DNA from: Alphaproteobacteria bacterium
GTDB taxonomy: Bacteria; Pseudomonadota; Alphaproteobacteria; GCA-2731375
Length of the DNA: 40,595 bases
Direction of reading: 5' to 3'
Assembly: GCA_016869175.1 (NCBI GenBank)
Contig: VGEV01000014.1
Coordinates: forward strand, 1-40,595
Shown: positions 1 to 40,595 of the stretch, one piece after another
Layout: each line of letters starts with the position of its first letter
Numbering within the stretch: the stretch's first letter is position 1
Position numbers and translations under genes: made by a program
The notes under the pieces: generated by a model
Told to the model about the DNA's origin: nothing
Database searches by the model: none
What the model saw: only the letters and a program-made list of their open reading frames with translations

Positions 1-1
1 A

Positions 2-505
2 CGCGCGCCGCTCGGGCCGGTCGCCCGGTTGGCGCCGGCATCGGCCGAACCGGCGACCCCCGGCCCGACGCCAGAGGCCGACGCGGCGCCGCGGTCCTTT
101 GTCGAGTTGGTGGCCTTGGTGCTGAACCGCCGCGAACTGCATCTGCACCTGCATTTGCGCCAGCATGTGCGCCTGGTGCGGTTCGCACCCGAGCGGCTGG
201 AACTGCACGCCTTGCCCGGGGCGCCGGCCGATCTGCAGATGACCTTGACGCAGAAGCTGCGCGCCTGGACGGGCCGACAATGGCTGGTGGTGCTGAACGA
301 GGAAGCCGAAGGCGAGCCCAGCCTGCGCGAGCAGGAAGATGCGGTGGCGAACGACTTGCGCGAGAGCGTCGGCCGGCATCCATTGGTGCGGGCGGCGTTG
401 GCCGCCTTCCCGCAGGCCCGGATCGAGCGTATCGCCGACTTGCCGGGGCATGCGGCCCGGCCGCCCGACCCGCCGTCAGCGGAAGACGACATGGAGGACG
501 AATGA
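2..505 (+). CDS. dnaX: DNA polymerase III subunit gamma/tau, C-terminal part (5' end outside window)
   Basis: The frame is already open at base 2, so this is the 3' end of a longer gene. The visible 168 codons start with an Ala/Pro-rich linker, followed by a compact domain (leucine-rich helix, then a segment containing [10 protein letters not shown] and a [14 protein letters not shown] stretch) that matches the C-terminal region of alphaproteobacterial gamma/tau. It ends in an acidic tail. Gamma/tau is the clamp-loader ATPase; its tau C-terminus contacts the polymerase alpha subunit and the helicase. The ATPase domain is not in the window, so the call rests on this tail plus the order dnaX-ybaB-recR, which is conserved in proteobacteria. 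The stop codon overlaps the ybaB start as ATGA, implying translational coupling. Confidence 0.85.
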
Positions 506-825
506 AAAACCTGAGCCAGATGCTGAAGCAGGCGCAGGAACTGCAAGGCCGCATGGCCGAGATGCAGGCCAAGCTGGAAGCGACCGAGGTCACCGGCGCC
601 GCCGGCGGCGGCATGGTCGGCGTGCGCCTCAACGGCAAGGGCGAGATGCGCGGCGTCAGCCTGGACCGCAGCCTGATCAACCCGAACGAGGCCGAGGTGC
701 TGGAAGACCTGATCGTTGCGGCGCATAACGATGCCAAGCAGAAGCTGGAGCGACATCTGGCCGACGAGATGGCGAAGCTGACCGGCGGCCTGCCGTTGCC
801 GCCCGGCTTCAAGCTGCCGCTCTAG
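502..825 (+). CDS. ybaB: YbaB/EbfC family nucleoid-associated protein
   Basis: A 107-residue protein, the usual size of the family. It opens with a Met/Gln-rich amphipathic helix ([20 protein letters not shown]). The central [20 protein letters not shown] follows the family pattern of a glycine-rich turn leading into a beta strand, then a helix around [10 protein letters not shown] and a Pro/Gly-rich tail. Family members are homodimers that bind DNA without strong sequence specificity and are found with recR in most bacteria. The start is fixed by the 4-base overlap with the end of dnaX. recR begins four bases after the stop, so dnaX-ybaB-recR is very probably one transcript. Confidence 0.95.
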
Positions 826-829
826 CGGC

Positions 830-1429
830 ATGTTCGGCACCGAGATCGAGCGCCTGATCCAGCTGCTCTCGCGACTGCCGGGACTGGGGCCGCGCTCCGG
901 GCGGCGGGCGGCCTTGGCGCTGCTGAAACGCAAGGAAACGCTGCTGCTGCCGCTGCTGGAACAGCTCGGCCGGGTGGCGGAGAGCATCCGCAGCTGTCGC
1001 ATCTGCGGCAACCTGGACAGCGCCGAGACCTGCGCCATCTGCCGCGATCCGGCCCGCGAGAACCACAGCCTCTGCGTGGTGGAGGACGTGGCCGACCTGT
1101 GGGCGATCGAACGCTCGGGCGCGTTCAAGGGTCGCTATCACGTGCTGGGCGGCACGCTGTCGGCGCTGGACGGCGTGGGGCCGGACGAGTTGTCGATCGG
1201 CCAGCTGGTCGCCCGGGTCAAGGCGGGCGGCGTCGAGGAGGTGATCCTGGCGCTGAACGCCACGGTCGACGGCCAGACCACCGCGCATTATCTGAGCGAG
1301 CGCCTGCAGGGGCTGGGCATCGGCGTCAGCCGGCTTGCGCACGGGGTGCCGATCGGCGGCGAACTCGACTATCTCGACGACGGCACACTGGCGACCGCGC
1401 TCAAGGCCCGCCGCCCCGCCGCCGGCTGA
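830..1429 (+). CDS. recR: Recombination mediator protein RecR
   Basis: 199 residues, normal for RecR. A helix-hairpin-helix segment lies near the N-terminus ([20 protein letters not shown], about residues 13-32). A four-cysteine zinc finger follows (Cys56, Cys59, Cys68, Cys71). The Toprim domain starts at about residue 80 with [17 protein letters not shown] and includes [19 protein letters not shown]. RecR works with RecF and RecO to load RecA onto SSB-coated single-stranded DNA at gaps. The gene ends only eight bases before the 3' end of the convergent oxidoreductase gene, leaving almost no room for a separate terminator. Confidence 0.97.
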
Positions 1430-1437
1430 GCGGCCGA

Positions 1438-2433
1438 TCAGGCGTTGACGTCGATCACCGCGCGGCCGCGCACTTCGCCCTTGAGGATCGCGTCGGCCAG
1501 TTCCGGCACCTCGGCCAGCCCGTGCACATGCGTCATGGCATCGAGCTTGTCGAGCGGCAGGTCGCGCGCCAGGCGGCGCCAAGCCTCGCTCCGCCGCGGC
1601 TCCGGACACATCACGGAATCGATGCCATAAAGCACGACGCCGCGCAGAATGAACGGCATCACCGTCACCGGCAGGTCGAAGCCGCCGGCAAGGCCGCAGG
1701 CCGCCACCGTGCCGCCATAGCGCGTCATGCTGAGCAGATTGGCCAGCACCGTGCTGCCGACGGTGTCGATGCCGCCCGCCCAGCGTTCACGGCCCAGGGG
1801 CCGCGGTTTCTCAGCCAGTTCGGCGCGCGGCACGATGGCGCCGGCCCCGAGCGATTTCAGGTAATCGGCCTGCGCCGGTCGCCCGGTCGAGGCGGCAACC
1901 CGGTAGCCGAGCCTGGCCAGCAATGCCACCGCCACGCTGCCGACGCCGCCGGCGGCGCCGGTGACCAGGATCTCGCCGTCACCCGGCCTGAGCCCCCGTT
2001 CTTCCAGCGCCAGTACGCTCAGCATCGCGGTCAAGCCCGCCGTGCCGATCGCCATGCTCTGCTTGAGGCTGAGGCCGTCCGGCTTTCTCACCAACCAGTC
2101 GCCCTTCAGCCGGCTGCGCTGGGCGAACCCGCCCGAATGGGTCTCGCCCACGCCCCAGCCGGTCAGCACCACCTCGTCGCCCGGCTTGAAGCGCTGCGCG
2201 CCGCTGGCGCTGACCACGCCGGCGAAGTCGATGCCGGGTGCCATGGGCAGCTTGCGCATGATCTTGTTCTTGTTGCCGGCCACCGCCAAGCCGTCCTTGT
2301 AGTTGACGCTCGAGTATCGGATGTCGACCGTGACCTCTCCCTCCGGCAGCTCGGTTGGCCCCAATTCGCGGATCGCGATCTCGAACTTGCCGTCCTGCTC
2401 GGTCGCCCACAGCGCCTTGTAGCGGTCGCTCAC
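1438..2433 (-). CDS. MDR-family oxidoreductase of the YhdH/AcuI (acryloyl-CoA reductase-like) group
   Basis: A 331-residue medium-chain dehydrogenase/reductase. The N-terminal GroES-like domain carries SSVNYKDGLA and the PGIDFAGVV segment. The Rossmann domain has the NADPH-binding loop TGAAGGVGSVAVALL, and the C-terminus carries a GRAVIDV motif. No structural-zinc cysteine cluster is seen, which fits the zinc-free quinone/enoyl reductase branch. Characterised relatives reduce acryloyl-CoA or quinone-like substrates with NADPH; the actual substrate here is not shown by sequence. It lies 33 bases downstream of the thiolase on the same strand, so an acyl-CoA role is a reasonable inference. Alternative: a generic quinone oxidoreductase. 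Confidence 0.9.
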   Translation of the reverse strand: MSDRYKALWATEQDGKFEIAIRELGPTELPEGEVTVDIRYSSVNYKDGLAVAGNKNKIMRKLPMAPGIDFAGVVSASGAQRFKPGDEVVLTGWGVGETHSGGFAQRSRLKGDWLVRKPDGLSLKQSMAIGTAGLTAMLSVLALEERGLRPGDGEILVTGAAGGVGSVAVALLARLGYRVAASTGRPAQADYLKSLGAGAIVPRAELAEKPRPLGRERWAGGIDTVGSTVLANLLSMTRYGGTVAACGLAGGFDLPVTVMPFILRGVVLYGIDSVMCPEPRRSEAWRRLARDLPLDKLDAMTHVHGLAEVPELADAILKGEVRGRAVIDVNA

Positions 2434-2466
2434 GCGCCTTCCCCCCCGATCCCCAGCGCCACGCGG

Positions 2467-3633
2467 CTAACGCAGCGGCTCCAGGATGCTGACGTAGTTG
2501 GCCACCGCGGCGCCGCCCATGTTGAGCACGCCGGCAGTACGCGCGTTCCTGACCTGCATGTCATTGGCCTGGCCTGTCACCTGCATCGCCGCCATGACGT
2601 GCATCGACACCCCGGTGGCGCCGATGGGGTGACCCTTGGCCTTCAGGCCGCCCGATGGGTTGACCGGCAGCCTGCCGTCCTTCTCGGTCCAGCCTTCCAG
2701 TATGGCGCGCGAGCCCTGCCCCTTTGCCGTCAGGCCCATGGCCTCGTACTCAATCAGCTCGGCGATGGTGAAGCAGTCGTGCACCTCGACCAGGCTCAAG
2801 TCGGTCAGGCTGAGCCGGGCTTCGGCCAGCGCCTTCTTCCAGGCCAGTTCCGGGCCCTCGAAGGCAACGATGTCGCGCTTGCCCATCGGCAGGATGTCGT
2901 TGACATGCACGGCGGCGCGGAAGGCGACTGCCTTCTTCATCGACAAGGCCGTCTGCACGTCGCTCAGCACCACCGCAGCCGCGCCGTCCGAGATCATCGA
3001 GCAATCGGTGCGCTTCAGCGGCCCGGCGACGTAGGGATTCTTCTCCGACTCCTGCCGGCAGAATTCGAACCCCAAGTCCTTTTGCATGTGGGCAAAGGGG
3101 TTGACCGCGCCATTCTTGTGGTTCTTGGCGGCGATGCGGGCCAGTGCGTCGTGCTGTGCGCCATAGCGCTGGAAGTAGCGCTCGGCGATCTGCCCGAACA
3201 TGCCCGGGAAGGTGGCGCCCGGCACCTTTTCCTGCTTCACGTAGCAGGCCTTGATCAGGACGTTGCCGACTTCCACCGAGGACAGGGCGGTCATCTTTTC
3301 GACGCCCACCGCCAGCACGAAGCGGGCACGTCGGGCAGCAATGGCATTCAGGCCCTCAAAGATCGCCGCCGAGCCGGTGGCGCAGGCATTCTCCACCCGC
3401 GTCGCCGGCTTGAAGCGCATGGCGGGATCCGCCTGCAGCACCAGCGAGGCCGCGAAGTCCTGTGGGTCCATGCCGCCGTTGAAGGTGCCAAGGAAGATCT
3501 CGTCGATGTCGCGCGGCTCCAGTCCAGCGTCGGCGATCGCCCGGGCCGCCACGTCGACGATCAGCGCCTCCAGGTCCTGGCCGTCCAGCTTGCCGAAACG
3601 CGAATGGCTCCAGCCGACGATACATCCTGTCAT
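2467..3633 (-). CDS. Acetyl-CoA acetyltransferase, SCP2/SCPx-type thiolase
   Basis: 388 residues, the length of single-domain SCPx-type thiolases. The nucleophile motif is VENACATGSAA (Cys84), the second motif is VHDCFTIAELIEYEAMGL, and the C-terminal catalytic loop is GGLKAKGHPIGATG. Thiolases of this branch cleave or condense 3-oxoacyl-CoA chains; many act on branched-chain or sterol side-chain intermediates, so the substrate is open. It is probably transcribed with the downstream reductase. A 128-bp gap separates its start from the divergent SDR gene. The ATG was chosen because the family N-terminus (glycine and hydrophobic residues within the first ten positions) begins there. Confidence 0.92.
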   Translation of the reverse strand: MTGCIVGWSHSRFGKLDGQDLEALIVDVAARAIADAGLEPRDIDEIFLGTFNGGMDPQDFAASLVLQADPAMRFKPATRVENACATGSAAIFEGLNAIAARRARFVLAVGVEKMTALSSVEVGNVLIKACYVKQEKVPGATFPGMFGQIAERYFQRYGAQHDALARIAAKNHKNGAVNPFAHMQKDLGFEFCRQESEKNPYVAGPLKRTDCSMISDGAAAVVLSDVQTALSMKKAVAFRAAVHVNDILPMGKRDIVAFEGPELAWKKALAEARLSLTDLSLVEVHDCFTIAELIEYEAMGLTAKGQGSRAILEGWTEKDGRLPVNPSGGLKAKGHPIGATGVSMHVMAAMQVTGQANDMQVRNARTAGVLNMGGAAVANYVSILEPLR

Positions 3634-3761
3634 GCGCGCCTCCTGTCGATTGCTGGGCTGGCAAACCCGCCGTTAGGGGCTAGGCTTGCCGCATCGGGTC
3701 TGCCTAGCACAACCATCGCCACGGGGCCAACCGGGGCGTTGCAGCGACGGGGGAACACAGC

Positions 3762-4526
3762 ATGCGCTTCAGGAACAAGGTTGCCATCGTCACCGGCTCG
3801 GCTCGCGGCATCGGCCGAGCCACGGCCGAACTGTTTGCCCGCGAGGGCGCGGCCGTCACCGTCGCCGACCTCAGGGAGGAAATGGTGAAGGCAACCGCGG
3901 AAGCGATCCGCACAACCGGTGCCAAGGCGCTGGCCCTGCGGATTGACGTGGGCGCCGAGGACGATGCCGAACGGCTGGTGGCGGAAACCGTCGCCGCCTT
4001 CGGCCGGGTGGACTATCTGGTCAACAGTGCGGGCATTGCCGCCGTCCATACCTTCCTCGACGTGCCGCTGGCGGAGTTCGAACGCGTGATGCGGGTCAAC
4101 CTGACCGGCACCTTCCTTTGCGGCCAGCGGGCAGCGCGGCAGATGGCCAAGCAAGGTTCCGGGGCGATCGTCAACATCGCCTCCATCTCGGGCCAGCGCG
4201 CCGGTTGGAAGCGCACCGCCTATGGCACCTCGAAGGCCGCCGTCATCCACCTGACGAAACAGATGGCGATGGAACTGGGGCCGCTCGGCATCCGCGTCAA
4301 CGCGATCGGACCCGGGCCGATCGACACCGAGCTGGTGGCGCGCGCGCACACGCCCGGCACGCGCGTCGCCTATCTCGACATGATCCCGCTCAACCGCTAC
4401 GGCGACGAACAGGAAATCGCCGATGCCGCGGCCTTCCTCTGTTCGGACGCGGCGGCCTATGTCCACGGTCATACGCTCAACGTGGACGGCGGCTACATGG
4501 TGCATGGCGTGAAGTTCGACGACTGA
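3762..4526 (+). CDS. SDR-family NAD(P)-dependent oxidoreductase
   Basis: 254 residues, a classical short-chain dehydrogenase. The cofactor loop TGSARGIG lies near residues 11-18, NSAG near residue 89, the catalytic Ser in NIASISG, and the Tyr/Lys pair in YGTSKAA. The C-terminus has LNVDGGYMV. An acidic residue after the second strand (VADLREE) suggests a preference for NAD over NADP. The family converts secondary alcohols and ketones; 3-hydroxyacyl-CoA or a similar substrate is plausible next to the divergent thiolase and MDR genes, but this is inference. It converges with the amidohydrolase gene, six bases between the two stop codons. Confidence 0.92.
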   Translation: MRFRNKVAIVTGSARGIGRATAELFAREGAAVTVADLREEMVKATAEAIRTTGAKALALRIDVGAEDDAERLVAETVAAFGRVDYLVNSAGIAAVHTFLDVPLAEFERVMRVNLTGTFLCGQRAARQMAKQGSGAIVNIASISGQRAGWKRTAYGTSKAAVIHLTKQMAMELGPLGIRVNAIGPGPIDTELVARAHTPGTRVAYLDMIPLNRYGDEQEIADAAAFLCSDAAAYVHGHTLNVDGGYMVHGVKFDD

Positions 4527-4532
4527 GTGGCC

Positions 4533-5876
4533 TCAAGTCGCCGGAAGGGCCTGCCAGAAGCGAAGCGGCTCGCCTTGGGCCTGGCCGAGCAACTGGCCCT
4601 CGCGCATGACCTGGCGGCCGCGGATGACGGTGGCGATCGGCCAGCCCTTGACGCGTCGGCCGTGGAACGGCGTCCAGCCGCTTCTGTTGGCCATCAGGGC
4701 ATCGTCGATGACGCGCTCGGCCTTCAGGTCAACGATGCTGAAATCGGCGTCGTAGCCGACCGCCAGCCGCCCCTTGCCAGCGATGCCGAACAGGCGGTGC
4801 GCGCCGGCGCTGGTCAGATCGACCAGCCGCCGCAGCGACAGCCGCCCGGCATTGCAGTGGTCGAGCAGCAGCGGCAGCAGGGTCTGCACGCCCGGCATGC
4901 CGGAGGGACTTTTCGGATAGCTCTCGGCCTTCTCGGCGAGCGTATGCGGGGCATGGTCCGAGCCGACCACATCGACGATGCCGTGGGCGACGCCGCGCCA
5001 CAGGCCGTCGCGATGGCGGGACTCGCGGATCGGCGGATTCATCTGCGCCCGCGTGCCCAGGCTGGCATAGCACTCCGGCGCCACCAGCGTCAGATGCTGC
5101 GGCGTCACCTCGACCGAGGCGATGTCGCGGTGCTGCCCTAGGATGTCGATTTCCTCGGCCGTCGTGATGTGCAGCACGTGCACCAACCGGCCGTGTTTGC
5201 GGGCCAGCCGCAGCAGGCGCTCGGTCGCCAGCACCGCCGAGGCGACATCGCGCCATTCGGGGTGCGCGCGCGGATCCGCCGCCCGCTCGGCGATGGCCTT
5301 CCGCTCACTCAGGCGGAAGTCGTCCTCGGCATGCACGGCGCAGCGCCGCCCGAGGCCCCGCAGCACGCGTTCCAGCGTGGCGTCGTCGCGCACCAGCAGG
5401 TCGCCGGTCGATGCCCCCATGAAGATCTTCACGCCGCAACAGCCCGGCAACCGCTCGAGTTCCGGCAGGCGCTCGGCGTTCTCCGCCGTGGCACCGACAT
5501 AGAAGGCATGATCACACCACATGCGGCCCCGCGCGCGGGCCAGCTTGTCGGTCAGCGCCCCGGCCGTGCTGGTCAGCGGCCTGGTATTCGGCATCTCGAA
5601 GACCGCCGTCACGCCGCCCAGCACCGCACCCCGGCTGCCTGCCTCCAAGTCCTCCTTGTGCTCCATCCCAGGCTCGCGGAAATGCACCTGGGTGTCGATC
5701 ACCCCCGGCAAGACGTGCAGGCCGCCAAGCTGCAGGGTCTCGCCGGCCGAGGCGCCTGCCAGGTCGCCGATCGCGGCAATGCGGCCGGCACGCACGCCGA
5801 CGTCGGCCGGGCCGATGCCATCCAGCGAGACGACCGTGCCGCCCTTGAGCAACAGGTCGAAGGTCTGGCCGGTCAT
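4533..5876 (-). CDS. Dihydroorotase-like cyclic amidohydrolase
   Basis: 447 residues, the size of class I dihydroorotases and hydantoinases. A short beta-sandwich segment precedes the TIM-barrel core. Metal-site residues visible: His65, Lys150 (GVKIFMG, normally carboxylated), His182 (HAEDD), His236 (LHITTAEE), Asp307 (SDHAPH). The first His of the usual HxH motif is replaced: the segment reads GVIDTQVHFREPG, with Gln63. HFREPG and MPNT otherwise match dihydroorotase. So this may be a dihydroorotase or a related cyclic amidase with an altered metal site. It is the last gene of the glycosyltransferase-hydrolase operon, its ATG overlapping the hydrolase stop (ATGA); that start is much better than the longer open frame upstream. 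Confidence 0.82.
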   Translation of the reverse strand: MTGQTFDLLLKGGTVVSLDGIGPADVGVRAGRIAAIGDLAGASAGETLQLGGLHVLPGVIDTQVHFREPGMEHKEDLEAGSRGAVLGGVTAVFEMPNTRPLTSTAGALTDKLARARGRMWCDHAFYVGATAENAERLPELERLPGCCGVKIFMGASTGDLLVRDDATLERVLRGLGRRCAVHAEDDFRLSERKAIAERAADPRAHPEWRDVASAVLATERLLRLARKHGRLVHVLHITTAEEIDILGQHRDIASVEVTPQHLTLVAPECYASLGTRAQMNPPIRESRHRDGLWRGVAHGIVDVVGSDHAPHTLAEKAESYPKSPSGMPGVQTLLPLLLDHCNAGRLSLRRLVDLTSAGAHRLFGIAGKGRLAVGYDADFSIVDLKAERVIDDALMANRSGWTPFHGRRVKGWPIATVIRGRQVMREGQLLGQAQGEPLRFWQALPAT

Positions 5877-6580
5877 GTGTTCGCCTCCAGCGCCCGGGTC
5901 AATTCGTCCGGCATCGTCACCATGGCGTCGTGCCCGGTATCGAGTTCGTCCACTCGCCAGCCGGGTTCTTTCCGCAGCCGCCTGGCAAGGCCATGATAGG
6001 GGCTCGGATCGTAGCGCTTGGCCAAGATGTAGTGGCGGCGCCTGACCTGCGCCAGCGCGCCGGAAAGGCGGATCGGCTGCGCCAGCGTGGCAATGGGCTG
6101 CGGCGTGCACAGGCCGTCGACCCAGGCGCGATCGGTCGGGTCTTCGACGCCGAAGACCGCCGCCGGGGTCGGCGGCACCCGCCAGCCGTCGTTGCCGGCG
6201 GCCCCGTTGCGCAGCGCGCGGGCGCGATCGGGCAGCACGACCTGCAGGGCGCTCTGACCATCCTCCGGCACCAGTGCGTCGAGATAGACGAGGGCCGCGA
6301 TGCGCCCGGCCTCGCGGTCGGCCGCGCCTGTCACCACCATGCCGCCGTAGCTGTGACCGCACAGCACCACATCGCGCAGCCCTTCCCAGCGCATCAGGTT
6401 CGCCACATCGCCGATATGCGTGTCGAGGTCGATGGCCGGGTTGATGAGGTGCGAGCGGTCGGCCAGACCGGTCAGCGTTGGCGTAAACACCCGGTGGCCC
6501 TTTGCCGCCAGCCGGTCGGCCACCCGCCGCCAGCACCAGCCGCCGTGAAACGCGCCGTGCACCAGAACGAATGTCGCCAC
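5873..6580 (-). CDS. Alpha/beta hydrolase, plant-esterase/hydroxynitrile-lyase-like
   Basis: 235 residues. The start FVLVHGAFHGGWCW gives the first strand and oxyanion-hole HG. The nucleophile elbow is GHSYGG, with Ser at about residue 76. The probable catalytic His sits in DTGHDAMVTMPDEL near the end. This arrangement matches the small cytosolic hydrolases resembling plant salicylate esterases and hydroxynitrile lyases. The substrate cannot be read from sequence. It is the fourth gene of a minus-strand operon, 15 bases after the GT4 stop and overlapping the dihydroorotase-like gene by four bases. Confidence 0.88.
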   Translation of the reverse strand: MATFVLVHGAFHGGWCWRRVADRLAAKGHRVFTPTLTGLADRSHLINPAIDLDTHIGDVANLMRWEGLRDVVLCGHSYGGMVVTGAADREAGRIAALVYLDALVPEDGQSALQVVLPDRARALRNGAAGNDGWRVPPTPAAVFGVEDPTDRAWVDGLCTPQPIATLAQPIRLSGALAQVRRRHYILAKRYDPSPYHGLARRLRKEPGWRVDELDTGHDAMVTMPDELTRALEANT

Positions 6581-6595
6581 GTCCTCTCCCCTATT

Positions 6596-7618
6596 TTACT
6601 TCGTCAGACCGGCCAGCAGGCCGAGATAGGCGTCGACCACCTTGGCCTCGGTGAAGCTCGCTTCGTAGGCCGCGCGACCGGTCGCCGCAAGTCGCGCAGC
6701 CAGCGGCCGGTCCGCCAGCACCTGCCGGATGGCGGCGGCCAAGCGGCTCTCGTCGTCGATCGGCACCAGCAGGCCGTTCTCGCCGTGTTGGATCAACCCG
6801 GCCGGCCCCTTGGCGGCGGCGGCAACGACCGGCTTGCGCTGGGCCCAGGCCTCGATCACCACGTTACCCAGAGGCTCGAAGCGCGATGGGCAGACCACCA
6901 GCTCGACGCTGGCATAGAGCGGCGCGGGCTCGCGCCACCAGCCAAGGAAATGCGCGCGCTGCCCGAGTTCGAGCCGATGCGCGAGCGCCCGCAGCGCGGC
7001 CCCCTCCGGTCCGTCGCCGGCCAGCCAGAGATGCACGCCCGGCAGCCGGGCGAGGGCATGCAAGAGCACGTCGAAGGCCTTGTTGGGATGCAGGCGGCCC
7101 AGCGCCAGCAGCACAGGGGCTTCCTCCGGCGTGTCCAGTGCCCGCTTGTCGAGCGGCTCGGCGGCGGTCTCGTCGACGAAATTCGGCAGATAGTGCGCGC
7201 GGGCCGCGGGCCAGCCGGCCCGCACCAGGTAGTCCACGATGTCCGGCGTGTTGCCGATCAGGTGCTGGGCCCGGCGATAATATTTGAGGTCGTAATAGCC
7301 GCCGAGCCGGGCCGCATGCACGAACTCGCCGCGTGGGCAGGCGGCTGTCGCCCGGTTCATCCAGGTCAGCACGTGGCTCGGCTGGAAGCGGCGGGCCGCC
7401 CTGGCGAAACGCCAACGACTGGCCCAGTCGAACGGGCCACCGAACCAGGTTTCCCCCACCGCGACGCCGCCGGCGCGCAAGGCCGCCAGGCGGGTCGGCT
7501 CCGGGCGCAGCAGGACCTCTTGCGCGACGCCGCGGCGCTGCAAGGCCAAGGCGAGCCGGGTGAAGAACGCTTCCGCTCCGCCTTGCGCGGCACCTGCGAT
7601 CGCCTGCATCAGTCGCAT
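6596..7618 (-). CDS. Glycosyltransferase family 4
   Basis: 340 residues with a GT-B layout. The N-terminal part begins MRLMQAIAGAAQGGAEAFF, with a Gly-rich acceptor loop. The C-terminal nucleotide-sugar domain has LALGRLHPNKAFDVLL, WLAGDGPEG and the E-x7-E region (SRFEPLGNVVIEAWA), followed by NGLLVPIDD. Family 4 retaining enzymes add hexoses or heptoses to lipopolysaccharide core and other surface glycans. The ATG chosen lies ten bases inside the preceding GT2 gene and begins the domain exactly; the open frame runs further upstream but lacks family sequence. It ends the sugar-transfer part of the operon. Confidence 0.92.
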   Translation of the reverse strand: MRLMQAIAGAAQGGAEAFFTRLALALQRRGVAQEVLLRPEPTRLAALRAGGVAVGETWFGGPFDWASRWRFARAARRFQPSHVLTWMNRATAACPRGEFVHAARLGGYYDLKYYRRAQHLIGNTPDIVDYLVRAGWPAARAHYLPNFVDETAAEPLDKRALDTPEEAPVLLALGRLHPNKAFDVLLHALARLPGVHLWLAGDGPEGAALRALAHRLELGQRAHFLGWWREPAPLYASVELVVCPSRFEPLGNVVIEAWAQRKPVVAAAAKGPAGLIQHGENGLLVPIDDESRLAAAIRQVLADRPLAARLAATGRAAYEASFTEAKVVDAYLGLLAGLTK

Positions 7619-8376
7619 GGGCGGTCGCGGTCGAGCCGGGCCTTGAGATAGGAGAGCAGCGGGTAGAGACCGGCGAACAGGGCAATGGCGAAACCCATCA
7701 GCCCCTCGCGATAGCCACGGCGCGCGACATAGCATTTGAGGAAACGGCTCAGGCCGCGGCGCAAGTTGCCGGCCAGGCTGCCAAGCTGGCCGCTGTCGCG
7801 CAGATCGGCGGCGCGCGCGGTGCTGTAGCGGTCGAGCCGCGCCAGCATGTCGGCGAGCGAGCGGTCGACATGGTGCCGCATCCGCGCGTTCAACCGGCGA
7901 GCCGGTCCTTGCAGCGTGAGCTGCGGATGCACGCGCTGGTCGCCCCAGGTCTTGGCACCCCGGCTGAACAGGCGCGGGGCGGAATTGACGCCCCAGGAAG
8001 CACCCCAGCCGTAGCGCACCAGGCGCTTGCCGACATAGTTGTCGAACGGCACCAGGAAATGGCCCGCCGCCGCGCCGGCGATGGTGGCGCGCACCTCGGC
8101 CGCCAATTCCGGCGGAACCCGCTCGTCGGCGTCGACTTCCAGGATCCAGTCGCCGGTGCAGTGGGCGATGCCCGCGTTGCGCCGCGGCCCCTCCAGCTCC
8201 CAGGCACCTTCGAGCACCTGCGCGCCGGCCGCCTCGGCGATGGTCCGGCTGTCGTCGGTGGTGCGGTCCAGCACCACCACCCGCTCGTCGGCGAAGCTGA
8301 GATGGGCAAGGCACTCCGCCAGCTGCGCCGCCTCGTTGCGCGCCACCACCAACGCCGAGAGGCGCGGGCCACTCAT
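7609..8376 (-). CDS. Glycosyltransferase family 2 (WaaE/KdtX-like)
   Basis: 255 residues, GT-A type. It starts with LSALVVARNEAAQL, followed by RTTDDSRTIAEAAGAQV, GPRRNAGI and the metal-binding VDADERVPPEL. The WGDQRVHPQL segment and the C-terminal basic/hydrophobic region resemble the lipopolysaccharide-core beta-glucosyltransferases (WaaE group), which act at the cytoplasmic face of the inner membrane. The start overlaps the GT9 stop as ATGA and the 3' end overlaps the GT4 start, so the three genes are translationally coupled. Confidence 0.92.
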   Translation of the reverse strand: MSGPRLSALVVARNEAAQLAECLAHLSFADERVVVLDRTTDDSRTIAEAAGAQVLEGAWELEGPRRNAGIAHCTGDWILEVDADERVPPELAAEVRATIAGAAAGHFLVPFDNYVGKRLVRYGWGASWGVNSAPRLFSRGAKTWGDQRVHPQLTLQGPARRLNARMRHHVDRSLADMLARLDRYSTARAADLRDSGQLGSLAGNLRRGLSRFLKCYVARRGYREGLMGFAIALFAGLYPLLSYLKARLDRDRPCD

Positions 8377-9332
8377 TCCACGGCCCGGCCACGGGCCAGC
8401 AACGCCCGCGCGGCCGCTTCCACCTTGTCGACCGAGAGGTCGAGCATATGGCTATCCTGGCGTCGATAGTCGTAGCCGGGCTGACCGACGATCTCCCGGA
8501 AGCTGCGCTCACCGCGCACGCTGGCGCCATGGGCACCCCAGGGACCGTAGCGTTCCTCGCGGCTGGGTCCGAACAGGCCCAAGGTCGGCTGGCCGGTCGT
8601 CGCCGCCAGGTGCATGGCGGCCGAGTCGTTGCCGACGAACAGGCTGACGCGCCGCAGGCAGGCGAAGGCGGTCAGCAGACCGGCCCGGCCGGCGATGTCG
8701 ATGACCCGTTCGGCCGGCAACGCCGCCGCCACGCGCGCGCATATCGCCCGCTCGCCCGGCGCGCCCAACAACAGCAGGCGGGCGCCCGGCAGCGGACCGC
8801 CGCTCGCGGTGAGCCGCCCGACCAACTCGGCGAAGCGTTCGGCCGGCCAGACCTTGCCCCCCCAATTGGCCCCTGGCGCCAGCGCCAGGATCGGCCCGCC
8901 CGCCGGCAACAGGGAGGCCGCGCGCGCGCCGTCGGCCGCGGTCGGCCACAGCCGCGGACGCGGCGGCGGGTCGAGCCCGAACAGTGCCCCCAGATGCTGC
9001 AATCGATGCCGCGCGGCTCGGTCCGGCCGCAACACGCGCCGTTCGCCGGCACTGAGAAAATAGGCGATGAGGCTGGCGCGCAGGTCGACGACCAGATCCC
9101 AGCGCCACGGGCCGGCCTGCCGCCAGAGCGCCAGCCAATGGCCAGCAAGAGGCTGCTTGGTCAAGGCGATCACGCGCTCGACACCGGGCGTCGGCTGGAA
9201 CAGCTCGACCGCTTGTGGACCGCAAGCGACCCAGATGCGCAGACCCTGCCGTCGCTCGATCAGATGTCCCAGCAGACCGGTGGACAGCACCGCATCGCCG
9301 ATCCGGTTGTAGCTGATGAACAGCAGCCGCAT
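8373..9332 (-). CDS. Glycosyltransferase family 9 (lipopolysaccharide heptosyltransferase-like)
   Basis: 319 residues. The N-terminus MRLLFISYNRIGDAVLSTGLLGHL is diagnostic for family 9 (WaaC/WaaF/WaaQ-like), with RIGD as the acceptor-side motif. The donor domain has LAPGANWGGKVWPAERFAELV and VGNDSAAMHLAATTGQPTLGLFGPS, the ADP-heptose binding region. It probably transfers heptose or another sugar to the lipopolysaccharide inner core. This is the first gene of a five-gene minus-strand operon. The ATG was chosen because the family starts exactly here. A 90-bp gap separates it from the divergent ygfZ-like gene. Confidence 0.93.
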   Translation of the reverse strand: MRLLFISYNRIGDAVLSTGLLGHLIERRQGLRIWVACGPQAVELFQPTPGVERVIALTKQPLAGHWLALWRQAGPWRWDLVVDLRASLIAYFLSAGERRVLRPDRAARHRLQHLGALFGLDPPPRPRLWPTAADGARAASLLPAGGPILALAPGANWGGKVWPAERFAELVGRLTASGGPLPGARLLLLGAPGERAICARVAAALPAERVIDIAGRAGLLTAFACLRRVSLFVGNDSAAMHLAATTGQPTLGLFGPSREERYGPWGAHGASVRGERSFREIVGQPGYDYRRQDSHMLDLSVDKVEAAARALLARGRAVE

Positions 9333-9360
9333 GCCGGTGCTTAGAACATCGCACGCGCCC

Positions 9361-9389
9361 TTGCCAAGCCGTTCACATGCGACTATCTC
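9361..9389 (+). promoter_or_regulatory. Candidate promoter of the ygfZ-like gene
   Basis: TTGCCA (9361-9366) and TATCTC (9384-9389) are separated by 17 bases and lie 34 bases before the GTG start of the ygfZ-like gene. This resembles the alphaproteobacterial housekeeping pattern. It is a pattern match only. Confidence 0.35.
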
Positions 9390-9422
9390 GCAAGTAGCGC
9401 TGACTGGACATGAGGCTCCGCC

Positions 9423-10304
9423 GTGCATTCCTGCCGGATCGCCACTCTTGCCGACCGGATGATCCTGGCGGTTGGCGGCGCCGATGCGCGTAGCTTCCTG
9501 CAGGCCCTCGTTTCCAACGACGTGGCGAAGGCGACTGCAGGGCAGGCGATCTACGCCGCGCTGCTGACCCCGCAAGGCAAGTTCCTGTTCGATTTCATTC
9601 TGATCGAACACGACGGCCGCCTGCTGCTCGACTGCGAGGCGGCACGGGCGCCGGCCCTGGCCAAGCGGCTGGGCCTCTACCGGCTGCGGGCAGAGGTGGC
9701 GATCGAACCGCTGGCCGACTGGCGCGTGCTGGCGGCCTGGGGCGACGGGGCGGCGGCGGCTTTCGAGCTGACCGAACGGGCGGGCTGCGCGACGGCCTGG
9801 CAGGGCGGCACCGCGCTGGTCGACCCGCGGCTGGCCATGCTTGGCATAAGACTGCTTCTGCCGGCGCGCGCCTCGCTGCCCGCGCTTGCGGCCGCCACGG
9901 CCGACGACTACGACCGCCATCGCCTGGCGCTTGGCGTCCCCGATGGCAGCCGCGATATCGAAGTCGAGAAGGCGACGCTGCTGGAAAGCAATTTCGAGGA
10001 CCTGAACGGCGTCGATTTCACCAAGGGCTGCTATGTCGGCCAGGAGGTGACCGCGCGCACCAAGTATCGCGGCCTGGTGCGCAAGCGCTTGATGCGGGTC
10101 GACTTCGAGGGCCCGCCCCCGATGCCGGGCACGCCGATCACCCTCGGCGACAGCGAAGTCGGAACCTTGCTGTCGGGCCACCAAGGCATGGCGCTCGCGC
10201 TGCTGCGGCTGGAGCAGGTGGACGAAGCCGTGCGCTCAGGCAGTCCGCTGACGGCGGCGGGACGGGTGGTGCGTCCGGTGAAGCCGGCCTGGGCCAGCTT
10301 CTGA
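9423..10304 (+). CDS. ygfZ: YgfZ/GcvT-domain folate-binding protein (Fe-S cluster maintenance)
   Basis: 293 residues. The first part follows the GcvT-like fold (ARSFLQALVSNDV at about residues 22-34). The family signature KGCYVGQE starts at Lys201 with the conserved Cys at 203. YgfZ/IBA57 proteins use tetrahydrofolate and help assemble or repair Fe-S clusters in enzymes such as MiaB. The start is GTG at 9423: the family N-terminus runs about 20 residues before ARSFLQ, and the next ATG (9459) would remove the first strand. It stands alone between a divergent glycosyltransferase operon and the convergent metH. Confidence 0.92.
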   Translation: MHSCRIATLADRMILAVGGADARSFLQALVSNDVAKATAGQAIYAALLTPQGKFLFDFILIEHDGRLLLDCEAARAPALAKRLGLYRLRAEVAIEPLADWRVLAAWGDGAAAAFELTERAGCATAWQGGTALVDPRLAMLGIRLLLPARASLPALAAATADDYDRHRLALGVPDGSRDIEVEKATLLESNFEDLNGVDFTKGCYVGQEVTARTKYRGLVRKRLMRVDFEGPPPMPGTPITLGDSEVGTLLSGHQGMALALLRLEQVDEAVRSGSPLTAAGRVVRPVKPAWASF

Positions 10305-10316
10305 CGCGCAACGCCG

Positions 10317-10426
10317 GCGCGGTTTTCGCGCGGCTGGGATCGGCTTGGTGTTCGATCCGCCCGGCAGTCGCCGCGCTGCCCGTTGGCCGGCGGGCAGGCC
10401 CGTGCAGGCGAGGCGGACCGGTCCGC
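10317..10426. terminator. Hairpin-rich gap between convergent ygfZ and metH, possible bidirectional terminator
   Basis: The 144-bp gap contains several perfect inverted repeats: GCGCG/CGCGC at 10317-10321 and 10327-10331 around a GTTTT loop, GGATCG/CGATCC at 10337-10342 and 10353-10358, and the 14-bp palindrome GCGGACCGGTCCGC at 10413-10426. No clear T-run follows any of them, so termination is an inference from position and structure. Confidence 0.35.
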
Positions 10427-10448
10427 TTCGGCTCGACCGGACGTTACC

Positions 10449-13400
10449 CTAGAGGCTGAAGTACTTGGCCTGCGGGTGATGCACCACCAGAGCGGTGGTC
10501 GACTGCTCGGGATGCAACTGATCCTCCTCGCCCAGCACCAGGCCGATGCGCTCGCCCTGCAGCAGGCGCAGCAAGATGCGCTGATCGGCCAGATTGGGGC
10601 AGGCCGGATAGCCGAAGGAATAGCGCGAGCCGCGATAGCCCTGCTGCAGCAGCGCCTCCTTTTCGCGCGCATCCTCGCCGGCAAAGCCGAGCTCGGCGCG
10701 AATGCGCTTGTGCAGGTATTCGGCCAGCGCCTCCGCCATCTCCACGCCAAAGCCGTGCAGATAGAGGTAGTCCTGGTAGCGGTTCTCCTCGAACCAACGG
10801 CGCGCCACCTCGCTTGCCTGCTGGCCGATGGTGACCGCCTGCAAGGCGACCACGTCGCGCTCGCCGGCATCGATGTCGCGGAAGAAATCGGCGATCGAGA
10901 TGCCGCCCGCGCGCTTCTGCCGGGGCAGGGCGAACCGCGCCACTTCCGCGCCCGTTGGGCCGTCGAACAGCACCAGGCAATCGCCTTCCGAGGCGGCCCG
11001 CCAATAGCCGTAGGCCCCCTTCGGATGCAGGATCCGCTCCGCCTCCGTACGCATGGCGAGCTGGTTCAGGATCGGCTTCACTTCGCGCGCCGCCCAGTCC
11101 ATGTATTCGTCCAGTCGCCGGCCCTGCTTGCGAAAGCCCCAATGGAACTGGAACAGCATCCGCTCGTTGAGGAAGGGCAGCAGCGCGCGCGGCTCGACAT
11201 GTTCGATCACCCGCGCGCCCCAAAACGGCGGCTGGGGCACGGCCGCGAGACGCGCCAGTTCGGCGCGTTTCAAAGTGACCTCGGCGAAATCGACCGGCCG
11301 TTCCAACGCCGTCGGCTGACCCAGGTTGCGCCGCTTGTTGACCGGCCGACCCAAACGCCGGCGGCGTTGCTCGACAACATGATGATCGAACTCGCGCGCC
11401 GCCACCCGTTCCATCAGGCCCAGGCCCTCGAAGGCATCGCTGGCGTAGGCGACGCGGCCGCTGCCATAGGCGCGCGCGCATTCCTCCTCGACGTAGCGCC
11501 GGGTCAGCGCCGCGCCGCCCAGCAGCACCGGAATGCCGACCCCCTCGCGCGTCATTTCCTCCAAGTTCTCGCGCATGATCGCGGTCGACTTGACCAGCAG
11601 TCCCGACATGCCGATGGCGTCGGCCTTGTGCTGGCGGGCAGCGGCGATGATGCTGGCGATCGGCTGCTTGATGCCCAGGTTGACGACGCGATAGCCGTTG
11701 TTGCTGAGTATGATATCGACTAGGTTCTTGCCGATGTCGTGCACGTCGCCCTTGACGGTGGCTAGCACGATGGTGCCCTTCTGCTGGCCCGCGACGCGCT
11801 CCATGCGGGGTTCGAGGTAGGCGACGGCGGACTTCATCGTCTCCGCTGATTGCAGCACGAAGGGAAGCTGCATCTTGCCGGCCCCAAACAGCTCGCCGAC
11901 CGTTTTCATGCCGTCCAGGAGGATGGTGTTGACGATGTCGAGCGGCTTGTGCCGTTGCAGCGCCTCGTCGAGATCGTCGGTCAACCCCTTGCGGTCGCCT
12001 TCGACGATGCGCAGCTTCAGACGTTCCTCGACCTCGGTCGGGCGTGCCTTCGCTTGCGCGGCTTGCCTGCGGTCCTGGTAAAGCGCGATGAAGGCCTGCA
12101 GCGGATCATAGCCCTCGCTCCGGCGATCGAAGATCAAGTCCTCGGCAACCCGTGCCTCGTGTTCGGGTATCTGGTGCAGCGGCAGGATCTTGCTCATATG
12201 CACGATGGCCCCGGTCAGGCCGCGCTTCAATGCGAGATCGAGATAGACCGAGTTCAGCACATGGCGAGCCGCCGGCTTCAGTCCGAAGGAGATGTTGGAC
12301 AGCCCCAGGACGATCTGGCAGCGCGGCATGTCCCGCGCGATCGCCTCGATGGCGCTCAGTGTCGCCTCGCCCAGCCCGCGGTCATCCTCGTTGCCGGTGC
12401 AAATGGTGAAAGTCAGCGGATCGAACAGCAGGTCCTCGGGCGGCAGGCCGTGGCGACCAACCGCGAAGTCGTAGAGCCGCCGGGCGACGCTCAGCTTGCG
12501 CTCCGCGTCCTTCGCCATGCCGGTCTCGTCGATGGTGAGCGCCACCACCGCGGTGCCGAACTTGCGCGCGAGTTCCAGGCGCAGGCGCGCCGGCTCCTCG
12601 CCGTCCTCGAAGTTGATCGAATTGAGAACCGGCTTGCCGCCATGCAGCTTCAGCGCGGCTTCGAGCACCGGCAGTTCGGTCGAATCGAGCACCAGCGGCG
12701 CATTGACGCCATCGGTCATGCGGCGCACCGCCGCGCACATGTCGGCCACTTCGTTGCGACCGACGAAAGCGGTGCAGAGATCGAGCGCGTGGCTGCCCTC
12801 CTTGGCCTGTTCGCGGCCCATCGCCACGCAGCCGTCCCAGTCCTCGACCGCCTGTAGCTCTCGGAAGCGCTTCGAGCCGTTGGCGTTGCAGCGCTCGCCG
12901 ATCGAGAGATAGGCATTCTCTTGCCGATAGGGCACGTGGCCATAGAGCGAGGCGATGCCGGGGATCCAGTGCGCCCGGCGCTTGACCGGCACCGGCCGCC
13001 CGCCGCCGTCCAGTCGGCGCAGCATGGCGTCCAGCGCCGCGATATGCTGCTCGCCGGTGCCGCAGCAGCCGCCGACCAGGTTCACGCCATCCTCGCGCAC
13101 GAAACGCTCAAGCCAGCGGGCCAAGTCCGCCGGGCGTAACGGGTAGTGGGTCCGGCCGTCGATCAGCTCCGGCAGACCGGCATTGGGCATCACGCTGATC
13201 AGGCCCGGCCAGTGCTCTGCCGTCCACCTGACATGCTCGGCCATCTCCTGCGGGCCGGTGGCGCAATTGAGGCCCAGCACCGGCACGTCGAGCGCATGCG
13301 CCACGGTCGCCGCCGCCGAGAGATCGGCGCCCACCAGCAACGTGCCTGTGGTCTCCACCGTCACCTGGACCAGGATGGGCAGGTCGCGATTGGCCCGCTG

Positions 13401-13931
13401 GCGCGCCGCGCGCGCGGCGTTGATGGCGGCCTTGAGGTAGAGCGTATCCTGCACGGTCTCGATCAGAATGCCGTCGACGCCGCCGGCGATCAGCCCGCTT
13501 GCCTGTACGCTCAACGCGGCTTCCAGCCGGTCGTAATCGATCTGGCCCAGGCTCGGCAGCTTGGTGCCGGGACCGACGGAGCCCAGCACGAAGCGGGCAC
13601 GACCGTCACCGCCATAGGCCTCTAGCGCCTCGCGCGCCAGCTCGCCGGCGCGTCGGTTGATCTCTTCCGCACGGTCCGCAAGGCCGAACTCAGCGAGCGT
13701 CACCGGCGAGCCGCCGAAGCTGTTGGTCAACACGATGTCGGCGCCCGCCGCCAGGTAGCCGGCGTGCAGTTCCCGCACCAGGTCAGGTCGGCTCAGGTTG
13801 ATGATCTCGGTGCAGTTCTCCTGGCCGAGATAGTCCCGCTCGACGTCAAGGCCCATCGCTTGCACGCGGCTGCCGGTGGCGCCGTCGCAGAGCAGCACGC
13901 GGTCGCTGAGTTGCTGCAGCAGCTCGCTCAT
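10449..13931 (-). CDS. metH: Cobalamin-dependent methionine synthase
   Basis: 1160 residues with all four MetH modules. Homocysteine domain: residues 1-310, zinc ligands Cys223, Cys289 and Cys290. Methyltetrahydrofolate-binding TIM barrel: about 335-600 (starting LSIGERCNANGSKRFREL). Cobalamin cap and Rossmann domain: about 630-850, with DVHDIGK (lower-ligand His731) and the SGL motif at 776-778. Reactivation domain: about 890-1160, with the SAM-binding RYSFGYPACP at 1103-1112. It moves a methyl group from methyltetrahydrofolate to homocysteine and so needs vitamin B12. The ATG overlaps the metF stop (ATGA). The frame stays open upstream inside metF, but that stretch has no family sequence. 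Confidence 0.98.
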   Translation of the reverse strand: MSELLQQLSDRVLLCDGATGSRVQAMGLDVERDYLGQENCTEIINLSRPDLVRELHAGYLAAGADIVLTNSFGGSPVTLAEFGLADRAEEINRRAGELAREALEAYGGDGRARFVLGSVGPGTKLPSLGQIDYDRLEAALSVQASGLIAGGVDGILIETVQDTLYLKAAINAARAARQRANRDLPILVQVTVETTGTLLVGADLSAAATVAHALDVPVLGLNCATGPQEMAEHVRWTAEHWPGLISVMPNAGLPELIDGRTHYPLRPADLARWLERFVREDGVNLVGGCCGTGEQHIAALDAMLRRLDGGGRPVPVKRRAHWIPGIASLYGHVPYRQENAYLSIGERCNANGSKRFRELQAVEDWDGCVAMGREQAKEGSHALDLCTAFVGRNEVADMCAAVRRMTDGVNAPLVLDSTELPVLEAALKLHGGKPVLNSINFEDGEEPARLRLELARKFGTAVVALTIDETGMAKDAERKLSVARRLYDFAVGRHGLPPEDLLFDPLTFTICTGNEDDRGLGEATLSAIEAIARDMPRCQIVLGLSNISFGLKPAARHVLNSVYLDLALKRGLTGAIVHMSKILPLHQIPEHEARVAEDLIFDRRSEGYDPLQAFIALYQDRRQAAQAKARPTEVEERLKLRIVEGDRKGLTDDLDEALQRHKPLDIVNTILLDGMKTVGELFGAGKMQLPFVLQSAETMKSAVAYLEPRMERVAGQQKGTIVLATVKGDVHDIGKNLVDIILSNNGYRVVNLGIKQPIASIIAAARQHKADAIGMSGLLVKSTAIMRENLEEMTREGVGIPVLLGGAALTRRYVEEECARAYGSGRVAYASDAFEGLGLMERVAAREFDHHVVEQRRRRLGRPVNKRRNLGQPTALERPVDFAEVTLKRAELARLAAVPQPPFWGARVIEHVEPRALLPFLNERMLFQFHWGFRKQGRRLDEYMDWAAREVKPILNQLAMRTEAERILHPKGAYGYWRAASEGDCLVLFDGPTGAEVARFALPRQKRAGGISIADFFRDIDAGERDVVALQAVTIGQQASEVARRWFEENRYQDYLYLHGFGVEMAEALAEYLHKRIRAELGFAGEDAREKEALLQQGYRGSRYSFGYPACPNLADQRILLRLLQGERIGLVLGEEDQLHPEQSTTALVVHHPQAKYFSL

Positions 13932-14887
13932 GCCGAGCGTCCGCGCTGGCGGGCCCGCTCGGCGCGGCGTTCGGCCAGCCATTCGGCGGGCGCCGCGCGC
14001 AGGCCCAGGATGTGACAGATCGCGTAGGCCAGATCGGCGCGATTGAGGGTATAGAAATGAAACTCCTCGATGCCCGCCTCGAGCAGCCGACGGCATTGCT
14101 CGGCGGCGACGGTGGCAGCCACCAGCTTGCGGGTCTCCGGGTCGTCGTCGAGGCCCTCGAACAGATGCGCAAGCCAGGCCGGCACGCTGGCGCCGCATTG
14201 CCGGCTGAACCGCACCAGCTGGGCGAAGTTGGTGACCGGCAGGATGCCGGGCACGATCGGCACGCCGATGCCGGCCGCGCGGGCGCGGTCAAGGAACCGC
14301 AGCAGCACGTCCGGATCGAAGAAGAACTGGGTGATCGCCCGGCTGGCGCCATTGCCCAGCTTGCGCTTCAGGTTGTCCAGATCGGCGCGGCTGGAACCCG
14401 CTTCCGGATGGATCTCGGGATAGGCCGCGACCGAGATCTCGAAATCGCCCAGCGCCCGCAAGCCCGCCACGAGTTCCCCGGCATCGCGATAGCCATCGGG
14501 ATGGGGGCGGAAGCCGCCCTCGCCTTCGGGCGGGTCGCCGCGGAGGGCGACGACATGCGTGATGCCGGCGGCGAGGTAGCGCCCGGCCACCGCGTCGACC
14601 TCCGCTCGGCTGGCGCCAACGCACGTCAAGTGCGCCGCCGGCGTCAGGCTGGACCGCTCGCGGATGCGCACCACCGTCTGGTGCGTGCGCTCACGCGTGC
14701 TGCCGCCGGCACCATAGGTGACGGAGACGAAGCGCGGCTGCAGCGGCTCCAACCGCTCGACCGCGCGCCACAATTGCTCAGCCATTTGTTCGGTCTTGGG
14801 CGGAAAGAACTCGAACGACACCTGCAGGCCGCCGCCGACCGCGCGGCCCTGCGGCGGGGCGGAAGCGGGCCGCGTGGCACTGCTCAC
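13928..14887 (-). CDS. metF: Methylenetetrahydrofolate reductase
   Basis: 319 residues. The core begins VSFEFFPPKTEQM (FEFFPPK carries the catalytic Glu). FVSVTYGAGGSTRERT, ALRGDPPEG, VAAYPEIHPEA and RAITQFFFDPDVLLRFLDRA are standard MetF motifs for FAD and folate binding. It makes 5-methyltetrahydrofolate, the direct substrate of the adjacent metH. A Pro/Ala-rich leader of about 20 residues precedes the core; a slightly later start is possible. It overlaps both sahR and metH by four bases, so the three genes are one coupled operon. Confidence 0.97.
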   Translation of the reverse strand: MSSATRPASAPPQGRAVGGGLQVSFEFFPPKTEQMAEQLWRAVERLEPLQPRFVSVTYGAGGSTRERTHQTVVRIRERSSLTPAAHLTCVGASRAEVDAVAGRYLAAGITHVVALRGDPPEGEGGFRPHPDGYRDAGELVAGLRALGDFEISVAAYPEIHPEAGSSRADLDNLKRKLGNGASRAITQFFFDPDVLLRFLDRARAAGIGVPIVPGILPVTNFAQLVRFSRQCGASVPAWLAHLFEGLDDDPETRKLVAATVAAEQCRRLLEAGIEEFHFYTLNRADLAYAICHILGLRAAPAEWLAERRAERARQRGRSA

Positions 14888-15858
14888 AGCACCGCCCCTT
14901 CGACGGCCGCCGGGCGGGTCGGCGGCGGCTGCACGCCGCGCCCCGCCAGCCAGATGCTGACGGTCAACGGGTCGCCCGCCAAATGACGGGTCACCGCCGG
15001 CCGCAAGCCGACCGCCGCCAGCCAGCGTTCCATGTCGGCCGCCGCGAAGCCGAGCCAGCGGTGGCGATGCTCGCCTCGCAGATAGTCCAGTTCATGCGGG
15101 GAGAAATCCACCGCCAGCAGTCGACCGCCCGGACGCAGCAGGCGGGCGGCCTCCGCCAGCGCCCAGCGCGGTTCCTCGGCATAGCGCAGAACCTGGTGCA
15201 ACAGCACCAGGTCGCAGCAGGCATTGGGCAGCGCCAGGTTGTACATGTCGCCATGGCGGACCTGGCAGTTGCGCAGCCCCCGGTCGGTCAGCCGCGACCG
15301 CGCCACCCGAAGCATGTCGTGGCTGAGGTCGATGCCCAGGCCGTGCCGGACGCGCGAGGCGAATATCTCCAGCATGCGGCCCGTGCCGGTGCCGATATCG
15401 AGCAATTGCTCGATCGGCTTGTCGCCCACGAGATCCAGCATCGCCCGCTCCACCTCAGCCTCCGGCACGTAGAGCGAGCGGATTTCCGCCCACCGGTTGG
15501 CATTGGCGCGGAAATACTCCGCCGCCGCCTGCGCGCGCGCTTGCTTGATCGCGGCCAACCGATGTCGGTCGAGCGCGGCTTGGACATCCTCAGCCGGCAT
15601 CAAGTCGACCAGTTGCCGGGCCAACCGCCCCGCCTCACCCTGTTCCGCCAACCGGTACATGGCCCAAGCGCCCTCCCGGTGGCGTTCGAGCAGGCCGGCC
15701 TCGCACAGCAGCTTCAGATGGCGCGACACCCGCGGCTGGCTCTGCCCGAGAATCTGCACGAGTTCGCTCGCGGTCAGCTCGCCGTCCGCGGTTAGGCCGA
15801 GAATTCTCAACCGCGTCGATTCGGCCGCGGCGCGCAGACCCAGCAGCAGGCTGTTCAC
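14884..15858 (-). CDS. sahR: ArsR-family regulator with methyltransferase-like sensor domain (SahR type)
   Basis: 324 residues from GTG. An ArsR-type winged helix occupies residues 1-75 (SELVQILGQSQPRVSRHLKLLCEAGLL), followed by a helical linker and a class I SAM-methyltransferase fold with motif I DIGTGTG at 154-160. This architecture in front of metF-metH matches SahR, a repressor described in proteobacteria that senses S-adenosylhomocysteine through a methylase-like domain and controls SAM-cycle genes. The GTG start is preceded by AAGGAGGT; an ATG eight codons upstream lies before that ribosome-binding site and is less likely. Its own promoter overlaps a near-palindromic operator, so autoregulation is expected. 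A catalytic methyltransferase role cannot be excluded. Confidence 0.88.
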   Translation of the reverse strand: MNSLLLGLRAAAESTRLRILGLTADGELTASELVQILGQSQPRVSRHLKLLCEAGLLERHREGAWAMYRLAEQGEAGRLARQLVDLMPAEDVQAALDRHRLAAIKQARAQAAAEYFRANANRWAEIRSLYVPEAEVERAMLDLVGDKPIEQLLDIGTGTGRMLEIFASRVRHGLGIDLSHDMLRVARSRLTDRGLRNCQVRHGDMYNLALPNACCDLVLLHQVLRYAEEPRWALAEAARLLRPGGRLLAVDFSPHELDYLRGEHRHRWLGFAAADMERWLAAVGLRPAVTRHLAGDPLTVSIWLAGRGVQPPPTRPAAVEGAVL

Positions 15859-15878
15859 ACTACCTCCTTGATCGAAAT

Positions 15879-15898
15879 ACATAAATATATCTTTATGT
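15879..15898. promoter_or_regulatory. Probable SahR operator, 20-bp near-perfect palindrome
   Basis: The plus strand reads ACATAAATATATCTTTATGT. Compared with its reverse complement, 18 of 20 positions are symmetrical. It is very AT-rich inside a GC-rich genome and lies 20 bases upstream of the sahR start, covering the presumed -10 box. Palindromic AT-rich sites of this kind are what ArsR-family dimers bind. Confidence 0.75.
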
Positions 15899-15910
15899 CT
15901 AGCGACGCAA
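15882..15910 (-). promoter_or_regulatory. Probable promoter of the sahR-metF-metH operon
   Basis: On the minus strand TTGCGT (15910-15905) is followed after 17 bases by TATTTA (15887-15882). The -10 element lies inside the palindromic operator, so bound repressor would block RNA polymerase. The ribosome-binding site AAGGAGGT follows shortly after. Confidence 0.55.
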
Positions 15911-16018
15911 GGTCGTGCCAGCGATTTGGCTTTCCGTCGGCATGCGTGCTAGAGCGATCCGTGGCCGCCGGAATCGACCGGAGCAACACCCGCAGCCACT
16001 TTCGGATAACGAAGTTAA

Positions 16019-16046
16019 TGAAACGACCAGAGTCCTTGCCTATGAT
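16019..16046 (+). promoter_or_regulatory. Weak candidate promoter for mlaA-mlaC
   Basis: TGAAAC (16019-16024) and TATGAT (16041-16046) are separated by 16 bases, 55 bases before the TTG start of mlaA. The -10 match is good and the -35 poor. The 243-bp sahR-mlaA gap otherwise shows only the SahR operator region. Confidence 0.3.
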
Positions 16047-16101
16047 GGGCGCCGATCCTGCCTGTTCTGTCCTGCTCCGCGCAATCGCTTGAGGCCCTGC
16101 C

Positions 16102-16989
16102 TTGCCGACGCAAGCTCTTGTTCCCGTTCGCCTAACCGCCACCCTGGGGCGCACGGCTTGGCGCATCGCCGCAGCGGCCGGTGCGATGTTGTTGGCAGGC
16201 TGCGCCAGCCCGCCCGATCCCAAGGACGAGGCGGCGGTGCAGTCCTACCGCGAGGCGAACGATCCGCTGGAGCCGATCAATCGCTATTTCTTCGAGGTCA
16301 ACCGCTTCCTCGACATCGTGGCGCTGCGGCCGGCGGCCGAGTTCTATCGCGAGTTGGTGCCGGCGCCGGTGCGCAGCGGCGCCCGAAACGTGGTGCGCAA
16401 CCTGGGTGAACCGCTCACCGCCATCAACAGCTTCCTGCAAGGCGACCATGCCCGCGCGGGCGATGACTTGGCACGCTTCGCCATCAACTCGACCCTCGGC
16501 ATCGGCGGCATCATGGACGTGGCGGCCGACCCCAAGTTCCTGGGCGTCGAGCGCAAGGACGAGGATTTCGGTCAGACCCTGGGGGTCTACAAGATTGACG
16601 AAGGTCTCTACCTGATGCTGCCGATCCTGGGCCCCCGGCCACCGCGCGATCTGATCGGCTTCGCGGTCGACAGCTTCATCGAGCCGGTGCAGTACGCCTT
16701 TCCCAACGAGCTGCGAACCGGTTTCGGCCTGAGCCGGGCGGCGGTTTCCGGCATCGACCTGCGCGAGCGCAACATCGAGACGCTGGACGATATCGAGCGC
16801 AACGCGCTGGATTTCTATGCAACGATCCGCAGCCTCTATCGGCAGCGCCGAAACGCCGAGATCGCCAATGGCAAGGTGTCGCCCTCGCTGCTAGCGCCGG
16901 AGATCCGTTCGGGCGCGACGGCCAGCGCCGTCACGGCAGGTTTGCAGGACGACCTGCGGCTGGAAAAGGCTTCGGCGCCAAGACGCTAG
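16102..16989 (+). CDS. mlaA: MlaA/VacJ-family outer-membrane lipoprotein
   Basis: 295 residues. A lipoprotein signal peptide (RTAWRIAAAAGAMLLAGC) ends at lipidated Cys34. The mature protein has the VacJ hallmarks NDPLEPINRYFFEVNRFLD, a NLGEPLTAINSFLQGD segment, FAINSTLGIGGIMDVA and the acidic EDFGQTLGVY stretch. MlaA sits with porins in the outer membrane and removes misplaced phospholipids from the outer leaflet, passing them to MlaC. The start is TTG, preceded by GAGG at good spacing; the first ATG would cut away most of the signal peptide. mlaC follows after six bases. Confidence 0.95.
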   Translation: MPTQALVPVRLTATLGRTAWRIAAAAGAMLLAGCASPPDPKDEAAVQSYREANDPLEPINRYFFEVNRFLDIVALRPAAEFYRELVPAPVRSGARNVVRNLGEPLTAINSFLQGDHARAGDDLARFAINSTLGIGGIMDVAADPKFLGVERKDEDFGQTLGVYKIDEGLYLMLPILGPRPPRDLIGFAVDSFIEPVQYAFPNELRTGFGLSRAAVSGIDLRERNIETLDDIERNALDFYATIRSLYRQRRNAEIANGKVSPSLLAPEIRSGATASAVTAGLQDDLRLEKASAPRR

Positions 16990-16995
16990 GCGACG

Positions 16996-17634
16996 ATGCG
17001 GGCATCCGTCGGCAACATGCGCGGTGATCTGGCAGGTTGGGCGGCAGCGCTGCTGCTGCTGCTGCTGCTGAGCGGACTGTGGTCGGCGCCCGCCGCGGCC
17101 GGTCCGGCCGGAATTTTCATCGAACGGCTGGGCAACGAAGCGATCAACGTCTTGGGCAATGCCGCGCTCGACCAGAAGGAGCGGGAGGGGCAGTTGCGCC
17201 GGCTGCTGAACGATGGTTTCGCGCTCAATGCCATTGCCCAGTTCACGCTCGGCCGCTACTGGCGGACCGCCAGCCCCGAACAGCAGGCGGAATTCCGCCG
17301 ACTGTTCGAAGAACTGGTGGTCAAGACCTATGCGGCGCGGTTGTCGAACTATGCCGGCGAAACGCTGATGGTGACCGACGAGAAGCCGGACGGCGAAACC
17401 GGCAGCGTGGTCACCACCAATATCGTCCGGCCCAGCAGGCCGACCGTGAAGATCCAATGGCGGGTGCGACCGGTCGGCGAGGGGTACAAGATCGTCGATG
17501 TGGTGGCCGAAGGCGTCAGCATGGCGCTGACCCAGCAATCCGAGTTCGCCGCGGTCATCCGTGCCCGGGGCGGCGAGGTCGAGGGCCTGTTGGACGACAT
17601 GCGCGAGAAGGTCGCGGCGGGCAAGGCGCCTTGA
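16996..17634 (+). CDS. mlaC: MlaC/Ttg2D-family periplasmic phospholipid-binding protein
   Basis: 212 residues. A Sec signal peptide with seven consecutive leucines ends near APAAAG. The mature part shows family features: an N-terminal helix with INVLGNAALDQKERE, FALNAIAQFTLGRYWRTASPEQQAEF, and the C-terminal VVAEGVSMALTQQSEFAAVI. MlaC shuttles phospholipid across the periplasm between MlaA and the inner-membrane MlaFEDB complex; the latter genes are not in this window. It forms an operon with mlaA, and a palindromic repeat follows downstream before the convergent ettA. Confidence 0.94.
   Translation: MRASVGNMRGDLAGWAAALLLLLLLSGLWSAPAAAGPAGIFIERLGNEAINVLGNAALDQKEREGQLRRLLNDGFALNAIAQFTLGRYWRTASPEQQAEFRRLFEELVVKTYAARLSNYAGETLMVTDEKPDGETGSVVTTNIVRPSRPTVKIQWRVRPVGEGYKIVDVVAEGVSMALTQQSEFAAVIRARGGEVEGLLDDMREKVAAGKAP
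17050..17070 (+). repeat. Perfect (CTG)7 trinucleotide repeat inside the mlaC signal peptide
   Basis: Seven uninterrupted CTG codons give seven leucines in the hydrophobic core of the signal peptide. In-frame gain or loss of units would change signal length without breaking the gene. Confidence 0.9.
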
Positions 17635-17713
17635 CCCCCCGGGTCCCGGTCAGCCGAAGCGCGACAGCAATGGCGGGCCGGCAAGCCCCGCGCGAAAGGT
17701 GTCGCCAACAATG

Positions 17714-17825
17714 GCGCCGATCGCAGGCTTGCGGCGCTAGCCACCCCCGCGCGGTCATGGTTGCAGGGCAATGGCTTCCGTTCCAAGCGAACATGCCGGT
17801 CCGATTGTAACGGAAATGGCCCTAG
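17714..17825 (+). repeat. Intergenic palindromic repeat, copy 1
   Basis: This lies between the convergent mlaC and ettA genes. The best-conserved part (17752-17825) has arms TTCCGTT (17776-17782) and AACGGAA (17809-17815), with AGGGC/GCCCT pairing outside. A second hairpin, GCGCCG/CGGCGC, sits just before it at about 17714-17737. The reverse complement of the sequence near 20.4 kb and the forward sequence near 40.3 kb align with it, sharing stretches such as GGCAATGGCTTCCGTT and GGTCATGGTTGCAG. The rest of the 287-bp gap shows no gene. Confidence 0.75.
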
Positions 17826-17921
17826 GGTTCGTACGGGCCATCGCCGCGAGGCATGGGCGGCAGGACCGAGTGGCGACGCTGGGGCCGCCGCCGCGGGCCT
17901 TTCAAGCGCTGGGCAGCGCCA

Positions 17922-19604
17922 TCAGGCCCGTACCAGGGGCTTGTACTTGATGCGGTGCGGCTGGTCTGCCGCCTCGCCCAGCCGGGCCTGCCGGTCGACT
18001 TCGTAGGCCTGGTAGTTGCCCTCGAACCACTCCACATGGCTGTCGCCCTCGAACGCGAGGATGTGCGTGGCGATGCGGTCCAGGAACCAGCGGTCGTGGC
18101 TGATCACCATGACGGTGCCGGCGAATTCCAGCAGCGCCTCTTCCAGCGCGCGCAACGTGTCGACATCGAGATCGTTGGTCGGCTCGTCGAGCAAGACCAG
18201 GTTGGCGCCCATCTTGAGCATCTTGGCGAGATGCACGCGGTTGCGCTCGCCGCCCGAAAGTTGGCCGACCGGCTTCTGTTGGTCCGCCCCGCGGAAGCCG
18301 AACCACGAGCAGTAGGCGCGGCTCGCCACCTTGCGCTTGCCGAGTTCCAGTTCGTCGGCCCCGCCGGAGATCTCCTGCCAGACCGACTTCTTGGCATCCA
18401 GCGCGTCGCGGCTCTGGTCGACGTAGCCGATGACGACGCTGTCACCCAGCCGCAGACTGCCGCTGTCGGGTTTGTCCTCGCCCAGCAGCATGCGGAAGAA
18501 CGTCGTCTTGCCGGCGCCGTTCGGACCGATGATGCCGACGATCGCGCCCGGCGGCACCTTGCAGTTCAGGCCCTCGATCAACAGGCGCTCGCCGTAGCCC
18601 TTGTTCAGGCCGTTGACCTCCAGCACCAAGCCGCCCAGCCGGGGCCCTGGCGGGATGTAGATCTGCGTGTTCGCCTGCGTGCGCTCGGCCTGTTCCGAAA
18701 GCAATTGTTCGTAGGCGGTGATGCGCGCCTTGCTCTTGGCTTGGCGGGCTCGGGGCGACTGACGAATCCATTCCAGTTCCAGCGCCAGCGTGCGCTGCCG
18801 CGCCTCTTCCTGCTTTTCCTCCTGTTCCAGCCGCTTCTGCTTCTGTTCCAGCCAGCCGGAATAGTTGCCTTGGAACGGCATGCCACGGCCGCGATCCATT
18901 TCCAGGATCCAACCCGCCACGTTGTCGAGGAAATACCGGTCGTGCGTCACCGCCACGACAGTGCCGGGATAGTCCTGCAAGTGACGCTCCAACCATGCCA
19001 CGGATTCCGCGTCCAGATGGTTGGTCGGCTCGTCCAGCAGCAGCAAGTCGGCGCGCGACAGCAGCAGCCGACAGAGCGCCACTCGCCGCTTCTCGCCGCC
19101 CGACAGCTTGGTCACCTCCGCATCGCCCGGCGGGCAACGCAGCGCGTCCAGCGCGATCTCGACCTTGCGCTCCAGCTCCCAACCGTCCGCGGCATCAATC
19201 TTTTCCTGCAACTCAGCCTGCTCGGCGATCAATGCGTTCATGGCCTCGTCGTCCAGCGGTTCGGCGAACTTGGCATTGACCTGCTCGAAGCGGTCGAGCA
19301 GCGACTTCACTTCCGCCACCCCCTGCATCACGTTGCCCAGCACGTCGCGCTTAAGGTCGAGTTCCGGTTCCTGCGGCAGGAAGCCGACCTTGGCGCCTTC
19401 CGCCGCCCAGGCCTCGCCGGCGATGTCCTTTTCCAGGCCGGCCATGACGCGCAGCAACGTCGACTTGCCCGAACCGTTGGGTCCGATCACCCCGATCTTG
19501 GCCCCGGGCAGGAACGCCAGGGTAATGCCGCGCAGCACTTCGCGCCCACCGGACAGCACCTTGCGCAGGTCGCGCATGACGTAGATGTATTGGTAAGAGG
19601 CCAT
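17922..19604 (-). CDS. ettA: Energy-dependent translational throttle protein EttA (ABC-F ATPase)
   Basis: 560 residues, the usual EttA length. Two ABC cassettes in tandem: Walker A GPNGSGKST at 41-49 and GPNGAGKTT in the second half; signatures LSGGEKRR and LSGGERNR; Walker B LLLLDEPTNHLD and LVLLDEPTNDLD. Between them is the charged P-site tRNA-interaction linker (KQKRLEQEEKQEE). EttA binds the ribosomal E site and gates the first peptide bond according to the ATP/ADP ratio. The ATG was chosen at MASYQYIYVM, the conserved family start; the longer open frame has no homology. It is transcribed away from the exonuclease gene, 82 bases apart. Confidence 0.97.
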   Translation of the reverse strand: MASYQYIYVMRDLRKVLSGGREVLRGITLAFLPGAKIGVIGPNGSGKSTLLRVMAGLEKDIAGEAWAAEGAKVGFLPQEPELDLKRDVLGNVMQGVAEVKSLLDRFEQVNAKFAEPLDDEAMNALIAEQAELQEKIDAADGWELERKVEIALDALRCPPGDAEVTKLSGGEKRRVALCRLLLSRADLLLLDEPTNHLDAESVAWLERHLQDYPGTVVAVTHDRYFLDNVAGWILEMDRGRGMPFQGNYSGWLEQKQKRLEQEEKQEEARQRTLALELEWIRQSPRARQAKSKARITAYEQLLSEQAERTQANTQIYIPPGPRLGGLVLEVNGLNKGYGERLLIEGLNCKVPPGAIVGIIGPNGAGKTTFFRMLLGEDKPDSGSLRLGDSVVIGYVDQSRDALDAKKSVWQEISGGADELELGKRKVASRAYCSWFGFRGADQQKPVGQLSGGERNRVHLAKMLKMGANLVLLDEPTNDLDVDTLRALEEALLEFAGTVMVISHDRWFLDRIATHILAFEGDSHVEWFEGNYQAYEVDRQARLGEAADQPHRIKYKPLVRA

Positions 19605-19686
19605 GAACCGCTCCGCCTTCGCCGGCCGCCTTACTAGCGGACACCCCCCCTTCCCGCAACGCCCGACGCGCAGGCAGAATGAGGCT

Positions 19687-20394
19687 ATGAGCGAGACTGG
19701 CCGAAAGCCGCGGGTGGCGGGGTTGTTGCGGCTCTTTCGCGGCCTTGTGCCGGGCAATGTCGCGGCCGCCGCCGGACGGCGGGCGATCCCGGCGTTGCCG
19801 CCCAGCCCGCGATACGACAGGCGTCAGATCGAGGCGGCCAGCTTCGTTGTGTTCGATCTGGAAACCACCGGCCTCGATCCCCAGCGCGGCGACGAGATCG
19901 TGGAGATCGGCGCGGTCCGCATCGAGCCCGGACTGCGGTTGGAGGAGATCGCGTTCGACCTGTTGTTGAACCCCGGCCGACGCATCCCGCCGCGCGCCAC
20001 CCGGGTGCACGGCATCAGCGATGCCATGGTGGCAGGCCGGCCGGGTGTGCACGAGGGGCTGGCAAGGTTTCGCGCCTTTGTCGGCGAGGCGGTGCTCGCG
20101 GCTCACAGCGCCGACTTGGATCTGGGCTTCCTCAGGCATCACCCGCGTTTCGGCTTCGGCCAGCTCGGCCAATCGCTCGACACCTTGGGCCTGAGCCGCG
20201 CCTTGCACCCGGGCCATCGCGACCACAGTCTGGATGCCTGCCTAGCCCGCCATGCCATCGCGTTGCCCAAGCGTCATCGCGCGTTGCCCGACGCGAGAGC
20301 GACGGCCCAATTGCTGCTGGCGCTATTACCGCTGGCGCGAGAGCGCGGTGCGCGCACCGTGGCCGACCTGCAGCGACTGGGACGGGTGGGTTAG
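19687..20394 (+). CDS. DnaQ-like 3'-5' exonuclease (DEDDh)
   Basis: 235 residues. A basic N-terminal helix of about 45 residues precedes the exonuclease fold. Metal and catalytic residues are visible: Asp57 and Glu59 in FDLETTGLDP, an Asp in AHSADLDLGFL (about 143-145), and His197 and Asp202 in the final DEDDh motif (HRALPDA). RVHGISDAMV is also typical. This is the short stand-alone exonuclease often found beside CBS/DUF294 nucleotidyltransferase and acetate-type symporter genes, rather than the polymerase III proofreading subunit. Its biological substrate is unknown. Here it converges with the DUF294 gene across repeat copy 2. Confidence 0.87.
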   Translation: MSETGRKPRVAGLLRLFRGLVPGNVAAAAGRRAIPALPPSPRYDRRQIEAASFVVFDLETTGLDPQRGDEIVEIGAVRIEPGLRLEEIAFDLLLNPGRRIPPRATRVHGISDAMVAGRPGVHEGLARFRAFVGEAVLAAHSADLDLGFLRHHPRFGFGQLGQSLDTLGLSRALHPGHRDHSLDACLARHAIALPKRHRALPDARATAQLLLALLPLARERGARTVADLQRLGRVG

Positions 20395-20397
20395 GGC

Positions 20398-20529
20398 ACT
20401 TTCCGTTCCAAGCGAACCGGCAGGTTCGGTCTGAACGGAAGCCATTGCCCCACAGCCCTGACCACGGCGAGGTCGGCTCCGATCCGATGGGCCGCGGATC
20501 GCGATGCCATCGGATCGGACACCGCGCTA
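20398..20529 (-). repeat. Intergenic palindromic repeat, copy 2 (inverted relative to copy 1)
   Basis: Two strong hairpins fill the gap between the convergent exonuclease and DUF294 genes. Hairpin A: outer arms TTCCGTTC (20401-20408) and GAACGGAA (20433-20440), inner arms CGAACC (20413-20418) and GGTTCG (20423-20428) around GGCA. Hairpin B: perfect 13-bp arms TCCGATCCGATGG (20478-20490) and CCATCGGATCGGA (20507-20519). On the opposite strand the B-then-A order matches copies 1 and 3. It may act as a terminator for both genes. Confidence 0.85.
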
Positions 20530-21810
20530 GAACAGATTGCCGGTCAGATCGGCGTGCACTCGTCGGCGGAACCGGCGCACGATCTGCAAAGCGACGGTCA
20601 GCCGTTCCCGGACCCGGCTGCGCAGGTTCGAAGCCGGCACCAGATTGCCCGGCTCGCGGCCAGCCGCGATGTCGCGTCGCTGTTGCTGCAGCAGGACCGT
20701 TGCGAGCACGTCCAGCGCGCTCGCGATGTCGTCGAACTCCGCTTCAGCGAGCTTGCCTCGAACCTTCAATTCGGCGAGCCGCGTCGGCGTCTCGGCAATG
20801 CCGTGCATCAGCGCCAGCAGGCGCACAGCGTCGACCAGTCGACCGAGGCCGCCCAGCTTCAGGTCGACAGCACCACAACGGTCCGACGCACTGTCCCGCA
20901 TTACCAGGCGGCCGAAGAAGCCGAGCGCGACGTCGTACTCCTCCTCGCGCCGCGCCAGCGCCCCCAGGAACGAGCAGTTGCCTCGCAGCCGCCGGGTCAC
21001 ATGATCGCGCAACGCCGCGGCCAGGCCGGCATCGCCAAACACGCATTGGAAATCGAAGAAGATGTCGGCATTGAGCAAGGCTGCCGGACTGCGCTTGGCC
21101 AGCCACAGGTCAAGCTGGTGGCACCATTGCGAGAGACTCTTGCGCCAGAGCGGGTGGTGCGCCATCACCCCGCCTCGGCAGAGTTCGATGCCATGCTCAG
21201 ACATGCGCTGATTGAGCACCTCGGCGAAGCCGCGGAACCAGCCGTCCACCCGGTCATGCGCCGCATCCGGATAGTCGGCCAGGATCAGGCCGTTGTCCTG
21301 GTCGGCGCCCAGCAGGCTCTCGCCCCGCCCGCCCGAACCCATGACCAGCAGCGCGAAGCCGACCAGCGGTGGGCCGTGCTCGGCCAACAGGGTCCGGGCG
21401 GTGGCGGCATAACGGTCGTTGTTGAGTGCTGCGATCAGCGCCTGCACGTCGGCGACCCCGGCCCCGTCCCGCATTACTTCAGCGCTCAGTTCGGCGATGG
21501 CGCGCCGGCGTTGGGTGGCACCGGCCCGATCCGCGGCATGGATTTGCCGAACGCGCTCCAGCATTCCGGGGGCGGCAGCCGCAAGCGCGGCGTCGAGCCG
21601 CAACAGACCAATGGCGCGGCCCGCGGCATCCAGCACGGGCAGGTGCCGGCGTCCCATCTGACGCATCAGGGCAATGGCGCTGTACAGGCGTGCCTCGGCC
21701 GCCACCGTGTCGACCGGCCGGCTCATCACCTGGGCGATCGGCAGGCCCGCGCCGACGCGCAGCGCCACCCGGCGGGGGCCGGTCACCTCCACCGGCGCTT
21801 GTGCCGGCAT
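20527..21810 (-). CDS. CBS-domain/DUF294 putative nucleotidyltransferase, N-terminally truncated
   Basis: 427 residues. Residues about 22-90 look like the second CBS module of a pair (IAQVMSRPVDTV, then RRHLPVLDAAGRAIGLL). The nucleotidyltransferase motif is GSGGRGES (158-165) with D170-Q-D172, followed by the DUF294 C-terminal helical region to residue 427. Full-length relatives, as I know them, usually have a cyclic-nucleotide-binding domain and a first CBS module in front, giving about 600 residues or more. Both are absent, and the frame meets a stop 28 bases upstream of this ATG, inside sequence belonging to a symporter gene on the other strand. So the gene is probably a deletion product, though its catalytic half is intact. 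The substrate is unknown. Confidence 0.8.
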   Translation of the reverse strand: MPAQAPVEVTGPRRVALRVGAGLPIAQVMSRPVDTVAAEARLYSAIALMRQMGRRHLPVLDAAGRAIGLLRLDAALAAAAPGMLERVRQIHAADRAGATQRRRAIAELSAEVMRDGAGVADVQALIAALNNDRYAATARTLLAEHGPPLVGFALLVMGSGGRGESLLGADQDNGLILADYPDAAHDRVDGWFRGFAEVLNQRMSEHGIELCRGGVMAHHPLWRKSLSQWCHQLDLWLAKRSPAALLNADIFFDFQCVFGDAGLAAALRDHVTRRLRGNCSFLGALARREEEYDVALGFFGRLVMRDSASDRCGAVDLKLGGLGRLVDAVRLLALMHGIAETPTRLAELKVRGKLAEAEFDDIASALDVLATVLLQQQRRDIAAGREPGNLVPASNLRSRVRERLTVALQIVRRFRRRVHADLTGNLF

Positions 21811-22201
21811 GATCGTCGGCTTCAGCGTCTGCCTGTTCTATCTGGTCGGCACGCAATACTACCCCGGAGAATGGGTAGGCACCTTCGGCACCGAGCAATC
21901 GGTGCAGGTGGTGGCCGAGGCGGAGACCAAGCGTGACGCCGCGCTGAAGGCCGCCAAGGAAGACGCGCAGCGGAAGGCGGCGCAGGATGCCTACTATGCC
22001 GTCGCCCGGCCGTTGGCGCATTGGTGGGGCATCCGCAACATTTCCTGCGCCATTTTCGGTCTGCCGCTGGCATTCCTGGTGACTTGGCTGGTGAGCCTGA
22101 TGACCGCGGCGCCGTCGCGCGAGATGCAGGAATTCATCGATTCCGTGCGCGTGCCCAGGGGCACGGTCAAGGCGCTCGCCGGTGCCGAAGTGAAGGAATG
22201 A
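21800..22201 (+). pseudogene. C-terminal remnant of a sodium:solute symporter (VC_2705/ActP-like)
   Basis: Translation from the ATG at 21809 gives 130 residues: a transmembrane helix (GMIVGFSVCLFYLVGT), a polar Lys/Ala-rich loop, a second helix (ISCAIFGLPLAFLVTWLVSLMT) and the tail APSREMQEFIDSVRVPRG. This is the ending of acetate-type SSS symporters, which have about 550-600 residues and 13 helices. Everything before the last two helices is gone; upstream bases instead encode the DUF294 protein on the other strand. The piece could not transport alone, and no promoter remains in front of it. Confidence 0.8.
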
Positions 22202-22241
22202 GTGCAACCCGCAAACGACGGCATCGCTGGTGTGAGTGTGA

Positions 22242-22263
22242 ACAGGGGTCGCGCGACCCCTGT
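22242..22263. repeat. Perfect 22-bp palindrome
   Basis: ACAGGGGTCGC joined to its own reverse complement, with no spacer. It lies between the symporter remnant stop and the following membrane-protein gene. As RNA it would form a very stable GC-rich stem, as expected of a REP unit or a terminator without a T-run; as DNA it could be a dimeric protein site. Confidence 0.9.
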
Positions 22264-22292
22264 CCCGTTTCGTTGCGAGGTCGGCGCGCCAC

Positions 22293-22617
22293 ATGACGCC
22301 AGACAATATCTGGTGGGACTACTGGTATCTGCACCTGCCGAACTTCGCCCTGTCGGCGGTCATGTACACGATGCTCGGCCGCTTCCTGCTGGGCTTCGTG
22401 CTGCCGGCGGACTCCAGCAACTACATCTGGCGCTGGTTCTGCCGGCTGACCGAGCCGTTCCTGCGGGCGGTGGCCTTCATCACGCCGCTGGCGGCGCCCT
22501 CGTCTGCTGCTGTTGCCGATTGGCGCCGCCTGGCTGTTCACCATCCGCGTCGTCCTTGGCATCGCCCTGATCGCCGCCGGCCTGGGGCCCAGCCTGCAGC
22601 CCCTGGCGCCGAACTGA
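22293..22617 (+). pseudogene. YggT-like small membrane protein, interrupted by a one-base frameshift
   Basis: The frame from ATG 22293 reads well through HLPNFALSAVMYTMLGRFLL and IWRWFCRLTEPFLRAVAFITPLAAP, then turns into Arg/Pro/His-rich sequence with no membrane character. Shifting by one base at the CCC run 22497-22499 restores a hydrophobic continuation (RLLLLPIGAAWLFTIRVVLG) ending in APN and a TGA at 22615. The intact protein would be about 107 residues with three or so helices, like the YggT-type proteins I associate with acetate-type symporter loci. Either the gene carries a one-base insertion or there is a sequencing error in the C run. A 213-residue fusion with the next gene would be an artefact of this shift. 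Confidence 0.8.
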
Positions 22618-22628
22618 ACCGGCCGCCG

Positions 22629-22934
22629 ATGCGCGAACCGCTGTTGCTGGCCACCGTTGCCCTCGCCATCCTGAACGGCCTGGGCTCGCCTTTGCTGATC
22701 GTCGTCTGGCATCTGGCGCCCTACTGGCTCCCCGCCGCCGTGTTCGGCTCGCCGCAGCTTGCGTTCTACCTTTCCTCGCTGGCTGTCTCCGGCCTGACCT
22801 TGATGCTGAGCGGCGTGCCGGCGGCGCTCTATGAGCGGTTCGCCGGAGCCAGCGAGTCCACCACCGCCTCGCTCGCGATCTGGTGCGCCAGCGCGGCCCT
22901 GCTCAGCCATCCGGCGCTCGGCCGCTTGGGCTAG
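22629..22934 (+). CDS. Small conserved-looking membrane protein, unknown function
   Basis: 101 residues from the ATG at 22629, eleven bases after the corrected stop of the YggT-like gene. Three hydrophobic segments are clear: LLLATVALAILNGLGSPLLIVVWHLA, AFYLSSLAVSGLTLMLSGVPAALY and LAIWCASAALLSHPALG. It probably resides in the inner membrane. I do not recognise a family. Its placement beside the symporter remnant and the YggT-like gene suggests it belonged to the same locus. No strong ribosome-binding site is seen, so translation may depend on coupling to the preceding gene. Confidence 0.65.
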   Translation: MREPLLLATVALAILNGLGSPLLIVVWHLAPYWLPAAVFGSPQLAFYLSSLAVSGLTLMLSGVPAALYERFAGASESTTASLAIWCASAALLSHPALGRLG

Positions 22935-22966
22935 AAAGGCCGGCGGCAAGAGGGCACCCAGCTGCC

Positions 22967-23341
22967 TTGAACCCGATCGAACACATCGAGGACTGCGCCA
23001 ATCGGTCGATCCGCAGGGCACTCGGCTTTGCCCTGCTGGCGATCTGGACTTTCATGGTCGGGCTCAGCGCCGAGGCGCAGTTGGCGGTACGGGCAGGCGC
23101 CATTCTCTGCAACCTGGCTTGGCTGATCCTGATCGCAATGAGCTGGCGCGCGCCCGGTCGCCCCTACCGGCGGACCGAGGTGTGGTTGATGCTGGACAGG
23201 CAGCACGATTTGCCGGAGGCCAGGGCGCAAGCCACCATCGGCGGCATCCTCAGCGAACGCTATCGCTGGCATGCCGGGTTGGCGGCCGGTGTCGCCGGCG
23301 CGCTCTGGCTGGTCGACTTCGCCCTGCTGCTCATCGTCTGA
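22967..23341 (+). CDS. Hypothetical membrane protein, unknown function
   Basis: 124 residues from a TTG start; the first in-frame ATG would delete the first hydrophobic segment, and an AGAGGG lies about 12 bases before the TTG. Hydrophobic segments are at about 19-35 (ALGFALLAIWTFMVGLS), 45-60 (AILCNLAWLILIAMS) and 105-123 (GVAGALWLVDFALLLIV). The loop between segments two and three is charged (RRTEVWLMLDRQHDLPEARAQATIGG). I do not recognise the family. It runs in the same direction as the two small membrane genes upstream and converges with the large oxidoreductase gene four bases later. Confidence 0.7.
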   Translation: MNPIEHIEDCANRSIRRALGFALLAIWTFMVGLSAEAQLAVRAGAILCNLAWLILIAMSWRAPGRPYRRTEVWLMLDRQHDLPEARAQATIGGILSERYRWHAGLAAGVAGALWLVDFALLLIV

Positions 23342-23345
23342 CGCG

Positions 23346-26300
23346 CTATTGCGCGGCGCGCGCCCTGGAGCGCGGCGCGTCGAGTGCCGCCAGCAACCGC
23401 GTTTCCTCGGCCTTGGCCGCCTTGACATTGGCCTCCTTGACATGGCCGAAGCCACGGATACGGTCCGGCAGTTCGGCAAGTGCCAGGCAGAGGCCGTGGT
23501 TCTCGCTGTCGAGCCGCTGCAGCAGCCGCTCCAGCAGGCGTTCGTAGTCGGCAATCAGCCGCCGCTCTTGCCGGCGCTCGGCGGTCCGGCCGAACGGATC
23601 GAACGCGGTGCCGCGCAGCCCCTTCAGCTTCGCCAGCAAGCGCAAGATCGGCAGCAGCCAGGCGCCGAACTCGCGCTTCTGCAACTGGCCGGTCGCGGGA
23701 TCGCGGCGGGCCAGCAGCGGCGGCGCCAGGTGGAAGCTCAGTTTGAAACCGCCGGCAAATTGCCGATCCAGCTTGGCGCGGAAGGCCGGGTCGGCGTGCA
23801 GCCGGGCGACCTCGTACTCGTCCTTGTAGGCCAGCAGCTTGAAATAGTTGCGCGCCACCGCCTCGGCCAGACCGGCACGGCCCTTGGCACGCGTCTGCTC
23901 GGCCTCCGCCACCCGGGCGACCATCGCCCGGTAGCGCGCGGCATAGGCGTCGTCCTGGTAACCGGTCAGGAACTCGGCGCGACGCGCCACCAGACCGGCG
24001 AGATCGTCGGCCGGCGCCTGCCCCGGCGCCCGCAAGACCGGCCTGGCCATCGCTTCCACCCGCTGCGGATCGTGCGCCGCCAGCCGGCCGAACGAGAACG
24101 CCCGCTTGTTGCTCTCCACCGCGACGCCATTCAGTTCGATGGCGGCAAACAAGGCCTCGCGCCCGACCGGCAACAGTCCCTTCTGGCAGGCATGGCCCAA
24201 CAGGAACAGGTTGGCAGCGATGGCATCGCCCAGAAGCGCGGTGGCCAGCTGGGTGGCATCGACGAAGTGCGCGGTTGCGCTGGCCTCGCGGACCTTGCGC
24301 ATCATCGCCGCGGCAGACAGGTCGAGCGCGTTGTTACGCACGAAAGCCGCGGGCGGCACGACGTGGCTGTTGACCACCCCCACGCTGCCTCCCGACGCCA
24401 GCTTGGACAGGCCGTCAGGCCCCGCCGCCACCACGATGTCGCAGCCCAGCAGCAGCTTCGCGCCGCCGGTCGCGATGCGTACCGCGTGCAGATCGTCCGC
24501 CCGGTCGGCGATCCGCACATGGCTCATCACCGCGCCATTCTTCTGGGCGAGACCGGCCTGGTCGAGCACCGAGACGCCCCTGCCCTCAAGATGCGCCGCC
24601 ATGCCGAGCAGCGCGCCCACCGTCACTACGCCGGTGCCGCCAATGCCGGTGATCAGGATGCCGTAGGGCTCGCCGGTCGGCGCGCGCGCCGGTTCCGGTA
24701 GGTCGGCGAACAGCTCCACGCCCAGCGGTCCGTTGCCGCCGGCGGCGCGGCGCGGCTCGGCCCCGTGCACCGTCACGAAACTCGGACAAAAGCCCTTCAG
24801 GCACGAGAAATCCTTGTTGCAGTTCGACTGGTCGATCTGCCGCTTGCTTCCAAACTCGGTGTCGAGCGGCTGCACGGAAACGCAGTTCGACTGCACCGAG
24901 CAATCGCCGCAGCCCTCGCAGACCAGGTCGTTGATGAACACCCGCTTGGGCGGGTCGGGGAAAAGGCCGCGCTTGCGCCGTCGGCGCTTTTCCGCAGCGC
25001 AGGTTTGATCGTAGATCAGGCAGCTGACGCCGGGGGTGGCGCGGAGTTGGCGCTGGATCGCGTCCAGTTCGTCGCGATGATGCAGCGTGACACCCGCGGC
25101 CCAATCCGTGCCGATCGGATACTTGCCGGGCTCGTCGCTCACCACCACGACCCGCGCCGCGCCCTCGGCCGCCACCTGCCGGCTGATATCGGCCGGCGTC
25201 AGTTGGCCTTCCACCGGCTGGCCGCCGGTCATGGCCACCGCGTCGTTATAAAGAATCTTGTAGGTGATGTTCACCTTCGCGGCGATCGCGGCACGGATGG
25301 CCATCAGGCCGGAATGGAAATAGGTGCCGTCGCCCAGATTCTGGAACATGTGCGGCGTGCTTACGAACGGCGCCTGGCCGATCCAGGTGACACCCTCCGC
25401 CCCCATATGCGAGACCGTCTCGGTGCGCCGATGCTCCATCCACAGCGCCATGCCGTGGCAGCCGATGCCCGCCATCGCCCGGCTGCCCTCGGGCAATTGC
25501 GTCGAGGTGTTGTGCGGGCAACCGGAACAGAAGAACGGGCTGCGGGCGATGGTGGGCGGCGCGCCCTTGGCCAACGCCTCGATCTGTTCGATGCGTGCGA
25601 GGCGCTGGTTGAACTCGGACAATTCCGCGAAGCGGCGCAGCCGGCCGGCCAGCGCGCGCGCCACGCCGCCCGGCGTGATCTCGCCGAATTCCGGCAGCAG
25701 CATGCGCCCTTCCTCGTCGCTCTTGCCGACGATGACGCGGGGCGCGCCGGCGCGGCCATAGAGCAGCTTCTTGAGCTGGTCTTCCAGCAGCGGCCGCTTC
25801 TCCTCCACCACCAGGATCTCTTCCAGGCCTTGAGCAAACTCCAGCACGGTCTTGGGCTCCAGCGGCCAGACCAGCGCCACCTTCAGCACCCGCAGGCCAA
25901 GCGAGCGCGCCGCCGCCTCGTCGATGCCGAGTTCCTCGAGCGCCTGGCGCAGGTCGAGATAGGCCTTGCCGGTGGCGACGATGCCGAGCCTGGCCTTGGG
26001 GCTGTCGAGCACCACGCGGTCGAAGCGGTTGGCGCGCGCGAAGGCCTGCGCCGCCGGCAGGCGATAGCGCAGCAGCAATTCCTCCTGCACCATCGGCTGA
26101 TCGGGATAGCGGATATTGAGGCCGCCCGGGGGCAGTTCGAAGCCTTCCGGCTCGGCGAACGCGAGCCGCGCCGACTTAAGCGACACCGAGCCCGAACTCT
26201 CCACGGTGTCGCCGACGCACTTGAAGCCGACCCAGTTGCCGGAATAGCGCGACAGAGCGAAGCCCAACAGGCCGAAATCGAGATATTCCTGCACGCCGGC

Positions 26301-26819
26301 CGGGTTGATCACCGGGATCGAGGCGCTGATGAAAGCGTATTCGCTCTGGTGCGGCAGGGTCGACGATTTGCAACCATGGTCGTCGCCCGCCAGCACCAGC
26401 ACGCCACCATGCTTGGCCGTGCCGGCCAAGTTGCCATGCTTCAAGGCATCGCCCGACCGGTCTACCCCCGGACCCTTGCCGTACCAAAGCGCGAACACCC
26501 CGTCATACTTGGCGCCCTGCCACAGGTTGACCTGCTGCGTGCCCCACACGGCGGTGGCGGCCAGGTCTTCGTTGACACCCGACTGGAAATGGATGTGGTG
26601 CTGGCGCAGATGCTTGCCCGCCGCCCACAGCGCGGCATCGTAGGTGCCAAGCGGCGAGCCGCGATAGCCGGAGATGAAGCCGGCGGTATTGAGGCCGGCT
26701 GCCACGTCGCGCTGGCGCTGCAGCATCGGCAGGCGCACCAGCGCTTGGATGCCGGTCAGGTAGGCGCGGCCCGCGGACGCGGTGTACTTGTCGTCGAGCG
26801 TGACTTTGGCAAGCTTCAT
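23346..26819 (-). CDS. Indolepyruvate:ferredoxin oxidoreductase family protein, fused alpha and beta subunits
   Basis: 1157 residues, the length of fused IorA-IorB proteins. The N-terminal pyruvate-ferredoxin-type domain begins with TGIQALVRLPMLQRQRDVAAGLNTAGFISGYRGSPLG, read here in parts. A thiamine-diphosphate region lies near residue 451 (GIGCHGMALWMEH). The ferredoxin-like cluster ligands start near residue 631 (CEGCGDC, then SNCV and SCLKGFCP). The gamma-type domain begins around GILITGIGGTGVVTVGALLG. Such enzymes oxidatively decarboxylate aryl-pyruvates from aromatic amino acids to acyl-CoA and reduce ferredoxin; in aerobes the electron acceptor is less certain. It is monocistronic here, with a good -10 box upstream. 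Confidence 0.95.
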   Translation of the reverse strand: MKLAKVTLDDKYTASAGRAYLTGIQALVRLPMLQRQRDVAAGLNTAGFISGYRGSPLGTYDAALWAAGKHLRQHHIHFQSGVNEDLAATAVWGTQQVNLWQGAKYDGVFALWYGKGPGVDRSGDALKHGNLAGTAKHGGVLVLAGDDHGCKSSTLPHQSEYAFISASIPVINPAGVQEYLDFGLLGFALSRYSGNWVGFKCVGDTVESSGSVSLKSARLAFAEPEGFELPPGGLNIRYPDQPMVQEELLLRYRLPAAQAFARANRFDRVVLDSPKARLGIVATGKAYLDLRQALEELGIDEAAARSLGLRVLKVALVWPLEPKTVLEFAQGLEEILVVEEKRPLLEDQLKKLLYGRAGAPRVIVGKSDEEGRMLLPEFGEITPGGVARALAGRLRRFAELSEFNQRLARIEQIEALAKGAPPTIARSPFFCSGCPHNTSTQLPEGSRAMAGIGCHGMALWMEHRRTETVSHMGAEGVTWIGQAPFVSTPHMFQNLGDGTYFHSGLMAIRAAIAAKVNITYKILYNDAVAMTGGQPVEGQLTPADISRQVAAEGAARVVVVSDEPGKYPIGTDWAAGVTLHHRDELDAIQRQLRATPGVSCLIYDQTCAAEKRRRRKRGLFPDPPKRVFINDLVCEGCGDCSVQSNCVSVQPLDTEFGSKRQIDQSNCNKDFSCLKGFCPSFVTVHGAEPRRAAGGNGPLGVELFADLPEPARAPTGEPYGILITGIGGTGVVTVGALLGMAAHLEGRGVSVLDQAGLAQKNGAVMSHVRIADRADDLHAVRIATGGAKLLLGCDIVVAAGPDGLSKLASGGSVGVVNSHVVPPAAFVRNNALDLSAAAMMRKVREASATAHFVDATQLATALLGDAIAANLFLLGHACQKGLLPVGREALFAAIELNGVAVESNKRAFSFGRLAAHDPQRVEAMARPVLRAPGQAPADDLAGLVARRAEFLTGYQDDAYAARYRAMVARVAEAEQTRAKGRAGLAEAVARNYFKLLAYKDEYEVARLHADPAFRAKLDRQFAGGFKLSFHLAPPLLARRDPATGQLQKREFGAWLLPILRLLAKLKGLRGTAFDPFGRTAERRQERRLIADYERLLERLLQRLDSENHGLCLALAELPDRIRGFGHVKEANVKAAKAEETRLLAALDAPRSRARAAQ

Positions 26820-26845
26820 TGGCGCTCACTCCCGGCCGGCCCGGC

Positions 26846-26874
26846 ACTATAGCAGCGGCCAACCGTTCGCAAAG
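26846..26874 (-). promoter_or_regulatory. Probable promoter of the indolepyruvate oxidoreductase gene
   Basis: On the minus strand CTTTGC (26874-26869) is followed after 17 bases by TATAGT (26851-26846), 27 bases before the ATG. The 12 bases CTATAGTGCCGG recur at the CoA-transferase promoter near 33.0 kb. Confidence 0.5.
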
Positions 26875-26963
26875 TTTGCCCGACCGGGCGGTCGCCGGCA
26901 TTTCCCAGCCGCCCGCTTTCGCCTAAGGTCCCGCCGCCGCAACAGGGGAGCGCGCGCCAGGGC

Positions 26964-27491
26964 ATGCCGATCGAAACGCCATTTGACCGTTACCGCGACG
27001 TCGTCCGGCCGGAATGGATCGACCATAACGGCCACATGAACATGGGCTATTACCTCGTGGTGTTCGACTTCGCCACGGACGACTGGTTCAACTATGTCGG
27101 CCTGGATCGCCAGCATCGCGCGCAGCACAACATCACCACCTTCTGCCTGGAGGCGCACGCCACCTACCACCAGGAGGTGCGGCAAGGCGACCCCTTGCGT
27201 TTCGTTACGCGACTGCTGGATTTCGACGCCAAGCGGCTGCACTATTTCCACGAGATGTACCATGCCGAGCGCGGCTATCTCGCCGCCACCAACGAGCTGA
27301 TGAGCCTGCATGTCAGCCTGACCACGCGCCGGGCCGCAGCCATGACGGCGCCACTGCTCGAACGGCTCGAGGCGATCCGGCAGGCTCACGCCCGACTGCC
27401 GCCGGTGCCGCAGGTCGGCCGGGTGATCGGCCTCAACGCCCGACTTAAGGCGAACGCCGCAGCGAATGCCGGGCAAAGCCATAGAGGCTGA
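26964..27491 (+). CDS. Hotdog-fold acyl-CoA thioesterase
   Basis: 175 residues. The N-terminal WIDHNGHMNMGYYLVVFDFATDDW is the 4-hydroxybenzoyl-CoA thioesterase-type motif, with the Asp as probable catalytic residue at the start of the hot-dog helix. TYHQEVRQGDPLRF and FHEMYHAERGYLAATNELMSLHV supply the core strands. Close relatives act on short or betaine-type CoA esters in carnitine breakdown, but the substrate cannot be fixed from sequence. It is divergent from the oxidoreductase gene, and its last 47 bases overlap the 3' end of the opposite-strand CBU_0592-type gene. Confidence 0.88.
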   Translation: MPIETPFDRYRDVVRPEWIDHNGHMNMGYYLVVFDFATDDWFNYVGLDRQHRAQHNITTFCLEAHATYHQEVRQGDPLRFVTRLLDFDAKRLHYFHEMYHAERGYLAATNELMSLHVSLTTRRAAAMTAPLLERLEAIRQAHARLPPVPQVGRVIGLNARLKANAAANAGQSHRG

Positions 27492-27696
27492 TGGCCAGCC
27501 AGGCGATTTCCACCAGCGCGGCAGGCGGATTGAAATTGACGCTCAACGAGACCAGGATGGCGGCGGAGCCAATCGCGTTGCCCAGCGTGCAGGCCGGCCG
27601 GTGCGCGGCCAGCCGGCTGGACTGCACCAAGAAATTGAGCAGCAGGATGAGCGCCACGCCCACGCCGCCGATCAGCTCATGCCACGCCATGGCCAT
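27445..27696 (-). CDS. CBU_0592-family small membrane protein
   Basis: 83 residues with three hydrophobic stretches: ELIGGVGVALILLLNFLVQ, TLGNAIGSAAILVSLSVNFNPPAALVEIAW (two segments with a break) and WLAISLYGFARHSL. The GVxLILLxxFLxQ start, the LVSLSxNFNxPAxxVExxWLxISLYG ending and the size match the CBU_0592-like family of uncharacterised inner-membrane proteins. It converges on and overlaps the thioesterase gene by 47 bases. A start two codons later is also possible. Its function is unknown. Confidence 0.78.
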   Translation of the reverse strand: MAMAWHELIGGVGVALILLLNFLVQSSRLAAHRPACTLGNAIGSAAILVSLSVNFNPPAALVEIAWLAISLYGFARHSLRRSP

Positions 27697-27743
27697 CTCC
27701 GGGCTCGCGATCTCGACGGCGGGCGGCTGAGCGCCGCGAACAC

Positions 27744-28970
27744 ATGCCTGAGCCGCATGGACGCCAGCCGCCCTCTCGCCTCGCCGAGATCGCCGCTGGC
27801 CTCAACCGGCACAATCTGACGAATGGCGCGACCGCCTTCCTGTTCGCCACCACCGGCCCCGCCGCGATCTATCTCGCGGCGCTGGCAGAGGGTGAGTTCA
27901 GCCGCGCTGAGACAATCTCCATCCTGTCGGCCGTTTATGGCATCCCGGCGGTGCTGTCGATTGCCTTCTGCGCCGCTTTCCGCCAACCCATGGCGGTCGG
28001 CTGGACGCTGCCAGGCGCGGTGCTGTTGGGCCCAGCCTTGCAGCACCTTCCGTTTGCCGAAGTGGTCGGCGCTTGCCTGACCTGCGGGGCGCTGCTGGCC
28101 GGGCTTGGCGCTAGTGGCCTGATCGGCCGGGTCATGCGGCAGCTGCCGGCGCCCATCGTCATGGGCATGGTGGCGGCCGTGTTCGTGCCGATGGTGGTGC
28201 GCATGGTGAGCGCGATGGGCGAAGCGGGCGGGCTTGCCCTGGCGATGCTGTCCGGCTTCATCGGGATCGCGGTACAGCCCAGGCTTTCGCTGCTGTTTCC
28301 CCCGGTCCTGGCGGCGATTGCAGCGGGCGCCGCGTTCATCGCGGTCGAAGGCCGCGTCACGGTCGGCGGTTTTGAGGGCGGCATGATCGCCGCTCCGGCC
28401 TTTTTCATGCCGGCCTTCTCGGTCCGGGCCATGGTGGAATTGGTCTTGCCGCTGACGCTTACGGTGATCGGCGCGCAGAACGCGCAAGGCTTCTATGTGC
28501 TGCGCTTGGCCGGCTTTCGCGACCTGCAGAACCGCATGACGACGCTCTGCGGCCTGGGCACGTTCCCAATGGCGCTGCTGGGTTCGGTGCCGCTCTGCGT
28601 GACCGGCCCCACCAACGCCATCGTCAGCAGTTCTGGCCCGAAGGAACTCCGCTATGTCGGCGGCATCGTCTATGCCGTACTGGTGCTGCTGTTCGCGCTG
28701 TTCGCGCCGGTCGGCGTCGGCTTGGCGCTGGCCCTGCCACCGGCCTTCATCGCGCTGCTGGGCGGCCTGGCCATGCTGAGCGTCGTGCAGGGCGCCTTCA
28801 TCGCCGCCTTCGCCGGCAAGTTCCCGCTGGGCGCCTTGGTCAGCTTCGTCGTGACGCTGTCGGGCATCAGTATCTTCGGCATCGGCGCCGCGTTCTGGGG
28901 GCTGGTCTTCGGCTATGCCGCGTCGCGCCTGTTGGAGCGCGAGCAGTTCCACGCCTTCAGCGCGGCATGA
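27744..28970 (+). CDS. BenE-family (benzoate/proton symporter-like) transporter, first copy
   Basis: 408 residues with 11-12 hydrophobic segments and little loop sequence. It carries family features: GLNRHNLTNGATAFLFATTGP, VGWTLPGAVLLGPALQHL, RVMRQLPAPIVMGMVAAVF, TVIGAQNAQGFYVLRLAG in the second half, and VTLSGISIFGIGAAFWGLVFG at the end. Members transport benzoate and similar aromatic acids with protons; the substrate here is not established. Its stop overlaps the start of a close paralogue as ATGA, so both are made from one message. The nearby ring-cleavage-type hydratase gene (35.6 kb) fits an aromatic-acid theme, as inference. Confidence 0.9.
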   Translation: MPEPHGRQPPSRLAEIAAGLNRHNLTNGATAFLFATTGPAAIYLAALAEGEFSRAETISILSAVYGIPAVLSIAFCAAFRQPMAVGWTLPGAVLLGPALQHLPFAEVVGACLTCGALLAGLGASGLIGRVMRQLPAPIVMGMVAAVFVPMVVRMVSAMGEAGGLALAMLSGFIGIAVQPRLSLLFPPVLAAIAAGAAFIAVEGRVTVGGFEGGMIAAPAFFMPAFSVRAMVELVLPLTLTVIGAQNAQGFYVLRLAGFRDLQNRMTTLCGLGTFPMALLGSVPLCVTGPTNAIVSSSGPKELRYVGGIVYAVLVLLFALFAPVGVGLALALPPAFIALLGGLAMLSVVQGAFIAAFAGKFPLGALVSFVVTLSGISIFGIGAAFWGLVFGYAASRLLEREQFHAFSAA

Positions 28971-30208
28971 GCGAGCACGCGCTTGGATTGGAGGGCCCGC
29001 GCCTGCCGTGGCCGCGGGCGCGCGAGCTGTGGGCCGGCCTCAATCGCCACAACCTGACCAACGGCTTCATGGCCTGCCTGTTCGCCTCGACCGGACCCTT
29101 GGCGGCCTATCTCGCCAGCCTGCAAAGCGCCGGCTTCGAGCCAGGGGCGATCACCTCGATCCTGTTCGGTGCCTATGCCGGCGGCGGCCTGGCATCCATC
29201 GCCTGCAGCCTGTTCTTCCGCCAGCCGTTGGCGCTCGCTTGGACCATTCCGGGTGCGGTGATTCTGGGGCCGGCGCTGCAACACTTGACACTCAACCAGT
29301 CGGTCGGCTCGTTCTATGTCACCGGCGCGCTGATCGCGCTCTTGGGCTTGAGCGGCTTGGTCGGGCAGGTCATGCGGCAACTGCCCGGCCCGATTGTCAT
29401 GGGCATGGTAGCCGCGGTCTTCCTGCCGCTCGTCGCGCGGATCATCCCCTCGGTCGAGACGACGCCGGCCCTGGCGCTGCCGATGCTGACCGGATTCGTT
29501 GCCTTCCTTGCCGTGCCCAAGCTCGTCAATCGGTTTCCGCCGGCGCTGGCCACGCTGCTGCTCGGCCTTCTGGTGATCGCCTGGTTCATCCCCTGGCAGC
29601 CGCCGGAGCCCAGCCGGCGCTGGCTGGTTGAACCCAGCCTGTTGCGGCCGGAATTCCAGCTGCAAGCCATCCTCGAACAGGTGCTGCCCATGATGCTGAC
29701 CGTGATCGGCATCCAGAACGCGCAGGGCTTCTTTGTCTTGCGCCAGTCCGGCTACCGGCCGCCGGCCAACAGCTTGACGCTGGTTTGCGGTGTCGGCACG
29801 GGCCTGATGGCGCCACTCGGCACCGTGCCGCTCTGTGTCACCGGCCCGGCCAACGCCATCCTCAACACGTCGGGGCTGCCCGAACTGCGCTTCATGGGTG
29901 GCGTTGTGTTCGGCGTGCTGATGTTGCTGTTCGGCCTGTTCGCGCCGGTCACCGTCGGCCTGGCGCTTGCCCTGCCGGCGGCCTTCATCGCGGTGCTGGG
30001 CGGGCTTGCCATGCTGTTGGTGCTGCAAGGCGCCTTCATCAACGCCTTCTCCGGCCGTTTCGCGCTGGGTGCGCTGCTCAGTTTCGTGGTGACGCTGTCC
30101 GACCTCACCATCCTGAATATCGGCGCGCCGTTCTGGGGCCTGGTCTTCGGCTATCTCACCTCGCGCGTGCTGGAGCCGAAGGATTTCCGGCAGCTCAACG
30201 CAGCGTGA
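28967..30208 (+). CDS. BenE-family transporter, second tandem copy
   Basis: 413 residues, clearly a paralogue of the preceding gene: LWAGLNRHNLTNGFMACLFASTGP, WTIPGAVILGPALQHLTL, VMRQLPGPIVMGMVAAVFLPL, VIGIQNAQGFFVLRQSGY and LNIGAPFWGLVFGYLTSRVLE occupy the same positions. The two differ in the periplasmic or cytoplasmic loops (here PWQPPEPSRRWLVEPSLLRPEF), so substrate range may differ, or they may form a heteromeric unit. Start fixed by the ATGA overlap. The last 14 bases overlap the 3' end of the opposite-strand nitroreductase gene. Confidence 0.9.
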   Translation: MSEHALGLEGPRLPWPRARELWAGLNRHNLTNGFMACLFASTGPLAAYLASLQSAGFEPGAITSILFGAYAGGGLASIACSLFFRQPLALAWTIPGAVILGPALQHLTLNQSVGSFYVTGALIALLGLSGLVGQVMRQLPGPIVMGMVAAVFLPLVARIIPSVETTPALALPMLTGFVAFLAVPKLVNRFPPALATLLLGLLVIAWFIPWQPPEPSRRWLVEPSLLRPEFQLQAILEQVLPMMLTVIGIQNAQGFFVLRQSGYRPPANSLTLVCGVGTGLMAPLGTVPLCVTGPANAILNTSGLPELRFMGGVVFGVLMLLFGLFAPVTVGLALALPAAFIAVLGGLAMLLVLQGAFINAFSGRFALGALLSFVVTLSDLTILNIGAPFWGLVFGYLTSRVLEPKDFRQLNAA

Positions 30209-31028
30209 AGCCCCGCCGCCGCAGGAAGTCGCCAAACCCGGCGCGCTCGGGCTTCGCGGTTTGCCGCGCCTTGTCCTCCGACCAGCCATAGAAGGCCGGC
30301 TCGCCGAACTCCTCGACATATTTGTGCTGCGCCTGGGGGATGCGGAAGCGCTGGTCGCGCCGGCGATCATAGGCATCGATCTCGGCTTCCAGCCGGCCGT
30401 CCTCGTAGCGGTCGGCATGCACGGTAACTGCCGGCGGCAGGCGCAGGCTGACATAGCCCGCCTGCGCCGGCCAGCCAAGGCAACAGCCGGCGAAGGGAAA
30501 CACCGCCTCCGGCAGTTCGACGATCTCGGCAACCCGCTCGGCATGGTTGCGCAGCACGCTGATGGCGCAGCAGCCGAGGCCAACGGACTCCGCCGCGATC
30601 ATGAAGGTCGTCAGCACCATGGCGGCATCGGCGGCCGGGTTGAGGAAGCCATCGAGATGGTCGTTGGCGAATTCCCGGCCACGCATCGCCGAGACGCGCC
30701 GGATGCGGCGGCCGTCGCCACAGAACACGAAAAAGGCGGGCGCCAACCCGACCCAGGGCATATCGGGCAGCAGCGCCGCCAATGCCTGCCAGCGGGCAGG
30801 GTCGCTGACGCGGATGACCGAGCATTGCTGCAGATCGGACTTGGAGGGGGCCGAGAAGGCGGCCGCCAGCAGCAGCTCGATCAGCCGCTCGTCGACCGGC
30901 TTGTCGGCATAGCGGCGGTGCGTGCGGTGTCGCAGGATACCAGCCAGCGCCCCATCGGCTGGCAGGTCGTCGCCGGCCCCGCTCGGCAGGCCGAAGCGAT
31001 CGCGGATCAAGTCGGCCAGCGTCGTCAT
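30195..31028 (-). CDS. Nitroreductase-family FMN oxidoreductase
   Basis: 277 residues. The opening ILRHRTHRRYADKPVDERLIELLLAAAFSAPSKSDLQ is the nitroreductase signature with Arg/Ser contacts to FMN. NPAADAAMVLTTFMIAAESVGLGCCAISVLRN gives the dimer helix and Gly-rich loop, and PFAGCCLGWPAQ follows the family FxxGxxxGxP pattern. Such enzymes reduce nitro, quinone or unsaturated substrates with NAD(P)H; the physiological one is unknown. The start overlaps the CoA-transferase stop (ATGA), so it is the second gene of that operon. A Lys/Arg-rich C-terminal tail of about 60 residues is longer than in the minimal family. Confidence 0.9.
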   Translation of the reverse strand: MTTLADLIRDRFGLPSGAGDDLPADGALAGILRHRTHRRYADKPVDERLIELLLAAAFSAPSKSDLQQCSVIRVSDPARWQALAALLPDMPWVGLAPAFFVFCGDGRRIRRVSAMRGREFANDHLDGFLNPAADAAMVLTTFMIAAESVGLGCCAISVLRNHAERVAEIVELPEAVFPFAGCCLGWPAQAGYVSLRLPPAVTVHADRYEDGRLEAEIDAYDRRRDQRFRIPQAQHKYVEEFGEPAFYGWSEDKARQTAKPERAGFGDFLRRRGFTLR

Positions 31029-32968
31029 GATTTGCCTTTCTTGCGTCCGCCCAGCGAGCGGCGCGCCTCGTCGGCGCTCTCGTAGATATGCGGGCTGCGG
31101 CCGCGGCTGGCCAGCGCCGCGCCCAGTTTCATGCGCAGGAAGGCCGAATTGGCATAGCGCGACACACCGCTGTAATAGTGCTCGCTCATAGCGTTCGCCA
31201 TGTCGGCATAGGCGGCCACCGCGTCGTCGGCGATCTCAAAGCCATCGTAGTTCACCACCGCCCAGACCTTGTGACCGATCTTGCGGCAGCGCTCCTCCAC
31301 CGCCTTGCGGATCGCCGCCACGTCGGCGGCGTGGTTGACGCGCAGGCCGCCGAAGTTGAGGAACAGAGTATCCTGCGCCTTGTCGTAGCTGACCCGTTCC
31401 AGCAGCGCGATGCCGAGCAGCAGACGCTTCAGATCGAGCGGACGATCCTCGAAGATCGCCGGATGCATCGGCCGCGGACCGTCCACCAAGGGCGTGAAGG
31501 CCATGTGCCGCAGGATATCGCGCTCAAGCTCCAGGCCCGGCGCGATCTCGATCAGCTCCAGTCCCCGGCCCGTCAGGCGGAAGACGCAACGCTCGGTGAT
31601 GTAGCGCACCTGTTGCGCGCCCTGCGCCGCCAGCGGGCCGGAAAAGGTGACCTGCTCGACCTCTTTGACGAACTTCCGCTGGCGTCCTTCGTGCAGAATG
31701 GCCACCTGGCCGTCGGCCGCCCGCACATGCAGGCCGCCTGCCATGAAGGTGCCGACGAACAGCACCTGCCGCGCATTCTGGCTGATATTGATGAAGCCGC
31801 CGCAACCGGCCAGTCGCGATCCGAAGCGGCTGACGTTGACGTTGCCGGCGCCGTCGCATTCGGCCATGCCGAGACATGCCAGATCGAGCCCGCCGCCGTC
31901 GTAATAGTCGAATTGCTGGTTCTGCTCGACGATGGCCGCGCAATTGATCGCCGCGCCGAAATCGAGACCCGAGGCCGGCAAGCCGCCGATCACCCCAGGC
32001 TCGGCCGTCAGTGTCAGGTATTTCAGGATGCCCTCTTCGTTGGCGACCGAAGCGATCCCTTCGGGCATGCCGATGCCCAGATTGACGACGCTGTTCGCCA
32101 TCAGCTCCATGGCGGCACGGCGCGCGATCACCTTGCGCTCGTCGAGCGGCAACGGCGGCAATTGGTCGAGCGGCACGCGGATCTCGCCGGCAAAAGCCGG
32201 GCTGTAGTCTGTGGCATAGGTCTGCGGATGGTTTTCCGGGCGGGCCAGCACCACGGCGTCGACCAGAACGCCCGGAACGCGCACCTGCCGGGCAGCCAGC
32301 GTGCCGCGCTCGGCCAGTCGCTCGACCTGGGCGATCACCAGTCCGCCGCTATTGCGCGCCGCCATCGCCATCGCCAGGTTGTCGAGCGTCAGCGCCTCGC
32401 GTTCCATGCTGATATTGCCGTCCAGATCGGCCGTGGTACCGCGGATGAAGGCGACGTCGATCGGCAGCGCCTTGTAGAACAGCCAGTCGCGACCGGCCAG
32501 ATGCAGAATCTCGACCAGTTCCTCGGTGGTCGCCCGGTTGATCTTGCCGCCCTGCAGACGCGGATCGACGAAGGCGCCCAGGCCGACCCGCGACAAGTTT
32601 CCCGGCTTGCCCGCCGCGATATCTCGGTAGAGTTGCGAAATGCAGCCCTGCGGCAAGTTATAGGCCGCGATCCGGCCTTCGAGCGCGAGCCGCCCCAGTT
32701 TCGGCACCAGCCCCCAATGTCCGCCGATGGCCCGCGCCACCAAGCCCGCATGCGCCAACCGGTTGAGACCGCGGTCGCGGCCGTCGCCCTGGCCGGCGGC
32801 GAAGAGCAGGCTCAAACGCGCCGGCCCATTGCCGGCAAGGAAACGCTGCTCGACCGCGGCCAACAGCTCGTCGGGCGTGCCGATGCCGACGAAGCCGGAA
32901 GTCGCCAGCAGGTCACCGTCACGCAGCAGGGCCACCGCCTCGTCGGCCGAAACGATCTTGCCCGCCAT
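31025..32968 (-). CDS. Acyl-CoA:acetate/3-ketoacid CoA-transferase (YdiF/Pct-like) with C-terminal extra domain
   Basis: 647 residues. Residues 1-510 are a fused alpha-beta CoA-transferase: VSADEAVALLRDGDLLATSGFVGIGTPDELL at the start, GIGMPEGIA in the second half and the catalytic Glu323 within LTAEPGVIGGLP. YdiF and propionate CoA-transferases end at about 520-530 residues; this protein adds about 130. The extra part (LFLNFGG, then a helix, then VWAVVNYDGFEI and a long C-terminal helical stretch) looks like a small alpha/beta fold resembling SpoIIAA/STAS-type domains. The enzyme moves CoA between short acids; the acyl partner is unknown. It shares its operon with the nitroreductase. Confidence 0.88.
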   Translation of the reverse strand: MAGKIVSADEAVALLRDGDLLATSGFVGIGTPDELLAAVEQRFLAGNGPARLSLLFAAGQGDGRDRGLNRLAHAGLVARAIGGHWGLVPKLGRLALEGRIAAYNLPQGCISQLYRDIAAGKPGNLSRVGLGAFVDPRLQGGKINRATTEELVEILHLAGRDWLFYKALPIDVAFIRGTTADLDGNISMEREALTLDNLAMAMAARNSGGLVIAQVERLAERGTLAARQVRVPGVLVDAVVLARPENHPQTYATDYSPAFAGEIRVPLDQLPPLPLDERKVIARRAAMELMANSVVNLGIGMPEGIASVANEEGILKYLTLTAEPGVIGGLPASGLDFGAAINCAAIVEQNQQFDYYDGGGLDLACLGMAECDGAGNVNVSRFGSRLAGCGGFINISQNARQVLFVGTFMAGGLHVRAADGQVAILHEGRQRKFVKEVEQVTFSGPLAAQGAQQVRYITERCVFRLTGRGLELIEIAPGLELERDILRHMAFTPLVDGPRPMHPAIFEDRPLDLKRLLLGIALLERVSYDKAQDTLFLNFGGLRVNHAADVAAIRKAVEERCRKIGHKVWAVVNYDGFEIADDAVAAYADMANAMSEHYYSGVSRYANSAFLRMKLGAALASRGRSPHIYESADEARRSLGGRKKGKS

Positions 32969-32994
32969 GGCCGCATCCCCTCCCGCCTGCCGGC

Positions 32995-33023
32995 ACTATA
33001 GGGAAAGCCCGCGGAACATGGCA
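32995..33023 (-). promoter_or_regulatory. Probable promoter of the CoA-transferase-nitroreductase operon
   Basis: On the minus strand TGCCAT (33023-33018) and TATAGT (33000-32995) are 17 bases apart, 26 bases before the ATG. The -10 and following bases CTATAGTGCCGG are identical to those before the indolepyruvate oxidoreductase gene. The -35 side overlaps the hrpB start codon. Confidence 0.45.
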
Positions 33024-35495
33024 GGTTGCCGCACCGCCATGCTGGTAGCGCCCCTGCCCATCGACGAAGTGCTGCCTCGCTTGCTTGCGGCGCTGGATGC
33101 CGGCGGCAACGCCGTGCTGGTAGCCCCGCCGGGCGCGGGCAAGACCACGCGGCTGCCACTGGCATTGTTGGCCAGGCCGTGGCTCGCCGGCCGGCGCCTC
33201 CTCATGCTGGAACCCCGGCGGCTGGCGGCGCGGGCGGCCGCCCAGCGAATGGCCAGGCAACTGGACGAGCGGGTCGGCGAGACCGTCGGCTATCGCATGC
33301 GGGCCGACACCCGGGTCGGCCCGGCAACGCGCATCGAGGTGGTGACGGACGGCCTGTTTCCCCGTTTGCTCGACGCCAATCCCGGGCTCGATGGCTTCGG
33401 TGCCGTGCTGTTCGACGAGTTCCACGAACGCGGCCTCGACTGCGACTTGGGCCTGGCCTTGGCGCTCGACTTGCAGGCGGCGCTGCGGCCCGACCTGCGC
33501 CTGGTGGCCATGTCGGCGACGCTCGATCCGGCGCCCTTGCAGCGGCTGCTGGGCGACGCTGCCCTGGTCCTGAGCCGGGGCCGCGCATTCCCGGTGACCG
33601 TGCACCATCGCCAACGGCCGGCAGCGGGCCGCCTGCTGGCAAGCGTGGCGGCGACGGTTGGCGAGCTGCTTGCCAGCGGGCACGGCAACCTTCTGGCCTT
33701 CCTGCCGGGGCAGGGCGAGATCCACTCCGTCGCGGCGCGCCTCGCCGCCCTGCCTCTGCCGTCGGCCGTTTCCTTGCACCCGCTTTATGGCGACCTGCCG
33801 CAGGCGGCCCAGGATGCCGCCATCGCGCCCGCGCCCCCAGGGCAGCGCAAGATCGTGCTGGCGACCGCGATCGCCGAGACCAGCTTGACCATCGAGGGCA
33901 TCACCGCCGTGATCGATGCTGGCCTGCGACGAGTTGCTCGCTATGACCCGGAAAGCGGCATGGCAGGCCTCGTGACCTTGCCGGTGACGCAAGCGCAGGC
34001 CGCACAACGCGCCGGCCGCGCCGGCCGCCTGGCGCCCGGGCTTTGCGTGCGGCTGTGGAGCGAGGCCGAGCATCGCGCCTTGCCGATGGCGCCGGAAGCG
34101 GAGATCCGCATTGCCGACCTGGCGCCGTTCGCACTCGAACTGGCGGGCTGGGGTGTCGCCGAGCCGATGCAGCTGCGTTGGCTCGACCCGCCGCCGCTCG
34201 CCGCCTTCGCCAGGGCGCAAGCCTTGCTTCGCCAGCTGGGCGCGCTCGACGATCGCCACCGCATCACCGCTGAAGGCCGCGCCCTGCTGCGGCTGGGCAC
34301 GCATCCACGGCTCGCCCACCTCATGCGCCGGGCGGCAGCCCTGGGGCAGCCGAGCCTGGGCGCCCAATTGGCAGCGCTGCTGGAGGAGCGCGACCCGCTG
34401 GCCGGCCAAGGCGTCGGCGCCGACATCGGCTTGCGGCTGGACCGGCTGCGGGACCAAGCATCGGGTGCCTGGCGGAGCATCGCGGTCCGTGCGCGCCTCT
34501 TGCGCCGACGGCTGGGCGGCGAGGATCTGGGTGGGGAGGATGTTGGCAGCCTGGTGGCGCTGGCCTACCCGGAGCGGGTGGCTGGCGCGCGTGGCAATGG
34601 CCAGTTCCTCATGGCCAACGGGCGCGGCGCCAGCTTACCACCGATCGATCCGCTGGCGGGCGAGGATTTCCTGGCGGTTGCCGCAGCGGCGCGAGGCGCG
34701 CGCGAAGCACGCATCCACCTCGCGGCCCCTCTTACCCGCGCGGATGTCGAGCGTCTGTTCGCCGATCGGATCGTCGCGAACGACAGCGTTGCCTGGGATG
34801 ACCGCGCCGGCGCTGTACACTCGCGTCGGCGGCGCTGGCTGGGTGCCCTCTTGCTGGACGATGCGCCCCTGGCGGCCCCCGATCCGGCGGCGGTGCTGGC
34901 CGCCTTGCTGCACGGCATCCGGCAACGCGGCCTGGCTTGCCTGCCCTGGTCGCCCGCCGCGGTCAATTGGCTGGGACGAGCGAAACTCTTGGCACGGCTC
35001 GACGGCACGGATTGGCCCGTGCTGGACGACGCCGCCCTGACCGACAGGCTGGAGTTCTGGCTCGCGCCGTCGCTGCGCGGCCTGAGCCGGCTCGCCGAGT
35101 TGCGTGCGCTCGATCTGGTGCCGGCCCTGTCGCGGCTCCTGGAGCAACGCCAACTGCGTCGCCTGGCCAGTGAAGCGCCGCCACAATTCCGGCTGCCGAG
35201 CGGGCGCGAGGCGATGATCGACTATGCCAGCGGCGAGGAACCGGTGCTGGCGGTCAAGTTGCAGGAATTGTTCGGCACCGCGGAGACGCCCCATATCGCC
35301 AGCGGACGCCAGCCGCTGCTGTTGCACCTCTTGTCGCCGGCCGGGCGGCCGGCGCAGATAACGCGCGATCTCGCCGGCTTCTGGCGAACCGGCTATGCCG
35401 CGGTGCGTCGCGACTTACGCGGCCGTTATCCGAAACATCCCTGGCCCGAGGATCCGCTGACCGCGACGGCGCGCGCCAAGCCACGTGGCCAATAG
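33018..35495 (+). CDS. hrpB: ATP-dependent RNA helicase-like protein HrpB
   Basis: 825 residues, matching HrpB (about 820). Walker A is APPGAGKTT at 36-44, Walker B is DEFHER at 133-138, followed by SATLD, the ATAIAETSLTIEGI segment (motif V) and QRAGRAGR (motif VI). The C-terminal half has the HrpB-specific helicase-associated region ending FWRTGYAAVRRDLRGRYPKHPWPEDP. It is a DEAH-box protein conserved in proteobacteria, with an undefined RNA role. The start at 33018 has GGGAAAG upstream; a second ATG at 33039 gives 818 residues and is also possible. It is divergent from the CoA-transferase gene with only 49 bases between. Confidence 0.96.
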   Translation: MAGCRTAMLVAPLPIDEVLPRLLAALDAGGNAVLVAPPGAGKTTRLPLALLARPWLAGRRLLMLEPRRLAARAAAQRMARQLDERVGETVGYRMRADTRVGPATRIEVVTDGLFPRLLDANPGLDGFGAVLFDEFHERGLDCDLGLALALDLQAALRPDLRLVAMSATLDPAPLQRLLGDAALVLSRGRAFPVTVHHRQRPAAGRLLASVAATVGELLASGHGNLLAFLPGQGEIHSVAARLAALPLPSAVSLHPLYGDLPQAAQDAAIAPAPPGQRKIVLATAIAETSLTIEGITAVIDAGLRRVARYDPESGMAGLVTLPVTQAQAAQRAGRAGRLAPGLCVRLWSEAEHRALPMAPEAEIRIADLAPFALELAGWGVAEPMQLRWLDPPPLAAFARAQALLRQLGALDDRHRITAEGRALLRLGTHPRLAHLMRRAAALGQPSLGAQLAALLEERDPLAGQGVGADIGLRLDRLRDQASGAWRSIAVRARLLRRRLGGEDLGGEDVGSLVALAYPERVAGARGNGQFLMANGRGASLPPIDPLAGEDFLAVAAAARGAREARIHLAAPLTRADVERLFADRIVANDSVAWDDRAGAVHSRRRRWLGALLLDDAPLAAPDPAAVLAALLHGIRQRGLACLPWSPAAVNWLGRAKLLARLDGTDWPVLDDAALTDRLEFWLAPSLRGLSRLAELRALDLVPALSRLLEQRQLRRLASEAPPQFRLPSGREAMIDYASGEEPVLAVKLQELFGTAETPHIASGRQPLLLHLLSPAGRPAQITRDLAGFWRTGYAAVRRDLRGRYPKHPWPEDPLTATARAKPRGQ

Positions 35496-35503
35496 CGTGC
35501 CTC

Positions 35504-35533
35504 TTGACGGCGGCCGGGCGGAAGCAGGCTAAT
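35504..35533 (+). promoter_or_regulatory. Candidate promoter for the hydratase-oxidoreductase pair
   Basis: TTGACG (35504-35509) and GCTAAT (35528-35533) are 18 bases apart in the 64-bp gap after hrpB. A ribosome-binding site AAGGAG follows nine bases before the hydratase ATG. Confidence 0.4.
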
Positions 35534-35559
35534 GCCCGGCAGGCAAGGAGCAGAACCCC

Positions 35560-36339
35560 ATGGCAAATGAACGGGCGGTTGCCGAGGCGATCTGGCAGGC
35601 TTGGCGCGACGATACGCGCCTGTCGGCACTGCCGCAAGCGGTGCGACCCGGCAGTCTGGCCGAAGGCTACGCCGCACAGCGCGCGCTGGCCGCGCTCGCA
35701 GGGAGCCGCTGCTATGGCTGGAAAATTGCCGCCACCAGTGCCGAAGGCCAGCGCCACATCGGCGTGGATGCTCCGTTGGCGGGCCGCTTGTTCGAGAGCT
35801 TCCGGCTTGCCGACGGCGCCGGCATCTCCGTGACCGGCCTGACAATGCGCTGCGCCGAGCCCGAGTTCGCCTTCCGCTTAGGACACGCGTTGCCGCCGCG
35901 CGCCACGTCCCACGGCGAGGCCGAGGTGATGGCCGCCGTGGCGGGACTCTATCTCGCCATCGAGGTGCCGGATTCCCGCTTCGCCGACTTCGCCGCCGCC
36001 GGTGGCGCGCAATTGGCCGCGGACAACGCCTGTGCCCGCTACTTCGTGCTGGGGCCGGAGATGGCGGACTGGAGCGGACGCGACCTGGCGGCTGTCGCGG
36101 TCACGGTGGAGGTCAACGGCCGTCCGGTCAGCCAAGGCTCGGGCGCCAACGTGCTGGGTGATCCTCGACGGGCGCTCACCTGGCTTGCCAATCACCTGGC
36201 AGGCACCGAGGGCGGCCTCAAGGCCGGCGATATCGTCACCACTGGCGCCGCCGCCAAGCCCGTGACCATCGCCGCCGGCGACCGGGTAACCGCGCATTTC
36301 GCTGGCCTGGGCAAGGTCAGCGTCCATTTCACCCCCTGA
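35560..36339 (+). CDS. 2-keto-4-pentenoate hydratase (MhpD)/FAH-family protein
   Basis: 259 residues, normal for MhpD-like hydratases. CYGWKIAATSAEGQRHIGVDAPLAGRL is the early conserved region, AEPEFAFRLG holds the metal-binding acidic pair, and AAVAGLYLAIEVPDSRF with NVLGDPRRALTWLANHL complete the fold; the end reads GDIVTTGAAAKPVTIAAGD. In meta-cleavage pathways such enzymes hydrate 2-hydroxypenta-2,4-dienoate, but many relatives use other 2-oxo acids. It is followed after 17 bases by an F420-type LLM oxidoreductase, suggesting an operon. Confidence 0.9.
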   Translation: MANERAVAEAIWQAWRDDTRLSALPQAVRPGSLAEGYAAQRALAALAGSRCYGWKIAATSAEGQRHIGVDAPLAGRLFESFRLADGAGISVTGLTMRCAEPEFAFRLGHALPPRATSHGEAEVMAAVAGLYLAIEVPDSRFADFAAAGGAQLAADNACARYFVLGPEMADWSGRDLAAVAVTVEVNGRPVSQGSGANVLGDPRRALTWLANHLAGTEGGLKAGDIVTTGAAAKPVTIAAGDRVTAHFAGLGKVSVHFTP

Positions 36340-36356
36340 AGACGGGATCGACCGCC

Positions 36357-37220
36357 ATGAAACTTGGCCGCTTGGGCGTCTGGTATCCGACCGACCGGCT
36401 CGATGCCGCGGCGCTTGCCTACTATGTGAAACGAGTCGAGGCGCTGGGCTATGCCTCGATCTGGTATCCGGAATCGACCGGCTATGAGTCGTTCGCGCTG
36501 GCCAACTATCTGTTGCAGCAGAGTCGCACGCTGACGGTCGGCAGTTCGATCGCCAACATCTACGCGCGCGACGCCGTGACGGCACGCAACGGCCTGTTCG
36601 CCTTGTCCAGGCTTTCCGGCAATCGCTTCATTCTGGGCCTGGGCGTGTCGCACAAGCCGAATGTGGAGGGCGTGCGCGGTCACAGCTACGACCGACCGGT
36701 TCCCACCATGCGCGCCTACCTGGAGACCATCGCCAAGGCAAGCGATCCGCAGGCGGCGCAGCGCCCGGTGATGATCGCCGCGCTCGGCTCCGGCATGTTG
36801 AAGCTGGCGGCCAGCCATAGCTGGGGCGCGCTTCCCTATAACGTCACCCCAGCACACACCAAGCGGGCGCGCGCCGCGCTGGGGCCCGAAAAATGGCTGG
36901 TGGTCGAGCAGATGGTCTGCCTGTCGGACGACTTGGCGCAGGCCCGCCAAGCCAAGCGCCAGGAACTGGCGCGCTACATGGTGCTGGACAATTACCGCAA
37001 TAACTGGCTGAGCCTGGGCTTCGACGAGCAGGACTTGGCGCAAGGCGGCAGCGACCGCTTTCTCGACGCGATGGTCGTGTCTGGCAATGCGGGCGCGCTC
37101 AAGGCCCGCATCGACGAGCATTTCGCCGCCGGCGCCAACCAAGTGGCTATCCAGCCCGTGCATCCAGAACTGAAGCCCGAAATCGACTGGCGCTGCCTGG
37201 AGGCGCTGGCGCCAAGCTGA
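36357..37220 (+). CDS. LLM-class oxidoreductase, TIGR03620-like (putative F420- or flavin-dependent)
   Basis: 287 residues. [39 protein letters not shown] is the luciferase-like barrel start of the TIGR03620 type, followed by [40 protein letters not shown]. Related proteins are annotated F420-dependent, mainly from actinobacteria; whether this organism makes F420 cannot be judged here, and FMN use is possible. The substrate is unknown. The last 74 bases overlap the extended C-terminus of mscL on the other strand. Confidence 0.88.
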
Positions 37221-37647
37221 ACCCAGACCACTTCTTCAAAAGGTCGCGGATCTCCGCCAGCAGCGTTTCCGAGCGCGGCGGGGGCGGCGGCGGGGCGGCC
37301 GCCGCTTGGCGCTCGGTCAACGCCCTCAGGCGGTTGATCTGCTTGATGACGATGAAAATGGCGAAGGCAACGATCACGAATTGGATGATGACGTTAAGAA
37401 AGACACCGTAGTTGAGCGTCACCACGCCGGCCTTCTTGGCGGCCTCCAGCGTCGCCGCCTTGTCCCCTGCCAGGGTGAGAAACCAGTTGGAGACATCGAT
37501 GCCGCCCAGGATCACGCTCATCGGCGGCATGATCACGTCTTCCACCAGCGAAGTGACGATCTTGCCGAACGCGGCGCCGATGACGACGCCAACGGCCAGG
37601 TCGATCACATTGCCGCGCATCGCGAAATCGCGGAACTCCCTCAACAT
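37147..37647 (-). CDS. mscL: Large-conductance mechanosensitive channel MscL with C-terminal extension
   Basis: 166 residues from ATG 37647. It begins [30 protein letters not shown] (N-terminal helix and pore helix TM1), then [12 protein letters not shown]2 at about 84-103 ([19 protein letters not shown]) and the cytoplasmic bundle [11 protein letters not shown]. MscL opens as a pentamer under hypo-osmotic shock. Family members end near residue 138 after this bundle; here 28 more residues (Ser/Ala/Pro/Arg-rich) follow, and about 24 of them are read antisense from the LLM gene. A poly-Pro stretch (PPPPPP, 119-124) links TM2 to the bundle. GGGGGGCAGGAG precedes the start, which beats an ATG ten codons earlier. 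Confidence 0.95.
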
Positions 37648-37678
37648 CTCCTGCCCCCCGATGTCGATGACCACCACT

Positions 37679-37709
37679 GGCTCGCGTTGCCCAAAGTCTA
37701 CCGCGAGCC
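37679..37709. repeat. 8-bp inverted repeat between the DUF4197 gene and mscL
   Basis: GGCTCGCG (37679-37686) and CGCGAGCC (37702-37709) enclose a 15-base loop. It sits just after the DUF4197 stop on the minus strand. No T-run follows it in that direction, so it may be a weak terminator or a processing site. Confidence 0.5.
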
Positions 37710-37718
37710 AAAAACCTA

Positions 37719-38450
37719 CTACAAAAGCGCGGTCGAACGCGCCGCCGGATTGCTGCGGATCGCCGCCTCCTCCTTGGCAATATAATGGAACAGGCCCTTG
37801 ATCGCCTGCTCCAGCGCATAGCTCGTCAGGTTGAAGTCGCCGGCGGCCTGGCCAAGCGGCAATCCGGTCTTGGCCTCGCTCAGCCGCTGGAAGCTGCGGA
37901 CGGCACCGACTTCGCTCAACGACTGCTGCACGACCGGGCGCATGGCGTCGGCTAGCGGCTTGCTCGTGGTACGCCGGAAATACTGGGTCGCGGCATCCTG
38001 CGGGCCGTTCAGGATGCCGCGGGCGTCATCGATGCTCATACTGGCGATTGCATCGGCGAAGATGTCGAAGGCCTTCGGCGCGGCGTCCTCGGCGGCCCAG
38101 TTCAGCCGCAACTCGAGGTCGTCCAGCAGCCCGGCTTGCCCCGCCAGCGCCAGGCCCGACCGCGCCTTGCCAAGCCAGCCGGGCAGCGGCACGTGGATGG
38201 CCGGATCGCGGTTATAGCCATCCCGTTGCCCGACCCGGTCGACGGTGCGCCGGGCGCCAACTCTGAGCGCTTCGCGCAGGCCGTCGCCGACTTGGCCCTG
38301 GCTGAGGCCCGCACCCAGGCCGCCGCCAGAAGACGGTCGATCCGCCGGGCCGGGCAGGCCGCCGCCTTGCCCGCCCAAGAGGCCCTTGCCTTGCTCCAGC
38401 AGCTTGCCCTGCCCCAGGGCTGCACCCGAGGATAGAAGCAGCGCCAGCAC
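37719..38450 (-). CDS. DUF4197-family protein, secreted or periplasmic; start uncertain
   Basis: 243 residues from GTG 38450. After a hydrophobic stretch ([12 protein letters not shown]) come a Gly-rich segment, then the DUF4197 body: [74 protein letters not shown] and [38 protein letters not shown]. The domain's function is unknown. The only good ribosome-binding site (AAGGAGG) leads into ATGGATGG, whose two ATGs are both out of frame with this protein. A one-base loss there (an original ATGGATTGG would give [12 protein letters not shown]) explains this, or GTG 38450 is used with a very short signal peptide. Confidence 0.82.
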
Positions 38451-38490
38451 CAGGGCGAACCATCCATCCTGTCCTCCTTGAGCTTGCCCG

Positions 38491-38985
38491 CTAGGACCCG
38501 ACCACCGTCCAGGATCCGTCGGCTTGACGGCAGGCCAGTCCTTCGGCCTGGCGCGGCGCGCCTTCGTTGCGCACCACGACGGTGTGCACGAACTTGCGGC
38601 AGGACTGGCCGTTGTGGGCCTGCGGCTCGGCAGCCGCGACTTCGCCGCTATTGCCGGTCTCCGGGTTTCGCCAGCTTGCCGTGCGTCCGGGCGATCTGTC
38701 TTCAAGCGCGCGGATCTGAGTCTCCCGTGCCAGACCGCGGTCGCTCTCGGTCAGGCTGGCGAAGACTTGGCCGCCGAAATAGGCGCCGAGCGCGGCGCCC
38801 GCCGCCGTCGCGATGGTGTTGGCGGCACCGGAGCCGAACTGGCTGCCGATCACGGCGCCCAGCACCGCGCCGATGCCAGCGCCAACGCCTTGGCTCAATG
38901 CCCGGCCGGCGTCGCCATTCCCGCAGGCGCCGAGCGCAAGGGCGGTGCAGAGCAGCGCGACCGGCGGGCCGCTTCGCCAGGACAT
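38491..38985 (-). CDS. Glycine-zipper lipoprotein, 17-kDa surface-antigen type
   Basis: 164 residues from ATG 38985. The signal peptide MSWRSGPPVALLCTALALGAC ends in a lipobox (LGAC). Then a glycine-zipper region (GVGAGIGAVLGAVIGSQFGSGAANTIATAAGAALGAYFGGQV, read in parts) is followed by SLTESDRGLARETQIRALED and a C-terminal domain with a Cys pair (QSCRKF and LACRQADGSW). This matches the rickettsial 17-kDa-antigen/RT0821-like surface proteins, probably anchored in the outer membrane. A longer form from ATG 39012 is possible, but GAAGGA lies at better spacing before 38985. It leads into the DUF4197 gene on the same strand. Confidence 0.85.
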   Translation of the reverse strand: MSWRSGPPVALLCTALALGACGNGDAGRALSQGVGAGIGAVLGAVIGSQFGSGAANTIATAAGAALGAYFGGQVFASLTESDRGLARETQIRALEDRSPGRTASWRNPETGNSGEVAAAEPQAHNGQSCRKFVHTVVVRNEGAPRQAEGLACRQADGSWTVVGS

Positions 38986-39144
38986 GCGGGGGCGGTTCCT
39001 TCCTTGCGCCATTCAGCCGATCGTCGGCGCCGCGAGGCCACCGGCCGGACGATCGCCGCCACGTCCCTTAGCAAGAGCAGGCGCGGGCGATCAAGTCTGA
39101 TAACATCTTGTTTCGTTCATAAGCACGCCAATCAGGAGGAGCCC

Positions 39145-40257
39145 ATGCAACTCGGCATCTTCATGCAGCCGGTCCACGATCCGGCGCGCGATCTGACCGA
39201 GGTGCTGCAGCAGGATCGCGAAACGATCCTGCTGGCCGACCGGCTGGGCTATTCCGAATGCTGGATCGGCGAGCACATTACCGCCACGGTCGAGCCGATC
39301 ACTTCGCCGTTGGTGTTCCTGGCCTCGCTGATCGATGGCACGCGGCAGATCAAGCTCGGCACCGGCGTATTCTGCCTGGCACAGAAGCACCCGGCGATCA
39401 TCGCCGCCGAGGCCGCGCTGTTCGACCATCTCTGTAAGGGCCGCTTCAACATGGGCATCGGTCCCGGCGGCCTGTCGAGCGACCTGGAACTGTTCGGCGC
39501 GCAAGACCCGACCGTCAGGGCCGAGCGCACCCTGGAATCGATCGACATGATCCTGAAGATCTGGGCGCAAGAGCCGCCTTATAACCTGCGGGGCAAGCAC
39601 TACAGCGTCACAATCGCCGACATGTCGCGCAAGGAGTTCGGCGTCGGCTGTATTCCCAAGCCTTATCAGCGCCCGCATCCGCCGCTGGCCGTCTCGTTGA
39701 TGTCGCCCGAATCCGCCAATGCCCGCATCGCTGGCGAGCGCGGCTGGATTCCGCTGTCGGGCGCCGCCTTCGTGCAGCCGCGCTACATCCGCTCCCACTG
39801 GGAGCAGTTCAGTCGCGGCGCGGCCGCCGCCGGCCGATCGGCCAACCGCGCGATCTGGCGCGTCTGCCGCTCGATCATGGTGTTCCCAAGCGATACCGAG
39901 GCCGACGACTACATCACCAACCCCAAGGGGCCTTTCAACTTCTACTTCCGCTACGTCATGTCCTCGTTCGGCCAGCGCAACATGTTGCATCTGGTGCGGC
40001 CCGACGGCCGCGAGCAGGATGCGAGCGTCAGCTGGCTCGACATCGCCCGCTCGCAGGTGGCGCATGGCAGTCCGGCCCGCGTGCTCGACCAGCTCGTGCA
40101 TCTCCACGAGCGGCTGGGCGGATTCGGCGTGCTGGTAGCCATCGCGCACGAATGGGACGATCCGGCGGTCTGCCGGCGTTCGATGGAGCTGTTGGCGACC
40201 CAGGTGATGCCAAAGCTGAGCCAGCACGCCGCCAGCCTGCGTCAAGTCGCGGAGTAG
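39145..40257 (+). CDS. LLM-class flavin-dependent oxidoreductase (bacterial luciferase-like monooxygenase)
   Basis: 370 residues. MQLGIFMQPVHDP and LADRLGYSECWIGEHITATVEPITSPLVFLASLI form the first strands of the luciferase barrel. KLGTGVFCLAQKHPAIIAAEAALFDHLCKGRFNMGIGPGG is the flavin-side signature, followed by DPTVRAERTLESIDMILKIW. This is the alkanal-monooxygenase-like group, normally using FMNH2 from a partner reductase and oxygen; the substrate is unknown. AGGAGGA precedes the ATG at good distance. Palindromic repeat copy 3 lies just downstream. Confidence 0.92.
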   Translation: MQLGIFMQPVHDPARDLTEVLQQDRETILLADRLGYSECWIGEHITATVEPITSPLVFLASLIDGTRQIKLGTGVFCLAQKHPAIIAAEAALFDHLCKGRFNMGIGPGGLSSDLELFGAQDPTVRAERTLESIDMILKIWAQEPPYNLRGKHYSVTIADMSRKEFGVGCIPKPYQRPHPPLAVSLMSPESANARIAGERGWIPLSGAAFVQPRYIRSHWEQFSRGAAAAGRSANRAIWRVCRSIMVFPSDTEADDYITNPKGPFNFYFRYVMSSFGQRNMLHLVRPDGREQDASVSWLDIARSQVAHGSPARVLDQLVHLHERLGGFGVLVAIAHEWDDPAVCRRSMELLATQVMPKLSQHAASLRQVAE

Positions 40258-40264
40258 CCCGCCG

Positions 40265-40383
40265 CTCGCGCGGTGTCCGATCGGAGGGCATCGCGCCAAG
40301 CGATCGATCGGATCGGCGCCCACCGCTCGGCCGTCATGGTTGCAGCGCCATGGCTGCCGGTGAAAGCGAACCCGCCGGTTCGC
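40265..40383 (+). repeat. Intergenic palindromic repeat, copy 3
   Basis: It starts eight bases after the LLM gene stop. It aligns with the reverse complement of copy 2 over about 120 bases, sharing GCGCGGTGTCCGATC, GGCATCGCG, ATCGGATCGG and GCCGGTTCGC. The central hairpin has arms GCGAACC (40366-40372) and GGTTCGC (40377-40383) around CGCC. The outer arm seen in copies 1 and 2 (AACGGAA) is missing after 40383. Confidence 0.8.
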
Positions 40384-40595
40384 CTAGGTCATGAACTCAT
40401 AAATGGGTTTCCCAAAGTTGGCGAAGGGTGATTCAAGGGTCCTCGAGGAGGGTCGAGGATGCCTGCACTGGAGTGGACCCCTTTTGTGGGACCACGATGA
40501 GGCCTTTCTAAGGTGGAGCCGCGCTTTCCCCTGTCATCCTTTCATGCTGCCAGTTGCTGTTGCGGCGGCTGTGGGCATGTGGGCGACGCGCCAGC
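40384..40595. other. Unassigned right edge, possible start of a mobile element
   Basis: No convincing gene. Base composition drops from the window norm: 40390-40440 contains runs such as CATGAACTCATAAATGGG. It then reads GGAGTGGACCCC and AGGCCTTTCTAAGGTGGAGCC, which look like the ends or flanks of transposable elements I have seen in GC-rich proteobacteria. No transposase frame can be confirmed before the window ends. A 10-bp palindrome TCCTCGAGGA is at 40440-40449. Confidence 0.35.

Follow-up and report, generated by a model that had tools for sequence, protein, structure and literature searches.

A probable deletion scar joins a truncated CBS-DUF294 gene to the 3' end of a divergent VC_2705-type sodium:solute symporter gene

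Symporters of the VC_2705 family (TIGR03648) occur with a small DUF4212 subunit (TIGR03647), and SSS proteins in general have roughly 13 helices according to a review of these transporters in which VC2705 and its small subunit are not mentioned (PMC7918813). A second family consists of putative nucleotidyltransferases with the domain order CBS-CBS-DUF294-DUF294_C. The window, by which we mean the whole stretch of 40,595 nucleotides analysed here, is contig C14 of the draft assembly G000 (3.97 Mb, 285 contigs; completeness 100%, contamination 0.13%) and contains parts of both systems. Compared with the TIGR03648/TIGR03647 system, it lacks ~85% of the symporter and the whole small subunit, while the remaining piece is 68% identical to the family member at locus L111 and the downstream genes are alike. 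Compared with the nucleotidyltransferases, the encoded protein keeps the catalytic and C-terminal domains and lacks the first CBS domain. The best explanation, which we regard as highly probable, is an illegitimate deletion of ~2.8-3.0 kb that fused the DUF294 gene to the symporter tail. A deletion scar had been noticed here from the raw sequence in a preliminary description, the essentials of which were correct and are supported by intact relatives.

Homologous loci were drawn from a comparison set of 79 DUF294 loci, the yield of a search through 84,980 species genomes, and the 75 loci not cut by contig ends were used for comparison of frame lengths. L111 and L123 show in full a 487-aa CBS-CBS-DUF294-DUF294_C gene divergent from a DUF4212-symporter-orfA-orfB-orfC operon, and L098 and L139 (the latter ending early at a contig edge) show the same divergent DUF294 / DUF4212-symporter layout in part, so that four intact loci display the arrangement predicted in advance of this comparison. 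With 745 and 691 bits against a cut-off of 320.75, the L111 and L123 symporters belong to TIGR03648; the small L111 protein belongs to TIGR03647, and DUF4212 is present at all four loci. In the intact loci ~0.8-0.9 kb of intergenic DNA separates the DUF4212 start from the DUF294 frame start, and the two positions brought together in the window lie 2833, 3014, 3006 and 2941 bp apart. The window lacks the first of the two CBS domains, the intergenic DNA, the DUF4212 gene and ~525 of the 618-641 symporter codons; the symporter tail, orfA, orfB and orfC are retained in the order seen in L111. This missing span of 2.83-3.01 kb agrees with the original proposal of one deletion of ~2-3 kb that took both N-termini, the shared promoter and the small subunit. 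Relatives with the same short forms had been named as the observation that would speak against a deletion, and the short DUF294 form was found in 0 of the 75 uncut loci, all of which have frames of at least 487 aa.

The truncated CBS-DUF294-DUF294_C gene (20527..21810, minus strand) starts at an ATG at 21810-21808; its product, 427 aa long, comprises a CBS domain (residues 26-76), DUF294 (104-242) and DUF294_C (281-420). DUF294 scores 120.3 bits (PF03445, cut-off 21) and DUF294_C 105.9 bits (PF10335, cut-off 22.5), and a single CBS domain (PF00571) is found where all four relatives tested have two, which agrees with the description of the gene as reduced to its second CBS module and catalytic half. 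The missing part amounts to one CBS domain of ~65-75 residues. The same description also expected an N-terminal cyclic-nucleotide-binding domain in proteins of this kind; no such domain is found in the window protein or in its near homologues of 486-500 aa, which carry two CBS domains, and its loss by the deletion was rejected. Residues 1-11/12, read from the antisense strand of symporter DNA, are not homologous to the relatives. In an AlphaFold2 model, the catalytic half, in which the motif GSGGRGE...DQD is kept, is predicted with confidence (block pLDDT means mostly 80-96), the CBS domain moderately (~61-77), and residues 1-17 as disordered (pLDDT <50), which fits the non-homologous residues and a short stretch beside them. 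The frame is still open, and the nucleotidyltransferase half that it encodes, together with a single CBS domain, is probably able to fold. The top solved folds for this model are the two halves of the glutamine synthetase adenylyltransferase GlnE (PDB 3k7d and 1v4a; E 3.7e-7 and 8.8e-7), a resemblance in fold only, with identity of just 13-16%. GlnE is not known to contain CBS domains.

In a tree of the DUF294 proteins, the smallest well-supported group with the window protein also contains L080, L111, L123 and L069, and the first three of these have a TIGR03648-type operon. The end branch of the window protein is long (1.01 against a median of 0.28); its use as proof of relaxed selection was set aside because the tree neighbours are also long (0.48-2.03).

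On the plus strand, the 3' remnant of the VC_2705-type symporter gene (21785..22201) covers the last ~138 codons, with a frame of 130 aa from the first ATG (21809-22201). The claim that this is the 130-residue tail of a sodium:solute symporter is borne out by a match to the very end of TIGR03648 (model positions 496-547, the last 52 of 547) and by alignment of the entire stretch to the C-termini of intact symporters. A domain search of both products had been suggested in the preliminary description, and it recovered DUF294 in Pfam; the remnant gave no Pfam match in either a 130-aa or a 175-aa version, so its family is visible through NCBIfam and pairwise alignment instead. With 42 bits against TIGR03648 (31.6 in the genome search) and a full-length cut-off of 320.75, the remnant is a pseudogene fragment of this family and not a member. 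Two hydrophobic segments remain, corresponding to ~2 of the roughly 13 SSS helices. Between these last two segments, the remnant has a hydrophilic loop of 35-40 residues rich in Ala, Lys and Glu (21895-22010), which is absent from L111; L080 has another insertion at the same place.

The joint was narrowed to ~21775-21784, the ~10 bases between the edges of DUF294 and symporter homology, which lies inside the interval of 21775-21815 first given for the scar. On one side, DUF294 homology runs to R13-R14 (codons up to base 21774), with relatives reading ..TEQDVxRRVxxR.. where the window reads VEVTGPRRVALR. On the other, symporter homology begins at codon 21785 (ACC), possibly 21782, before the first ATG of the remnant, and the window sequence V-T-S-T-G-A-C-A-G-M aligns to K-R-T-T-A-A-G-A-V-A-G-M and similar stretches in relatives. 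A repeat search around the joint found no direct or inverted repeat spanning it. As the nearest intact homologues are only 43-48% identical to the window in DUF294, the exact parent sequence and any microhomology at the joint cannot be read.

The DUF294 ATG (21810-21808) and the plus-strand ATG (21809-21811) have bases 21809-21810 in common, and the coordinates reported earlier for these shared bases agree. Overlapping ATGs of this kind form the palindrome CATG, which occurs 192 times in the window, slightly below chance, and the plus-strand ATG lies inside the former symporter gene, where it specifies the mostly conserved Met of the motif GAxAGM. When the joint was slid along intact symporter genes, the DUF294 frame gained some in-frame start in 52-57% of positions and an ATG start in 19-29%. 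Given the palindrome and the 52-57% chance of an in-frame start, the overlap needs no explanation, and a designed feature was rejected, with the start position at chance level.

The proposed course is a single illegitimate deletion of ~2.8-3.0 kb, although several nested events would look alike. Reading leftwards, its left end would lie immediately past the first CBS domain in the CBS-CBS-DUF294 gene, and its right end at codon ~525 of the divergent VC_2705-type symporter gene. Everything between these ends would have gone, from the first CBS domain through the intergenic (promoter) region shared by the two genes to the small subunit DUF4212 and ~85% of the symporter. The DUF294 frame would now start in former symporter antisense DNA without its native promoter. 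The CBS pair in such DUF294 proteins normally binds a regulatory nucleotide; the truncated protein, if made, would lack this pair and be altered in its regulation, and poor expression or a lack of regulation would be expected of a single-CBS DUF294 protein whose gene has been cut off from its native promoter. A scan of 21300-23400 for promoters and terminators found no site and is of little weight.

Judged by its sequence, the remnant could not transport, and symporter transport would be lost. No other SSF-family protein was found in G000, and an acetate transporter of the SatP type (PF01184), which might have stood in for the symporter, was found neither there nor in the 20 relatives searched. 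Acetate-type uptake as the lost function is an unproven guess, since the VC_2705 subfamily was assigned by model alone.

Downstream of the remnant follow three genes for small membrane proteins, all on the plus strand. The first, the weakly YGGT-like orfA (22293..22617), is interrupted by a frameshift (net +1) at ~22488-22503, beyond which its second half is read in the following frame until the stop codon at 22615-22617. The second, orfB (22629..22934), has an open frame, as does orfC (22883..23341), in which homology begins at ~22970 and the true start is uncertain. A frameshift scan of the window parts covered by relatives' proteins yielded, besides orfA, one weak colinear case near 14.8-14.9 kb, where weak homology to an L084 protein shifts frame (14718-15276) and which may be a further frameshift. 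As frameshifts are rare in the window, that of orfA looks like decay. With the symporter truncated and orfA frameshifted, the operon probably no longer functions in transport.

The region is flanked by an indolepyruvate ferredoxin oxidoreductase-like gene (23346..26819, minus strand), a name we presume from its sequence and a gene with homologues found elsewhere, and on the other side of DUF294 by a conserved neighbour, a 3'-5' exonuclease (RNase_T; 19603..20394, plus strand). In genomes of the same family (L023-L029 and L031), the order is exonuclease, DUF294, oxidoreductase, with no symporter operon between DUF294 and the oxidoreductase gene. The DUF294 proteins of these genomes lie far from that of the window in the tree, possibly by in-place replacement or as a long-branch effect.

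The remnant offers some indication of age. Its 68% identity to L111, taken over conserved columns, matches or exceeds that of every intact symporter pair compared apart from L098/L139 (76%), and in GC3 (0.83) the remnant resembles neighbouring genes, so the loss looks young. On these sequence measures, the deletion would be recent or the remnant still under constraint, and a misassembly would look alike here.

The main competitor, raised from the start as an alternative, is an assembly artefact in which flanks were misjoined or a strain mixture collapsed, with ~3 kb dropped from a living genome that is intact. The assembly is indeed a draft in 285 contigs, in which the short form may also represent a minority variant, and both halves look undrifted, as expected from a misjoin and a young deletion alike. 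Against this, neither PF00474 (SSF) nor PF13937 (DUF4212) has a match anywhere in G000, and a search of the whole assembly with the L111 symporter and TIGR03648 returned the remnant as sole match, so the missing DNA is on no other contig despite 100% completeness. Shared sequence at the joint is at most ~10 bases, with no spanning repeat, which is shorter than usual assembly overlaps, and orfA, in the same operon, carries a frameshift of its own that suggests decay. An assembly join is thus unlikely, with a small doubt remaining.

It is considerably less probable that the shortened DUF294 product and the membrane fragment of 130 aa are functional and selected, be it as a constitutive enzyme with a single CBS domain or as a small membrane partner. 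Neither frame is interrupted and their GC3 resembles that of other genes, the catalytic motif is intact in a half with a confident predicted fold, and the symporter remnant is undrifted; however, open frames are also expected after a young deletion, none of the 75 uncut loci has the short form, and the DUF294 start is placed no better than by chance. The disordered first 17 residues, the frameshift in orfA and, for what little it weighs, the lack of a promoter-like site also argue against function. It seems equally improbable that the deletion itself was selected, by removing CBS sensor and promoter together and leaving a constitutive DUF294 nucleotidyltransferase uncoupled from its usual transporter. 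That the short forms are old and native to the lineage, with no deletion here, is scarcely credible: same-family genomes searched do lack a TIGR03648 symporter above cut-off, and several have DUF294 beside the oxidoreductase with no operon, but their DUF294 frames are at least 489 aa, the member tested has two CBS domains, and the window still has the symporter tail and orfA-orfC in L111 order.

Beyond the deletion, a sodium:solute symporter lies within 3 kb of the DUF294 gene in 21 of the 79 loci, and this recurrent divergent pairing is a lead on what the uncharacterised DUF294 enzymes may regulate. The symporters so paired (e.g. at L107, L091, L116 and L069) are mostly of another kind, 22-27% identical to the VC_2705 type and in most cases ~650-715 aa in length. 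Among the papers searched, none named both DUF294 and CrbS.

The locus provides a clean example of operon loss, as both halves of the joint are readable against intact relatives to ~10 bases. The deletion scar itself is ordinary, though unusually well documented. With ordinary gene loss by illegitimate deletion, the window shares two truncated genes, a sharp joint without a long repeat and neighbouring decay; there is no essential difference, and the window is unusually clear in that both halves belong to conserved families.
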